Source: a virus. From it: DNA of 37,674 nt. A program made the position numbers and the translations under genes. Below the pieces are notes generated by a model. The model had not been told where the DNA came from. It saw only the letters and a list, made by a program, of their open reading frames with translations, and did no database searches. The stretch's first letter is position 1. Each line of letters starts with the position of its first letter. Where the stretch lies: the IMG/VR virus record IMGVR_UViG_3300020735_000026, positions 1 through 37,674 of that record; one strand, written 5' to 3'. Shown here piece by piece: positions 1 through 37,674 of this stretch.

Positions 1-1
1 G

Positions 2-220
2 GGTAAGGTTGCACAGATCCCGGCGATGGTATTGACCATCGGAAACTACATGCTGCCTAACGGCATCGATCAGTACATGTGCATAGCACCTGTCAAGAAT
101 CGCTACGGAAGAGCAGACCAAACCGGCAATACTTATGTACAATTAGTCTTCGACCCAGAGTCGATGTACTTGGAAGATGTAATGCGTACCTACGATCAAG
201 AGGAGATGATGGTTGTATGA
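2..220 (+). CDS. C-terminal fragment of DnaB-like replicative helicase (partial)
   Basis: The reading frame is open from the first bases of the window to a TGA at 218-220, so this is the 3' end of a longer gene. The visible residues include a stretch ending in VKNRYGR, followed by VQLVFDPESMYLED. This matches the usual last beta strands of RecA-fold replicative helicases (a KNR-x-G motif, then an FD-x-x-x-M tail). The Walker motifs would lie outside the window. The stop codon overlaps the start of the nuclease gene (ATGA). The nuclease and primase neighbours support a replication role. The helicase call rests on the short tail only, and another RecA-like ATPase is possible. Confidence 0.55.
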   Translation, partial: GKVAQIPAMVLTIGNYMLPNGIDQYMCIAPVKNRYGRADQTGNTYVQLVFDPESMYLEDVMRTYDQEEMMVV

Positions 221-576
221 GTAACGCAGCTAAAGCAAAGGGTTCTAAGGCAGAACTAGACGTCGTTAAATGGCTAAAGGAACGAGGATTCCCTTATACA
301 GATAGACGATTAGCTGGTGCTACTTTAGACAAAGGAGACATCTCCGGGGTACTTGGTGTCACTATTGAGATCAAGAACCACGCGACGATGAATCTAGGTG
401 GGTGGGTTGCAGAACTAGAGCTGGAGATGTCCAACGATAAAGCTTGGACGGGAACAGTTCTGCATAAGCGCAAGGGGAAAGCTGATGTAGGAGAATGGTA
501 CTGCACCCAACCCGCACATATTTGGATCGAACTTCTAAAGAGAGCGATGAAGAATGACGGACAAACACAGCATTGA
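217..576 (+). CDS. PD-(D/E)XK nuclease, Holliday-junction-resolvase-like
   Basis: This 119-aa protein starts at the ATG that overlaps the helicase stop (ATGA). A longer in-frame reading from 79 would lie inside the helicase gene and is unlikely. An acidic residue sits in the first helix (Glu13), Asp41 is in the KGDISG turn, and Glu51-x-Lys53 lies on the next strand (TIEIKNH). This is the classic PD-(D/E)XK arrangement of small phage resolvases and VRR-NUC-like nucleases. It probably cleaves branched DNA during replication or recombination before packaging. The exact substrate cannot be read from the sequence. Its end overlaps the primase start by 23 bases. Confidence 0.75.
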   Translation: MSNAAKAKGSKAELDVVKWLKERGFPYTDRRLAGATLDKGDISGVLGVTIEIKNHATMNLGGWVAELELEMSNDKAWTGTVLHKRKGKADVGEWYCTQPAHIWIELLKRAMKNDGQTQH

Positions 577-928
577 AGACTTCTTGCACCACATAGGTGC
601 GACAGTACCAGCTAGAGGACACGGTTGGAGAAAGATGAAGTGTCCATACCACGATGATCGTAACGCGAGCGCAGCCGTGAACTTTGACCTTAACAGGTTC
701 AAGTGTCACGGTTGTGACGTAGCAGGAGATACATACGATCTAATACGCAAAGAGAGAGGCGGTACATTAAGTGAAGCTATCGAGTTCGCATCGAGCATTT
801 CTGCAGAAGGCCACAATCCAGTATTCAAAACACATAGGCCAAGCGGAGGAGTATCTCGCAACACGGGGTCTCTCGGTCGACGAAGCCCGAGCGTTTGGAC
901 TGGGAGTAGTCGTAGATCCGCTTCCTAG
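554..928 (+). CDS. Primase N-terminal part: CHC2 zinc ribbon (frameshifted)
   Basis: The frame opens with a DnaG-type zinc ribbon: Cys30-x2-His33, then Cys51-x2-Cys54, followed by a helix with EAIEFA that is typical of the CHC2 domain. Homology-like sequence continues to about residue 92 (position 829). After that the frame turns into Ser/Arg-rich nonsense and stops at 926-928. The natural continuation (AEEYLATRGLS and onwards) is in the +1 frame, in the ORF at 771-1403. The two halves therefore look like one primase of about 280 residues, broken or joined by a +1 shift near the AAAA run at 827-830. The role is to recognise template and start RNA primers. Confidence 0.75.
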   Translation: MTDKHSIEDFLHHIGATVPARGHGWRKMKCPYHDDRNASAAVNFDLNRFKCHGCDVAGDTYDLIRKERGGTLSEAIEFASSISAEGHNPVFKTHRPSGGVSRNTGSLGRRSPSVWTGSSRRSAS

Positions 929-1403
929 TCACGAAGCAATCGTAGGACGTTTAACTATTCCTTACCTCACGCCTAGTGGCGTGGTAGACATTCGTACAAG
1001 ATCTATGCACGGGGAAGAGCCTAAGTACCTTGGTTTACCCGGTGCCGAAACAACTATGTACAACACTAATGCAGTCTTTACAGCCACGAAGTACATCTGC
1101 CTCACTGAAGGTGAGTTTGATTGTATAATGATGACTACAAAGACAGCGCATCCAACGGTAGGACTACCCGGGGCTTCGTCATGGAAGCCACATTACGGAC
1201 GTATCTTGGATGATTTCGACATTGTGATCGTGTTAGCTGACGGTGACAAGGCTGGTAGTGAGATGGGCAAGAAGGTTGGTAGAGAACTCTCCAACGTGAA
1301 TGTCATCCCAATGCCCGAGGGAGAAGACGTAAATAGCGTCATACTAAAGTATGGAAAGGACTGGATCGATGAGCGAATCAGAGATTGTATTACCGCTGGA
1401 TAG
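771..1403 (+). CDS. Primase C-terminal part: TOPRIM domain (frameshifted)
   Basis: The frame opens after a stop at 768-770 and could formally start at GTG 771, but the first ~20 residues look non-coding. Protein-like sequence begins at HIGQAEEYLATRGL, a usual primase linker. The TOPRIM signature follows: TEGEFD (Glu113, Asp117) on the first strand, then VLADGDKAG (Asp157, Asp159), then PEGEDVN near the end. These residues bind metal in DnaG-like and twinkle-like primases. There is no helicase domain in this chain. Expression as a separate protein is possible. A fusion with the upstream zinc ribbon by +1 frameshifting, or by a sequencing indel in the AAAA tract, is more likely. Confidence 0.75.
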   Translation: MKLSSSHRAFLQKATIQYSKHIGQAEEYLATRGLSVDEARAFGLGVVVDPLPSHEAIVGRLTIPYLTPSGVVDIRTRSMHGEEPKYLGLPGAETTMYNTNAVFTATKYICLTEGEFDCIMMTTKTAHPTVGLPGASSWKPHYGRILDDFDIVIVLADGDKAGSEMGKKVGRELSNVNVIPMPEGEDVNSVILKYGKDWIDERIRDCITAG

Positions 1404-1677
1404 GAGCATCTGGAAACATGTCAGAACAATGGAAGCATCGATTGGGATTCCCATCTCGGACGATAAAGTATTGGATCTTTTTGGTTCTCTTTACGACATT
1501 TATTTTGCTTATGAGACAGACCGCAAAAAAGGAGAAGACCTACTGATTGCATTGACGGCGCTGCTTGTTGCAGCACCTCTAGGTCAAGGCAAGGCAGTCT
1601 GGGATAAGCTCAATGAACGCAAGGTAGACATGACCAACTTTGAGTTTAAGGCAGCTGAAGATGCTGATAGGTCTTAG
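1369..1677 (+). CDS. Hypothetical protein, 102 aa
   Basis: I do not recognise this protein. ATG 1369 is preferred over the upstream in-frame ATG at 1351 because AAAGGA at 1355-1360 gives a well-spaced ribosome binding site. The product is mostly helical by eye, with a hydrophobic helix around ALTALLVAAP and an acidic C-terminus. It overlaps the primase end by 35 bases and the dNMP kinase start by 17 bases, so translation is probably coupled across the replication operon. No metal-binding or catalytic motif is visible. Confidence 0.7.
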   Translation: MSESEIVLPLDRSIWKHVRTMEASIGIPISDDKVLDLFGSLYDIYFAYETDRKKGEDLLIALTALLVAAPLGQGKAVWDKLNERKVDMTNFEFKAAEDADRS

Positions 1678-2191
1678 CGGATACGCACAGTCGGGTAAGG
1701 ATTCAGTAGCCGAGGTTCTCGTAAGAGACTTCGGCTTTATCCGTATTGCCTTTGCCGATAAGATCAAAGAACTCCTCTACGAGATTAACCCCTATTTTGG
1801 ATACCATCTTAAAGATGCGGTAGACATGGGTGGTGGCTGGGATAAAGTCAAACAATATCCTGAAGTGCGAAGATTATTGCAAACTCTAGGCGTAGGTGCT
1901 CGCACTGTCTTTGGTGAAGACTTCTGGGTCAAGCAAGCAATGGCTCAAATGGTTGACCCCCTTAGGTACGACTATGTAATTACAGATGTACGCTTTCCTA
2001 ACGAGATGGAAGCTATCTGGGCATTGAATGGAAAGATCTGGCGTGTAGAGCGTCCGGGTGTTGGTCCGGTCAACGATCACATCTCAGAGCATGCAAGCAA
2101 GGAAATCGAAGAAGACTGCTACATCAGCAATTCAGGTACCTTAAAAACCCTACAAGGAACCGTACGTAATCTCATGCGACAAGTAGGATAA
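1661..2191 (+). CDS. Deoxynucleoside monophosphate kinase
   Basis: This is a 176-aa P-loop kinase of the phage T4 gp1 type. ATG 1661 puts the P-loop right at the N-terminus (GYAQSGKD, residues 7-14), as in the family. The in-frame ATG at 1640 would only add MSLRQLK. VITDVRFPNEMEAI is the characteristic later strand and helix with the Asp/Arg pair of the dNMP kinase family. The enzyme phosphorylates dNMPs to dNDPs to feed phage DNA synthesis. It follows the primase in the replication operon. There is an untranslated gap of about 70 bases downstream before the phosphoesterase. Confidence 0.85.
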   Translation: MLIGLSGYAQSGKDSVAEVLVRDFGFIRIAFADKIKELLYEINPYFGYHLKDAVDMGGGWDKVKQYPEVRRLLQTLGVGARTVFGEDFWVKQAMAQMVDPLRYDYVITDVRFPNEMEAIWALNGKIWRVERPGVGPVNDHISEHASKEIEEDCYISNSGTLKTLQGTVRNLMRQVG

Positions 2192-2229
2192 ATCTCACAA
2201 TACGGACATCTGCTGTGTCATACTTCTCA

Positions 2230-2249
2230 CACCGACTAAATGGTCGGTG
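2230..2249 (+). promoter_or_regulatory. Stem-loop next to the phosphoesterase ribosome binding site
   Basis: CACCGAC (2230-2236) pairs perfectly with GTCGGTG (2243-2249) across a 6-base loop. The 3' arm abuts the GGAGAGG ribosome binding site that serves ATG 2264. There is no T run, so this is not an intrinsic terminator. It may modulate translation or protect the 5' end of a processed message. Function is inferred from position only. Confidence 0.45.
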
Positions 2250-2263
2250 GAGAGGTAGACCGC

Positions 2264-3004
2264 ATGAAGAAGATCGTAGTACTAAGCGACATCCAATACC
2301 CATACCACGACCCTAAAGCGATCAAGACCGTTATTGACTTTGTTAAGCATGAGAAGCCAGATGAACTATGGTGCGTAGGAGATGAGCTTGACGCTCCTCA
2401 GCCAAGTCGTTGGAACAAAGGAATGCGTGGAGAATACAATGACACGCTACAAGATGACATAGATGGCTTGCATGACTTAATGCTCGACTTCCGTATCGCC
2501 CTTGGTTGGAATAAGAAGTTTGTAATTCAACGCAGCAACCATACGGATCGCATCGAGACGTACATCAACAAGTACGCTCCTGCCCTTAATAGTCTTCGTA
2601 GTACTAAAGTCGAAAAGCTTATCGGTTATGATGAGCTTAAGATCCAATACCTTCACGGGTTCAAGGAGCTTCTCCCCGGATGGGTAATGGCACATGGAGA
2701 TGAAGGTCGCTCCGTCCAGACTCCCGGCAGCACAGCTATGAGCCTTGCGAAGAAACTTGGCAAGAGCGTTGTATGCGGGCACACTCATAAGCTCGGCTTG
2801 CAACACGAAACTACCGGACTCAATGGAGATACCAATACTATCTTCGGGCTTGAGGTCGGTCACCTTATGGATATTAAGCAGGCATCCTACCTTACAAGTG
2901 GTATCGCTAACTGGCAGCAAGGTATCGGTATCTTGGTTGAACATAACCGAAAGGTTACACCCTATGCAGTACCTATTGTCAAGGGAGAAATCCAACTTCC
3001 ATGA
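2264..3004 (+). CDS. Calcineurin-like metallophosphoesterase
   Basis: This 246-aa protein shows the ordered metallophosphoesterase motifs: VVLSDIQYPYHD (Asp9, His15), VGDELD (Gly39-Asp40), SNHTDR (Asn92-His93, the GNH box with Gly replaced by Ser), MAHGDEG (His144) and CGHTH (172-175). These bind two metal ions. Such phage enzymes may act on nucleotides, nucleic acid ends or 2',3'-cyclic phosphates, and the substrate is unknown here. ATG 2264 is chosen over the earlier in-frame ATG 2240 because GGAGAGG lies 8 bases upstream and the first strand then starts at residue 3. The stop overlaps the next start (ATGA). Confidence 0.85.
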   Translation: MKKIVVLSDIQYPYHDPKAIKTVIDFVKHEKPDELWCVGDELDAPQPSRWNKGMRGEYNDTLQDDIDGLHDLMLDFRIALGWNKKFVIQRSNHTDRIETYINKYAPALNSLRSTKVEKLIGYDELKIQYLHGFKELLPGWVMAHGDEGRSVQTPGSTAMSLAKKLGKSVVCGHTHKLGLQHETTGLNGDTNTIFGLEVGHLMDIKQASYLTSGIANWQQGIGILVEHNRKVTPYAVPIVKGEIQLP

Positions 3005-3693
3005 AGCAAGACGATAGCTGGGTAGAGGAATACTCCGAGATGGTCTCAAAACTGGCTCAGGAGTACAAGAGACGCTATTACGTCTTAGAGATCAATGACA
3101 TTAAGCAAGAGATGTTTATGTGGTTTGTAAGCCATCCTCGCAAGTTTAAGGAGTGGCAGTCATACCCAGAGAAAGAGCGTGAAAAGCTGATTGCTAAGTC
3201 GCTTCGCAACGCTGCGCTCAAGTACTGCGAAAGAGAGAAAGCCAAGATCATCAAATACGACTTATCTGATCTGTACTACTACGACACCTCGGTAGTCGAG
3301 GCATTTTTACCAAGCATTATCCAAGAATCCTATGAGATGCCAGCCAAGATCCAAGACCTGAACTCTAAGTTCGGTGGTGGGGGAGAGGTAAGCGATGGCA
3401 TGAACTGGCTCGTACTACGGGCTGACATTGCCAAGGCGTTCTACGCACTCTCAGAGGCTAAGCAGAACATCCTACGACTTGCCTTTGGCAAGGAGCATGG
3501 GGACTGGAAAGCACTATCAGAGACTCTAGCAACGACACCTGACGGTGCTCGCATGAAAGTCCAGCGTTCGCTGGCATCACTTGTACAACACCTAGGAGGA
3601 TGGAAACCTTACGATGACCAAGACAACCAAGAGCAAGTCGGAGATGAAGCGAGTGGCAGTGCAGAACCAAGACAAGCCGAAGCCGAAGAATAA
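3001..3693 (+). CDS. Sigma-70-family-like DNA-binding protein
   Basis: This 230-aa protein has two helical modules laid out like a minimal sigma factor. Residues about 10-85 resemble sigma region 2 (INDIKQEMFMWF, then KSLRNAALKYCEREK). Residues about 142-198 resemble region 4, with a helix-turn-helix around WKALSETLATTPDGARMKVQ. The tail is acidic and polar. Similar actinophage proteins are annotated as sigma-like or HTH proteins. It could redirect host RNA polymerase to phage promoters. It sits with WhiB in the same operon, which itself binds a host sigma factor. The similarity is structural in style, and a plain HTH regulator remains possible. Confidence 0.6.
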   Translation: MKQDDSWVEEYSEMVSKLAQEYKRRYYVLEINDIKQEMFMWFVSHPRKFKEWQSYPEKEREKLIAKSLRNAALKYCEREKAKIIKYDLSDLYYYDTSVVEAFLPSIIQESYEMPAKIQDLNSKFGGGGEVSDGMNWLVLRADIAKAFYALSEAKQNILRLAFGKEHGDWKALSETLATTPDGARMKVQRSLASLVQHLGGWKPYDDQDNQEQVGDEASGSAEPRQAEAEE

Positions 3694-4384
3694 CAACATC
3701 ATCGTCGCTTGGTGCGACGGTGGCTCGGTAGACGGCAAGTTTGCTGAAGGTCTGGTCTATTCGATCCTAGCTGGCAATGTACCTATTCGATCTGCCATGC
3801 GTGTGCAGGGTAATCAGATCGGACGTCAGCGTCAGAACGCCTTTGATTACTGGTATGATTACACAGACTTTGACTGGATCCTCTGGATCGACTCAGACAT
3901 CGTGGTAACCCCAGAGGTACTACAGAAGCTCTGGAATGAGGCAGATCCTGTAGCACGTCCGGTGATCTCCGGTACCTACTTCATCTCCAAGGAGAACGAG
4001 CAGGCACTGATGACGCCATTCCCATCTCTCTTCTCATGGACCGAGGACCCTTACAAGCTTGCCTATGTACATCCACTCCCAGTTAATTCTCTTGTTCGTG
4101 TCGGTGCTGCTGGCTTTGGCTTGGTGCTCATGCACCGCAATGCTGCTAAGCAGATGCGAGAGAAACTTGGCGATACGCCGTTCTTCAATGAGACTGGCGT
4201 TGGTGACAAGTTCGTATCTGAAGACATCAACTTCTTCCGACTCATGCGAGAAGCAGAAGTGCCACTCTACGCACACACCGGTGCAGTAGTACAGCACATG
4301 AAGCGCTTTTCCTTTGACGTTGACTTCTACAAGTTGTTCTGGGACAACGAGGAGCGTAAGAATGCTGATCGACCAGTCGATTGA
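3614..4384 (+). CDS. Glycosyltransferase (GT-A, family 2-like)
   Basis: This 256-aa protein has a Lys-rich N-terminus (to about residue 27), then a GT-A fold pattern. It begins with a first strand and loop (IIVAWCDGGSVDG) and a central FDWILWIDSDIVV carrying the DxD motif (Asp93, Asp95) that binds nucleotide-sugar and metal. A later segment has SEDINFF, a plausible acceptor-side acidic motif. The start at 3614 lies 12 bases after an AGGAGG and overlaps the sigma-like gene by 80 bases. Possible acceptors are phage DNA bases, virion proteins or host surface sugars. Nothing in the window decides which. Confidence 0.8.
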   Translation: MTKTTKSKSEMKRVAVQNQDKPKPKNNNIIVAWCDGGSVDGKFAEGLVYSILAGNVPIRSAMRVQGNQIGRQRQNAFDYWYDYTDFDWILWIDSDIVVTPEVLQKLWNEADPVARPVISGTYFISKENEQALMTPFPSLFSWTEDPYKLAYVHPLPVNSLVRVGAAGFGLVLMHRNAAKQMREKLGDTPFFNETGVGDKFVSEDINFFRLMREAEVPLYAHTGAVVQHMKRFSFDVDFYKLFWDNEERKNADRPVD

Positions 4385-4571
4385 TTTCTCCTTTGATGGA
4401 GAGATACCTACCTTTGCCTGTATCTGCGGATCGGCAATGTTCAAAATTACCGTAATGTGGGACGAAGACACTCGTGCAGTGGGCTGGTATGACCTGCTGC
4501 AGGAGTGTGCCATGTGCGGTGCTACATCTACCGCACCCACGCCTATAGATGAAGGATTTGATTGTGCCTAA
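4362..4571 (+). CDS. Small zinc-ribbon protein, 69 aa
   Basis: The start at ATG 4362 follows GAGGAG with a 6-base spacer. An in-frame ATG at 4314 has no such site and lies deeper inside the glycosyltransferase gene. Two cysteine pairs (FACICGS and ECAMCGA) about 33 residues apart would make a zinc ribbon. Between them is a beta-like segment (MFKITVMWDED). It overlaps both neighbours by a few bases. The specific function is unknown. Protein or nucleic acid binding is the usual role of such knuckles. Confidence 0.7.
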   Translation: MLIDQSIDFSFDGEIPTFACICGSAMFKITVMWDEDTRAVGWYDLLQECAMCGATSTAPTPIDEGFDCA

Positions 4572-4731
4572 CTACGACTTTAAGTGCGAGAAGTGTGGGT
4601 CCACCATTGAGGTGTACATGAACTTCGGCGAGTCTACATTGCCGGTTTGTTGCCAAACCTCCATGACCAAAGTATTCTCCGCTGTACCAATCGTGTTCAA
4701 TGGAACAGGGTTCTACAAGACCGGAGGATGA
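4564..4731 (+). CDS. FmdB-type zinc ribbon protein
   Basis: This is a 55-aa protein starting at GTG 4564, which yields (M)PNYDFKCEKCGST, the hallmark start of FmdB/CxxC_CXXC_SSSS proteins. The upstream in-frame ATG at 4549 would add an unusual MKDLI prefix. GAAGGA lies about 8 bases before the GTG. A second cysteine pair follows (VCCQT), then MTKVFSAVPIVFNG, another typical FmdB element ending in a GTGFY-like motif. Its regulatory role is only predicted in the family. It overlaps the preceding zinc-ribbon gene by 8 bases. Confidence 0.8.
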   Translation: MPNYDFKCEKCGSTIEVYMNFGESTLPVCCQTSMTKVFSAVPIVFNGTGFYKTGG

Positions 4732-4732
4732 C

Positions 4733-4867
4733 ATGTCATCAGACTTAATGGGCAGTACAGCAGTAATGAACTCAATTCCAACACCAACTGAAAAAGACTA
4801 CGTTCTCGCCAAGGCTTACCTTGAGAAGCGTGGACATGAAGACATCATCGAAATGCTCGGTCTATGA
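4733..4867 (+). CDS. Small hypothetical protein, 44 aa
   Basis: This short frame begins at ATG 4733, 5 bases after GGAGG (4723-4727), and ends with TGA 4865-4867, which overlaps the ATG of whiB (ATGA). The product has a polar N-terminus and a helix with KDYVLAKAYLEKRGHEDIIEML. The ribosome binding site, the tight packing and the stop/start overlap support it as a real gene despite its size. No function is apparent. It may serve mainly to couple translation to the WhiB gene. Confidence 0.65.
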   Translation: MSSDLMGSTAVMNSIPTPTEKDYVLAKAYLEKRGHEDIIEMLGL

Positions 4868-5112
4868 GCCGTCGAGAGAATCTCTGGAGAGATGAAGCGT
4901 CTTGCTATAAAGAGGGAATTGATACCGAGGAATTTTTTCCTGAAGTAGGAGAAACCGTACACAAGACAATCGTCCAGCTCTGCAAGAGCTGTCCGGTTAA
5001 AGCAGAATGCTTAGCCTATGCCGTATCTATTCCAGAACTGCACGGTTACTGGGCTGGAACGTACTTCCGGGACAGATACAAACTACGTAAGCAGTTACAG
5101 ACTGTTAAGTAG
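4864..5112 (+). CDS. WhiB-family Fe-S transcriptional regulator
   Basis: This 82-aa protein has the four-cysteine WhiB pattern: Cys14, Cys40-x2-Cys43 and Cys49, which would ligate a [4Fe-4S] cluster. GYWAGT (residues 61-66) follows, corresponding to the G[VI]WGG turn, and then a basic tail (RDRYKLRKQ) for DNA contact. Phage WhiB proteins can bind the principal sigma factor of the actinobacterial host and alter host transcription or superinfection outcome. The gene is last in a run of overlapping genes and is followed at once by an intrinsic terminator, so it closes this transcription unit. It is the best host indicator in the window. Confidence 0.9.
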   Translation: MSRRENLWRDEASCYKEGIDTEEFFPEVGETVHKTIVQLCKSCPVKAECLAYAVSIPELHGYWAGTYFRDRYKLRKQLQTVK

Positions 5113-5120
5113 CAGAGCAG

Positions 5121-5148
5121 AAAATCGCCCATCAACATGGGCGATTTT
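5121..5148 (+). terminator. Intrinsic terminator after whiB-like gene
   Basis: AAAATCGCCCAT (5121-5132) pairs perfectly with ATGGGCGATTTT (5137-5148) around a 4-base loop, a 12-bp stem that ends in a short T run. It begins 9 bases after the WhiB stop. Because the A tract is on the 5' side, it could also work weakly in the other direction. Confidence 0.85.
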
Positions 5149-5197
5149 ACTGTAGCAGGAAAAAAAATCAAGCCGACACACCGATAAGGAGAAACAA

Positions 5198-5410
5198 ATG
5201 CACAACTTTTTAATCTCAGTAGCAGGATCATTCGTAGGAATCGGTCTGTTGCTAGCCTTCACAGTCATCATCAACCTCTTCCTAGAAGAAGGCGAAGATC
5301 TCGAAAACGTTGTAGAGATCAACGAGCTATGGCTCGCTGTCATCGAGCTAGAAGAAAAACTAGCCGAACTGCAGAATGATTTCAACGACGCCATTGATGC
5401 TGCCGAATAA
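5198..5410 (+). CDS. Small membrane protein with coiled coil, 70 aa
   Basis: AAGGAG lies just upstream of ATG 5198. Residues about 4-28 form one hydrophobic transmembrane segment (VGIGLLLAFTVIINLFL). It is followed by a strongly acidic helical region with heptad-like spacing (ELWLAVIELEEKLAELQ). The likely topology is N-terminus out and acidic tail in the cytoplasm. Its stop overlaps the next start (TAATG). It could be an inner-membrane effector or a superinfection factor, but nothing in the sequence settles this. Confidence 0.7.
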   Translation: MHNFLISVAGSFVGIGLLLAFTVIINLFLEEGEDLENVVEINELWLAVIELEEKLAELQNDFNDAIDAAE

Positions 5411-6093
5411 TGCCAGCGATCAACATAGTCGATGAGTCAGGCACACTCGGGACACAGATCGGTCCCATCACGAACGCCATCGCATCATTCACCCAGCAGG
5501 TCTGTACAGCGTGGGGTCTCACGGGCTTTAGCGTTACACAGGGACTCGCTAGAGCCACTGCGGATTGGAACGTCTGCTTCGTCAGCAAGTTCCCAAATCT
5601 TGCAATGGAATCTACCGCTTACGGATACCATGAAACCGTCAACGGAATCCCAATCGCGTACATTCGAGTCGATTCTTACGGAAAGAGAAGCCCGCTGGGA
5701 ACGTATGTCAAAGGCCTTTCAATCTTGGGTAGACAAATCACTAAGCCAAGCTACACACCGGGAATCGCAGCAGTAGCCATGCACGAGATCGCAGAGATGC
5801 TGGTTGATCCTCAGATCAACAAGACTGCCAAAGATTCCTTGGGTCGTAACTGGCTCATGGAGATCTGCGATCACACAGTCGGGAACTATCTCATCACAAC
5901 TGCCCTAGGCACAAACGTGATTTGCCCCGACTTCACCCACCCATCCTTCTATAACCTTAAGGGAGTCGCTCCGTACAGCCATCTCAGCGTACCGACCGCC
6001 CCATTTACCCTACCTAAGGGCGCCTATGGGTACTACACTGGTACCAATGGCTCAGTTATTGCTCTAGCTGCCGGGGTAGCAGACAGGGCATAG
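5410..6093 (+). CDS. Zincin-like putative metallopeptidase
   Basis: This 227-aa protein contains MHEIAEMLVDP (His125, Glu126, Glu129), followed about 20 residues later by an acidic EICDH (Glu151, Asp154). An HE-x-x-E helix then a downstream Glu resembles the gluzincin-like arrangement seen in bacterial proteins with a HEIAEAVTDP-type motif. The first half is beta-rich (IAYIRVDSY) and there is no clear signal peptide. It is translationally coupled to the small membrane protein (TAATG) and is the last gene before the convergent terminator. Catalytic activity is inferred from the motif alone. Confidence 0.5.
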   Translation: MPAINIVDESGTLGTQIGPITNAIASFTQQVCTAWGLTGFSVTQGLARATADWNVCFVSKFPNLAMESTAYGYHETVNGIPIAYIRVDSYGKRSPLGTYVKGLSILGRQITKPSYTPGIAAVAMHEIAEMLVDPQINKTAKDSLGRNWLMEICDHTVGNYLITTALGTNVICPDFTHPSFYNLKGVAPYSHLSVPTAPFTLPKGAYGYYTGTNGSVIALAAGVADRA

Positions 6094-6104
6094 AACGCAA
6101 AAAG

Positions 6105-6143
6105 AAGCCCGGTCCTAGTATTTCTACTAAGGCCGGGCTTTTT
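6105..6143. terminator. Bidirectional intrinsic terminator between converging operons
   Basis: Positions 6105-6120 pair with 6125-6140 (16-bp stem with one G-T wobble and one mismatch, AAGCCCGG at the base) around TTTC. A T run follows on the + strand (6139-6143), and an A run precedes it (6099-6103), giving a T run on the - strand. It sits between the ends of the + operon (6093) and the - late operon (6182), so it should stop both. Confidence 0.9.
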
Positions 6144-6181
6144 AGTGCTTAAAATCGATCCTCGAACCGATTAAGGGTATC

Positions 6182-6490
6182 CTAGACGGTAGGTGCTGGT
6201 GTCTCTGGAAGCGGATTAGCCGCTGCCACAGCCTGTGCTGCTGCTACAGGAGCAGGAGTAACCGCTGTTGCGAACTGCTTGTACGCCTTCATAAAGGCGA
6301 TAGCGTCCTTGGTGTCCTTGTACTTATTCCAAAATGTTCCGAGGATAGGACCGAAGGTAGCAAGGGCTGCTGCCCATGCAATGTGCTTGGCTTCTGATCC
6401 GTGACCGTCAACGATTGCTGCTGTCTCGGCTGGGACGATTGCCATAAGGTAGTGCTTAACTACCGTTTCTATTTTGCTTACGTTGCTCAT
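6182..6490 (-). CDS. Hypothetical protein, 102 aa, amphipathic/hydrophobic centre
   Basis: This is the last gene of the late operon. The centre has a moderately hydrophobic helix (HIAWAAALATFGPILGTFW), then charged residues, then an Ala/Pro/Val-rich tail. GGAC lies upstream with a slightly long spacer to ATG 6490. Its place right after the endolysin and its single hydrophobic segment make a lysis accessory role possible, but I do not recognise the family. The tail composition is low in complexity. Confidence 0.6.
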   Translation of the reverse strand: MSNVSKIETVVKHYLMAIVPAETAAIVDGHGSEAKHIAWAAALATFGPILGTFWNKYKDTKDAIAFMKAYKQFATAVTPAPVAAAQAVAAANPLPETPAPTV

Positions 6491-6638
6491 ATTTTTGTTT
6501 GTCCTTTTCTAGCGCTATTGGATAACAGTCTGGACAGTAAACCATCCAGAGCCTTAATTGTATCGCTCCGGCTACCCCACATCGGAAGCAGTGGGCGTGT
6601 GTCAGGACTTTAGTGGGGTTGGGATTGTACCTTGGCAA
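6456..6638 (-). CDS. Possible small zinc-ribbon protein, start uncertain
   Basis: The gap between the amidase gene and the last late gene is covered by an open frame. It has Cys-x2-Cys-Gly (HCFRCGVAG) and, 16 residues later, CPDCYP, followed by a Lys/Gln/Arg-rich tail. This spacing is typical of a zinc ribbon. No ATG is well placed: TTG 6638 or 6647, or CTG near 6608, are the candidates, and no strong ribosome binding site is seen. The end overlaps the next gene start by 35 bases. The cysteine pattern argues for a real gene. The poor start keeps confidence low. Confidence 0.4.
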   Translation of the reverse strand: MPRYNPNPTKVLTHAHCFRCGVAGAIQLRLWMVYCPDCYPIALEKDKQKYEQRKQNRNGS

Positions 6639-7152
6639 GATACTCAATCCATGGGAAGTTAGTTCCCGGATCGGTATGCCCACCAGCAATGTGCTTAGCC
6701 AAGGTGATGTCGATGTGACCACAGAAGCCAGACTTGCCAGCAAGGATGTCAGCCGGGGTTAGCTTGACGATAGGAATGCCGTGACGATGAGCGATGTCTG
6801 CTGCTAGCTTTGCGCTAAGCGCTAGTTCAGCAAGTGAGTAATGGTCGTGCCAATCTGCTTCGCTTTGTGCTGCTAGTCCTGCGTGTTCGATAGAGATAGA
6901 TTCTTGGTTAAGCTCAAAATCATCTACTGCCCAAGCTGTGTTTTCCTCGAGAACAGACTGGTAGATCTCTGAGTTGTCTACCATGTAGTGAGCAGATGCT
7001 TGCGGGCTAGATGGCCCAGCAAACCATTGTGCTACCTGATAGGCACGTCCGTTGCTCTCTGGGGTTTCCATTGTGTGAACGACGATGAGGCGTGGGGTCT
7101 TGCCACCACGTCCTGCTGTGAAGTGTTTAGCTCCGATAAAAGGATAGGTCAC
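6610..7152 (-). CDS. Endolysin: N-acetylmuramoyl-L-alanine amidase (Amidase_2)
   Basis: This 180-aa protein is a single Amidase_2 (T7 lysozyme/PGRP) domain. IVVHTMETP places the first zinc ligand at His26. ISIEHAG (Glu89, His90) matches the catalytic strand, and GHTDPGTNFPW supplies His159 and Asp161 as the remaining ligands, with the characteristic final Pro-Trp. It cuts the amide bond between muramic acid and the stem peptide. There is no separate cell-wall-binding domain and no signal peptide, so it needs a holin. The start is GTG 7152, overlapping the previous stop (GTGA). Confidence 0.85.
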   Translation of the reverse strand: MTYPFIGAKHFTAGRGGKTPRLIVVHTMETPESNGRAYQVAQWFAGPSSPQASAHYMVDNSEIYQSVLEENTAWAVDDFELNQESISIEHAGLAAQSEADWHDHYSLAELALSAKLAADIAHRHGIPIVKLTPADILAGKSGFCGHIDITLAKHIAGGHTDPGTNFPWIEYLAKVQSQPH

Positions 7153-7637
7153 TGGTACACCAGTCTTTCTGCTAGATCACCGGGGGTTGTCAAGTCTGCG
7201 TTTTTGTTGCAGAGGTTCTCACCGATTGCTTCGTAGGCTTCAGCTGTTAGTTCAGAGCAGATGTAGCCCTTGGTAGCCTGAGCCCAGCGGTACATAAGTT
7301 TGGTCTTAGCGAGAATCTTGAGTCCTAGGATACGAAGTGCAATGTTGCCGATGACGATGAAGTTGTAAGGCTGTCCGATCTTGGACATAGCAAAGTCAGC
7401 AATGACATAACGCTCTTTGCTATCTAACTCTTCGTGTTGGTTCCAAGCGATCAGGTTGTACTTAGATACAGGGCTAAGGATTACTCCTTTGGGAGTTGCC
7501 TCAACAATGTTCCCATCTCCAACATAGATAAACACATGGTTCCACCGAGAGACAGTTCCGACTTGGATGAGTCGAGCAAAAAGTCCAGTGCTTCTAATGA
7601 CACCGTAGTCTCCAATTCTTGGTTTGTAATCATTCAT
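7149..7637 (-). CDS. Permuted papain-like cysteine hydrolase (YiiX/NlpC-P60 type)
   Basis: This 162-aa protein has the catalytic His before the Cys: RWNHVFIYVGDGNIVEATP gives His34 and Glu46, while GYICSELTAEAY gives Cys127. That order is the circularly permuted NlpC/P60 arrangement of the YiiX/YebB family. These hydrolases cut peptide, amide or ester bonds. Next to the amidase it probably acts on peptidoglycan stem peptides during lysis or entry. ATG 7637, with GGGGA upstream, is preferred to the TTG at 7649. A hydrophobic segment (residues about 93-110) could touch the membrane. Confidence 0.7.
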   Translation of the reverse strand: MNDYKPRIGDYGVIRSTGLFARLIQVGTVSRWNHVFIYVGDGNIVEATPKGVILSPVSKYNLIAWNQHEELDSKERYVIADFAMSKIGQPYNFIVIGNIALRILGLKILAKTKLMYRWAQATKGYICSELTAEAYEAIGENLCNKNADLTTPGDLAERLVYQ

Positions 7638-8013
7638 GTAGTTCCCCAATCATGTCGATCTCACGCTCTTCGAGCTTGCGGATATATTCAAGGGCTTGCT
7701 GGATTTCAGGTAACATCTTGTACATAGCACGGATGATCTGGGCATCACGCTTGGTCTGACCAATCATGGCGATACCGATGACCAGTTCTACGGTTACTGC
7801 TAGCCATGAAGCTAGGTTCATCCATTTGATGTAGGCATGGGTGTCGGTGAACCATGTAGGTTGGCACCACCAGACTAAGGTGACAGTTGACCAAAGGATG
7901 ACGAAGTACCAGTTACGGATAATGCCTTGGATTTTCCATGAAATCTGCTCGCTAAAGGTGAGCACATCTCCAGTAGTCTCGTGGATGTACTTACGCTTGA
8001 ACGGGTTAGTCAT
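7630..8013 (-). CDS. Membrane protein with two TM segments, holin candidate
   Basis: This is a 127-aa protein. Two hydrophobic segments are visible, about residues 35-50 (WYFVILWSTVTLVWW) and 66-85 (NLASWLAVTVELVIGIAMIG). A positively charged and then long helical, acidic C-terminus follows (LPEIQQALEYIRKLEEREI). Two transmembrane helices next to two lytic enzymes suggest a class II holin. The long coiled-coil-like tail is unusual for a simple holin, so an antiholin or spanin-like partner cannot be excluded. It overlaps the downstream hydrolase by 8 bases. Confidence 0.6.
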   Translation of the reverse strand: MTNPFKRKYIHETTGDVLTFSEQISWKIQGIIRNWYFVILWSTVTLVWWCQPTWFTDTHAYIKWMNLASWLAVTVELVIGIAMIGQTKRDAQIIRAMYKMLPEIQQALEYIRKLEEREIDMIGELHE

Positions 8014-8323
8014 GGTACCTCGCCTTCATTACCTCGACGTCGGTACGGATTACTTGCTGGTTTTCGACCAATGCATCTACCTTGTTAATCAAGCCGGTCT
8101 TGCCATCGTTGTATAGGGCGTACTCAATACGGCTAGTACGTCGATCCATCTCATGGATGATGGTGAAAAGTTTTTCGTTCTCTTCCTTGATGGTCTTGGT
8201 AAGGTAGTGTCTAAAGAAGACACCGAGGGCAGTGGCAATACCAGCAAAGACGAAAAAGTAGTAGTAGATAGTGCCAGAGAAGTTGACCTGATTGACAAGT
8301 GCGTCGCTGGTTGCCTTGAGCAT
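8006..8323 (-). CDS. Membrane protein with one TM segment and coiled coil, lysis candidate
   Basis: This 105-aa protein has a single hydrophobic segment around residues 18-37 (TIYYYFFVFAGIATALGVFF). It is followed by a basic stretch and a long charged helical region with heptad-like spacing. Together with the two-TM protein it overlaps by 8 bases, it resembles paired holin/antiholin or phage membrane-anchored coiled-coil proteins. Assignment is by topology and position only. Confidence 0.6.
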   Translation of the reverse strand: MLKATSDALVNQVNFSGTIYYYFFVFAGIATALGVFFRHYLTKTIKEENEKLFTIIHEMDRRTSRIEYALYNDGKTGLINKVDALVENQQVIRTDVEVMKARYHD

Positions 8324-8326
8324 CTG

Positions 8327-10336
8327 CTATACCGTTCTGATAGTTGCGATCAACAAGCCACCAAAGTTGGTAAGACGTCGATCTGGGGCTTTTACGTTGA
8401 TGAAGCTAAGAGACTCGATAAGGCATTGCTGAGTTTCTCCTGTGCGGAAGTCTTGGAAGGTGACCACGTCACCGGCATCTTCGATCTGCTCAAGGGCAAA
8501 GAGCTTGTCTCGAGCTTGACCTTCATAGCCAAGTTCACCTGAGTACTTATCCTTCTCGATGTCGTAGCACATCAAAGGAATCTTGATGGTACGAGTACGA
8601 GGGGTAGCAGGTACAGCCTTAAGTTGGTATCCCTTGAGGATAGGAGACAGCCCGGAATCAGTAGCATCTCGGTTCAACTGGAACCGCAGTCCCATGGCAG
8701 CTTGCGCTCCTACTGGCTGAGAGATGGTTGCTTCTGGAGTACCCGTGTTGTTGTCGTAAGTAATAACTGTGTAGTAGTTGCCCATCTCATCAAAGGTCTG
8801 GATGGTTACAGAACCCTTGGTAACTCCACCTAGCGTCTCGCTGGTCTGGGTTACGCCTACATCTGCATGTCCAAGGACACGCTTGAAGTTCTTAGGTTCG
8901 AGCATGTTGTAGCGGATGTAACCAGTATCCAGCCAACCAGATGGGTAAACCTCTGTTGTAGATTGCACCCATAGTCCAAGATTGCCGATGACTGGGGTAG
9001 AGGTTGTGGCATCTGTAGCACCGATGAAGCAGAGCTGATTGGTGGTACCAAAGAATGCGATGTCTGTAACTACGCCATCTTGAAGCGTTTCAGCGTAAGC
9101 ATCCTGAGCAATGGCGTACATCAGGTTGTCGATCGAGTCTGTAAGATCGATCTTCATAGAACCAGAGTAGGAATCCACGCCGTCAGAAACAGTACCAGCA
9201 GCCCAAACAAAGCCATCCTGTGCAGCAAAGCCAGTGACGCGCATTGGCTGGCTGTTAAGGATCTGACCGTAGGTGATGTCACCTGTCGTAGCATCGAGTG
9301 TGCCGATGCGTACGCCCTTGTTGGTACCGATACAGATGTAGGTTCCTAGGTGTACATACATAGAGAGCACTTGCTCGCCTGCTGGAAGCTGTGCTGCTAC
9401 CTGTCCTACGGACAAGACAGGCATAGCGCCAGTGTTATCAAGGACGAACTTGTAGATTGCTGAGTTAGCACCGGCATAACCAGATGCGTAGATCGCTACG
9501 CCACCTTCTGAGATGTCAGTCCACTTCCAGTGAGGGTTAGGATGTGCGTAGACAGGGGTAGGCAGGGATGCGCCAGTGCCTGTGATCTGATAAACGTTGT
9601 TGTTAATAGCGGCCACTAGACGCTGCTTAGCCCATCCAAGTCTGGATGAGGTAATGCTAGAAGATGCTGGGGCTGGGTAAAGCGCTACAGCAGAGGTAGA
9701 TAGATCCATGATCTGCTGGTAGATGTGTCCGTTGTCGATGTAGTAGACATTGGTACCATCGTTAGCGATGCTTTGGATTGGGTAGGAAGTAGAGGCAGCG
9801 GTAACTAAGGTGGACATGGCAGATGTTGTGCCGTCAGTAACCTTGATGTTGCTGTCCAAGACGAGGAGGCGGTCGTTACCACCGATGACTACCGACTCAA
9901 GCTGTATAGCATTGGTCGTAGTCTGAGTCTGGTTCATGCGGTTGAGGATTGTTACCTGACCAAACTCCATGACGTTGAGTCCTAGAGACTCCTTGAAGCG
10001 GTACGAGTTAGATGCCAAGGAAACCGAGAATGGGTTGGCAAATGGGTCGTAGAATGTGATGCCATTGCCTGCGTGAAATGAAGACTGGCTACGAAGCCAC
10101 CAGTTAGTAAGTGACTGCTCACCCGGATCACGCTGAGTGTCATACTGGTTCTTACGGAACTGCGTAGTGTCACGCTCATAAGGATGCTCGGCTGTAGGGT
10201 TGACGAGGAATGGAACGCCACCGATAGCTACATCGTAGTCAATGTCCGTGTTCTGCCATGTCTGACCTAGAACTACACCAATGTCTACCGCAATGGACCG
10301 TTCGGCGCGTCCTTCGGTGATGTCAAAACCCGACAT
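8327..10336 (-). CDS. Large tail or minor tail protein, beta-propeller-like
   Basis: This is a 669-aa protein with a strong AGGAGG before ATG 10336. The N-terminal third has motifs common to phage tail proteins (QYDTQRDPGEQS, FHAGNGITFYDP). The middle contains repeated short beta units with Asn/Asp turns (DGTNVYYIDNGHIYQ; WAKQRLVAAINNNVYQ; GTYICIGTNKGVRIG), as in beta-propellers. The C-terminal part ends in a beta-rich domain (QLKAVPATPRTRTIKIPLMCYDIEKD in shorter terms). It is probably a tail spike hub or distal tail component. A terminator precedes it, so it may be transcribed by readthrough or its own promoter. Confidence 0.6.
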   Translation of the reverse strand: MSGFDITEGRAERSIAVDIGVVLGQTWQNTDIDYDVAIGGVPFLVNPTAEHPYERDTTQFRKNQYDTQRDPGEQSLTNWWLRSQSSFHAGNGITFYDPFANPFSVSLASNSYRFKESLGLNVMEFGQVTILNRMNQTQTTTNAIQLESVVIGGNDRLLVLDSNIKVTDGTTSAMSTLVTAASTSYPIQSIANDGTNVYYIDNGHIYQQIMDLSTSAVALYPAPASSSITSSRLGWAKQRLVAAINNNVYQITGTGASLPTPVYAHPNPHWKWTDISEGGVAIYASGYAGANSAIYKFVLDNTGAMPVLSVGQVAAQLPAGEQVLSMYVHLGTYICIGTNKGVRIGTLDATTGDITYGQILNSQPMRVTGFAAQDGFVWAAGTVSDGVDSYSGSMKIDLTDSIDNLMYAIAQDAYAETLQDGVVTDIAFFGTTNQLCFIGATDATTSTPVIGNLGLWVQSTTEVYPSGWLDTGYIRYNMLEPKNFKRVLGHADVGVTQTSETLGGVTKGSVTIQTFDEMGNYYTVITYDNNTGTPEATISQPVGAQAAMGLRFQLNRDATDSGLSPILKGYQLKAVPATPRTRTIKIPLMCYDIEKDKYSGELGYEGQARDKLFALEQIEDAGDVVTFQDFRTGETQQCLIESLSFINVKAPDRRLTNFGGLLIATIRTV

Positions 10337-10353
10337 AGTTCCTCCTCTAAAAG

Positions 10354-10380
10354 AAAAAGCCCCGCCAGTTAAGCGGGGCT
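10354..10380 (-). terminator. Intrinsic terminator upstream of the large tail gene
   Basis: On the - strand, AGCCCCGC (10373-10380) pairs with GCGGGGCT (10358-10365) around a 7-base loop and is followed by a T5 run (10358-10354). It is a strong Rho-independent terminator placed after the fibre/adhesin genes and just before the ribosome binding site of the gene at 8327-10336. Confidence 0.85.
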
Positions 10381-10384
10381 GGTA

Positions 10385-10462
10385 TTACAACCAATCGTTT
10401 ATCTCAAAAAACTCTACGCCGTCCTCAACGGTACGGCGTAAAGGGATTATCTCATCAAGCAT
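10385..10462 (-). CDS. Putative 25-aa micro-protein
   Basis: ATG 10462 overlaps the stop of the preceding gene (TAATG), and the frame runs to a TAA at 10385-10387. The product is acidic and amphipathic (MLDEIIPLRR, then VEDGVEFFEINDWL), not random-looking. Its coding sequence holds an 8-bp stem with a T6 run, so the same bases may also terminate transcription. Stop/start coupling supports translation. The function is unknown, and it could simply be chance coding in a terminator leader. Confidence 0.4.
   Translation of the reverse strand: MLDEIIPLRRTVEDGVEFFEINDWL
10406..10440 (-). terminator. Second terminator-like hairpin, inside the micro-ORF
   Basis: On the - strand TACGCCGT (10433-10440) pairs with ACGGCGTA (10415-10422) around a 10-base loop. 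After GAG a T6 run follows (10411-10406). It lies 25 bases before the stronger terminator at 10354-10380, making a tandem pair. The 3-base gap before the T run makes it weaker. Confidence 0.5.
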
Positions 10463-10878
10463 TAAGCAGTTGGAGCCGCAGGATCTGCTGGCAACTCAAC
10501 AACTTGCCAGTTAAGGTCTGCTTCTACCCATTCATATATTCTTCCATCAGTAGGCATAGGGGTAGGTGCCTCCCAGTGACATGTAGTTTCATTAAGTTTC
10601 CATGATGGATAAGGAGATGGGTGAATAAATGCATCCCGCGTTACATCATAAGTCATTCCCGGACCAGCATAATTTTTGCGGAAAGCAACGCCTTCGTCTG
10701 GATGCCCGTCTTGACCGTAATGAACTCCACCTTTTGTATTGTAAGAAGTTTGAAGCCAAGTACCGCCAAGACCTAAATCTGTAGCAAGGTAATCTTGCCC
10801 TCTGTGTTCATGTTCATCGGGAATAACAAGAACGCGTATTACTGTATTGTTTGAATCTATTTCAGCAAAATGTGCCAT
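10462..10878 (-). CDS. Virion-associated protein, tail-fibre-locus type, 138 aa
   Basis: The start is ATG 10878, giving MAHFAEIDSNNTVIRVLVIPD. AGGAGG at 10885-10890 has 6-base spacing, while the in-frame ATG 10884 touches that site and is too close. Proteins starting MAHFA-x-I and containing a GQDYLATDLGLGGTWLQTSYN-like block are common in environmental phages near fibre genes. They are usually called virion structural or hypothetical. The C-terminal half is rich in Pro and Trp (SPYPSWKLNETTCHWEAPTP). It is encoded directly after the Gly-rich adhesin candidate. A chaperone-like or tip role is possible. Confidence 0.65.
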   Translation of the reverse strand: MAHFAEIDSNNTVIRVLVIPDEHEHRGQDYLATDLGLGGTWLQTSYNTKGGVHYGQDGHPDEGVAFRKNYAGPGMTYDVTRDAFIHPSPYPSWKLNETTCHWEAPTPMPTDGRIYEWVEADLNWQVVELPADPAAPTA

Positions 10879-10880
10879 TA

Positions 10881-12065
10881 TCATCCTCCTACTTGTGAAC
10901 GAGTGTATCGAATAATAACTCCGCCAGAGCCGCCATTGCCAGCCACATAACTGCCAGAAGAGCCACCACCAAAACCGTTTGTACCGCCACCAGCGCCGTA
11001 TGAGCCATTACCCCCATTACCAGCTCCTGTATATCCAGCATTAGAAGTTCCTCCGTAGCCCGAAACAGAACCTCCCGAACTATACCCAGCGCCTGCTCCA
11101 CCACCAAGAATTGCTCCTAAAGGTAATGTACCCCAAGGATTAGAGCCGGAGCCGCCAGAGCCGCCATGACCAGAGTTTGCTGAAGCAGTAGCAGAACCAT
11201 CTCCACCAGCACCGCCAGCACCACCACCGCCGCCAGTACCCATTTGACTGTAGTTACCTGCATATTGATAACCGCGACCGCCGTTGTATCCTTGACCTGA
11301 GGTACCTGTACCTCCCGATGCATAAGCAGGTGCAGTGCTTGGAACTGAGCCACCACCACCAGAGCCACCGTTATCTACAGATGGCGTTCCGCTGTTGTAA
11401 TAACCACCAACTCCACCACCAGTAGGGCTTGAGTAACCCGTAGCAAAAGATGAAGAACTTCCATCTGTTCCCTGAGTAGTAATAGTTCCCGTTCCTCCGC
11501 CACCAACGGTTATTACATAACTACCAGTAGTTAATGTTTGAGTAGAGTATAAGTAGTAACCACCTGCACCGCCTCCGCCACCCGGTCTAGCATTGTTATT
11601 AGAACCACCAGCACCACCACCTGCAAAAATAAATATGTCACCAACAATGGAACCATTAGTAACGCTAATTGTTTGACTGCTTCCATAATAACTGTAGTAA
11701 TATGTTGCATCAGAATACCTTGTACCTAATGTAATTGATGGCAATGCAATTACTGTTACGCTTCCTGATGAAGTGGAAAGCGGACCAGTACCAGTCGCAT
11801 TAGCCGCTGCAACTTGAAATGTATAAGAAGCGCCACTAGTTAAACCGTTAACAACAATAGGACTAGTTCCAGATGTATTGCTAAAAGACCCCGGAGTTGA
11901 AATTGCTTTGTAATATGCAACTGGTCCACCAGTTGTTGACGAGTTGCCAGTAAAGGCAACACTTACGCCTTGACCAGTTCCATTATCGGTTCCGGTTACA
12001 GAAGTTGGAATGTTGTTAGGAATGTCTACGACTTTACCTATGTTAGGTGATACATGTGATGGCAT
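10881..12065 (-). CDS. Fibronectin-III plus glycine-rich adhesin
   Basis: This is a 394-aa protein. Residues about 17-105 look like a fibronectin type III domain (GPVAYYKAIS, then VVNGLTSGASYTFQVAAAN). From about residue 145 onwards the chain is dominated by Gly-rich runs (GGGGGAGG, GGGGTG) interleaved with aromatic residues, and closes with GGSGGVIIRYTRS. This matches the Gly-rich domain of phage tail tip proteins, where polyglycine sandwiches display variable host-binding loops. It is likely the receptor-binding adhesin. Neighbouring fibre genes support this. Confidence 0.7.
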   Translation of the reverse strand: MPSHVSPNIGKVVDIPNNIPTSVTGTDNGTGQGVSVAFTGNSSTTGGPVAYYKAISTPGSFSNTSGTSPIVVNGLTSGASYTFQVAAANATGTGPLSTSSGSVTVIALPSITLGTRYSDATYYYSYYGSSQTISVTNGSIVGDIFIFAGGGAGGSNNNARPGGGGGAGGYYLYSTQTLTTGSYVITVGGGGTGTITTQGTDGSSSSFATGYSSPTGGGVGGYYNSGTPSVDNGGSGGGGSVPSTAPAYASGGTGTSGQGYNGGRGYQYAGNYSQMGTGGGGGAGGAGGDGSATASANSGHGGSGGSGSNPWGTLPLGAILGGGAGAGYSSGGSVSGYGGTSNAGYTGAGNGGNGSYGAGGGTNGFGGGSSGSYVAGNGGSGGVIIRYTRSQVGG

Positions 12066-12068
12066 GGG

Positions 12069-12560
12069 TTAAGCCGCGATTCCGTAGAGAGTTACTGTGC
12101 CACCCGCGCTAAATGCTGTACCACCTTGGGTGGTAAAATTTATACTTGTAATTGCAGAAGTATTATTCCAAAATCCGTAAATTGGACCTGCATAAGTGCT
12201 AGTTGCAACCTGACCGTATCCATTGACTGTTTTAGGAACGGAAGATAAAACATCATTTATAACAAGATAACCTATATTTGTTTGTCCTGAATAATTATAA
12301 CTATTTAATATAATTCCATTAGTGGCAGCCAAACTGCCACCAATACCGGTAGAAATTGATGAATAACCGCTTGTTACTCCATTAAATTGAATCAATGGGC
12401 TATCTGCCGAAGCGTTGAATACACTATTCCAAACTATCATTAAAGTTTTGTAACCTGATAAACTAGTAATAACTGTATTAGATGTTGTAGCAGTAACGGT
12501 TATTGTCGCAATGGTTTGCCAAGGGTTAATAGTGGTTGTGCTGACTGTATTAGCTGCCAT
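12069..12560 (-). CDS. Beta-rich virion structural protein, 163 aa
   Basis: The protein is rich in Thr, Ser, Ile and Val with alternating strand patterns (WQTIATITVTATTSNTVITSL; TSINFTTQGG). There are few charged residues and only short helices. It resembles small beta-sandwich virion proteins found beside tail fibres, but I do not recognise a specific family. It overlaps the next upstream gene by one base at 12560. A fibre-associated or decoration role is inferred from position. Confidence 0.6.
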   Translation of the reverse strand: MAANTVSTTTINPWQTIATITVTATTSNTVITSLSGYKTLMIVWNSVFNASADSPLIQFNGVTSGYSSISTGIGGSLAATNGIILNSYNYSGQTNIGYLVINDVLSSVPKTVNGYGQVATSTYAGPIYGFWNNTSAITSINFTTQGGTAFSAGGTVTLYGIAA

Positions 12561-12889
12561 TATGATAACTCGCTTCCGAATGCGTTGAATGACAAAGTAG
12601 CAGATGATGCATAAATGCTGAGAACATCTGTATTGGCTAAAGTAATACCTAGCGTAAGAGTTGTAGTATCAGATGCTGGTACCGTTGCTCCATACACTAT
12701 GTAGTGCTTAGCCACTAGGCTTGCGCCTGCTGGTTGAACAGCAATACGATATGTGGCTGCAGAAGATGCTTGATTGCAAATGGTGATAGTTGATACAACT
12801 GCACCGCTGGCTGCACCACAAGTGTAAAGTGTGGTCTGTGTTGTGGCTGACGGATTGTTTTGTGCCAGCACCTTGTATGTTGTTGTCAT
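12560..12889 (-). CDS. Small virion structural protein, 109 aa
   Basis: The sequence has a widely seen pattern for small phage structural proteins: TTLYTCGAASGAVVSTITICNQ, then YRIAVQPAGA, HYIVYGATVPASDTTTLTLGI and LSFNAFGSE. This implies a compact beta sandwich. It lies between the long fibre and another beta-rich protein with minimal spacing. The family is common in environmental phages but has no firmly established role. Attachment to the fibre or tail tip is plausible. Confidence 0.65.
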   Translation of the reverse strand: MTTTYKVLAQNNPSATTQTTLYTCGAASGAVVSTITICNQASSAATYRIAVQPAGASLVAKHYIVYGATVPASDTTTLTLGITLANTDVLSIYASSATLSFNAFGSELS

Positions 12890-12892
12890 TAC

Positions 12893-15751
12893 TTATGCTC
12901 CCATCAGCATGAAGATTTGAGGGTTAGGGTCGGATGACACTGATGCCCATTGTACACCAGTACCAGTAGATTGTAAGACTTGACCACTCGTACCAGAGGT
13001 AGAAGAGGCTGTAAAAGTTCCAGTAAGGGTTGAATTGTTTAGAGTTGGTGCAGTAAGAGATCCACCCATTTGAGCAAGATCAGTAGTGCCAAAGCAATAC
13101 CAAATGCTGCCAGAGTAAACAAACGAGTAGTAAGTATTTACAGGAACTGTGTAAGAAGTTGAAGCAGAGTAAACAGTTCCTGAGATTGAGACTGAGTTAG
13201 TTCCACCCTTGATGTTTACTGGATAAGGGGAGATGTTCTTGATTTGATAGATGCTGCCGTTAAGTGCTGTGGCAGGCAGGGTAATGGTTTGGCTAGCAGT
13301 ACCAGAAGTACCGTAGATTGTAAACTCGCCTGTGCCAGCAGTAGCCGTAGCCGAACGAACAGTAAGGCTAGCTGAGATTTCAGGTACCCATGTACCCGGT
13401 GTACCTGCTGTAGTGCAGATCCATAGTGTTCCAGTGTCATCGATAACAAGATCGCCTACTGCAAAGGTGCCCGATGTAGGAGCGCCTGCTGAGGTAGCGC
13501 CAACCAAACGAACCGTGTTGGTAGTAGCACCTGTAAGACCAGTAGCAGCGACAGCATTACCTGTTACTGTTCCAGTAGCAGTTAATGATGTACCAGTTGC
13601 TGCACCAATGTTAGGTGTTACAAGGGTAGGGCTAATAGAGAATACTGCTGCGCTTGTACCAGTAGCGGTAGAAGAACCATCATAGAACAGGTTCCAAGCA
13701 CCAGAGGTGTTGGAGCTGGTAGAAAGCACTGTAGCCACAACAGATTGTGATGGGTACAAGGTTGCAAGGTTTGTGCCACCATAAAGGTTGACAGTCACGT
13801 TGGCATTGGTGCCAAGGTGCGTGATGTTGGTAAGGTCGAAATACTCACCGACAGCAAGGGTAGCCGTGTTAGGCAAGACTACTGTGTGGCTGCTATTAGA
13901 ACCGTTGGCACTAAAGTAGATCTGCTGGTTATCTGAAGACGATAGGTTGGTTGTACCGCCAGATACAGATACGTTAGTTAGACCAAAGACTGCATTGCCA
14001 ATAGTAGGCAAAGTCAAAGTTGGGTTAGTCTGAAGGACATAGTTACCAGTACCTGTGACAGTGCCCGCTGTGACGCTAGTTACACGCCCATAGGCATCCG
14101 TTGTCATTGTGCTTGGATGTCCGTAGGTACCGGCTGTACCTGCAGTAGCAAGGTTGATGGTAGGAGCAGAACCACCTGTGCTGGTGATGTTACCTGTTGT
14201 ACCAAGAACGTTAGTTACCGCAGAGGTAGAAGAAATAGCCGACCATGAGGTTGTGCCAGTGCTGTACACAAACATTGTGTTGTTTGCGCTATTGAAGTAT
14301 GTAGCACCATTGATAAGGGCATTGCCTTGGTTATCCAAAGTAGGCGCTGAAGCAAACGATCCTAGGTAATAGGTCTTGTACGTGTTGTAAGTAGCAAGGG
14401 AACTAGAAGCAGAAGTTGCAGCGTTTGTGGCTGAGTTAGAAGCAGCGGTAGCCGAAGCAGCAGCTGAAGTAGCCGATGTTGCAGCAGCCGTAGCAGATGC
14501 AGCAGCGCTAGTCGCTGATGTAGCAGCGGCAGTCTGAGACAGGGATGCTGAGTTAGCAGATGTCAAAGCAGCTGATGCTGAAGTAGCAGAACTGGTAGCG
14601 CTAGTAGCAGCAGACGATGCCGATGTAGCTGCAGAACTGGCTGAGGTAGCAGCGTTAGCAGCCTGAGTAGTTGCTGTGCCGGCAGAAGTAGCAGCAGTGG
14701 TTGCACTAGCAGCAGCGCTTGTGGCGCTGGTTGCTGCAGCAGTTGCTGAGGCAGCAGCAGATGTTGCTGAAGTTGCAGCAGCAGTTTGGCTAGCAGCAGC
14801 AGATGTAGCAGAGGTAGCTGCAGAAGCGGCGCTTGTAGAAGCGGCTGTAGCAGATCCCAAGATGCTATCTACGTAACCCTTGGTAGTAGCATCGGTAGAT
14901 GCTGAAGGCGTAGCAAGGTTATTAATCTGATGGGTACCCATGTTGATAGCACCGGTCATGGTACCGCCAGCCAAAGGAAGTTTGGTTCCTAGGGCAGTGG
15001 TAAGAGTGGTGTTGAAGTTAGGGTCATTGTTGATAGCAGAAGCCAACTCGTTAAGTTGGTTCAGGCTAACTGGAGCACCGTTAACAAGGTTAGTAATCTG
15101 AGCGTCTACATAGTTCTTGGTAGCAGCATCTTGTGCAGATGCTGGGTCAGCCATGTTATGGATCTGATAACCACCGGCTGCAAGAGCAGATCCCAAGGTA
15201 CCAGATGCGATAGTAGCGCTAGTCACAGTGGCAGAACTGACAGTACCGCCATTGATGGTAGGCGATGTCAAAGTTTTGTTGGTCAGAGTCTGGGTACCTG
15301 TAAGGGTAACCACAGATGTCGACAATGTATTGGTAGAGCTGGACAGATCCTTGTTGGTAAGTACCTGTGTGTCGCTATCGCCTACTACGTTACCTGTAAG
15401 CCCATGAACTCCTGATGTAGCCACCTCGTGGGTATTGGCTTCACGAAGGTCACGACCGATAACCATGTGACGGACAACGGCACCAGCTGAGTGATCCTGT
15501 GCTGTAGATCCATCCACTGCACGAGTGATTGTGATGTTATTGCCAGAGACGGCAGTAATATCTACAATTTCTTCAAGTGATGTATCTGGATCAATAACAA
15601 TGGTAAAGGTTTGACCCGCTGAGATTGTTACTCCACCAAGCAAGGTAGTCGCTGAGTTAACAGAGGCTACCGTAGCTGTATCGATAAGAGTAGATGAAAG
15701 AGTGGTCTGTTGGGACCGCGAGGAGTACTTACGAGGTGTCTGGGCTGTCAT
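12893..15751 (-). CDS. Long tail fibre with Ala/Ser/Thr 14-residue repeats
   Basis: This is a 952-aa protein. The N-terminus (to about residue 110) is likely the virion-attachment part. TLTNKTLTSPTI at about 155-166 is a common fibre element. Two copies of an IxN-(L/M)A-x-P...DAATKNYVD/DATTKGYVD block (about 195-220 and 274-298) are typical of T7-like and other fibre proteins. Residues 311-450 are ten 14-residue repeats, AATSATSAAASATA-like, which predict a long Ala-rich coiled-coil stalk. The C-terminal 500 residues are Thr/Gly-rich beta sequence. The composition suits a trimeric host-recognition fibre. Confidence 0.8.
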   Translation of the reverse strand: MTAQTPRKYSSRSQQTTLSSTLIDTATVASVNSATTLLGGVTISAGQTFTIVIDPDTSLEEIVDITAVSGNNITITRAVDGSTAQDHSAGAVVRHMVIGRDLREANTHEVATSGVHGLTGNVVGDSDTQVLTNKDLSSSTNTLSTSVVTLTGTQTLTNKTLTSPTINGGTVSSATVTSATIASGTLGSALAAGGYQIHNMADPASAQDAATKNYVDAQITNLVNGAPVSLNQLNELASAINNDPNFNTTLTTALGTKLPLAGGTMTGAINMGTHQINNLATPSASTDATTKGYVDSILGSATAASTSAASAATSATSAAASQTAAATSATSAAASATAAATSATSAAASATTAATSAGTATTQAANAATSASSAATSASSAATSATSSATSASAALTSANSASLSQTAAATSATSAAASATAAATSATSAAASATAASNSATNAATSASSSLATYNTYKTYYLGSFASAPTLDNQGNALINGATYFNSANNTMFVYSTGTTSWSAISSTSAVTNVLGTTGNITSTGGSAPTINLATAGTAGTYGHPSTMTTDAYGRVTSVTAGTVTGTGNYVLQTNPTLTLPTIGNAVFGLTNVSVSGGTTNLSSSDNQQIYFSANGSNSSHTVVLPNTATLAVGEYFDLTNITHLGTNANVTVNLYGGTNLATLYPSQSVVATVLSTSSNTSGAWNLFYDGSSTATGTSAAVFSISPTLVTPNIGAATGTSLTATGTVTGNAVAATGLTGATTNTVRLVGATSAGAPTSGTFAVGDLVIDDTGTLWICTTAGTPGTWVPEISASLTVRSATATAGTGEFTIYGTSGTASQTITLPATALNGSIYQIKNISPYPVNIKGGTNSVSISGTVYSASTSYTVPVNTYYSFVYSGSIWYCFGTTDLAQMGGSLTAPTLNNSTLTGTFTASSTSGTSGQVLQSTGTGVQWASVSSDPNPQIFMLMGA
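14402..14821 (-). repeat. Ten 42-bp tandem repeats encoding 14-residue units
   Basis: Translating the fibre gene, residues 311-450 fall into ten consecutive 14-residue units with the consensus A-A-T-S-A-T-S-A-A-A-S-A-T-A. Copies 2, 3, 8 and 9 are nearly identical and copies 4-7 have diverged. Fourteen residues equal two heptads, in keeping with a coiled coil. At DNA level this is a 42-bp repeat that could vary in copy number by recombination. Confidence 0.85.
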
Positions 15752-15759
15752 CGTCTACC

Positions 15760-16683
15760 TTATCGAGAGTAGTGGGTACGGGTAGGGTAATTAAGCTTCT
15801 GCTTCAAGGACTCGTCCTCAAGGCGTTGCTGGTACATCATTTGTAGCTGCTTGGTCACATTGATACCTGTGCCATAAGGACGCTTGGAATCGTATTCATC
15901 GGCAGCAGCAGAGGTAATAGACATACGTGCTGGATCGATAAAGGATGACAAGCGGTAAGTAGCACCGTAGATGATGACATCTCGCATAGAAGATGGAAGG
16001 GTGGTTACAGCCTCAAAGTTGTCTGTCTCGTTGACAAGGAGCGATGGCTGCTTGGCATAGACGCAGTGAACTGTACGACCCGGAAGGATGTTGTCATAAA
16101 GTGAGACAGTCTTGGCATAGCCCGGGGTGAATCCATCAGGGGATTCAACTGACCAAGTAGCCTGATCTGCTAGCGGATCCCAACGCCATTGGCGAATAGG
16201 TAGCCATTCCTTTGTAGGACCAACAGTCTGCCATGACATGTGCAAGATCTGGGTTGCCTCTGAAGGGATCTGGTAGGTAGTACGAGATGCCAAGAAGCTG
16301 AAGTCTGTAGAGCCAACTCCGAATACCTTTGGGTATACAGCGGAGATGGTGTCGTTGATCGCACGGGTAACTGCTACGCGTGGGAAGGTCGGGGTAACAA
16401 TAACCTGAGCATTGGCTGAGTGTGCAGCAGCGGTTGTACCGTTGTAGCCACGTCCGAAAGGAGCGATGGTCACGGTGTTAGCCTGACGATCGTAAGCATC
16501 TACCCACATCAGTTCGTCATCGATCTCGATGATTCCTGTGCCGATGTTCTGAGTATCGCCTACATAAATGAGTAGGTCTCCAGAGGTGCAAGCCTGAGTC
16601 AGGTAAGTAGAGCGATCCTGACGATAGGTGAAGCCTTGGATGTTAAGTTTAGTATCGTTGATGAGGTCAGCAAGAGTTGTCAT
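15760..16683 (-). CDS. Head-tail adaptor or tail tube-like protein, 307 aa
   Basis: The N-terminal 90 residues include a beta unit (GIIEIDDELMWVDAYD and TIAPFGRGYNGTTAAAHS). This is followed by a segment of the type TFPRVAVTRAINDTISAVYPKVFG, as found in phage adaptor and connector proteins. The C-terminus has a helical DVIIYGATYRLSSFIDPARM-like region and then a charged helix (MMYQQRLEDESLKQK). Its position just before the fibre gene and after the small head proteins fits a head-to-tail joining role, as in podoviral adaptors. The call is by pattern and context. Confidence 0.55.
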   Translation of the reverse strand: MTTLADLINDTKLNIQGFTYRQDRSTYLTQACTSGDLLIYVGDTQNIGTGIIEIDDELMWVDAYDRQANTVTIAPFGRGYNGTTAAAHSANAQVIVTPTFPRVAVTRAINDTISAVYPKVFGVGSTDFSFLASRTTYQIPSEATQILHMSWQTVGPTKEWLPIRQWRWDPLADQATWSVESPDGFTPGYAKTVSLYDNILPGRTVHCVYAKQPSLLVNETDNFEAVTTLPSSMRDVIIYGATYRLSSFIDPARMSITSAAADEYDSKRPYGTGINVTKQLQMMYQQRLEDESLKQKLNYPTRTHYSR

Positions 16684-17024
16684 TAGGAGGCAATAGTCCT
16701 TAATGCGGTGACCGCTTCGACGTAAGTTGATGGGGAACCAATGGTTCCAATTCCAGAAATCTCAGCAAGTACTGAGTTCATTTCACGATAATCTTTAGGA
16801 GGGCGGGTAGCGCTGACCTTGTAGTTCAGGGAAGCGATTACGCCTGTGCCTGCTGGGGCACCTGTCCAGTTGTTGCAAGCACCTTGGACATCTAGGTATG
16901 CAGCGGGACTTGGGTAAGTACCACCATTAGCTAGGCGGTTAAATTCATCTCGGATAGAAGAGCCGGGGAAACCGTAGAGCGTATAGGTTGTGCCGTTATA
17001 GACGGCTGTACCATAGGTAGCCAT
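16683..17024 (-). CDS. Small head/tail completion-like protein, 113 aa
   Basis: DEFNRLANGGTYPSPAAYLDVQGACNNW is in effect a recurrent pattern of phage structural-region proteins with a LNRLAG-x-T...AxGAANxWAG block. Here it is followed by a short helical C-terminus (REMNSVLAEISG). It is encoded immediately upstream of the adaptor gene with a one-base overlap at 16683, so the two are probably co-translated. AAAGGTAAG precedes ATG 17024. The exact virion location is unknown. Confidence 0.6.
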   Translation of the reverse strand: MATYGTAVYNGTTYTLYGFPGSSIRDEFNRLANGGTYPSPAAYLDVQGACNNWTGAPAGTGVIASLNYKVSATRPPKDYREMNSVLAEISGIGTIGSPSTYVEAVTALRTIAS

Positions 17025-17047
17025 TACTTACCTTTCTTGTTAAGAAG

Positions 17048-17072
17048 CCCTGCCCCCGAATAGGAAGCAGGG
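17048..17072 (-). other. Hairpin between two small head genes
   Basis: CCCTGC and GCAGGG (17067-17072 and 17048-17053) can pair across 13 bases in the 54-base gap between the basic small protein and the 113-aa protein. The following - strand bases (CTTCTT) are only weakly T-rich. It could be an attenuator or RNA processing site, or simple chance. Confidence 0.3.
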
Positions 17073-17078
17073 ATTCGA

Positions 17079-17261
17079 TTACTTACCTTTTTTAGCAGGA
17101 AGAACGTTCTTGAGATTAGGGTTCTTCTTCTTTGCTGCAGGTGATGCCTTACGAGCACCGGCTGCGAGGATCGCGCCAGCATTCTCCATAGGGATTCCTT
17201 GCTTCTTAGCGATGGACTTTTGCGCTGCCGCAAAACCCATGCCTTTTTTAGCAGCAGCCAT
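17079..17261 (-). CDS. Small basic protein, 60 aa
   Basis: The product is very Lys- and Ala-rich. It follows a pattern I recognise from many phages (GFAAAQKSIAKKQGIPMENAGAILAAGARKAS, here quoted only in part as QKSIAKKQGI and GAILAAG). It ends in PAAKKKNPNLKN. It is likely helical and able to bind nucleic acid, although virion location is also possible. Start ATG 17261 overlaps the preceding stop by one base (TAATG). It is one of a chain of five tiny genes between the capsid and adaptor genes. Confidence 0.7.
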   Translation of the reverse strand: MAAAKKGMGFAAAQKSIAKKQGIPMENAGAILAAGARKASPAAKKKNPNLKNVLPAKKGK

Positions 17262-17395
17262 TAACGCTTACCTGCTACATGACCGAAGTCTTTTGTGTTA
17301 ACTTTCTTGTTGTCCGCGGCTTTAACGCGAACTGTCACTGCAGGAGTACCAGCAGTGCTGAGCATCATTTTGCCCATGTTGCTAGCTTTTGCCAT
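17261..17395 (-). CDS. Small basic protein, 44 aa
   Basis: This short frame starts at ATG 17395, overlapping the upstream stop (TAATG), and ends in TAA at 17261-17263, overlapping the start of the next gene. The product is basic (MAKASNMGKMMLSTAGTPAV, then RVKAADNKKVNTKDFGHVAGKR). The perfect coupling at both ends makes it a real gene in all likelihood. Its role is unknown. The pattern of consecutive tiny basic proteins suggests an internal head or DNA-associated function. Confidence 0.65.
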   Translation of the reverse strand: MAKASNMGKMMLSTAGTPAVTVRVKAADNKKVNTKDFGHVAGKR

Positions 17396-17592
17396 TAGTG
17401 TTGGCGTCCTGCTTCAGGCTGTACGTATACGCCTTCTACAACTTCTCCACCCATAACAGAGCCTTTAACTCCATCAAATGGTTGTGCTACTGGTGCTGAT
17501 GCTGGTGCAACCCCACCTTTGAAGTCTGCTGTGTTAGCTGCAGAGAAATCGCTGTAAGCACTACGTGTGCTTGGGTTCATCATGTCTGCCAT
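17395..17592 (-). CDS. Small hypothetical protein, 65 aa
   Basis: ATG 17592 is preferred to the in-frame ATG at 17664. AAGGA lies 7 bases upstream, and the extension would lie wholly inside the neighbouring gene. The product begins MADMMNPSTRSAYSDFSAAN and continues with a flexible Gly/Ala/Pro region (GGVAPASAPVAQPF) and a Val/Gly-rich end. No motif is recognised. It is coupled to the next small gene by TAATG at 17395. Confidence 0.6.
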   Translation of the reverse strand: MADMMNPSTRSAYSDFSAANTADFKGGVAPASAPVAQPFDGVKGSVMGGEVVEGVYVQPEAGRQH

Positions 17593-17593
17593 G

Positions 17594-17722
17594 TTATTTT
17601 CCTTTTCCGTATGGGGGTGGTACATCGAAACCTTTGATGATTGAAACATCTTGGCCCGGTGCAACTCTGACTGGTGCTGTGATTGTTACTGGTTGCTCAC
17701 CGCAACCGCATGTCATACACAT
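17594..17722 (-). CDS. Small Cys-rich protein, 42 aa
   Basis: ATG 17722 is preceded by GGAG at 8 bases and the frame ends with TAA at 17594-17596. The N-terminus MCMTCGCGEQPVTITAP has three closely spaced cysteines. It is followed by VAPGQDVSIIKGFDVPPPYG. It fills the gap between two head-region genes exactly. A structural zinc or disulfide role is possible. I do not recognise a family. Confidence 0.6.
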   Translation of the reverse strand: MCMTCGCGEQPVTITAPVRVAPGQDVSIIKGFDVPPPYGKGK

Positions 17723-18241
17723 TTATACTGCTCCTACTTCCTTAAAGACTTCTACTGATTTTTCATTGATGTAAGCTGCTTTAGGCATAGTTTCGCCGTC
17801 ATAAGGTTTATTGAGAACCTCCGACGCTTGGATAGCCTTCTCGATAGCAGCGGTGCTGGTACCTTCGGGCTTAATACCTTGACGTCTAGCGTCTCGGTAT
17901 TTATCCAATTCTTTGTCCCACTTCTTTTGAGTGGTGCCAGATTCGATGATGTGACCTGCAGCATCACCTGTGGCTAGTTCAAGTGTCTTGATCTTGCAAC
18001 CAAAGCATCCATCCACAAAGGACTTATGACCGTCATGCTCGGTAACTTGATCTGGTTCCCTAAAAGGAACCAATGATGTTTCATCGCATTTTGTGCATCC
18101 GTAAAGGGATACCTTCTGCTTCATGTCTCCGTCTATAAGGTCGTACTGCCATTTCAAGACCTTGCTAACGTGACTATGAGGTGTAAGGCCATTCGTTGAT
18201 TGGAATGATGTAGTCCCCGTACCCCGCTGCTGTGAGCTCAT
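17723..18241 (-). CDS. Zinc-finger protein of the head region, 172 aa
   Basis: AGGAG lies 7 bases before ATG 18241, so the 68-base overlap with the preceding gene is probably genuine. YGCTKCDETS and VDGCFGCKIK give two CxxC pairs 32 residues apart, which fits a zinc-binding treble clef or ribbon. The C-terminal third is helical and charged (KWDKELDKYRDARRQGIKPEG), of a type frequent in actinophage head regions. It is not a recognisable HNH nuclease because no HNH triad is seen. The function is unknown. Confidence 0.65.
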   Translation of the reverse strand: MSSQQRGTGTTSFQSTNGLTPHSHVSKVLKWQYDLIDGDMKQKVSLYGCTKCDETSLVPFREPDQVTEHDGHKSFVDGCFGCKIKTLELATGDAAGHIIESGTTQKKWDKELDKYRDARRQGIKPEGTSTAAIEKAIQASEVLNKPYDGETMPKAAYINEKSVEVFKEVGAV

Positions 18242-18455
18242 TTGCTATCTCCTGATTGATGACGTTCTTATATCCGCCCCAAAGGACGTAATCGGCTGCG
18301 CCAGTCTGATCTTCGGTGGGGTAACGAATCTCAGTCCAGACGTTATTCATGCGTAAAAGTGTGATACCGCGGTCTAGGCGAAAGCGGATAAACAAGCGTC
18401 CGCCACCGGCTGGACCTTCGGAGGTCGTAGGACCAGTGAAGTAATACTGAGTCAT
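18174..18455 (-). CDS. Small head protein candidate, 93 aa
   Basis: AAGGAG precedes ATG 18455. The protein is beta-rich and starts MTQYYFTGPTTSEGPAGGGR. It contains FIRFRLDRGITLLRM and TEIRYPTEDQT, with a short C-terminal helix (QEIANELTAAGYGDYII). It lies directly after the major capsid gene and its hairpin, where head-completion, decoration or connector proteins are usual. I do not recognise the family. Confidence 0.6.
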   Translation of the reverse strand: MTQYYFTGPTTSEGPAGGGRLFIRFRLDRGITLLRMNNVWTEIRYPTEDQTGAADYVLWGGYKNVINQEIANELTAAGYGDYIIPINEWPYTS

Positions 18456-18486
18456 GGCACTCCTTGGTTAATAGTCTGTTAATTAA

Positions 18487-18516
18487 AAGGCCACAAGGCT
18501 GGGGGTTTACCCAGCC
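18487..18516 (-). terminator. Hairpin downstream of the major capsid gene
   Basis: On the - strand, GGCTGGG (18510-18516) pairs with CCCAGCC (18497-18503) around 6 bases. TTTT appears about 7-10 bases later. It lies in the 85-base gap after the capsid stop. It may act as a partial terminator or mRNA-stabilising element that lets capsid mRNA exceed downstream mRNA. The displaced T run makes full termination unlikely. Confidence 0.45.
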
Positions 18517-18540
18517 CTGCAGTCAATCAATTACTAGTGG

Positions 18541-19731
18541 TTACACGTAGTCAATGCTTGATGATGATTCGACACGGTATAGTGACTCTTGACGATAGAT
18601 CGCCCAGCCGCCTACTCCGTACCAACCAAGTGGACGCTGACGCATCAACTTATCAACGACCGGACCGATCACAACGTGGAATTCTTCGGCTACGGCTTCA
18701 GACAGAGCTTGCTGTCCAGCGAAGTAGGTGTTGAATACCTTTGTGATTGGAGTCACGGTAACTGTTGCACCTGATGTGACACCAGCTGATGTAACAGCAG
18801 CTGAGAGTGTCCAGATAAGGCCAGTTGAATCGATAGCTGTAACAGTTGTGTTAGCAGCGATACCTGTAGCAGCAACCTGATCTCCGACGTTGATTGACAA
18901 CGCACCTGAAGTAGCAGATGTTACTGCGATTGTTGTAGCACCTGAAGCAGCAGAAGTTGAAGTTGCTGTTGTCCATGTAGACTGAGCAGCACCTGTCTTA
19001 GCTGAGAACATACGAGGTGACTCAATGTAGTACGCACCTTCGTACGAACCAATCTCGCCAGCCCAGATCTCATCTGCAGCTTGGTACTCGTGTGGCTGAC
19101 GCCAAGATCCGACGCCTGTTTCGGCACGGAGATCAAGAGCAACCTCTGGGTGGATGTACGCAGCGTACATGTTACCCTTGCGAGGAATAGCCTTGTTTGT
19201 ACGTAGCTTAGCTGTGACCTTACGGGCAGTAGCTGAGTTAAATGTTGAAGAAGAAGTCAATGTAGCAGTTGATGTAACTGTTCCCGGACGAAGTACGTTT
19301 GTACCTGCAGAGAGAACGTTCTGAGCAACTGTATCGATCGAGTCTGCCATGTTGAACGCGATGATGTTAGCGATAGCTGGATCTACGTCAGCAAGGCTGA
19401 AGAGTTCCAACGCACGTGTTACGAGCACTGCGTTACCATACTCGGCAAGAGTAATGGTTGTGTATGTTGGTGTAGCGAGCGCTACTGCATCCGGATCAAC
19501 TGTCTCTGTAAGAGAGTTGGTCTGTTGTGTCAAGTCAACGTAACGTTGCAATACAACAGATGAACCCGGGATGCTTTGACGTGCTGGTGTCTTATCCGCG
19601 ATGTTACGGATAAGAGGTTGAGCACGAAGCTGGAATTCGATAAGGCGATCGTACGCCTTCTGAACTAAACCAGCACTTCCGACTGTACCGCCAAGACTGG
19701 TCGAGCCAGTATTTGTATAAGCGTTAGCCAT
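18541..19731 (-). CDS. Major capsid protein, N4-gp56-like
   Basis: This 396-aa protein has a near-perfect Shine-Dalgarno (AGGAGG) before ATG 19731, as expected for an abundant protein. N-terminal RNIADKTPARQSIPG, then a VDLTQQTNSLTE loop, TLAEYGNAVLVTRALEL and MADSIDTVAQNVL follow the order of the N4-gp56 family, a variant of the HK97 fold. Residues about 247-327 are a Thr/Ala/Val-rich insertion (see the finding on the insertion). After it the conserved core resumes (KVFNTYFAGQQALSEAVAEEF). It sits directly after the scaffold gene. Confidence 0.85.
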   Translation of the reverse strand: MANAYTNTGSTSLGGTVGSAGLVQKAYDRLIEFQLRAQPLIRNIADKTPARQSIPGSSVVLQRYVDLTQQTNSLTETVDPDAVALATPTYTTITLAEYGNAVLVTRALELFSLADVDPAIANIIAFNMADSIDTVAQNVLSAGTNVLRPGTVTSTATLTSSSTFNSATARKVTAKLRTNKAIPRKGNMYAAYIHPEVALDLRAETGVGSWRQPHEYQAADEIWAGEIGSYEGAYYIESPRMFSAKTGAAQSTWTTATSTSAASGATTIAVTSATSGALSINVGDQVAATGIAANTTVTAIDSTGLIWTLSAAVTSAGVTSGATVTVTPITKVFNTYFAGQQALSEAVAEEFHVVIGPVVDKLMRQRPLGWYGVGGWAIYRQESLYRVESSSSIDYV

Positions 19732-19766
19732 GTTGCACCTCCTATAAGGTTAGAGTTGGGTTGTTA

Positions 19767-20258
19767 TTAAAAGTTTCCGCTGCGAATCATTTCGAGCAGT
19801 TCGGACTCGCTAGCATTAGCGACCCTTGCTGCAATATCTTCGTCACGGCCGGGTGTTACTGCACCCTGCGTCGCAATGTCCTGCTGGCGTAATGCCGCAC
19901 GGTCAATTTGCTGTTGAGGGTCTGCCTGCTTTTGCACAGTCAACCCAAAAAGATCCGCATTATCATCGAGCCAGTTATTGACTGACTCCTCGTTAACGCT
20001 GTCTAAATCTTTTAGGATAAGTCGTGCCGCTTTAGGACTGACACCCTGTTGATCAAGGACTTTATGAACGATTTGCTCGCGCTGTACTTTGGATACTGAC
20101 TCAAAGCGCTCAGCGAGGTCTTTGTTCTCTTTCTCTTTTGCTCGAAGTGCTTTACGCAACTTCTTAACAAGGTCATCACCGCTAGATGAATTGTTGTTAT
20201 TCAAGCTCTGATCTTCGAGATCAAAGTCATCTTCATCGTCCCAATCGTTTGTTGCCAT
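19767..20258 (-). CDS. Capsid scaffold protein
   Basis: This is a 163-aa highly charged protein. It has an acidic N-terminus (DWDDEDDFDLEDQ), a Lys/Glu coiled coil at about residues 29-60 (KLRKALRAKEKENKDLAERF), and a helical C-terminal half with Gln-rich linkers. KAARLILKDLD...VNNWLDDNADLFG is typical of scaffold proteins. It is located immediately upstream of the capsid gene, and GGGAGAA is 8 bases before ATG 20258. It probably templates procapsid assembly and is removed, possibly by the Ntn hydrolase encoded nearby. Confidence 0.8.
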   Translation of the reverse strand: MATNDWDDEDDFDLEDQSLNNNNSSSGDDLVKKLRKALRAKEKENKDLAERFESVSKVQREQIVHKVLDQQGVSPKAARLILKDLDSVNEESVNNWLDDNADLFGLTVQKQADPQQQIDRAALRQQDIATQGAVTPGRDEDIAARVANASESELLEMIRSGNF

Positions 20259-20381
20259 AGCAACCGTTCTCCCATTCTGTTATGTGTATCGCAGACCGCA
20301 CGGACCATTCGGGGAAATGACGTGGCTTCTACTACCGGTCTATGTACGCTATCTCTGCCGGTGTGTGAGATAGGATTCTGT
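20259..20381 (-). promoter_or_regulatory. Untranslated gap before scaffold and capsid genes
   Basis: This is the longest gap in the late operon (123 bases). GAGATAG and CTATCTC (20367-20373 and 20349-20355) form an inverted repeat with an 11-base loop, and an ACCGG/CCGGT pair overlaps it. I see no T run and no convincing -10/-35 pair. It may hold a late promoter or RNA processing site boosting scaffold and capsid expression, but the sequence alone does not prove this. Confidence 0.35.
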
Positions 20382-21602
20382 TTAGAACTTACCTTGCATT
20401 GACTTTCTCAAGGTTTGGACGTTAGGGTTAATGCCTGATTGACCTTGGAAGTTAGCGGTTTCATAGGCGCTAAGCTTTTGTTGGGTTAGGGCTGCCTGTC
20501 CGTTGTTCAGTAGGTATTGCTGTTCGGCACTCTGCTGGTTGTAATTCAAGCCAGTCTGATTGCCGTAGATGTTAGAAATGTTGGTAGCTGCAGGAAGCAC
20601 ATTGGCTACTTTGCCAAAGCCTGTCTGGGCTGTGGCTTGGGTAACGCCAGCTCCATAAAGAGCTTGGCTGTTAGCCACTGTGTTAGCCAGTCCTTGACGA
20701 GCAGCCTCAGCACCGATCTGTGAAGATCCGACTTGCTCTTGAAGCAAGGTGCTTGAGATCGTAGGATCCAATACATGGGCTACCATCTGCTGTGAGCTGA
20801 TGCCGTAGTACTGCTGCAAAGCTGCGGTATAGTACGGGTCAGCGTTAGCTACGCTAGCCTGTGCTAGGTTGATACGAGATTGAACCTCAGAGGTGCTAAG
20901 GTCAGAACCGATAAGGTTACCGATAGCAGCTTGTGTGTAGTACTGAGGTGGAAGTCCAGCATCCTTCATCATACCTGTGATCTGGTTTTCGTAATCGAGA
21001 TAATCAGCAGGAGACAAAACGTTAAGTCCAGCTTTAAGACGCTGAGTGTTTCCTGAGAAACGAGTCATGTACGCTTGGCTGGTCTGAAGATCAAGGCTGA
21101 TAGCATCGGAACTCATGCCACCCATGGCATCGTTCTTAATGATATTTTGCAGGGCAGCTGATGATGAATCAAGCTGACCAGTCACAGGATCTGTTTTGTA
21201 GATACCGTAAGAAGTGAAAAGAGCGTTAACCGTGTCGTAGACACTTTGACGCTGTGTCTGCACACCAGCATCTAAGCCTGAAGAAGTAGTGACGTTAGTC
21301 GTACCGTTTGAGTATGTAATGGTGGTTACATCTTGTCCTTGAGCGTTAACCGATGTGCTACTGCCAACCACTGTCTTGCCACCTGCAGGAGCAGAAGAAC
21401 CGCCACCTGTATTAACAGGAACTACTTGGCTTTTGACTCCACTTGAGCTGGTAATCGTTGTAAAAGGGTTAAGCCCTGCTGCAATGTCAGCTTGAACAAT
21501 GGCTTTAGATGCAGCCGCTTTAGCAGCTGACGCTGCTGCTTTAACTTTGGCTGCTGCTTCTTTAGCAAATGCTGCTTGTAAAGCAGCTGATTGTGTTGCC
21601 AT
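20382..21602 (-). CDS. Putative internal virion/ejection protein, 406 aa
   Basis: This protein is rich in Ala, Gln, Ser and Thr. The N-terminal 35 residues are an Ala/Lys helix (AKEAAAKVKAAASAAKAAAS). The C-terminal half is a series of helical segments with Gln and Tyr (INLAQASVANADPYYTAALQQ; NYNQQSAEQQYLLNNGQAAL). No enzymatic motif is seen. Its start overlaps the stop of the next upstream gene (TGATG), the last of three such couplings. The chain of coupled genes with the 1792-aa protein suggests core or ejection proteins of a podovirus, comparable in position to T7 gp14-16. Confidence 0.55.
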   Translation of the reverse strand: MATQSAALQAAFAKEAAAKVKAAASAAKAAASKAIVQADIAAGLNPFTTITSSSGVKSQVVPVNTGGGSSAPAGGKTVVGSSTSVNAQGQDVTTITYSNGTTNVTTSSGLDAGVQTQRQSVYDTVNALFTSYGIYKTDPVTGQLDSSSAALQNIIKNDAMGGMSSDAISLDLQTSQAYMTRFSGNTQRLKAGLNVLSPADYLDYENQITGMMKDAGLPPQYYTQAAIGNLIGSDLSTSEVQSRINLAQASVANADPYYTAALQQYYGISSQQMVAHVLDPTISSTLLQEQVGSSQIGAEAARQGLANTVANSQALYGAGVTQATAQTGFGKVANVLPAATNISNIYGNQTGLNYNQQSAEQQYLLNNGQAALTQQKLSAYETANFQGQSGINPNVQTLRKSMQGKF

Positions 21603-22642
21603 CAGGTTGCCACTCCAAAGTCTTTAAGAATGCCATGTGCGATACCAGTAACTGTGTCACGGGCATTGTTCGTGTACTGCCAACGAGGATCAGAACGAAG
21701 GTTCTGCTGGAACTGCCACATAGATGTGGGAGTCGCAGTACCGTCTGGTCCGATAGTCGTACCTAAGGCTTTTTGAATTGTTGGATTTTTTGAGAAATCA
21801 ATAGATGCAGGATCTAATTCAAGGATGCTGCCCATTTGCTGAACATAAGGATCAGCGATCTGCTTCATGGTCATGCCTTTGTCGATCAGCCCAGCGAATC
21901 CTGAGTATTGGCTTTTAGCCATATCACGAAGATGTTGCTGATAAGTCTCAATGGTTGCACCAGAGCTAGGATCATTGACCGCATTGGCAGCCGAAGTAAC
22001 ATAATCATCGCCTACATTGACACCCATATCTTGAGCATAGCTACGAAGGCTTTGCTCAGTGGTGATGCCAGCACCAGCAGTAATAGGGATCTTGGAGTTA
22101 ACTGCAGTCTGAGTGATCTTAGACTGGAGCTTGGTCTGGTAATCAGATGATCCATAGACGCTTGCATCAAAGGCTTGGTACATCGAACCAGTGACAAGAT
22201 CATTAAGATTCTTGTCATCAGGAAGGGTATAACCTAGCTTGATAGCCTCTGCTTGAATGGCTTGCTTGCGGATTTCAAAGGCAGCTTGATAGTTAGCAGG
22301 GTTTGTAAACTGGGCTTCAGCGGCTAGAAGTCCTTGACCACCATTGGCTTTGTACCAGTCGCTAGACTTGAACAGGTTGTCAAAGTTGGTCGGATCAGAA
22401 GCCTGAAGGTAGCCCTTGTCAATGGCTGTCTGAAGTACCCAGCCAAGAGATCCTTTAGGAGAATACTTCTTGCCAGTGTTAGGGTCTTTTACATCGTCTT
22501 GATGCCAGAAAGAATAAGCTCCAGAATACTGGTTGGATAAGATATTTTGAGTAGCGTTGATGCCTTGAAGTAAACCGCCTACTACATTTTCTGCAGATGT
22601 TGAAGCAGAAGTGCTTACTGGTTTTTTATTCTTGTCAACCAT
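21602..22642 (-). CDS. Putative internal virion/ejection protein, 346 aa
   Basis: This is a mostly helical protein. It contains NFDNLFKSSDWYKANGGQG and AAFEIRKQAIQAEAIKLGYTLPDD in the first half. Near the end is LRSDPRWQYTNNARD (about 315-329), a pattern common in phage structural-region proteins. TAATG at 22642 and TGATG at 21602 couple it to its neighbours. The role is inferred from context: internal core, tape-like or ejection protein. No catalytic motif is visible. Confidence 0.55.
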   Translation of the reverse strand: MVDKNKKPVSTSASTSAENVVGGLLQGINATQNILSNQYSGAYSFWHQDDVKDPNTGKKYSPKGSLGWVLQTAIDKGYLQASDPTNFDNLFKSSDWYKANGGQGLLAAEAQFTNPANYQAAFEIRKQAIQAEAIKLGYTLPDDKNLNDLVTGSMYQAFDASVYGSSDYQTKLQSKITQTAVNSKIPITAGAGITTEQSLRSYAQDMGVNVGDDYVTSAANAVNDPSSGATIETYQQHLRDMAKSQYSGFAGLIDKGMTMKQIADPYVQQMGSILELDPASIDFSKNPTIQKALGTTIGPDGTATPTSMWQFQQNLRSDPRWQYTNNARDTVTGIAHGILKDFGVAT

Positions 22643-23610
22643 TATACTCCTGCCATATTAGATGTGGCTAGCTTCTGCATCATGTCGAATGCAGTACCAG
22701 CTGCGGTGTAGGCGTTGTATTCACCTGATTGGCGAATCGAATTCTCTACGAATTGGTTCTCGGTAAGGTCATTGCTTGTTGAGTTGTAGGTCTGACCAGA
22801 CTTAACACGGGATACTGTTCCGCTAGTTGGGTTAGTAGCCGGGGTATAGCTGGTAGAACCCGTCTCATTCATGGTTGGGTTAGCAGCGGCATACTTGAGG
22901 TATGCGTTGCCATAAGCAGCCAGTTCTTGATCACTAGCCTTGCGTCCCATGAACTGAAGGAATAGATCGTTAACCACGTTATTGCTAGCCACGACGTTAG
23001 GTTGGTCACGGCTGATACGGCTGTAAGTGCTGTTAGCGAAGTAAGGGCTAGAAGCAATGGAATCTTGCTGTCCCATAAATGCTCTAATGTCTACAGGAGC
23101 ACCTTGGCTAAGACCAGATGTAGGGTTGCTAGCCTGTTGCATAGCACCTTGAAGGGCTGTTGCATCGGCTGTAGTGAACTTAGAACCTAGCTTGAGTTGG
23201 TAGTTCTTAATGCCAGCAGCATCGTAGTAACCGCCAGCTGCTGCGTTCGTACGCAGAGTATCAGCCATGTTCTGGTTAGCTGACAAGAATAAAGAAGCCA
23301 TGTAGGTAAGACCGTCAACTGTAGATGGCAAAGGCTTACCATCTGATCCAACCATTGTCTTGCCGTTAGGCATCTTGGTTGGGTATTGAGCTGTCTTCCA
23401 AGCATTGGTAGCTGAAGTCGTTGTACCTGTGGTGATAACACCACCAGTATCTGCAGCAAGACCTGCAGGAGCAGTGCCTGTTGTAGTTGTCTGGGTGTTT
23501 CCTGTGGTAGTGGTTTGGCTACTGCCACCCATAGTACCGGGACCAATACCTAACGCTCCAGCAGCTTTGGTATCTGTAGTAGCTGAACTACGAGCAAATG
23601 TTTTAGCCAT
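22642..23610 (-). CDS. Putative internal virion/ejection protein, 322 aa
   Basis: The first ~70 residues are low-complexity Thr/Gly/Ala (SQTTTTGNTQTTTTGTAPAG). The core is helical, with LFLQFMGRKASDQEL at about 216-230, a recurring motif of the type GR-x-x-x-x-x-E in phage structural proteins. It ends in NTYAAG-like helical sequence and MMQKLATSNMAGV. It is coupled to the 1792-aa gene by TAATG at 23610. I infer an internal virion role by context. Confidence 0.55.
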   Translation of the reverse strand: MAKTFARSSATTDTKAAGALGIGPGTMGGSSQTTTTGNTQTTTTGTAPAGLAADTGGVITTGTTTSATNAWKTAQYPTKMPNGKTMVGSDGKPLPSTVDGLTYMASLFLSANQNMADTLRTNAAAGGYYDAAGIKNYQLKLGSKFTTADATALQGAMQQASNPTSGLSQGAPVDIRAFMGQQDSIASSPYFANSTYSRISRDQPNVVASNNVVNDLFLQFMGRKASDQELAAYGNAYLKYAAANPTMNETGSTSYTPATNPTSGTVSRVKSGQTYNSTSNDLTENQFVENSIRQSGEYNAYTAAGTAFDMMQKLATSNMAGV

Positions 23611-26600
23611 TACTTCACTTCCTCAATAGGTCCAAAAGTAGATTGATAGAACTTCTTGTAGAAGCCCAAGAAACGCGGATCGGCTTTAGATGTAGGCGTT
23701 CCCATGGCAATCGCCACTGCCTTATCACGCATCTTCTGAGTATCAGCAGCCACTGTGTTGATGTCCTTGGTTGTATTGATCTTATTTAGGACTACGGTTG
23801 CTTGATCAAAGAATGATTGATAGTTGGCATAGTTCCAGTCGTTAGACTGATCCAAGCGGTTCATTGTCTTGGTAAGAGCATCATTCTTTAGTTCATAAGC
23901 AGCTGTGCTTCCGCCAGCTTCATAAGCTGGATAAAGCAAACCAGCGTACTTCTCAATACTTGAAGCATTGATTTTAAGGTTTTCGATTGTACGTGGAATG
24001 TAGGTTCCAGCTGGAAGTGCTTGAGCCCATGTCAACTTACGGCTAATAGCCGGAGCCAAGTAAGACTTAGCCAAGGTGACAAAGTCAAGACCTTGCTGAA
24101 CTTGTCCTAGATCGCTAGTCGTGTTTGAGTAGTTAATAGCACGACGAGGAGGATTCTTGAAGATGTCAGAGTTAACAAAGTTGGCGAAATGCTGTGCTTC
24201 GTTAAGGATCTTAAGCCATCCGGCTTGTGCCGTTTCTGGCAAAGTTCCCTGACCCCATACGTTCTGACCAGTCTCTGGGTTGTAACCCACAAGCAAAGCG
24301 TTCAACTCTGACCATGCTGGAATCAAGCCCTTAAGGAGCTTGGTAGCCTGTGAAGCGTTATCAGAGGTAATAGCCTGCGGCGCGAACATGTTCAAGATGG
24401 TGTTGATGTACTGAGAGTTAATACCACCAAACTGTCCTAGACCAATTCCATGGTCAAGGGCGTTCAGTTGCTTAAGCTCTGTAATCAAAGCAAAGTTCTT
24501 ATCTAGCCAGTTACCGATAGCGTTGTTCTTATTGAAGGCAAATTCATGCCCATCAATCTTGACGCCATGCTGATATACCTGTAAAGCCTGATTAAGGATT
24601 GCTGCTTTACCTGTGTTATCTAGGATGTAACCACCGATGTTGCGGTAGAGAGTCTTGTTAAATGAGAATGGATAAAAGACTGTAGCGATGCTCTTCTCAA
24701 AGGCGGTACGATCTCCGTAGCCGTTGATTTTCTCAAGCTTGCCAGCAATCTCTTCGTCGCTAAGACCCATCTCTTTGAGATGTTGGGCTTGCCACATCAT
24801 GCTGTGCAAAGGATTGTAGAAGTTGAAAATGTCGCTTTTAGCCAATGTGCCGTCAAGCTCACTAGCGCCAGACATCTTGCTACCAAATTCCTCTGGGATC
24901 AAGCGCTTGGTAAGATCAAATGCATCCTGCAAGCGACCTGTACGCATCAAAGATAGGTAAGGGTTAGCAGTCGCAGGGATGCCTTCTAAGGCAGCCTTAA
25001 GGTTAGTCTTAACCATACGACGAATACCAAATAGTGGATTCAGATCAAAGCGGAACTTATCGCGTAGAGCGATCATGTTCTGTCCTAGACCAGCTGTGGC
25101 ATCAAAAAGACCCCAACGAGCTGAAGATTCTCCAGCAGGTAGCGCTGTCTTACCCATGAATGACATAGCACCCTTGGCAATACCAGCGGTAGAAGCACGA
25201 AGTACATCTTCAACTTTACCTAAGCCTACGTAAGTAGCCTTCATCTTTGCATCAGATGCAAGGATATGGGTGATAACCGCGTTAGCTGTAGCACGATCCA
25301 TCAAAGGAATTTCGTATCCAAGCTTGCTATCTGGGTTGATAGGCTGCATGAGGATCTTACGCATGCTCGCAGTGCTGAGATTGTTGACAGTAGTCTCAGC
25401 GCTTTTAGCAAGCTGAGCCTTAGTGCGCTGTTCTGCACGAGCTGTCTCAATCGCAGTTTCATCGCCAGAAGCGAGAAGCTCTGCATTGGCAGGATCTTCA
25501 TTAAATATCTTGTCGGTCATAGGTGTAGCGCGGTTGTAAACAACGCTGAGTGCACGCTTAGGAATGGTCATCGCATCTTGGAAGATGTGACCTACTTTAC
25601 CTAGCTTTGCACCTTCTTTAGCCGCACCTTGTGAGAGCAGGTTCAGTACATCGCGTCCGTTCATATTGAACGGTAGCTTTGTTCCTGTCTTCAAAAGCCA
25701 TTCATCGATAGCCGCTGCGCGTTGAGCACGGCGTACTTCAAAGACGTTAGTGTCCTTGATAGCATCCATGCCTAGGCCTAAGCCACGGGCTGCATTACGG
25801 ATAGCGTTGTTGTTGTCTTCGACAACGTGTGGAGGAATGATCGACTTCTCATAGGCATGACCGATGCCGGTACCTAGAGCTGGACGCCATCCATGAGCTT
25901 TAACAGCCTCCCAAGCATCATGTGCTTCCTGAGGAGCGTTATCAAGAAGAGATGCCTCTGAAGCCTGTGTTTGTGAACGCTTCCAAAGTGCGTACATCAT
26001 CTGGATTGGATCTTCTAGAAGAGATACTGTCTTAGGAGACATACCTAGCTTCTCGGCAAGAGCCTGACCTTGTTTCCAGATTTCATGTTCTTTACCACCG
26101 ATAGGCATAGGTTGCAGAGCATGAGGAGCCACTTCTGGGGCTACGTTATTTCTAGCTTCCATCTCAATAGTTGAGAACATGTTAGCTACTTCTTGGTCGT
26201 GACCAAGCTTTGAGTATTTGCTAGCCATCTTGCGTACAGCGTTCTGGATGTCTTGTTGAGTCTGGTATTCCGGACCAACAAATCCAAGCTGTCCACGTCC
26301 CACAACGTTATTGTGGAAGATAGTGCTAGGCATAAAGCTATCTTTGGCAAGTGCTGGATCTACGCGTACCTTGACAGCAGTGGCTGCTTCAGGCTTAATA
26401 ACATGAAGGGTCTTGCCATCCTTGTTCATGTACTTGAAACCAGAGGATTCAGTCTTGCTCATCGCATCGCGTGTTACTGCAGCGATACGCTGATCTACTT
26501 GTTGTTTGTTAAGCTTGCCAGCAGCTGTAAGCGCTGTGCGGTAAGCATCAAGAACTTCTTGTCCTGTATAGTTAAAGTCATCTTTGAGAGCCTTACGAAG

Positions 26601-28988
26601 TTGCTCATAACCTTTGGCAACCTTGCCCGGGATAGCGCCCTTTTCAAGGTAGCGAAGAGTATTGGGAGTATCTCCCGGCTCCATAACACCTAGCTCATCA
26701 AGAGCCTTGTTAATGTCACCTGAACGACCCATGTTGCTGCCGATAACTTCTTTGATCGCATCAGCAATGGCATTGCTTTCGCCACGCTTGTTAAGATCTA
26801 AGATCTTGGCTGGTGCTCCCGAAGGAGACACATGGGTAAGGTTGTAGGTATTCTTCTTAGAACGGCCTACCCAATTGGTATCATCTGTAGCCTTGATACC
26901 AGAACCGTAAGGTCCATTCTCGCTAAGCATCCATGTCTCAGGAGCGTGGTCATCTACCTTGTCATTGAGGTGATAGAGAGCCTTGGTATTAGCAGTGTTA
27001 TCAAAAGTAGGGTTCTTGTTCATGTCAGCGGCTAAGCGCTCGCTGCGTAGGTCTTCAGCCTTGGTTACAGCGCTGGATCCAAAGACAAACTTCTTGTTCT
27101 CTTCTTTGAGGAGAGTCTCAAGATCTGGACGCAAAGCGGCAATCTTCTGACGAGCTGCGATCCACTTCTCTTTACCGGCTTTGCCAGTCTTGAATTCAGG
27201 TAGAACTTCGCCAGTAGCCTTTTTGTCAAGGTAGTCGAAGTTTTCCTTCATAAAGTGGGTGATCATGTCATTGGATTGACCAATAAATGAGTTGCGAGCA
27301 AAGTTGGCAATGTGAGGTTCTGAGTATGCATCTTCTGCGTACTTCTGACCAGCCTTAAAATAGTCATCTGTGCCTGCTTCAAACTTGCCATCTTTGACAT
27401 CTTGAGCAAGTCGAGTCTCAGCGTAATGATAAGCAGCGCCTTTATTGAGGTACTCGTTGTAGATGTTGGTAGCTTCGGTCTGACCAAAGGCTTCAGTCAT
27501 GTCTTTGACAGACAATCCTGTGGCTTGCTTGAAAGCATCGCCTACGCCTGCGGTAGCAAGGCTATCCTTGAGAGGAGTAAGAGCTCCTTCAATAAAGTTA
27601 CCTGCGTGAACAGAGCCAGCATTGCCCATGAAATGTCCACCAGCAGACATGCTGATTGCATTCAAGGCTTGTCCAAGCATGCCTGAGTAAGGTGCTTGGT
27701 GTGCTAGATCATAAGTAGCGGGTGTTCCACCGCTAAGCTTGTCTTCAGCTTCGCTGATAGCAAGGCTTTTGATGCCTGTGCTGAATCCTTGAGATGCCAA
27801 TGCGTTGGTAACTTGGCGAGCAGGGATACGGCTAAGAGAAGCAATAGTGTTTTTAAGCACTGCATACTTGCTACCTTCGGTAGGCAATTTAGCAATCAAA
27901 GGTAATAGGTTGCGAGCACCGGGAACTCCGTTAAGGAGGTTCAATACACCGGAACCTTCAGCGCCTTTAGGAGCATCTGGAGCAGCATTGTAAAGCCACT
28001 TAACAAAACCAAAGCGTGGAGTAGCAGCAAACTCTTCAGGCAAGCTACGAGTAATCATAGATTGAGGCTCAGTAGCAGTCTTCTTGACAAGGGCTGCAAC
28101 TTTTTGAGCAACGTTAGCGTCCTCAGGGACACTTCCCTTAATCATTCCGCCAGCTACGTTCTTGACAACGCCAGAAACGCCAAGTGCACCGTCAATGACG
28201 GATGCAAACTGGAACATGTTTCCGATGTCAGCGATAGAACGACGTGTCATTCCTTGCTGCATAACTTGTTCTGTGGTGGTATTGCCACCAAGATCGTTTT
28301 CGATACGGGCTACGTTGGCTGCTTGGTTCTCGTCAGGAGAACTTCCGTGGCCTACGCCGAAATCGTTCATAATAGAACCAGCTTGGTCAGCCATAATCTG
28401 GCGTCCAGCACGTCCTAGGTTTTCTACCCAACCGACTATCTGAGGCGCTACCTTAGCTAGGCTAGCTTCTCCGAGAAGTGGGGAGATGATCTTCATGGCA
28501 GATACGTTGCCAAAGCCGGGAACGTTGAATTGATCGTTCGCTAAACGGCGTAGTTCATTTGTCCATGATGAAGTCCAGTTACCCTTAACCAAAGGTTGTC
28601 CTGTATTAGGGTCAATACCGTAACCTTTAAGCTGCATGCTAGCCTGAACATCGTTGATGTTCGAGGTAACTACAGGTGGGTGTGAATACTGGTTATGAGC
28701 CCATGATAGAGCCTTCTGAATAGGCGTCTCAACTGCATGAAGCAAAGGATCTGAAAGGAATGTAGAGCCTTCTAAAGGCTTTGTCATCATTGCTAGCTTC
28801 ATTGTGTCAGCGTTGGTAGCCATGTTCTGAGTGCTACCACCAGCAGGGCTGGCTACGTGAGCAGCAAGAATTGGGTCCATCCACTGTGTGTGACCTAGAG
28901 CAGCAAGAGTATTGATACGATCGCCAACAAGATCCGCTGAAGGATTACCTGATGGTGATACCGGAGGCAATGGAGTTACATCAGACAT
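23610..28988 (-). CDS. Giant putative internal virion protein, 1792 aa, with ART-like segment
   Basis: This is the largest gene of the window. The chain is helix-rich and Ala/Lys-rich, without signal peptide or clear transmembrane helices. Residues about 669-875 contain an ADP-ribosyltransferase-like pattern: ALYHLNDK, then GPYGSGIKATDD, then KILDLN, then GFKYMNKDGKTLHVIKP. This order is found in ART-type domains of large polyvalent phage proteins. The rest looks like a long core protein (for example GLFDATAGLGQNM at about 1270 and FSFNKTLYRNIGG later). It is encoded between the Pro/Gln-rich protein and three coupled companions. It may be ejected into the host at infection, carrying its enzymatic domain, or act as an internal core or tape. 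Confidence 0.6.
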   Translation of the reverse strand: MSDVTPLPPVSPSGNPSADLVGDRINTLAALGHTQWMDPILAAHVASPAGGSTQNMATNADTMKLAMMTKPLEGSTFLSDPLLHAVETPIQKALSWAHNQYSHPPVVTSNINDVQASMQLKGYGIDPNTGQPLVKGNWTSSWTNELRRLANDQFNVPGFGNVSAMKIISPLLGEASLAKVAPQIVGWVENLGRAGRQIMADQAGSIMNDFGVGHGSSPDENQAANVARIENDLGGNTTTEQVMQQGMTRRSIADIGNMFQFASVIDGALGVSGVVKNVAGGMIKGSVPEDANVAQKVAALVKKTATEPQSMITRSLPEEFAATPRFGFVKWLYNAAPDAPKGAEGSGVLNLLNGVPGARNLLPLIAKLPTEGSKYAVLKNTIASLSRIPARQVTNALASQGFSTGIKSLAISEAEDKLSGGTPATYDLAHQAPYSGMLGQALNAISMSAGGHFMGNAGSVHAGNFIEGALTPLKDSLATAGVGDAFKQATGLSVKDMTEAFGQTEATNIYNEYLNKGAAYHYAETRLAQDVKDGKFEAGTDDYFKAGQKYAEDAYSEPHIANFARNSFIGQSNDMITHFMKENFDYLDKKATGEVLPEFKTGKAGKEKWIAARQKIAALRPDLETLLKEENKKFVFGSSAVTKAEDLRSERLAADMNKNPTFDNTANTKALYHLNDKVDDHAPETWMLSENGPYGSGIKATDDTNWVGRSKKNTYNLTHVSPSGAPAKILDLNKRGESNAIADAIKEVIGSNMGRSGDINKALDELGVMEPGDTPNTLRYLEKGAIPGKVAKGYEQLRKALKDDFNYTGQEVLDAYRTALTAAGKLNKQQVDQRIAAVTRDAMSKTESSGFKYMNKDGKTLHVIKPEAATAVKVRVDPALAKDSFMPSTIFHNNVVGRGQLGFVGPEYQTQQDIQNAVRKMASKYSKLGHDQEVANMFSTIEMEARNNVAPEVAPHALQPMPIGGKEHEIWKQGQALAEKLGMSPKTVSLLEDPIQMMYALWKRSQTQASEASLLDNAPQEAHDAWEAVKAHGWRPALGTGIGHAYEKSIIPPHVVEDNNNAIRNAARGLGLGMDAIKDTNVFEVRRAQRAAAIDEWLLKTGTKLPFNMNGRDVLNLLSQGAAKEGAKLGKVGHIFQDAMTIPKRALSVVYNRATPMTDKIFNEDPANAELLASGDETAIETARAEQRTKAQLAKSAETTVNNLSTASMRKILMQPINPDSKLGYEIPLMDRATANAVITHILASDAKMKATYVGLGKVEDVLRASTAGIAKGAMSFMGKTALPAGESSARWGLFDATAGLGQNMIALRDKFRFDLNPLFGIRRMVKTNLKAALEGIPATANPYLSLMRTGRLQDAFDLTKRLIPEEFGSKMSGASELDGTLAKSDIFNFYNPLHSMMWQAQHLKEMGLSDEEIAGKLEKINGYGDRTAFEKSIATVFYPFSFNKTLYRNIGGYILDNTGKAAILNQALQVYQHGVKIDGHEFAFNKNNAIGNWLDKNFALITELKQLNALDHGIGLGQFGGINSQYINTILNMFAPQAITSDNASQATKLLKGLIPAWSELNALLVGYNPETGQNVWGQGTLPETAQAGWLKILNEAQHFANFVNSDIFKNPPRRAINYSNTTSDLGQVQQGLDFVTLAKSYLAPAISRKLTWAQALPAGTYIPRTIENLKINASSIEKYAGLLYPAYEAGGSTAAYELKNDALTKTMNRLDQSNDWNYANYQSFFDQATVVLNKINTTKDINTVAADTQKMRDKAVAIAMGTPTSKADPRFLGFYKKFYQSTFGPIEEVK

Positions 28989-28991
28989 GTG

Positions 28992-29528
28992 TTACCCCTG
29001 TTGTGTCGGTGGTGTTGGCGCTACGTTGCCCGGGATTCCTTGAGAAGCTGATGGTGCTACAGCACTAGCATTGCTCAAGTGAGCCTGCAAAGCGTTGCGG
29101 ATTGACTTGACTTGGTTTGAAGCATTATTACCAAGTTGGTCAAGAAGATTAAGTGTCTGAATTAAGCCAGCGTTCTGTGCTTGATTCTGTTGCGAGACAT
29201 AAGGCTGTCCATTAAGACCAGCGTTTACAGGCTCGTTAGGGCGTTGTGTAGGCGCAGATAGCGGAACAGCCTGCGGACCGCTTGTAGGCAATCCTCCGCC
29301 CGCTGAAGGCATAGCTGGGACAGGTGTTGGATTACCTGCTAGTGGTGCTGCTTGCTGTGTAGCAAAGGTTGAACGTCCCTGACCTTGTGGTAAACCGGGC
29401 ATATAACGAGGAGCTTGAGTTGTCATTTGACGGATCACTGGAGAGTTGCCCTTATTACCGTTTCCACCTGAAGCTGAGACGCCAAAGTTGTTCTGAGGAG
29501 CAGTTGGACGGTATCCACCTCTAGCCAT
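28992..29528 (-). CDS. Pro/Gln-rich structural-region protein, 178 aa
   Basis: The first 110 residues are low-complexity Pro, Gln, Gly and Ala (PRYMPGLPQGQGRSTF; QAVPLSAPTQRPNEP). A helical segment follows (QTLNLLDQLGNNASNQVKSIRNAL), then a Ser/Ala/Pro tail. It is disordered for most of its length. GGAGGAAC precedes ATG 29528. It lies between the Ntn hydrolase and the giant gene. A linker or scaffold-like role is possible, but no family is recognised. Confidence 0.6.
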   Translation of the reverse strand: MARGGYRPTAPQNNFGVSASGGNGNKGNSPVIRQMTTQAPRYMPGLPQGQGRSTFATQQAAPLAGNPTPVPAMPSAGGGLPTSGPQAVPLSAPTQRPNEPVNAGLNGQPYVSQQNQAQNAGLIQTLNLLDQLGNNASNQVKSIRNALQAHLSNASAVAPSASQGIPGNVAPTPPTQQG

Positions 29529-29536
29529 TGTTCCTC

Positions 29537-30073
29537 CTACTTGTAATGAGTCTCTGTAATGTAAGGTCCTGCTGTAAATGCTGTAAGTTGTGAAGCAATA
29601 TCCATGGCTTCTTCTGGTTCAGCACCCGCTGCTAAAGCGCCAAGAGCGTAAGATCCGCCAGATCCAATGCTATAAATGCCATTGAGTTGACGAGTCATAC
29701 CTAAACTGTCATCAAGTTCAAAGAGATGACCAGCAACGGATACGATAAATCCAAATCGGTTATCGCCAGCGTCTGCTTCGTTAAAGTTGTAACCATTTTC
29801 AACCAAACACTTACGCATTGAAGGTACTACTTTGACTACCATGAAGTGCCAAAGGTCTTCTTTGTCTTTTGCAAGCACTCGTGGTGGTTCCCAGATGTGT
29901 TGAATGACATCGCATGGGAGGATTTCACCAGCGCCAGCAACGATAAATGCTCCACGCTTGCTGATCTTTACCATATCGGGATGGTGCCAAACTTTACCGC
30001 CGTCATCTGTGACGCGGTTGTCTGCCATAATGACTGAACGATCGTGGTATTCAATGCCGATAATCGTTGTCAT
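29537..30073 (-). CDS. Proteasome beta/HslV-like Ntn-hydrolase, candidate prohead protease
   Basis: This 178-aa protein begins MTTIIGIEYHDRSVIMADNR, very like mature proteasome beta and HslV subunits. After Met removal Thr2 would be the N-terminal nucleophile. Asp18 falls at the position of Asp17 in proteasome numbering, and a Lys in VKISKRGAF (Lys36) may serve as Lys33. GSGGSYALGALAAGAEPEEA (137-156) matches the Ser/Gly loop and following helix. It has no propeptide. It lies between portal and the internal virion genes, where capsid proteases normally sit, and no serine-type prohead protease is visible. Proteolytic cutting of scaffold and head proteins is a reasonable hypothesis. Confidence 0.75.
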   Translation of the reverse strand: MTTIIGIEYHDRSVIMADNRVTDDGGKVWHHPDMVKISKRGAFIVAGAGEILPCDVIQHIWEPPRVLAKDKEDLWHFMVVKVVPSMRKCLVENGYNFNEADAGDNRFGFIVSVAGHLFELDDSLGMTRQLNGIYSIGSGGSYALGALAAGAEPEEAMDIASQLTAFTAGPYITETHYK

Positions 30074-30082
30074 CGCTTGTCC

Positions 30083-31858
30083 CTATCGCGCTTGTGTGAC
30101 TTGTTTTGTACTTACTCCGCCTGTTGGCTGCCCACCAGCTGTTAAGCCAGCAAGTAATGTCTGTAGATCTGGGACTCCGTTTTGCGGTGCGCCTCCCGGA
30201 AGAGGAGTGCCTTCTGCTGGAGCGCCGGGAGCAGAGGGGACGGACGGCTGCTCTACCTGTTGTTCAGCCCCAGCAGGAGGATTCTCGGGTGCGAAGATCT
30301 CTTCGATAGCGTCTTCGATCTGAATGCCCTTTTGTCGGGCTTGGATCACCGCTGCGATCTTCTTGACTAGATCCGTTGGATCCTGTCCTTGAGTAATCAT
30401 CTGTGGGATTGCTTGGGTCATGGCAGACAAACTGCCAATGAGAGCTGAACGCAAGTCTTCCGTCTCGATACGTTCTTGCTCTAGAGTTACGTTCACTCCG
30501 AATGGAAGTTCACGCATAGCCAAATCCTTGGAGATTAACTTACCGCCAAGTGCTTGAAGCATAAATACTAGGCCTTGTGCTGGGTTAAGACCAGCAAGCA
30601 TTCCATAACGAACATCGGCTGAGTAATCACCCTTGATGTCCTTGGAAGGTGTGTATGTTACTGAGTAAGGAGATCCGGAATCGATACCACGGATAGTCTT
30701 TGTCTCATCGAATAACTTCTCATCTACTTCAAAGCAGAGGGAAAGAACATCACGAAGTGCTGCAGCAAAGATAGTTTGAGCAGACTTCACTTGGGTGTCA
30801 AATGCGCCAAGCAGGGCATTGACGCCCTCGCCTGTAACGACGGACGCATTAACATTTCCGGTACGCGATTCAGGGTAACGCGCTCCTACGCGGAGTTCTT
30901 CATTCAATAATTGTGACTCATTGAATGCTCCTTGAGGCAGCGTGAGTTCTACGCGACGTACGCCTTGAGGGTTAGCTGTGCGAATGACAGCATCGCCACC
31001 CAACTGAAGCTCTTGCACATCGTTGGGCAGTACGATTGGTGATTGAACGGACTTCTCTGCTGCTTCCATAGCAAGCAAAGCAAATCGGTTACGTAGCAAC
31101 TGAATGCCTAGCACATCGTCGAACTGACCACGAAGTTCACCATCAACGCTTGGTCGCTTAGCGACAATAACCATCATCTTGCCCATAGGGTTTGGAACCT
31201 GTGAGAGGACGAAATTGGTGCGTGATGGAAGATACATCATCGACTGATCTTTGTCGTAATAGCGGATCATTTCGATCATGCCATTAAGATCTTGCTTGTA
31301 CCCGTCCGGTCCAAGGATCTGTCGTTCATAGTCTGGGAATTGAGCGACTAACTCAGAGAGCGTCATTGAATAACGCTTAACAAAGGCTATGCATCGTCCG
31401 TAGCGATCAAACTCGGGATATGCCCCTACTGGATTTTCTAGTCGGATGCGTGGTAGCTTTGCCTCTTCATCCAGTTCAATAATGAACGGGAGGAAACCAT
31501 AGGTGATGTACATGTCTGCGCCATTGAACATCTGTACATCCATTTGAGAATGTGCAAAGTAGTTGCTGGCGATACGTGTACGAGTGTCCGCAAACTTGCG
31601 GGCACGGTCTGATGTTTGATTGACAGCAGAACAGTTAACTGCTGGTAGTGGTGCAAAGACTTCTGCAAAGTCGCGTGCCACTACATCGATAAAGTTGGCT
31701 ACGACGTTTTGGTCGATACCATCTGGAAAGAAGTTAGGGTAAACCTGTGAGATCTTTCCTTGACGTACCATCTGCACATCACCATTACGCATGTCACGAG
31801 ACGTGCTGCGATAGCGAAGTGCCATCACACGTGAGATGACTTGTTGCTTGGTTAGCAT
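30083..31858 (-). CDS. Portal protein
   Basis: This is a 591-aa protein. It follows terminase (with two tiny genes between) and shows the helical core expected of portals. The N-terminal region has DGIDQNVVANFIDVVARDFAE and RTRIASNYFAHSQMD. The crown-like middle contains LLRNRFALLAMEAAEKS and RRVELTLPQGAFNESQLLNEEL. NASVVTGEGVNALLGAFDTQV is a typical portal wing or stem element. The C-terminal 80 residues are a Pro/Gly/Gln-rich tail. AAGGAC precedes ATG 31858. It forms the dodecameric DNA channel. Confidence 0.8.
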   Translation of the reverse strand: MLTKQQVISRVMALRYRSTSRDMRNGDVQMVRQGKISQVYPNFFPDGIDQNVVANFIDVVARDFAEVFAPLPAVNCSAVNQTSDRARKFADTRTRIASNYFAHSQMDVQMFNGADMYITYGFLPFIIELDEEAKLPRIRLENPVGAYPEFDRYGRCIAFVKRYSMTLSELVAQFPDYERQILGPDGYKQDLNGMIEMIRYYDKDQSMMYLPSRTNFVLSQVPNPMGKMMVIVAKRPSVDGELRGQFDDVLGIQLLRNRFALLAMEAAEKSVQSPIVLPNDVQELQLGGDAVIRTANPQGVRRVELTLPQGAFNESQLLNEELRVGARYPESRTGNVNASVVTGEGVNALLGAFDTQVKSAQTIFAAALRDVLSLCFEVDEKLFDETKTIRGIDSGSPYSVTYTPSKDIKGDYSADVRYGMLAGLNPAQGLVFMLQALGGKLISKDLAMRELPFGVNVTLEQERIETEDLRSALIGSLSAMTQAIPQMITQGQDPTDLVKKIAAVIQARQKGIQIEDAIEEIFAPENPPAGAEQQVEQPSVPSAPGAPAEGTPLPGGAPQNGVPDLQTLLAGLTAGGQPTGGVSTKQVTQAR

Positions 31859-31883
31859 TTAGTAGTCCTTAAAGTTGGTTGAA

Positions 31884-32141
31884 TTATTCGGTTCCGCGTC
31901 CCATACCAAAGCCCGGTGTATCAGCGGTGCCTGTAGCTCCACCTTTACCATCTGTGATCATAATGACCTGACCCTTACCGTTCTTGGTGTATGTCAAACC
32001 ACCCTTGGTAGATGAAGTCTTACCATGTGGCAGAGGATGTGTCTCTGCGTGCCCTGTGTAATCTGGACGTGCATGCTGTCCACCGAGTGAACCCTTTTGA
32101 GGAAGCGGTGCGCTATGTCCTTGAGGAGCTGGGGTTGCCAT
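31884..32141 (-). CDS. Small Gly/His/Pro-rich protein, 85 aa
   Basis: The protein is unstructured by composition (HSAPLPQKGSLGGQHARPDY), with a short beta pair near the end (LTYTKNGKGQVIMITDGKGG). AAGGAC lies close to ATG 32141. It is placed between portal and another small gene. No family is recognised. A minor head-associated role is possible. Confidence 0.55.
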   Translation of the reverse strand: MATPAPQGHSAPLPQKGSLGGQHARPDYTGHAETHPLPHGKTSSTKGGLTYTKNGKGQVIMITDGKGGATGTADTPGFGMGRGTE

Positions 32142-32149
32142 GTTTGTCC

Positions 32150-32617
32150 TTACTGCTTAGTTACGCCGCGTGTAGCGACGCCGGTTCCGGGTTTTGGAGA
32201 TGCACTATTAAGAGCTGTACCAGCTTGACGAGGGGCAGGAGTTGTTGCACTTGCAGCAGAAGCATGATGTGTTAATGCATGAGCTACACCGACACCTGCA
32301 GCACCAACCACAGCAGTGGCTATTGCGCCTTTAACGGCGCCAGTCTTTTGACCAGCATTGTAAGCATTATTTAATCTTGCGGTTTCATTTGCCTTGCGGG
32401 TTTCAGCTGCTCTACCACCGCGCTCAACAGCGCCAAGATCTTTAGTTGCATAAGTGCTAGCAGCTTTAGTCTGGCTATTGATTGCTTTGTTTTGAGACTT
32501 AGGAAGATCTGAACTACGCTTAGAAAAAGATTCAACATTATCTCCACCAGCGCTGCGTAAACCACCAGTTAAGCCTTCGAAGTTGTCTCCACCGCCGTCG
32601 TGTTGTTCGATTGACAT
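32150..32617 (-). CDS. Hypothetical protein with one hydrophobic helix, 155 aa
   Basis: The N-terminal half is polar and charged (NVESFSKRSSDLPKSQ). Residues about 97-116 form a hydrophobic Ala/Val/Gly helix (AIATAVVGAAGVGVAHAL). The tail is Pro/Ala/Thr-rich. AAGGAAAC precedes ATG 32617. It lies directly after the terminase gene. A membrane-active or virion-internal protein is possible. The family is not recognised. Confidence 0.55.
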   Translation of the reverse strand: MSIEQHDGGGDNFEGLTGGLRSAGGDNVESFSKRSSDLPKSQNKAINSQTKAASTYATKDLGAVERGGRAAETRKANETARLNNAYNAGQKTGAVKGAIATAVVGAAGVGVAHALTHHASAASATTPAPRQAGTALNSASPKPGTGVATRGVTKQ

Positions 32618-32626
32618 AATGTTTCC

Positions 32627-34534
32627 TTAGCTGTATTGCTCTTGCCACTGAGAGGCAAAGGCATCTTCGAGGTTGATCGAATGACGAGATTCCATCTGAG
32701 CCTTAGTAGCCCAGCGATTGTTCAAGTATGGAGTGACGCGAGTACCATTTTGGATTAACTCACGAGCACGGATGACAGCGAACCAGAGAGCCATCACGCA
32801 GTCCGTAGGGGACTTCGTATCAGGCTTCCAAGTAATCAGTTGCTGTACCAGAGCCTTCATGCCTTCCGACCCTTCGGTCGATGGCAGCTCTATAAGATTG
32901 TTGTTTAGATGCTTTCCGTCGCGGAGCGTACCAAACAATGGAGACATGGACGCCACACCAAAGTTGGTATCCCATTTATTCTTGCCGGTGAAGTGTGAGG
33001 ATAACCGCACGCCTCTTCCAGCCAACCATTGTCTAAGTTCGTCATCGAGTTCAAAAGCTTTCTGGAAAGCGTTGATTTCGACACGAAATTCTTGAGGTCT
33101 ATATTTTTCTGTGAAGACTTTGATGGCTGCGTTGATCTTTTGGTAAGACGCATCTGCCATGTTAAGACAGTCGAGGACATAGATCTTTCCATCTGCTCGG
33201 TTGTAGGTAATAGCAACCAGCGCTGTCTTACCAGCGATAGCTGGGTCAAGACCAATAATCGTGTAACCCTCAGCAGTCTTAGGATGTCCTACCGCACCGG
33301 GCTTTAGAGATCCGACTCTTCGAGCCCCATTAGTTGAGCCCGAGACAATGGAAGGTGAGAAGATTGCGTCTTCTTGGATGTCCTCTTGCTGATAGACGAG
33401 AGCCCATGTACTAGGCGTAACTTCACTTCGACGCTGGAATAAGGTTGGTCCGTCCCATTTAGGAAAGAGGCCATTCTCGTCCGGAAGCTCATCTTCGTCT
33501 CCGTCCCACGGTACATCTGACTTAGGCCAAAGAGTTACCCAGTCTTTAGGATCATCGGCAGCCTCTAGAAGGGCTGGCATAGCAAGGTAGGAGAAAGGTG
33601 ACTTTCCGCCAGACCAGTGCTCTGGGTTACGGATCTCTCGGTAGAGATCAATAGCCGAAATACGAGTACCTACGATGAGGAGCTTACCGTTCTTACCCAG
33701 ACGGGTGATAACTTCCTTCTGAAGCCAGTTGAGTTGCTTCTCCCATTCATGGGCGTTGGAAGTGGTAATGCAGTCATCGAGGATGATCAGATCCGCACGG
33801 GATCCGTAAATCTGTCCGCCCATACCAAGTGCCTGTATCGTCGGGTCTTTTTCTGATGAGTCACGAGACTCGGTACCCAGATACACAGTGTCAGTACGCC
33901 ATGTCTCGGCGTCTTCTTTCCAGCCGCCAGCAGGTCCATAGGTGTTCTGCATCTTTAACCACCGAGGATGACTCAGGCGGTTCTTGATGGAGTAGACGAA
34001 TTCTCTCGCCTTTGTAATTGTCTTGGATACCACAATGATACGAACATTGGGGTCCATGCAAATTCTGTAGGTTGGGTAGTTAACCGTGACCACCGTTGAC
34101 TTGGCGTGTTCCGGAGGAACGTTAGCCAATAGGCGGTTCTTGTGACCCGGCTCATACGTCATGGCTGGATGCTTGTAGGAAGGGTCTTTGCCTTCTAGCA
34201 GATCGATCCAGTTTTGGTGATGGGGGAATACTGTCTGGTTAAGAAAAATTTTTGAAAAGTCAGCAAAGCTAATGTCCGTCTTAGACGTCTGTCCACTCGG
34301 CAATGTAATTGCCTCGCCTCGCTCCTTTGCCTCCGCTAAAGCTGCAGCAAACTCGGAGTCACGCGACATCCAGACCCGAAGGGTTTCATGCTTCTTTCCG
34401 ACTAAATCCATTGCTTGGTGGGTGGTGGCTCCTGAGCCAACAGCCTCAATCACCTTTGCTTTAGATTCAGCCAGTGCTTTAACCTTGAAGTGGTCTTCGC
34501 CCTTTCCGAACCCTTGCCTTGGTGTTGTTGCCAT
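32627..34534 (-). CDS. terL: Terminase large subunit
   Basis: This is a 635-aa packaging motor. ATPase: NVPPEHAKST (residues 138-147) is the deviant Walker A with Lys145, LIILDD (249-254) is Walker B with the catalytic acid, and VGTR (288-291) is the coupling motif. Nuclease (RNase H-like): IIGLDPA (Asp430), RVEINAF (Glu486) and SPTDCVMAL (Asp578). The N-terminal 70 residues contain a helix-turn-helix (about 27-66), usually a feature of small subunits, and no separate terS was found. GGGGAAAG precedes ATG 34534. It is the first gene of the late leftward operon. Confidence 0.95.
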   Translation of the reverse strand: MATTPRQGFGKGEDHFKVKALAESKAKVIEAVGSGATTHQAMDLVGKKHETLRVWMSRDSEFAAALAEAKERGEAITLPSGQTSKTDISFADFSKIFLNQTVFPHHQNWIDLLEGKDPSYKHPAMTYEPGHKNRLLANVPPEHAKSTVVTVNYPTYRICMDPNVRIIVVSKTITKAREFVYSIKNRLSHPRWLKMQNTYGPAGGWKEDAETWRTDTVYLGTESRDSSEKDPTIQALGMGGQIYGSRADLIILDDCITTSNAHEWEKQLNWLQKEVITRLGKNGKLLIVGTRISAIDLYREIRNPEHWSGGKSPFSYLAMPALLEAADDPKDWVTLWPKSDVPWDGDEDELPDENGLFPKWDGPTLFQRRSEVTPSTWALVYQQEDIQEDAIFSPSIVSGSTNGARRVGSLKPGAVGHPKTAEGYTIIGLDPAIAGKTALVAITYNRADGKIYVLDCLNMADASYQKINAAIKVFTEKYRPQEFRVEINAFQKAFELDDELRQWLAGRGVRLSSHFTGKNKWDTNFGVASMSPLFGTLRDGKHLNNNLIELPSTEGSEGMKALVQQLITWKPDTKSPTDCVMALWFAVIRARELIQNGTRVTPYLNNRWATKAQMESRHSINLEDAFASQWQEQYS

Positions 34535-34549
34535 CTACTTTCCCCGCCG

Positions 34550-34558
34550 TTATCCACA
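34550..34558 (+). other. DnaA-box match
   Basis: TTATCCACA matches the consensus DnaA box exactly. It lies 16 bases upstream of the terminase start. No second clear box is seen in the control region, so its role as origin element is unproven. Confidence 0.4.
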
Positions 34559-34638
34559 GCTCCCGCCGCCCCCGTCCGGGGCGAGCGTAAAGTCTTTTTG
34601 CCTATGCTATCTGCTTTTAGGCAGAAATAGGCTGTCTA

Positions 34639-34727
34639 TAAATACTGTATAGCAGACTGTTCTGTAACTGTATGAGCAGGTTCATAAAAACCTGCGAATA
34701 ACTGTTTACTGCTACATACAGTATTTA
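34639..34727. repeat. 12-bp inverted repeat flanking a hairpin, operator-like
   Basis: TAAATACTGTAT (34639-34650) and its exact complement ATACAGTATTTA (34716-34727) are 65 bases apart. Between them is a 7-bp hairpin (GCAGGTT 34676-34682 with AACCTGC 34689-34695) and another ACTGTAT copy in the left half. A repressor or origin-binding protein is a plausible ligand. On the - strand a TGC-TATACA overlaps the left repeat and could be an extended -10 of the late promoter. Confidence 0.55.
34646..34651 (-). promoter_or_regulatory. Candidate extended -10 for the late leftward operon
   Basis: On the - strand, TGC is followed by TATACA, an extended -10 type, about 110 bases upstream of the terminase start. 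No good -35 is seen 17 bases further upstream. It overlaps the left arm of the 12-bp inverted repeat, which could therefore be an operator. Confidence 0.3.
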
Positions 34728-34730
34728 ATC

Positions 34731-34761
34731 CGTTCAAACACCCTAAACGAACGTTTTTTTT
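34731..34761 (+). terminator. Weak terminator-like element
   Basis: CGTTC (34731-34735) and GAACG (34749-34753) can form a 5-bp stem with a 13-base loop, followed by a T8 run. It is short for an intrinsic terminator and may be fortuitous. Confidence 0.25.
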
Positions 34762-34789
34762 GAAAGTATTTTTAAAATCTTTTTATAGA
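34760..34789 (+). promoter_or_regulatory. Candidate rightward promoter in an A/T-rich tract
   Basis: TTGAAA (34760-34765) is separated by 18 bases from TATAGA (34784-34789). It would direct a rightward transcript with a leader of about 530 bases before the first gene of the right arm. The tract is A/T-rich, so chance matches are likely. Confidence 0.35.
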
Positions 34790-34914
34790 TAGGTAGCACA
34801 GGCGTCTTTAGGACGCACTGTTACCGTAGCAGGGGCAAAGGTGCTGGTCAGAGGCGTATAACCCAAAAAATTTGTGAGGAGAGAGACACATACAATTTCG
34901 TCGTTAATTAAATA

Positions 34915-34924
34915 ACCGTACGGT
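34915..34924. repeat. 10-bp perfect palindrome
   Basis: ACCGTACGGT is self-complementary and sits in a control region with several dyads. It could be a dimeric repressor half-site pair. Confidence 0.35.
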
Positions 34925-35029
34925 CAAAGGTAGGTAATTCGTCCTTTTTGTCCGAATTGTTACAGGCTGAGCAAAGGCATGCAGTTACTGGCAGTTTGCA
35001 GTCAGTTAGCAGAGGTTATTGACTGCTTT

Positions 35030-35057
35030 CAGGTACTTCTCAGGTAGTTATCAGGTT
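35030..35057 (+). repeat. Three CAGGTW repeats at 11-bp spacing
   Basis: CAGGTA at 35030, CAGGTA at 35041 and CAGGTT at 35052 are each 11 bases apart, one helical turn. Just upstream are GCAGTT/GCAGT copies at 34981, 34991 and 34998. The phased array resembles iterons or adjacent operator sites. Confidence 0.5.
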
Positions 35058-35103
35058 ATAACTGCGGGTTTATGACGTACGACAGTCTCCACGCCTTACG
35101 CCG

Positions 35104-35185
35104 TGTCCCCTGTCCCCTGCTACTGCTACGAGATAAAGCTCTGATCTGGTGCAGATACCTCGCTGATAGCTCGGTCCTGTCCCCA
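35104..35185 (+). repeat. TGTCCCC direct repeats
   Basis: TGTCCCC occurs in tandem at 35104-35110 and 35111-35117 and again at 35179-35185. All are within the non-coding region. Meaning unknown. Confidence 0.35.
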
Positions 35186-35251
35186 GCTGATCGGGTCCTG
35201 ATCTCTTCCAGAGTGTGACGCACAACACACTAAAATTACTTGCTATCTGAC

Positions 35252-35281
35252 TTGCAATAGCTTGCAGAGTGTGCCTATACT
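35252..35281 (+). promoter_or_regulatory. Sigma70-type promoter for the right-arm operon
   Basis: TTGCAA (35252-35257), 18 bases, TATACT (35276-35281). A second -10-like TATAAC follows at 35293-35298. Transcription would start about 30-40 bases before the first right-arm gene, which has a strong AAGGAG site. Both motif quality and position support a promoter. Confidence 0.6.
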
Positions 35282-35324
35282 TGCCCTGTGCCTATAACGA
35301 GGCACTACAACTAAGGAGAGAGAC

Positions 35325-35501
35325 ATGCTAAACCAAGTACAGCAAGGACTATCTACAGGCTTCGAGCTTGTCAGTATCCCAGCAGAAGAACGCGACATTT
35401 ACCGCGTCAGCGCTGAAACCTATGCAGAGACCGCACAAGAGGCGCAGGCTATCGCTGCAGCTCTTCGCGAGCTTACTGCTTCATGGAAGCGAGGCGCGTA
35501 A
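35325..35501 (+). CDS. Small early protein, 58 aa
   Basis: This frame starts at ATG 35325 after a strong AAGGAGAGAG and ends at TAA 35499-35501. The product begins MLNQVQQGLSTGFELVSIPAEE and continues with a helical Ala/Glu-rich half (SAETYAETAQEAQAIAAALREL). It is the first gene downstream of the right-arm promoter. Function unknown. It overlaps nothing upstream and is followed at once by the next gene. Confidence 0.7.
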   Translation: MLNQVQQGLSTGFELVSIPAEERDIYRVSAETYAETAQEAQAIAAALRELTASWKRGA

Positions 35502-35502
35502 C

Positions 35503-35682
35503 GTGAAGGAGCTAATGAAGCTAATCGGGCAAGAAGGCACGCTGAACGCGTACCCTTTCGACTTCAAGGTAATCGTGACTGACGTAAAGAGCGTCTACGG
35601 TACCGACCGCCTAGAGGTCACCCCTGTATCTGGTGGCGGTACCGCTTGGGTGAATGCTGACCGCGTGAAGGTGGGTGCATAA
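35503..35682 (+). CDS. Small early protein, 59 aa
   Basis: I take GTG 35503 as start (GAGG about 8 bases upstream). ATG 35515 is an alternative but leaves only 3 bases after AAGGAG. The product is a compact beta-rich unit (YPFDFKVIVTDVKSVYG, RLEVTPVSGGGTAWVNADRVKV). It resembles a small SH3-like or OB-like domain by pattern only. The stop overlaps the next start (TAATG). Early-operon position suggests a host-takeover or DNA-metabolism role. Confidence 0.65.
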   Translation: MKELMKLIGQEGTLNAYPFDFKVIVTDVKSVYGTDRLEVTPVSGGGTAWVNADRVKVGA

Positions 35683-35828
35683 TGGCTTACCGCTACGACA
35701 TATGCGACAAGTGCCAAAAGAATTACAAGCGCACGATCGCCTTCGATGGCAACTTTTTAAGTGAGTGGAATGAATGTCAGACCTGCACAAGTACCCGCAA
35801 TTGGCTAAAAGGACTGGAGATAGCATAA
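35682..35828 (+). CDS. Small zinc-finger-like protein, 48 aa
   Basis: ATG 35682 overlaps the previous stop (TAATG), and the frame ends in TAA at 35826-35828, overlapping the next start. Two Cys pairs (ICDKCQ and ECQTCT) spaced by about 25 residues fit a zinc ribbon. The coupling at both ends supports it as a gene. No specific function is apparent. Confidence 0.65.
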   Translation: MAYRYDICDKCQKNYKRTIAFDGNFLSEWNECQTCTSTRNWLKGLEIA

Positions 35829-36013
35829 TGGCACGGTACGAGGTGCAGGTTATGGTTCAGACTTGGGCATACGTGGAGATCGAGGCAGATAGCGAGCAGG
35901 AGGCGCTAAAAGAGGCTGAAGCTCTGCCTTACTCTGAATGGAAGCATGACACCGACTGGAGCAGCGCAGACTGTCCCGAGGTGCAGCTACTAGAAGCGGG
36001 GAGTTACGCATGA
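35828..36013 (+). CDS. Small early protein, 61 aa
   Basis: The start is taken at ATG 35828 (GGAG about 8 bases upstream, TAATG overlap). The in-frame ATG at 35774 would lie inside the preceding gene. The product is a short beta-alpha unit (ARYEVQVMVQTWAYVEIEAD, then SEQEALKEAEALP). This is the pattern of small phage proteins sometimes called DpnD/PcfM-like. Its overlap (ATGA) leads into the next tiny gene. Function unknown. Confidence 0.65.
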   Translation: MARYEVQVMVQTWAYVEIEADSEQEALKEAEALPYSEWKHDTDWSSADCPEVQLLEAGSYA

Positions 36014-36108
36014 TCTATTTACTTCTCGCTATCGCTTCGGCTATGATCGCAGGCGTGGCACTTATTACCCTAGAACACACACTAAATCAAGGAGAGAATG
36101 AACTATGA
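36010..36108 (+). CDS. Tiny membrane protein, 32 aa
   Basis: ATG 36010 overlaps the previous stop (ATGA), and the frame ends in TGA at 36106-36108, overlapping the next start (ATGA). The product is one hydrophobic helix (IYLLLAIASAMIAGVALITL) with a short polar tail. It would insert as a single-pass membrane peptide. The ribosome binding site of the following gene is inside it (AAGGAGAG). Function unknown. Confidence 0.55.
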   Translation: MIYLLLAIASAMIAGVALITLEHTLNQGENEL

Positions 36109-36677
36109 GCACACTAAAAGTCGCAGGCAGCACTTGGGAAGTCACGGGATATAAAGAAGAGGATGGCGTTACAGTGACGGCAGTCGGCAAGTGGCGCGGG
36201 GAGGCTTCGAGCTTCACCCTAACCATGCTGAACGCAGAGCCAGACAGTATCGCCTATCTTGCCAAGCTAGAAGGTACTTACAACATGCAGGAGATACAGG
36301 GCTTTGGGTTCGATGGCACGATGGCGAACTATCAGCGAAGCTCTTTTCTTGGCGCAATAACCGCCCGAGTTTGGAAAAACTTAGACACTGGCGAGGTTAA
36401 GGGCTGGAGCGTGTACTCGCGCCACTACTCGGACGGCTGGAGCGAGCCTAAGCGGAAGGCTATTTACGCAATGATCGAGCACGCTCTGAACGAGCTCGAC
36501 CTGCTTAGCACTGAAGCTATGAATGAAACCGAGCGGGCACTTATTAAGCGCAAGGCTGAAGGTATCCAGTCCAGCGCCAACTATCTACGCTTAGACGCTG
36601 CTCGCAAGATCGAAGAAGCAGAGCAAAAAGAAGCCGAGGCGCAGCAACTACTTGCGTCGCTACTAGTAACCGCTTAG
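36105..36677 (+). CDS. Early-region hypothetical protein, 190 aa
   Basis: AAGGAGAG is about 9 bases before ATG 36105. The N-terminal half is beta-rich (STWEVTGYKEEDGVTVTAVG; SFTLTMLNAEPDS). The centre has ITARVWKNLDTGEVKGWSVYS. The C-terminal 60 residues form a charged helix (AARKIEEAEQKEAEAQQLLAS) that may be a coiled coil. No family recognised. It is the longest intact gene of this operon apart from the one at 36770. Confidence 0.7.
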   Translation: MSTLKVAGSTWEVTGYKEEDGVTVTAVGKWRGEASSFTLTMLNAEPDSIAYLAKLEGTYNMQEIQGFGFDGTMANYQRSSFLGAITARVWKNLDTGEVKGWSVYSRHYSDGWSEPKRKAIYAMIEHALNELDLLSTEAMNETERALIKRKAEGIQSSANYLRLDAARKIEEAEQKEAEAQQLLASLLVTA

Positions 36678-36684
36678 CAAGGCA

Positions 36685-36748
36685 GCTCCCGCAAGAGCCT
36701 GAGCGCTGGTGCAATTCCAGCGGGGAGCACGAGGCAGCTAACGGGCTG
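36685..36748 (+). promoter_or_regulatory. Structured leader with tRNA T-arm-like hairpin
   Basis: Between two right-arm genes, GCTCCC (36685-36690) can pair with GGGAGC (36723-36728). It encloses a 5-bp stem with a 7-base loop, GCTGG-TGCAATT-CCAGC (36705-36721), which looks like a tRNA T-arm directly under an acceptor-like stem. There is no D or anticodon arm, so this is not a tRNA. A further hairpin GCAGC/GCTGC (36734-36748) lies just before the AAGGAG of the next gene. It may regulate translation or RNA stability. Confidence 0.4.
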
Positions 36749-36769
36749 CTCATAATGAAGGAGAGAATA

Positions 36770-37345
36770 ATGCAAGAATACGTAGTGAAGCGCTACAGTT
36801 TCGAGGAACTAGCCCCTGAAGCTCAGGAGAAGGCTATCAAGTGGGCACAAGATCGCCTACTAGAGGATGAGTACCTCTGGATGTCTGAGAACTTGCGCGA
36901 GTTTGCAGCGCGTGAGCTACGAGGCGGAGAGCTTGGAGATCACTCTCTCCCGCTGCAGCTTGATCTTTACTACTCGCTCAGCTGGTCGCAGGGTGACGGC
37001 GTGTGCTTCGCAGGACGCTTGGAGCGCGAGTACGCTCCCCTGCTGACTTGGCCTGAGAAGGCAGTATCTGCCTATCTGAAGCACGTCGGACACTACTACC
37101 ATGAGAAGTCTTTCACCCTTGAACTAGTCGATGAAGAGGGCGAAGAGATCACCGAGGGAGCAGAGCTACTACTGGAGCAGCTTCGCGGAGTCTGCAGAGA
37201 AACCGAGCGCCACGGGTACAAGTGCCTTATGGCTGCAACGACTGAAGCGGAAGCCCGCGAGTACCTGATCAACAACTGCGCCGACGAGCTAACCGAGTTT
37301 GGCAGCTATGACCCGCTATACAACTGCGAGAAGGTGAACGCATAA
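36770..37345 (+). CDS. Conserved phage protein, 191 aa
   Basis: ATG 36770 follows AAGGAGAG by 4-7 bases. The in-frame ATG at 36755 overlaps that site and is rejected. The sequence YSFEELAPEAQEKAIKWAQ and then LDLYYSLSWSQGDGVCFAGRL matches a family seen in many phages, whose function is not known to me. The rest is helical and acidic. The stop overlaps the next start (TAATG). Its early-arm location suggests host interaction. Confidence 0.7.
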   Translation: MQEYVVKRYSFEELAPEAQEKAIKWAQDRLLEDEYLWMSENLREFAARELRGGELGDHSLPLQLDLYYSLSWSQGDGVCFAGRLEREYAPLLTWPEKAVSAYLKHVGHYYHEKSFTLELVDEEGEEITEGAELLLEQLRGVCRETERHGYKCLMAATTEAEAREYLINNCADELTEFGSYDPLYNCEKVNA

Positions 37346-37554
37346 TGAGCCACTCACACGCCCCAGCAGGTGCAGCTGATACCTACGCAGCTGCGAAGAT
37401 CGCCCAGTGCTCGTGCGGGGTTGATCTAGTTTCCTATCTTGCGCCCGAGGGCGCTCGCTACAACTGGGAGGAGTGGCGTCCCACTTCTCTCGGTGACCCC
37501 TGCCTGTCGTGCGGGGGTCACGACACTCCTAGCTGCTGCGAGGCGGAGCTATGA
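37345..37554 (+). CDS. Small Cys-rich zinc-binding-like protein, 69 aa
   Basis: The start at ATG 37345 overlaps the previous stop. Cys pairs occur in QCSCGVDL and PCLSCGGHD, with further cysteines in SCCEAEL. They are about 32 residues apart, consistent with a zinc ribbon. The N-terminus is Ala/His-rich. It is coupled to the next gene by ATGA. Role unknown. Confidence 0.65.
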   Translation: MSHSHAPAGAADTYAAAKIAQCSCGVDLVSYLAPEGARYNWEEWRPTSLGDPCLSCGGHDTPSCCEAEL

Positions 37555-37673
37555 GCCGACACCGCCATACTTGGAGAGAGATAGACGCGGGGTGTTACTG
37601 GTGTCCCGTCTGCGACGCTGAGAAGTATCACGGCGAAATTGTGAAGTTTGACACCGAGGAGGCGAGTGCATGA
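37551..37673 (+). CDS. Small zinc-knuckle protein, 40 aa; next gene begins at 37670
   Basis: ATG 37551 overlaps the previous stop (ATGA) and the frame ends in TGA at 37671-37673. It holds GCYWCPVCDAEKYHG, a compact Cys/His cluster, and an acidic tail. The stop overlaps ATG 37670-37672, the likely start of a further gene that runs off the window. The preceding GAGGAG (37656-37661) supports that start. Confidence 0.6.
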   Translation: MSRHRHTWREIDAGCYWCPVCDAEKYHGEIVKFDTEEASA

Positions 37674-37674
37674 A

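Follow-up and report, generated by a model that had tools for sequence, protein, structure and literature searches.

The head genes and the actinobacterial affiliation of the phage

The window, the whole stretch of 37,674 nucleotides of viral DNA analyzed here, contains a head module with the gene order terminase, two small genes, portal, Ntn hydrolase, g178, a giant protein, g322, g346, g406, scaffold and N4-type capsid. The portal gene (30083..31858, minus strand; phrog_104, E 7e-26) is the immediate upstream neighbor of the Ntn hydrolase gene (29537..30073, minus strand). On its downstream side, the slot that contains the Ntn gene has a fixed border, g178 (28992..29528, minus strand), which encodes a Pro/Gln-rich protein of 178 residues with a weak match to phrog_8200. 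The giant, a putative internal or ejection protein of 1792 residues (23610..28988, minus strand), has no family match. It occupies the same position in the relatives, where it is 1519-1886 residues long, and displays no BLASTP similarity to its 1648-residue positional counterpart in Immanuel3. The scaffolding protein comprises 163 residues (19767..20258, minus strand; phrog_648, E 6e-6, and phrog_7813) and the major capsid protein 396 residues (18541..19731, minus strand; phrog_1357 and Phage_capsid_3). The alignment of the capsid protein contains no long N-terminal extension. About 80 extra Thr/Ser/Ala-rich residues, possibly an inserted surface domain, are found at positions ~240-330 of the capsid protein when it is compared with a 320-residue Streptomyces phage homolog. 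The 952-residue tail fiber (12893-15751, minus strand) carries a long Ala/Ser/Thr repeat (SAATSATSAAASATAA...).

An earlier note on this DNA had located the Ntn gene between the portal and the internal virion and scaffold genes, and the neighborhood is as described. The note had also seen no S14-, S78- or U35-type prohead protease, and searches for S78, of which U35 is an older MEROPS name, and for ClpP/S14 proteases indeed detected none in the window. A search of the window for Peptidase_S77 gave no match, and its positive control was silent too.

A gene for a WhiB-type transcription factor, which is a signature of actinophages, lies at 4864-5112 on the plus strand and is present in 17 of 18 records tested, the window counted. 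The closest relatives in the annotated collection are OX376640, which is the record of LanE43-AprE7 (E7), and OX376641, which fits phage F5. Phages E7 and F5 were isolated on, and lyse, 'Ca. Planktophila'; host-protein degradation is among the gene functions annotated in that study, the main text of which leaves the Ntn gene unnamed (PMC10202952). Cultured Streptomyces phages of the Beephvirinae possess the same head module, with portal proteins 42-44% and capsid proteins 41% identical and a weak scaffold match. No match to PHROG_1040, the profile that detects the Ntn enzyme, was obtained in these cultured relatives. In the Streptomyces relatives, about 20 tRNA genes (L253:16040-17988) immediately precede the scaffold and capsid genes; at this position the window, which is devoid of any tRNA, has a gap of ~120 bases (20258-20382).

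The Ntn hydrolase and its predicted structure

The open reading frame runs on the minus strand, which the earlier note had left unspecified, from 30073 down to 29537 and encodes 178 residues with the N-terminus MTTIIGIEY. The plus-strand translation of the region is interrupted by internal stops, which eliminates a wrong-frame reading. The protein matches PHROG_1040 ('peptidase HslV family') over its full length with E=2.4e-24, the functional label of this PHROG being 'other' only, and it passes the Pfam Proteasome cut-off narrowly (23.0 bits against 22.4). A profile of the family finds BPH (5ovs, E=8e-6) and then HslV chains among the solved structures, and Thr2, Asp18, Lys36, Gly49 and the GSG motif are aligned with T1, D17, K33, G47 and GSG of BPH. 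A search of bacterial genome contigs yielded a single distant match, in a gammaproteobacterial MAG (27% identity).

The AlphaFold (AF2) model has a pLDDT of 90.9 and a pTM of 0.87. Foldseek places BPH 5ovs first (2.6e-10, probability 1.00), followed by HslV and proteasome beta, with a TM score of ~0.67. Both the Ntn fold and the layout proposed in the earlier note, with Asp18, Lys36 and a GSGG loop at 137-140 behind the MTTIIGIEY terminus, are thus borne out, each residue being exactly where it was claimed. The catalytic set is composed of Thr2, which becomes Thr1 after removal of Met1, Asp18, Lys36, the oxyanion Gly49 and GSGG 137-140. Removal of Met1 would expose Thr2 as the N-terminal nucleophile, and Lys36 and Asp18 would assist it. 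The proposal of a proteasome/HslV-like hydrolase of this kind agrees with the profile, the fold and the invariant catalytic residues, and the product of 30073-29537 is a genuine small Ntn hydrolase of the proteasome/HslV type.

The enzyme combines the HslV/proteasome-beta fold with a Thr directly after Met and the equivalents of Asp17 and Lys33 (T2, D18, K36), as is characteristic of group I. DSSP assigns helices to residues 51-60, 68-92, 140-148 and 153-163 of the model and the final strand to 171-177. The model is therefore a compact subunit of HslV size with helices H1-H4, free of insertions and of helix H5, as described for AAH. PPH has ~140 residues and no helix H2, but the protein of the window has 178 residues and H2 is predicted. 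Judged by the model, AAH fits better than PPH, two subfamilies set apart by their descriptions in PMC8665760; the AAH-like label depends on these published descriptions of length and helices, and the protein may belong to CPH instead. By analogy with HslV and BPH, the subunits probably form rings. No AAA+ or HslU-like partner was recognized among the window proteins scanned.

Conservation of the active site

Residues T2, D18, K36 and G49 are invariant in all 51 distinct relatives of the enzyme, drawn from 83 loci, although part of this invariance is by construction, since some of the search seeds held the MTTIIG or K36 motif; D18 and G49 were outside the seeds. Loss of the Thr in close relatives, which the earlier note had named as evidence against its reading, was encountered in none of the 51. 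In a wider alignment that includes remote phage homologs (22-29% identity), T2, D18 and K36 are still invariant, and the remote homologs retrieved by plain tblastn, with no motif seeds, likewise begin with M-T. The gene has a median dN/dS of 0.049 and a maximum of 0.17 among 801 closely related pairs. A chance motif or a misprediction is ruled out by the profile, the fold and dN/dS. The sequence comparisons indicate that the enzyme is very probably active and under strong constraint.

The position of the proteasome Asp166, mapped by eye to HslV, is not kept: it is Gln162 in the window and mostly Lys in the relatives. The activity could therefore differ from proteolysis. The protein might then be a catalytic Ntn hydrolase other than a protease, an amidohydrolase or a connectase-like ligase, which possibly modifies a virion protein. 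Ntn folds are functionally diverse, and connectase, an enzyme of this fold, is a ligase (PMC8665760). However, the closest solved folds are the peptidases BPH and HslV, and the insertion after strand 3 that is typical of connectase is absent from the model, so that an activity of this sort appears improbable.

An exchangeable slot behind the portal gene

In the lineage of the window the Ntn gene always follows the portal gene directly, typically after a gap of ~14 nt. The slot was surveyed in the 80 best IMG/VR matches to the portal protein, two of which end too soon to be read. Among the 78 readable records, with portals 72-100% identical, the gene after the portal is Ntn in 43 and p77 in 34, and one record (L149) has neither, counts that describe these best 80 relatives and are not population frequencies. 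The protein p77 is 72-81 residues long, unrelated to the Ntn enzyme and located in the same one-gene slot. The earlier note had suggested a search for co-occurrence of the enzyme with this set of portal, scaffold and capsid genes; in the 34 p77 records and the empty one, the enzyme is missing behind a related portal.

The two genes were never found together at a locus (145 Ntn loci and 49 p77 loci). PHROG_1040 was detected in none of 14 records with p77 or an empty slot, six of them 37-40 kb long, and S78 and ClpP were likewise not found in the records of 37-40 kb. Conversely, p77 is absent from all 19 Ntn-bearing records searched and from the window, and the whole 39.5-kb record of L149 contains neither gene. 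Examples of p77 genes at the position otherwise taken by the Ntn gene are located at L091:2074-2316, L117:7870-8100 and L105:11766-11999.

The relative L091 is the most telling, as its portal protein is 97-98% identical to that of the window and p77 lies exactly where the window has the Ntn gene. Identity between the two DNAs is 93% as far as the tail of the portal gene; beyond the end of the Ntn gene, it amounts to 97.6% over g178, the giant, g322 and g346. No Ntn gene is present within the 20.4-kb contig of L091, a partial genome. According to a quick tree of 85 portal rows, with SH-aLRT support only, the content of the slot changes about 10 times, and at least seven changes of the Ntn label are forced by the starred branches. 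The Ntn gene is thus an exchangeable accessory in a one-gene slot between the portal gene and g178 and has repeatedly been swapped with p77.

The p77 protein has a basic N-terminus, a helical middle and a C-terminus rich in Asp and Glu. Its AF2 model is helical and poor (pLDDT 67.5, pTM 0.47). The p77 family has no Pfam match, and its matches to PHROGs are at chance level only. Homology of p77 to small genes from the same region of Streptomyces phages was considered and dropped, as no profile match was obtained. The protein could be an unrelated functional replacement of the Ntn enzyme.

The repeated replacement of a single gene among close relatives, the strict mutual exclusion of the two genes and the small size of p77, a protein with no family match, are features of a host-interaction or counter-defense cassette. 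In such a cassette, the Ntn enzyme and p77 would be alternative effectors in a hot slot and would, for example, remove or block a protein of the host or of a superinfecting phage. However, an early counter-defense gene would not usually reside in a late operon, and neutral accessory genes undergo slot swaps too. This role is considered rather unlikely.

Other locations of the enzyme and head maturation

Relatives of the enzyme with 49-57% identity adjoin endolysin or early genes. In a second phage type, where the enzyme is 52-57% identical to that of the window, the gene is found just downstream of the endolysin gene in 42 of 43 loci, and in the one record examined the portal and capsid genes of this type lie elsewhere on the contig. 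The gene belongs to an early cluster in L006, which its tail protein and terminase mark as a more distant relative of the window's lineage; there it lies between the genes of a glycosyltransferase and a RusA resolvase and near primase and sigma-factor genes. The large phages D'Alembert (of Psychrobacter), AAS21 (a T5-like phage of Pantoea) and the actinophage DSL-LC01 carry it among non-structural genes. An annotated head maturation protease is present besides the Ntn gene in D'Alembert, and the enzyme is accompanied by an S78 prohead protease in AAS21 and DSL-LC01.

The earlier note had suggested that the enzyme processes scaffold, capsid or ejection proteins. Prohead proteases exist as a class in phages, the Ntn gene follows the portal gene within the late operon, and S78 and ClpP-type proteases are absent from the genome, all of which would suit a protease that matures the scaffold, the capsid or the 1792-residue protein during assembly. 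However, every phage with this head module would be expected to encode its prohead protease, and the Ntn enzyme is absent both from closely related phages whose head genes are the same and from the cultured Streptomyces phages. The giant and its neighbors are ~98% identical in nucleotide sequence in L091, which has no Ntn gene. Moreover, the scaffold is a separate protein and the N4-type capsid has no long N-terminal extension. Phages T7, P22 and phi29 also have a separate scaffolding protein and need no prohead protease; the absence of S78 and ClpP therefore requires no explanation. A second protease in Ntn-bearing genomes, which the note had regarded as contrary evidence, was not found in the window by the S78 and ClpP searches but is present as an S78 enzyme in AAS21 and DSL-LC01. 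A literature search found no proteasome-like prohead protease. Since the enzyme can be exchanged for p77, it is not needed for the maturation of scaffold, capsid or ejection proteins. Its absence where the head proteins are nearly identical, together with its location near lysis or early genes elsewhere, leads to rejection of the maturation role, which is now very improbable.

Probable function of the enzyme

The most probable interpretation, to which a probability of roughly 0.6 is assigned, is that the enzyme is an exchangeable, catalytically constrained group I threonine peptidase of the AAH-like kind, an accessory protein that probably acts on proteins of the infected cell. Its position within the late operon implies that it is made late. 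Most likely, it would degrade or process host or phage proteins in the infected cell. The fixed place right after the portal gene makes a late or virion-associated accessory task possible as well. A bolder proposal is that a single task is served by two non-homologous proteins that are traded back and forth in the portal slot: the Ntn enzyme as a ring protease made late and perhaps associated with the virion, and p77 as a small acidic-tailed adaptor or inhibitor that acts on the protein-degradation machinery of the actinobacterial host. It is a speculative and doubtful proposal.

To our knowledge, phage homologs of the proteasome have no known function. The accessory peptidase proposed here lends itself to comparison because some relatives differ in the slot by the Ntn gene alone and constitute natural near-isogenic pairs, in which its role can be tested. 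The analysis also disposes of an appealing but mistaken idea, the maturation of these heads by a proteasome-like enzyme. In the sole survey of phage proteasome homologs, the gene context was uninformative and AAH was reported from no phage specific to actinobacteria (PMC8665760). If the AAH assignment holds, both an actinophage carrier and an informative gene context are now in hand. A homolog is present in phages of freshwater actinobacteria, including the isolates E7 and F5 on 'Ca. Planktophila' (PMC10202952).

Comparison with known systems

The HK97/S78 and T4-type prohead proteases are also phage-encoded and located near head genes, but their fold differs from that of the Ntn enzyme, which in addition is dispensable and, in Pantoea phage AAS21 and actinophage DSL-LC01, is encoded alongside an S78 protease. 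BPH and HslV are its best structural matches, with T1, D17, K33, G47 and the GSG motif aligned, although the identity is just ~18-22%. PPH is likewise a phage-borne group I proteasome homolog, but with its ~140 residues and no helix H2 it differs from the 178-residue protein with a long second helix described here. AAH (Fuchs 2021, PMC8665760) is phage-borne and HslV-sized and has Thr1/Asp17/Lys33, the oxyanion Gly, and helices H1-H4 with neither insertions nor a C-terminal H5, all of which are the same in the protein of the window. The AAH survey (PMC8665760) found AAH in no actinobacteria-specific phage and no telling gene context, whereas the gene described here belongs to actinophages and occupies a fixed, exchangeable slot.
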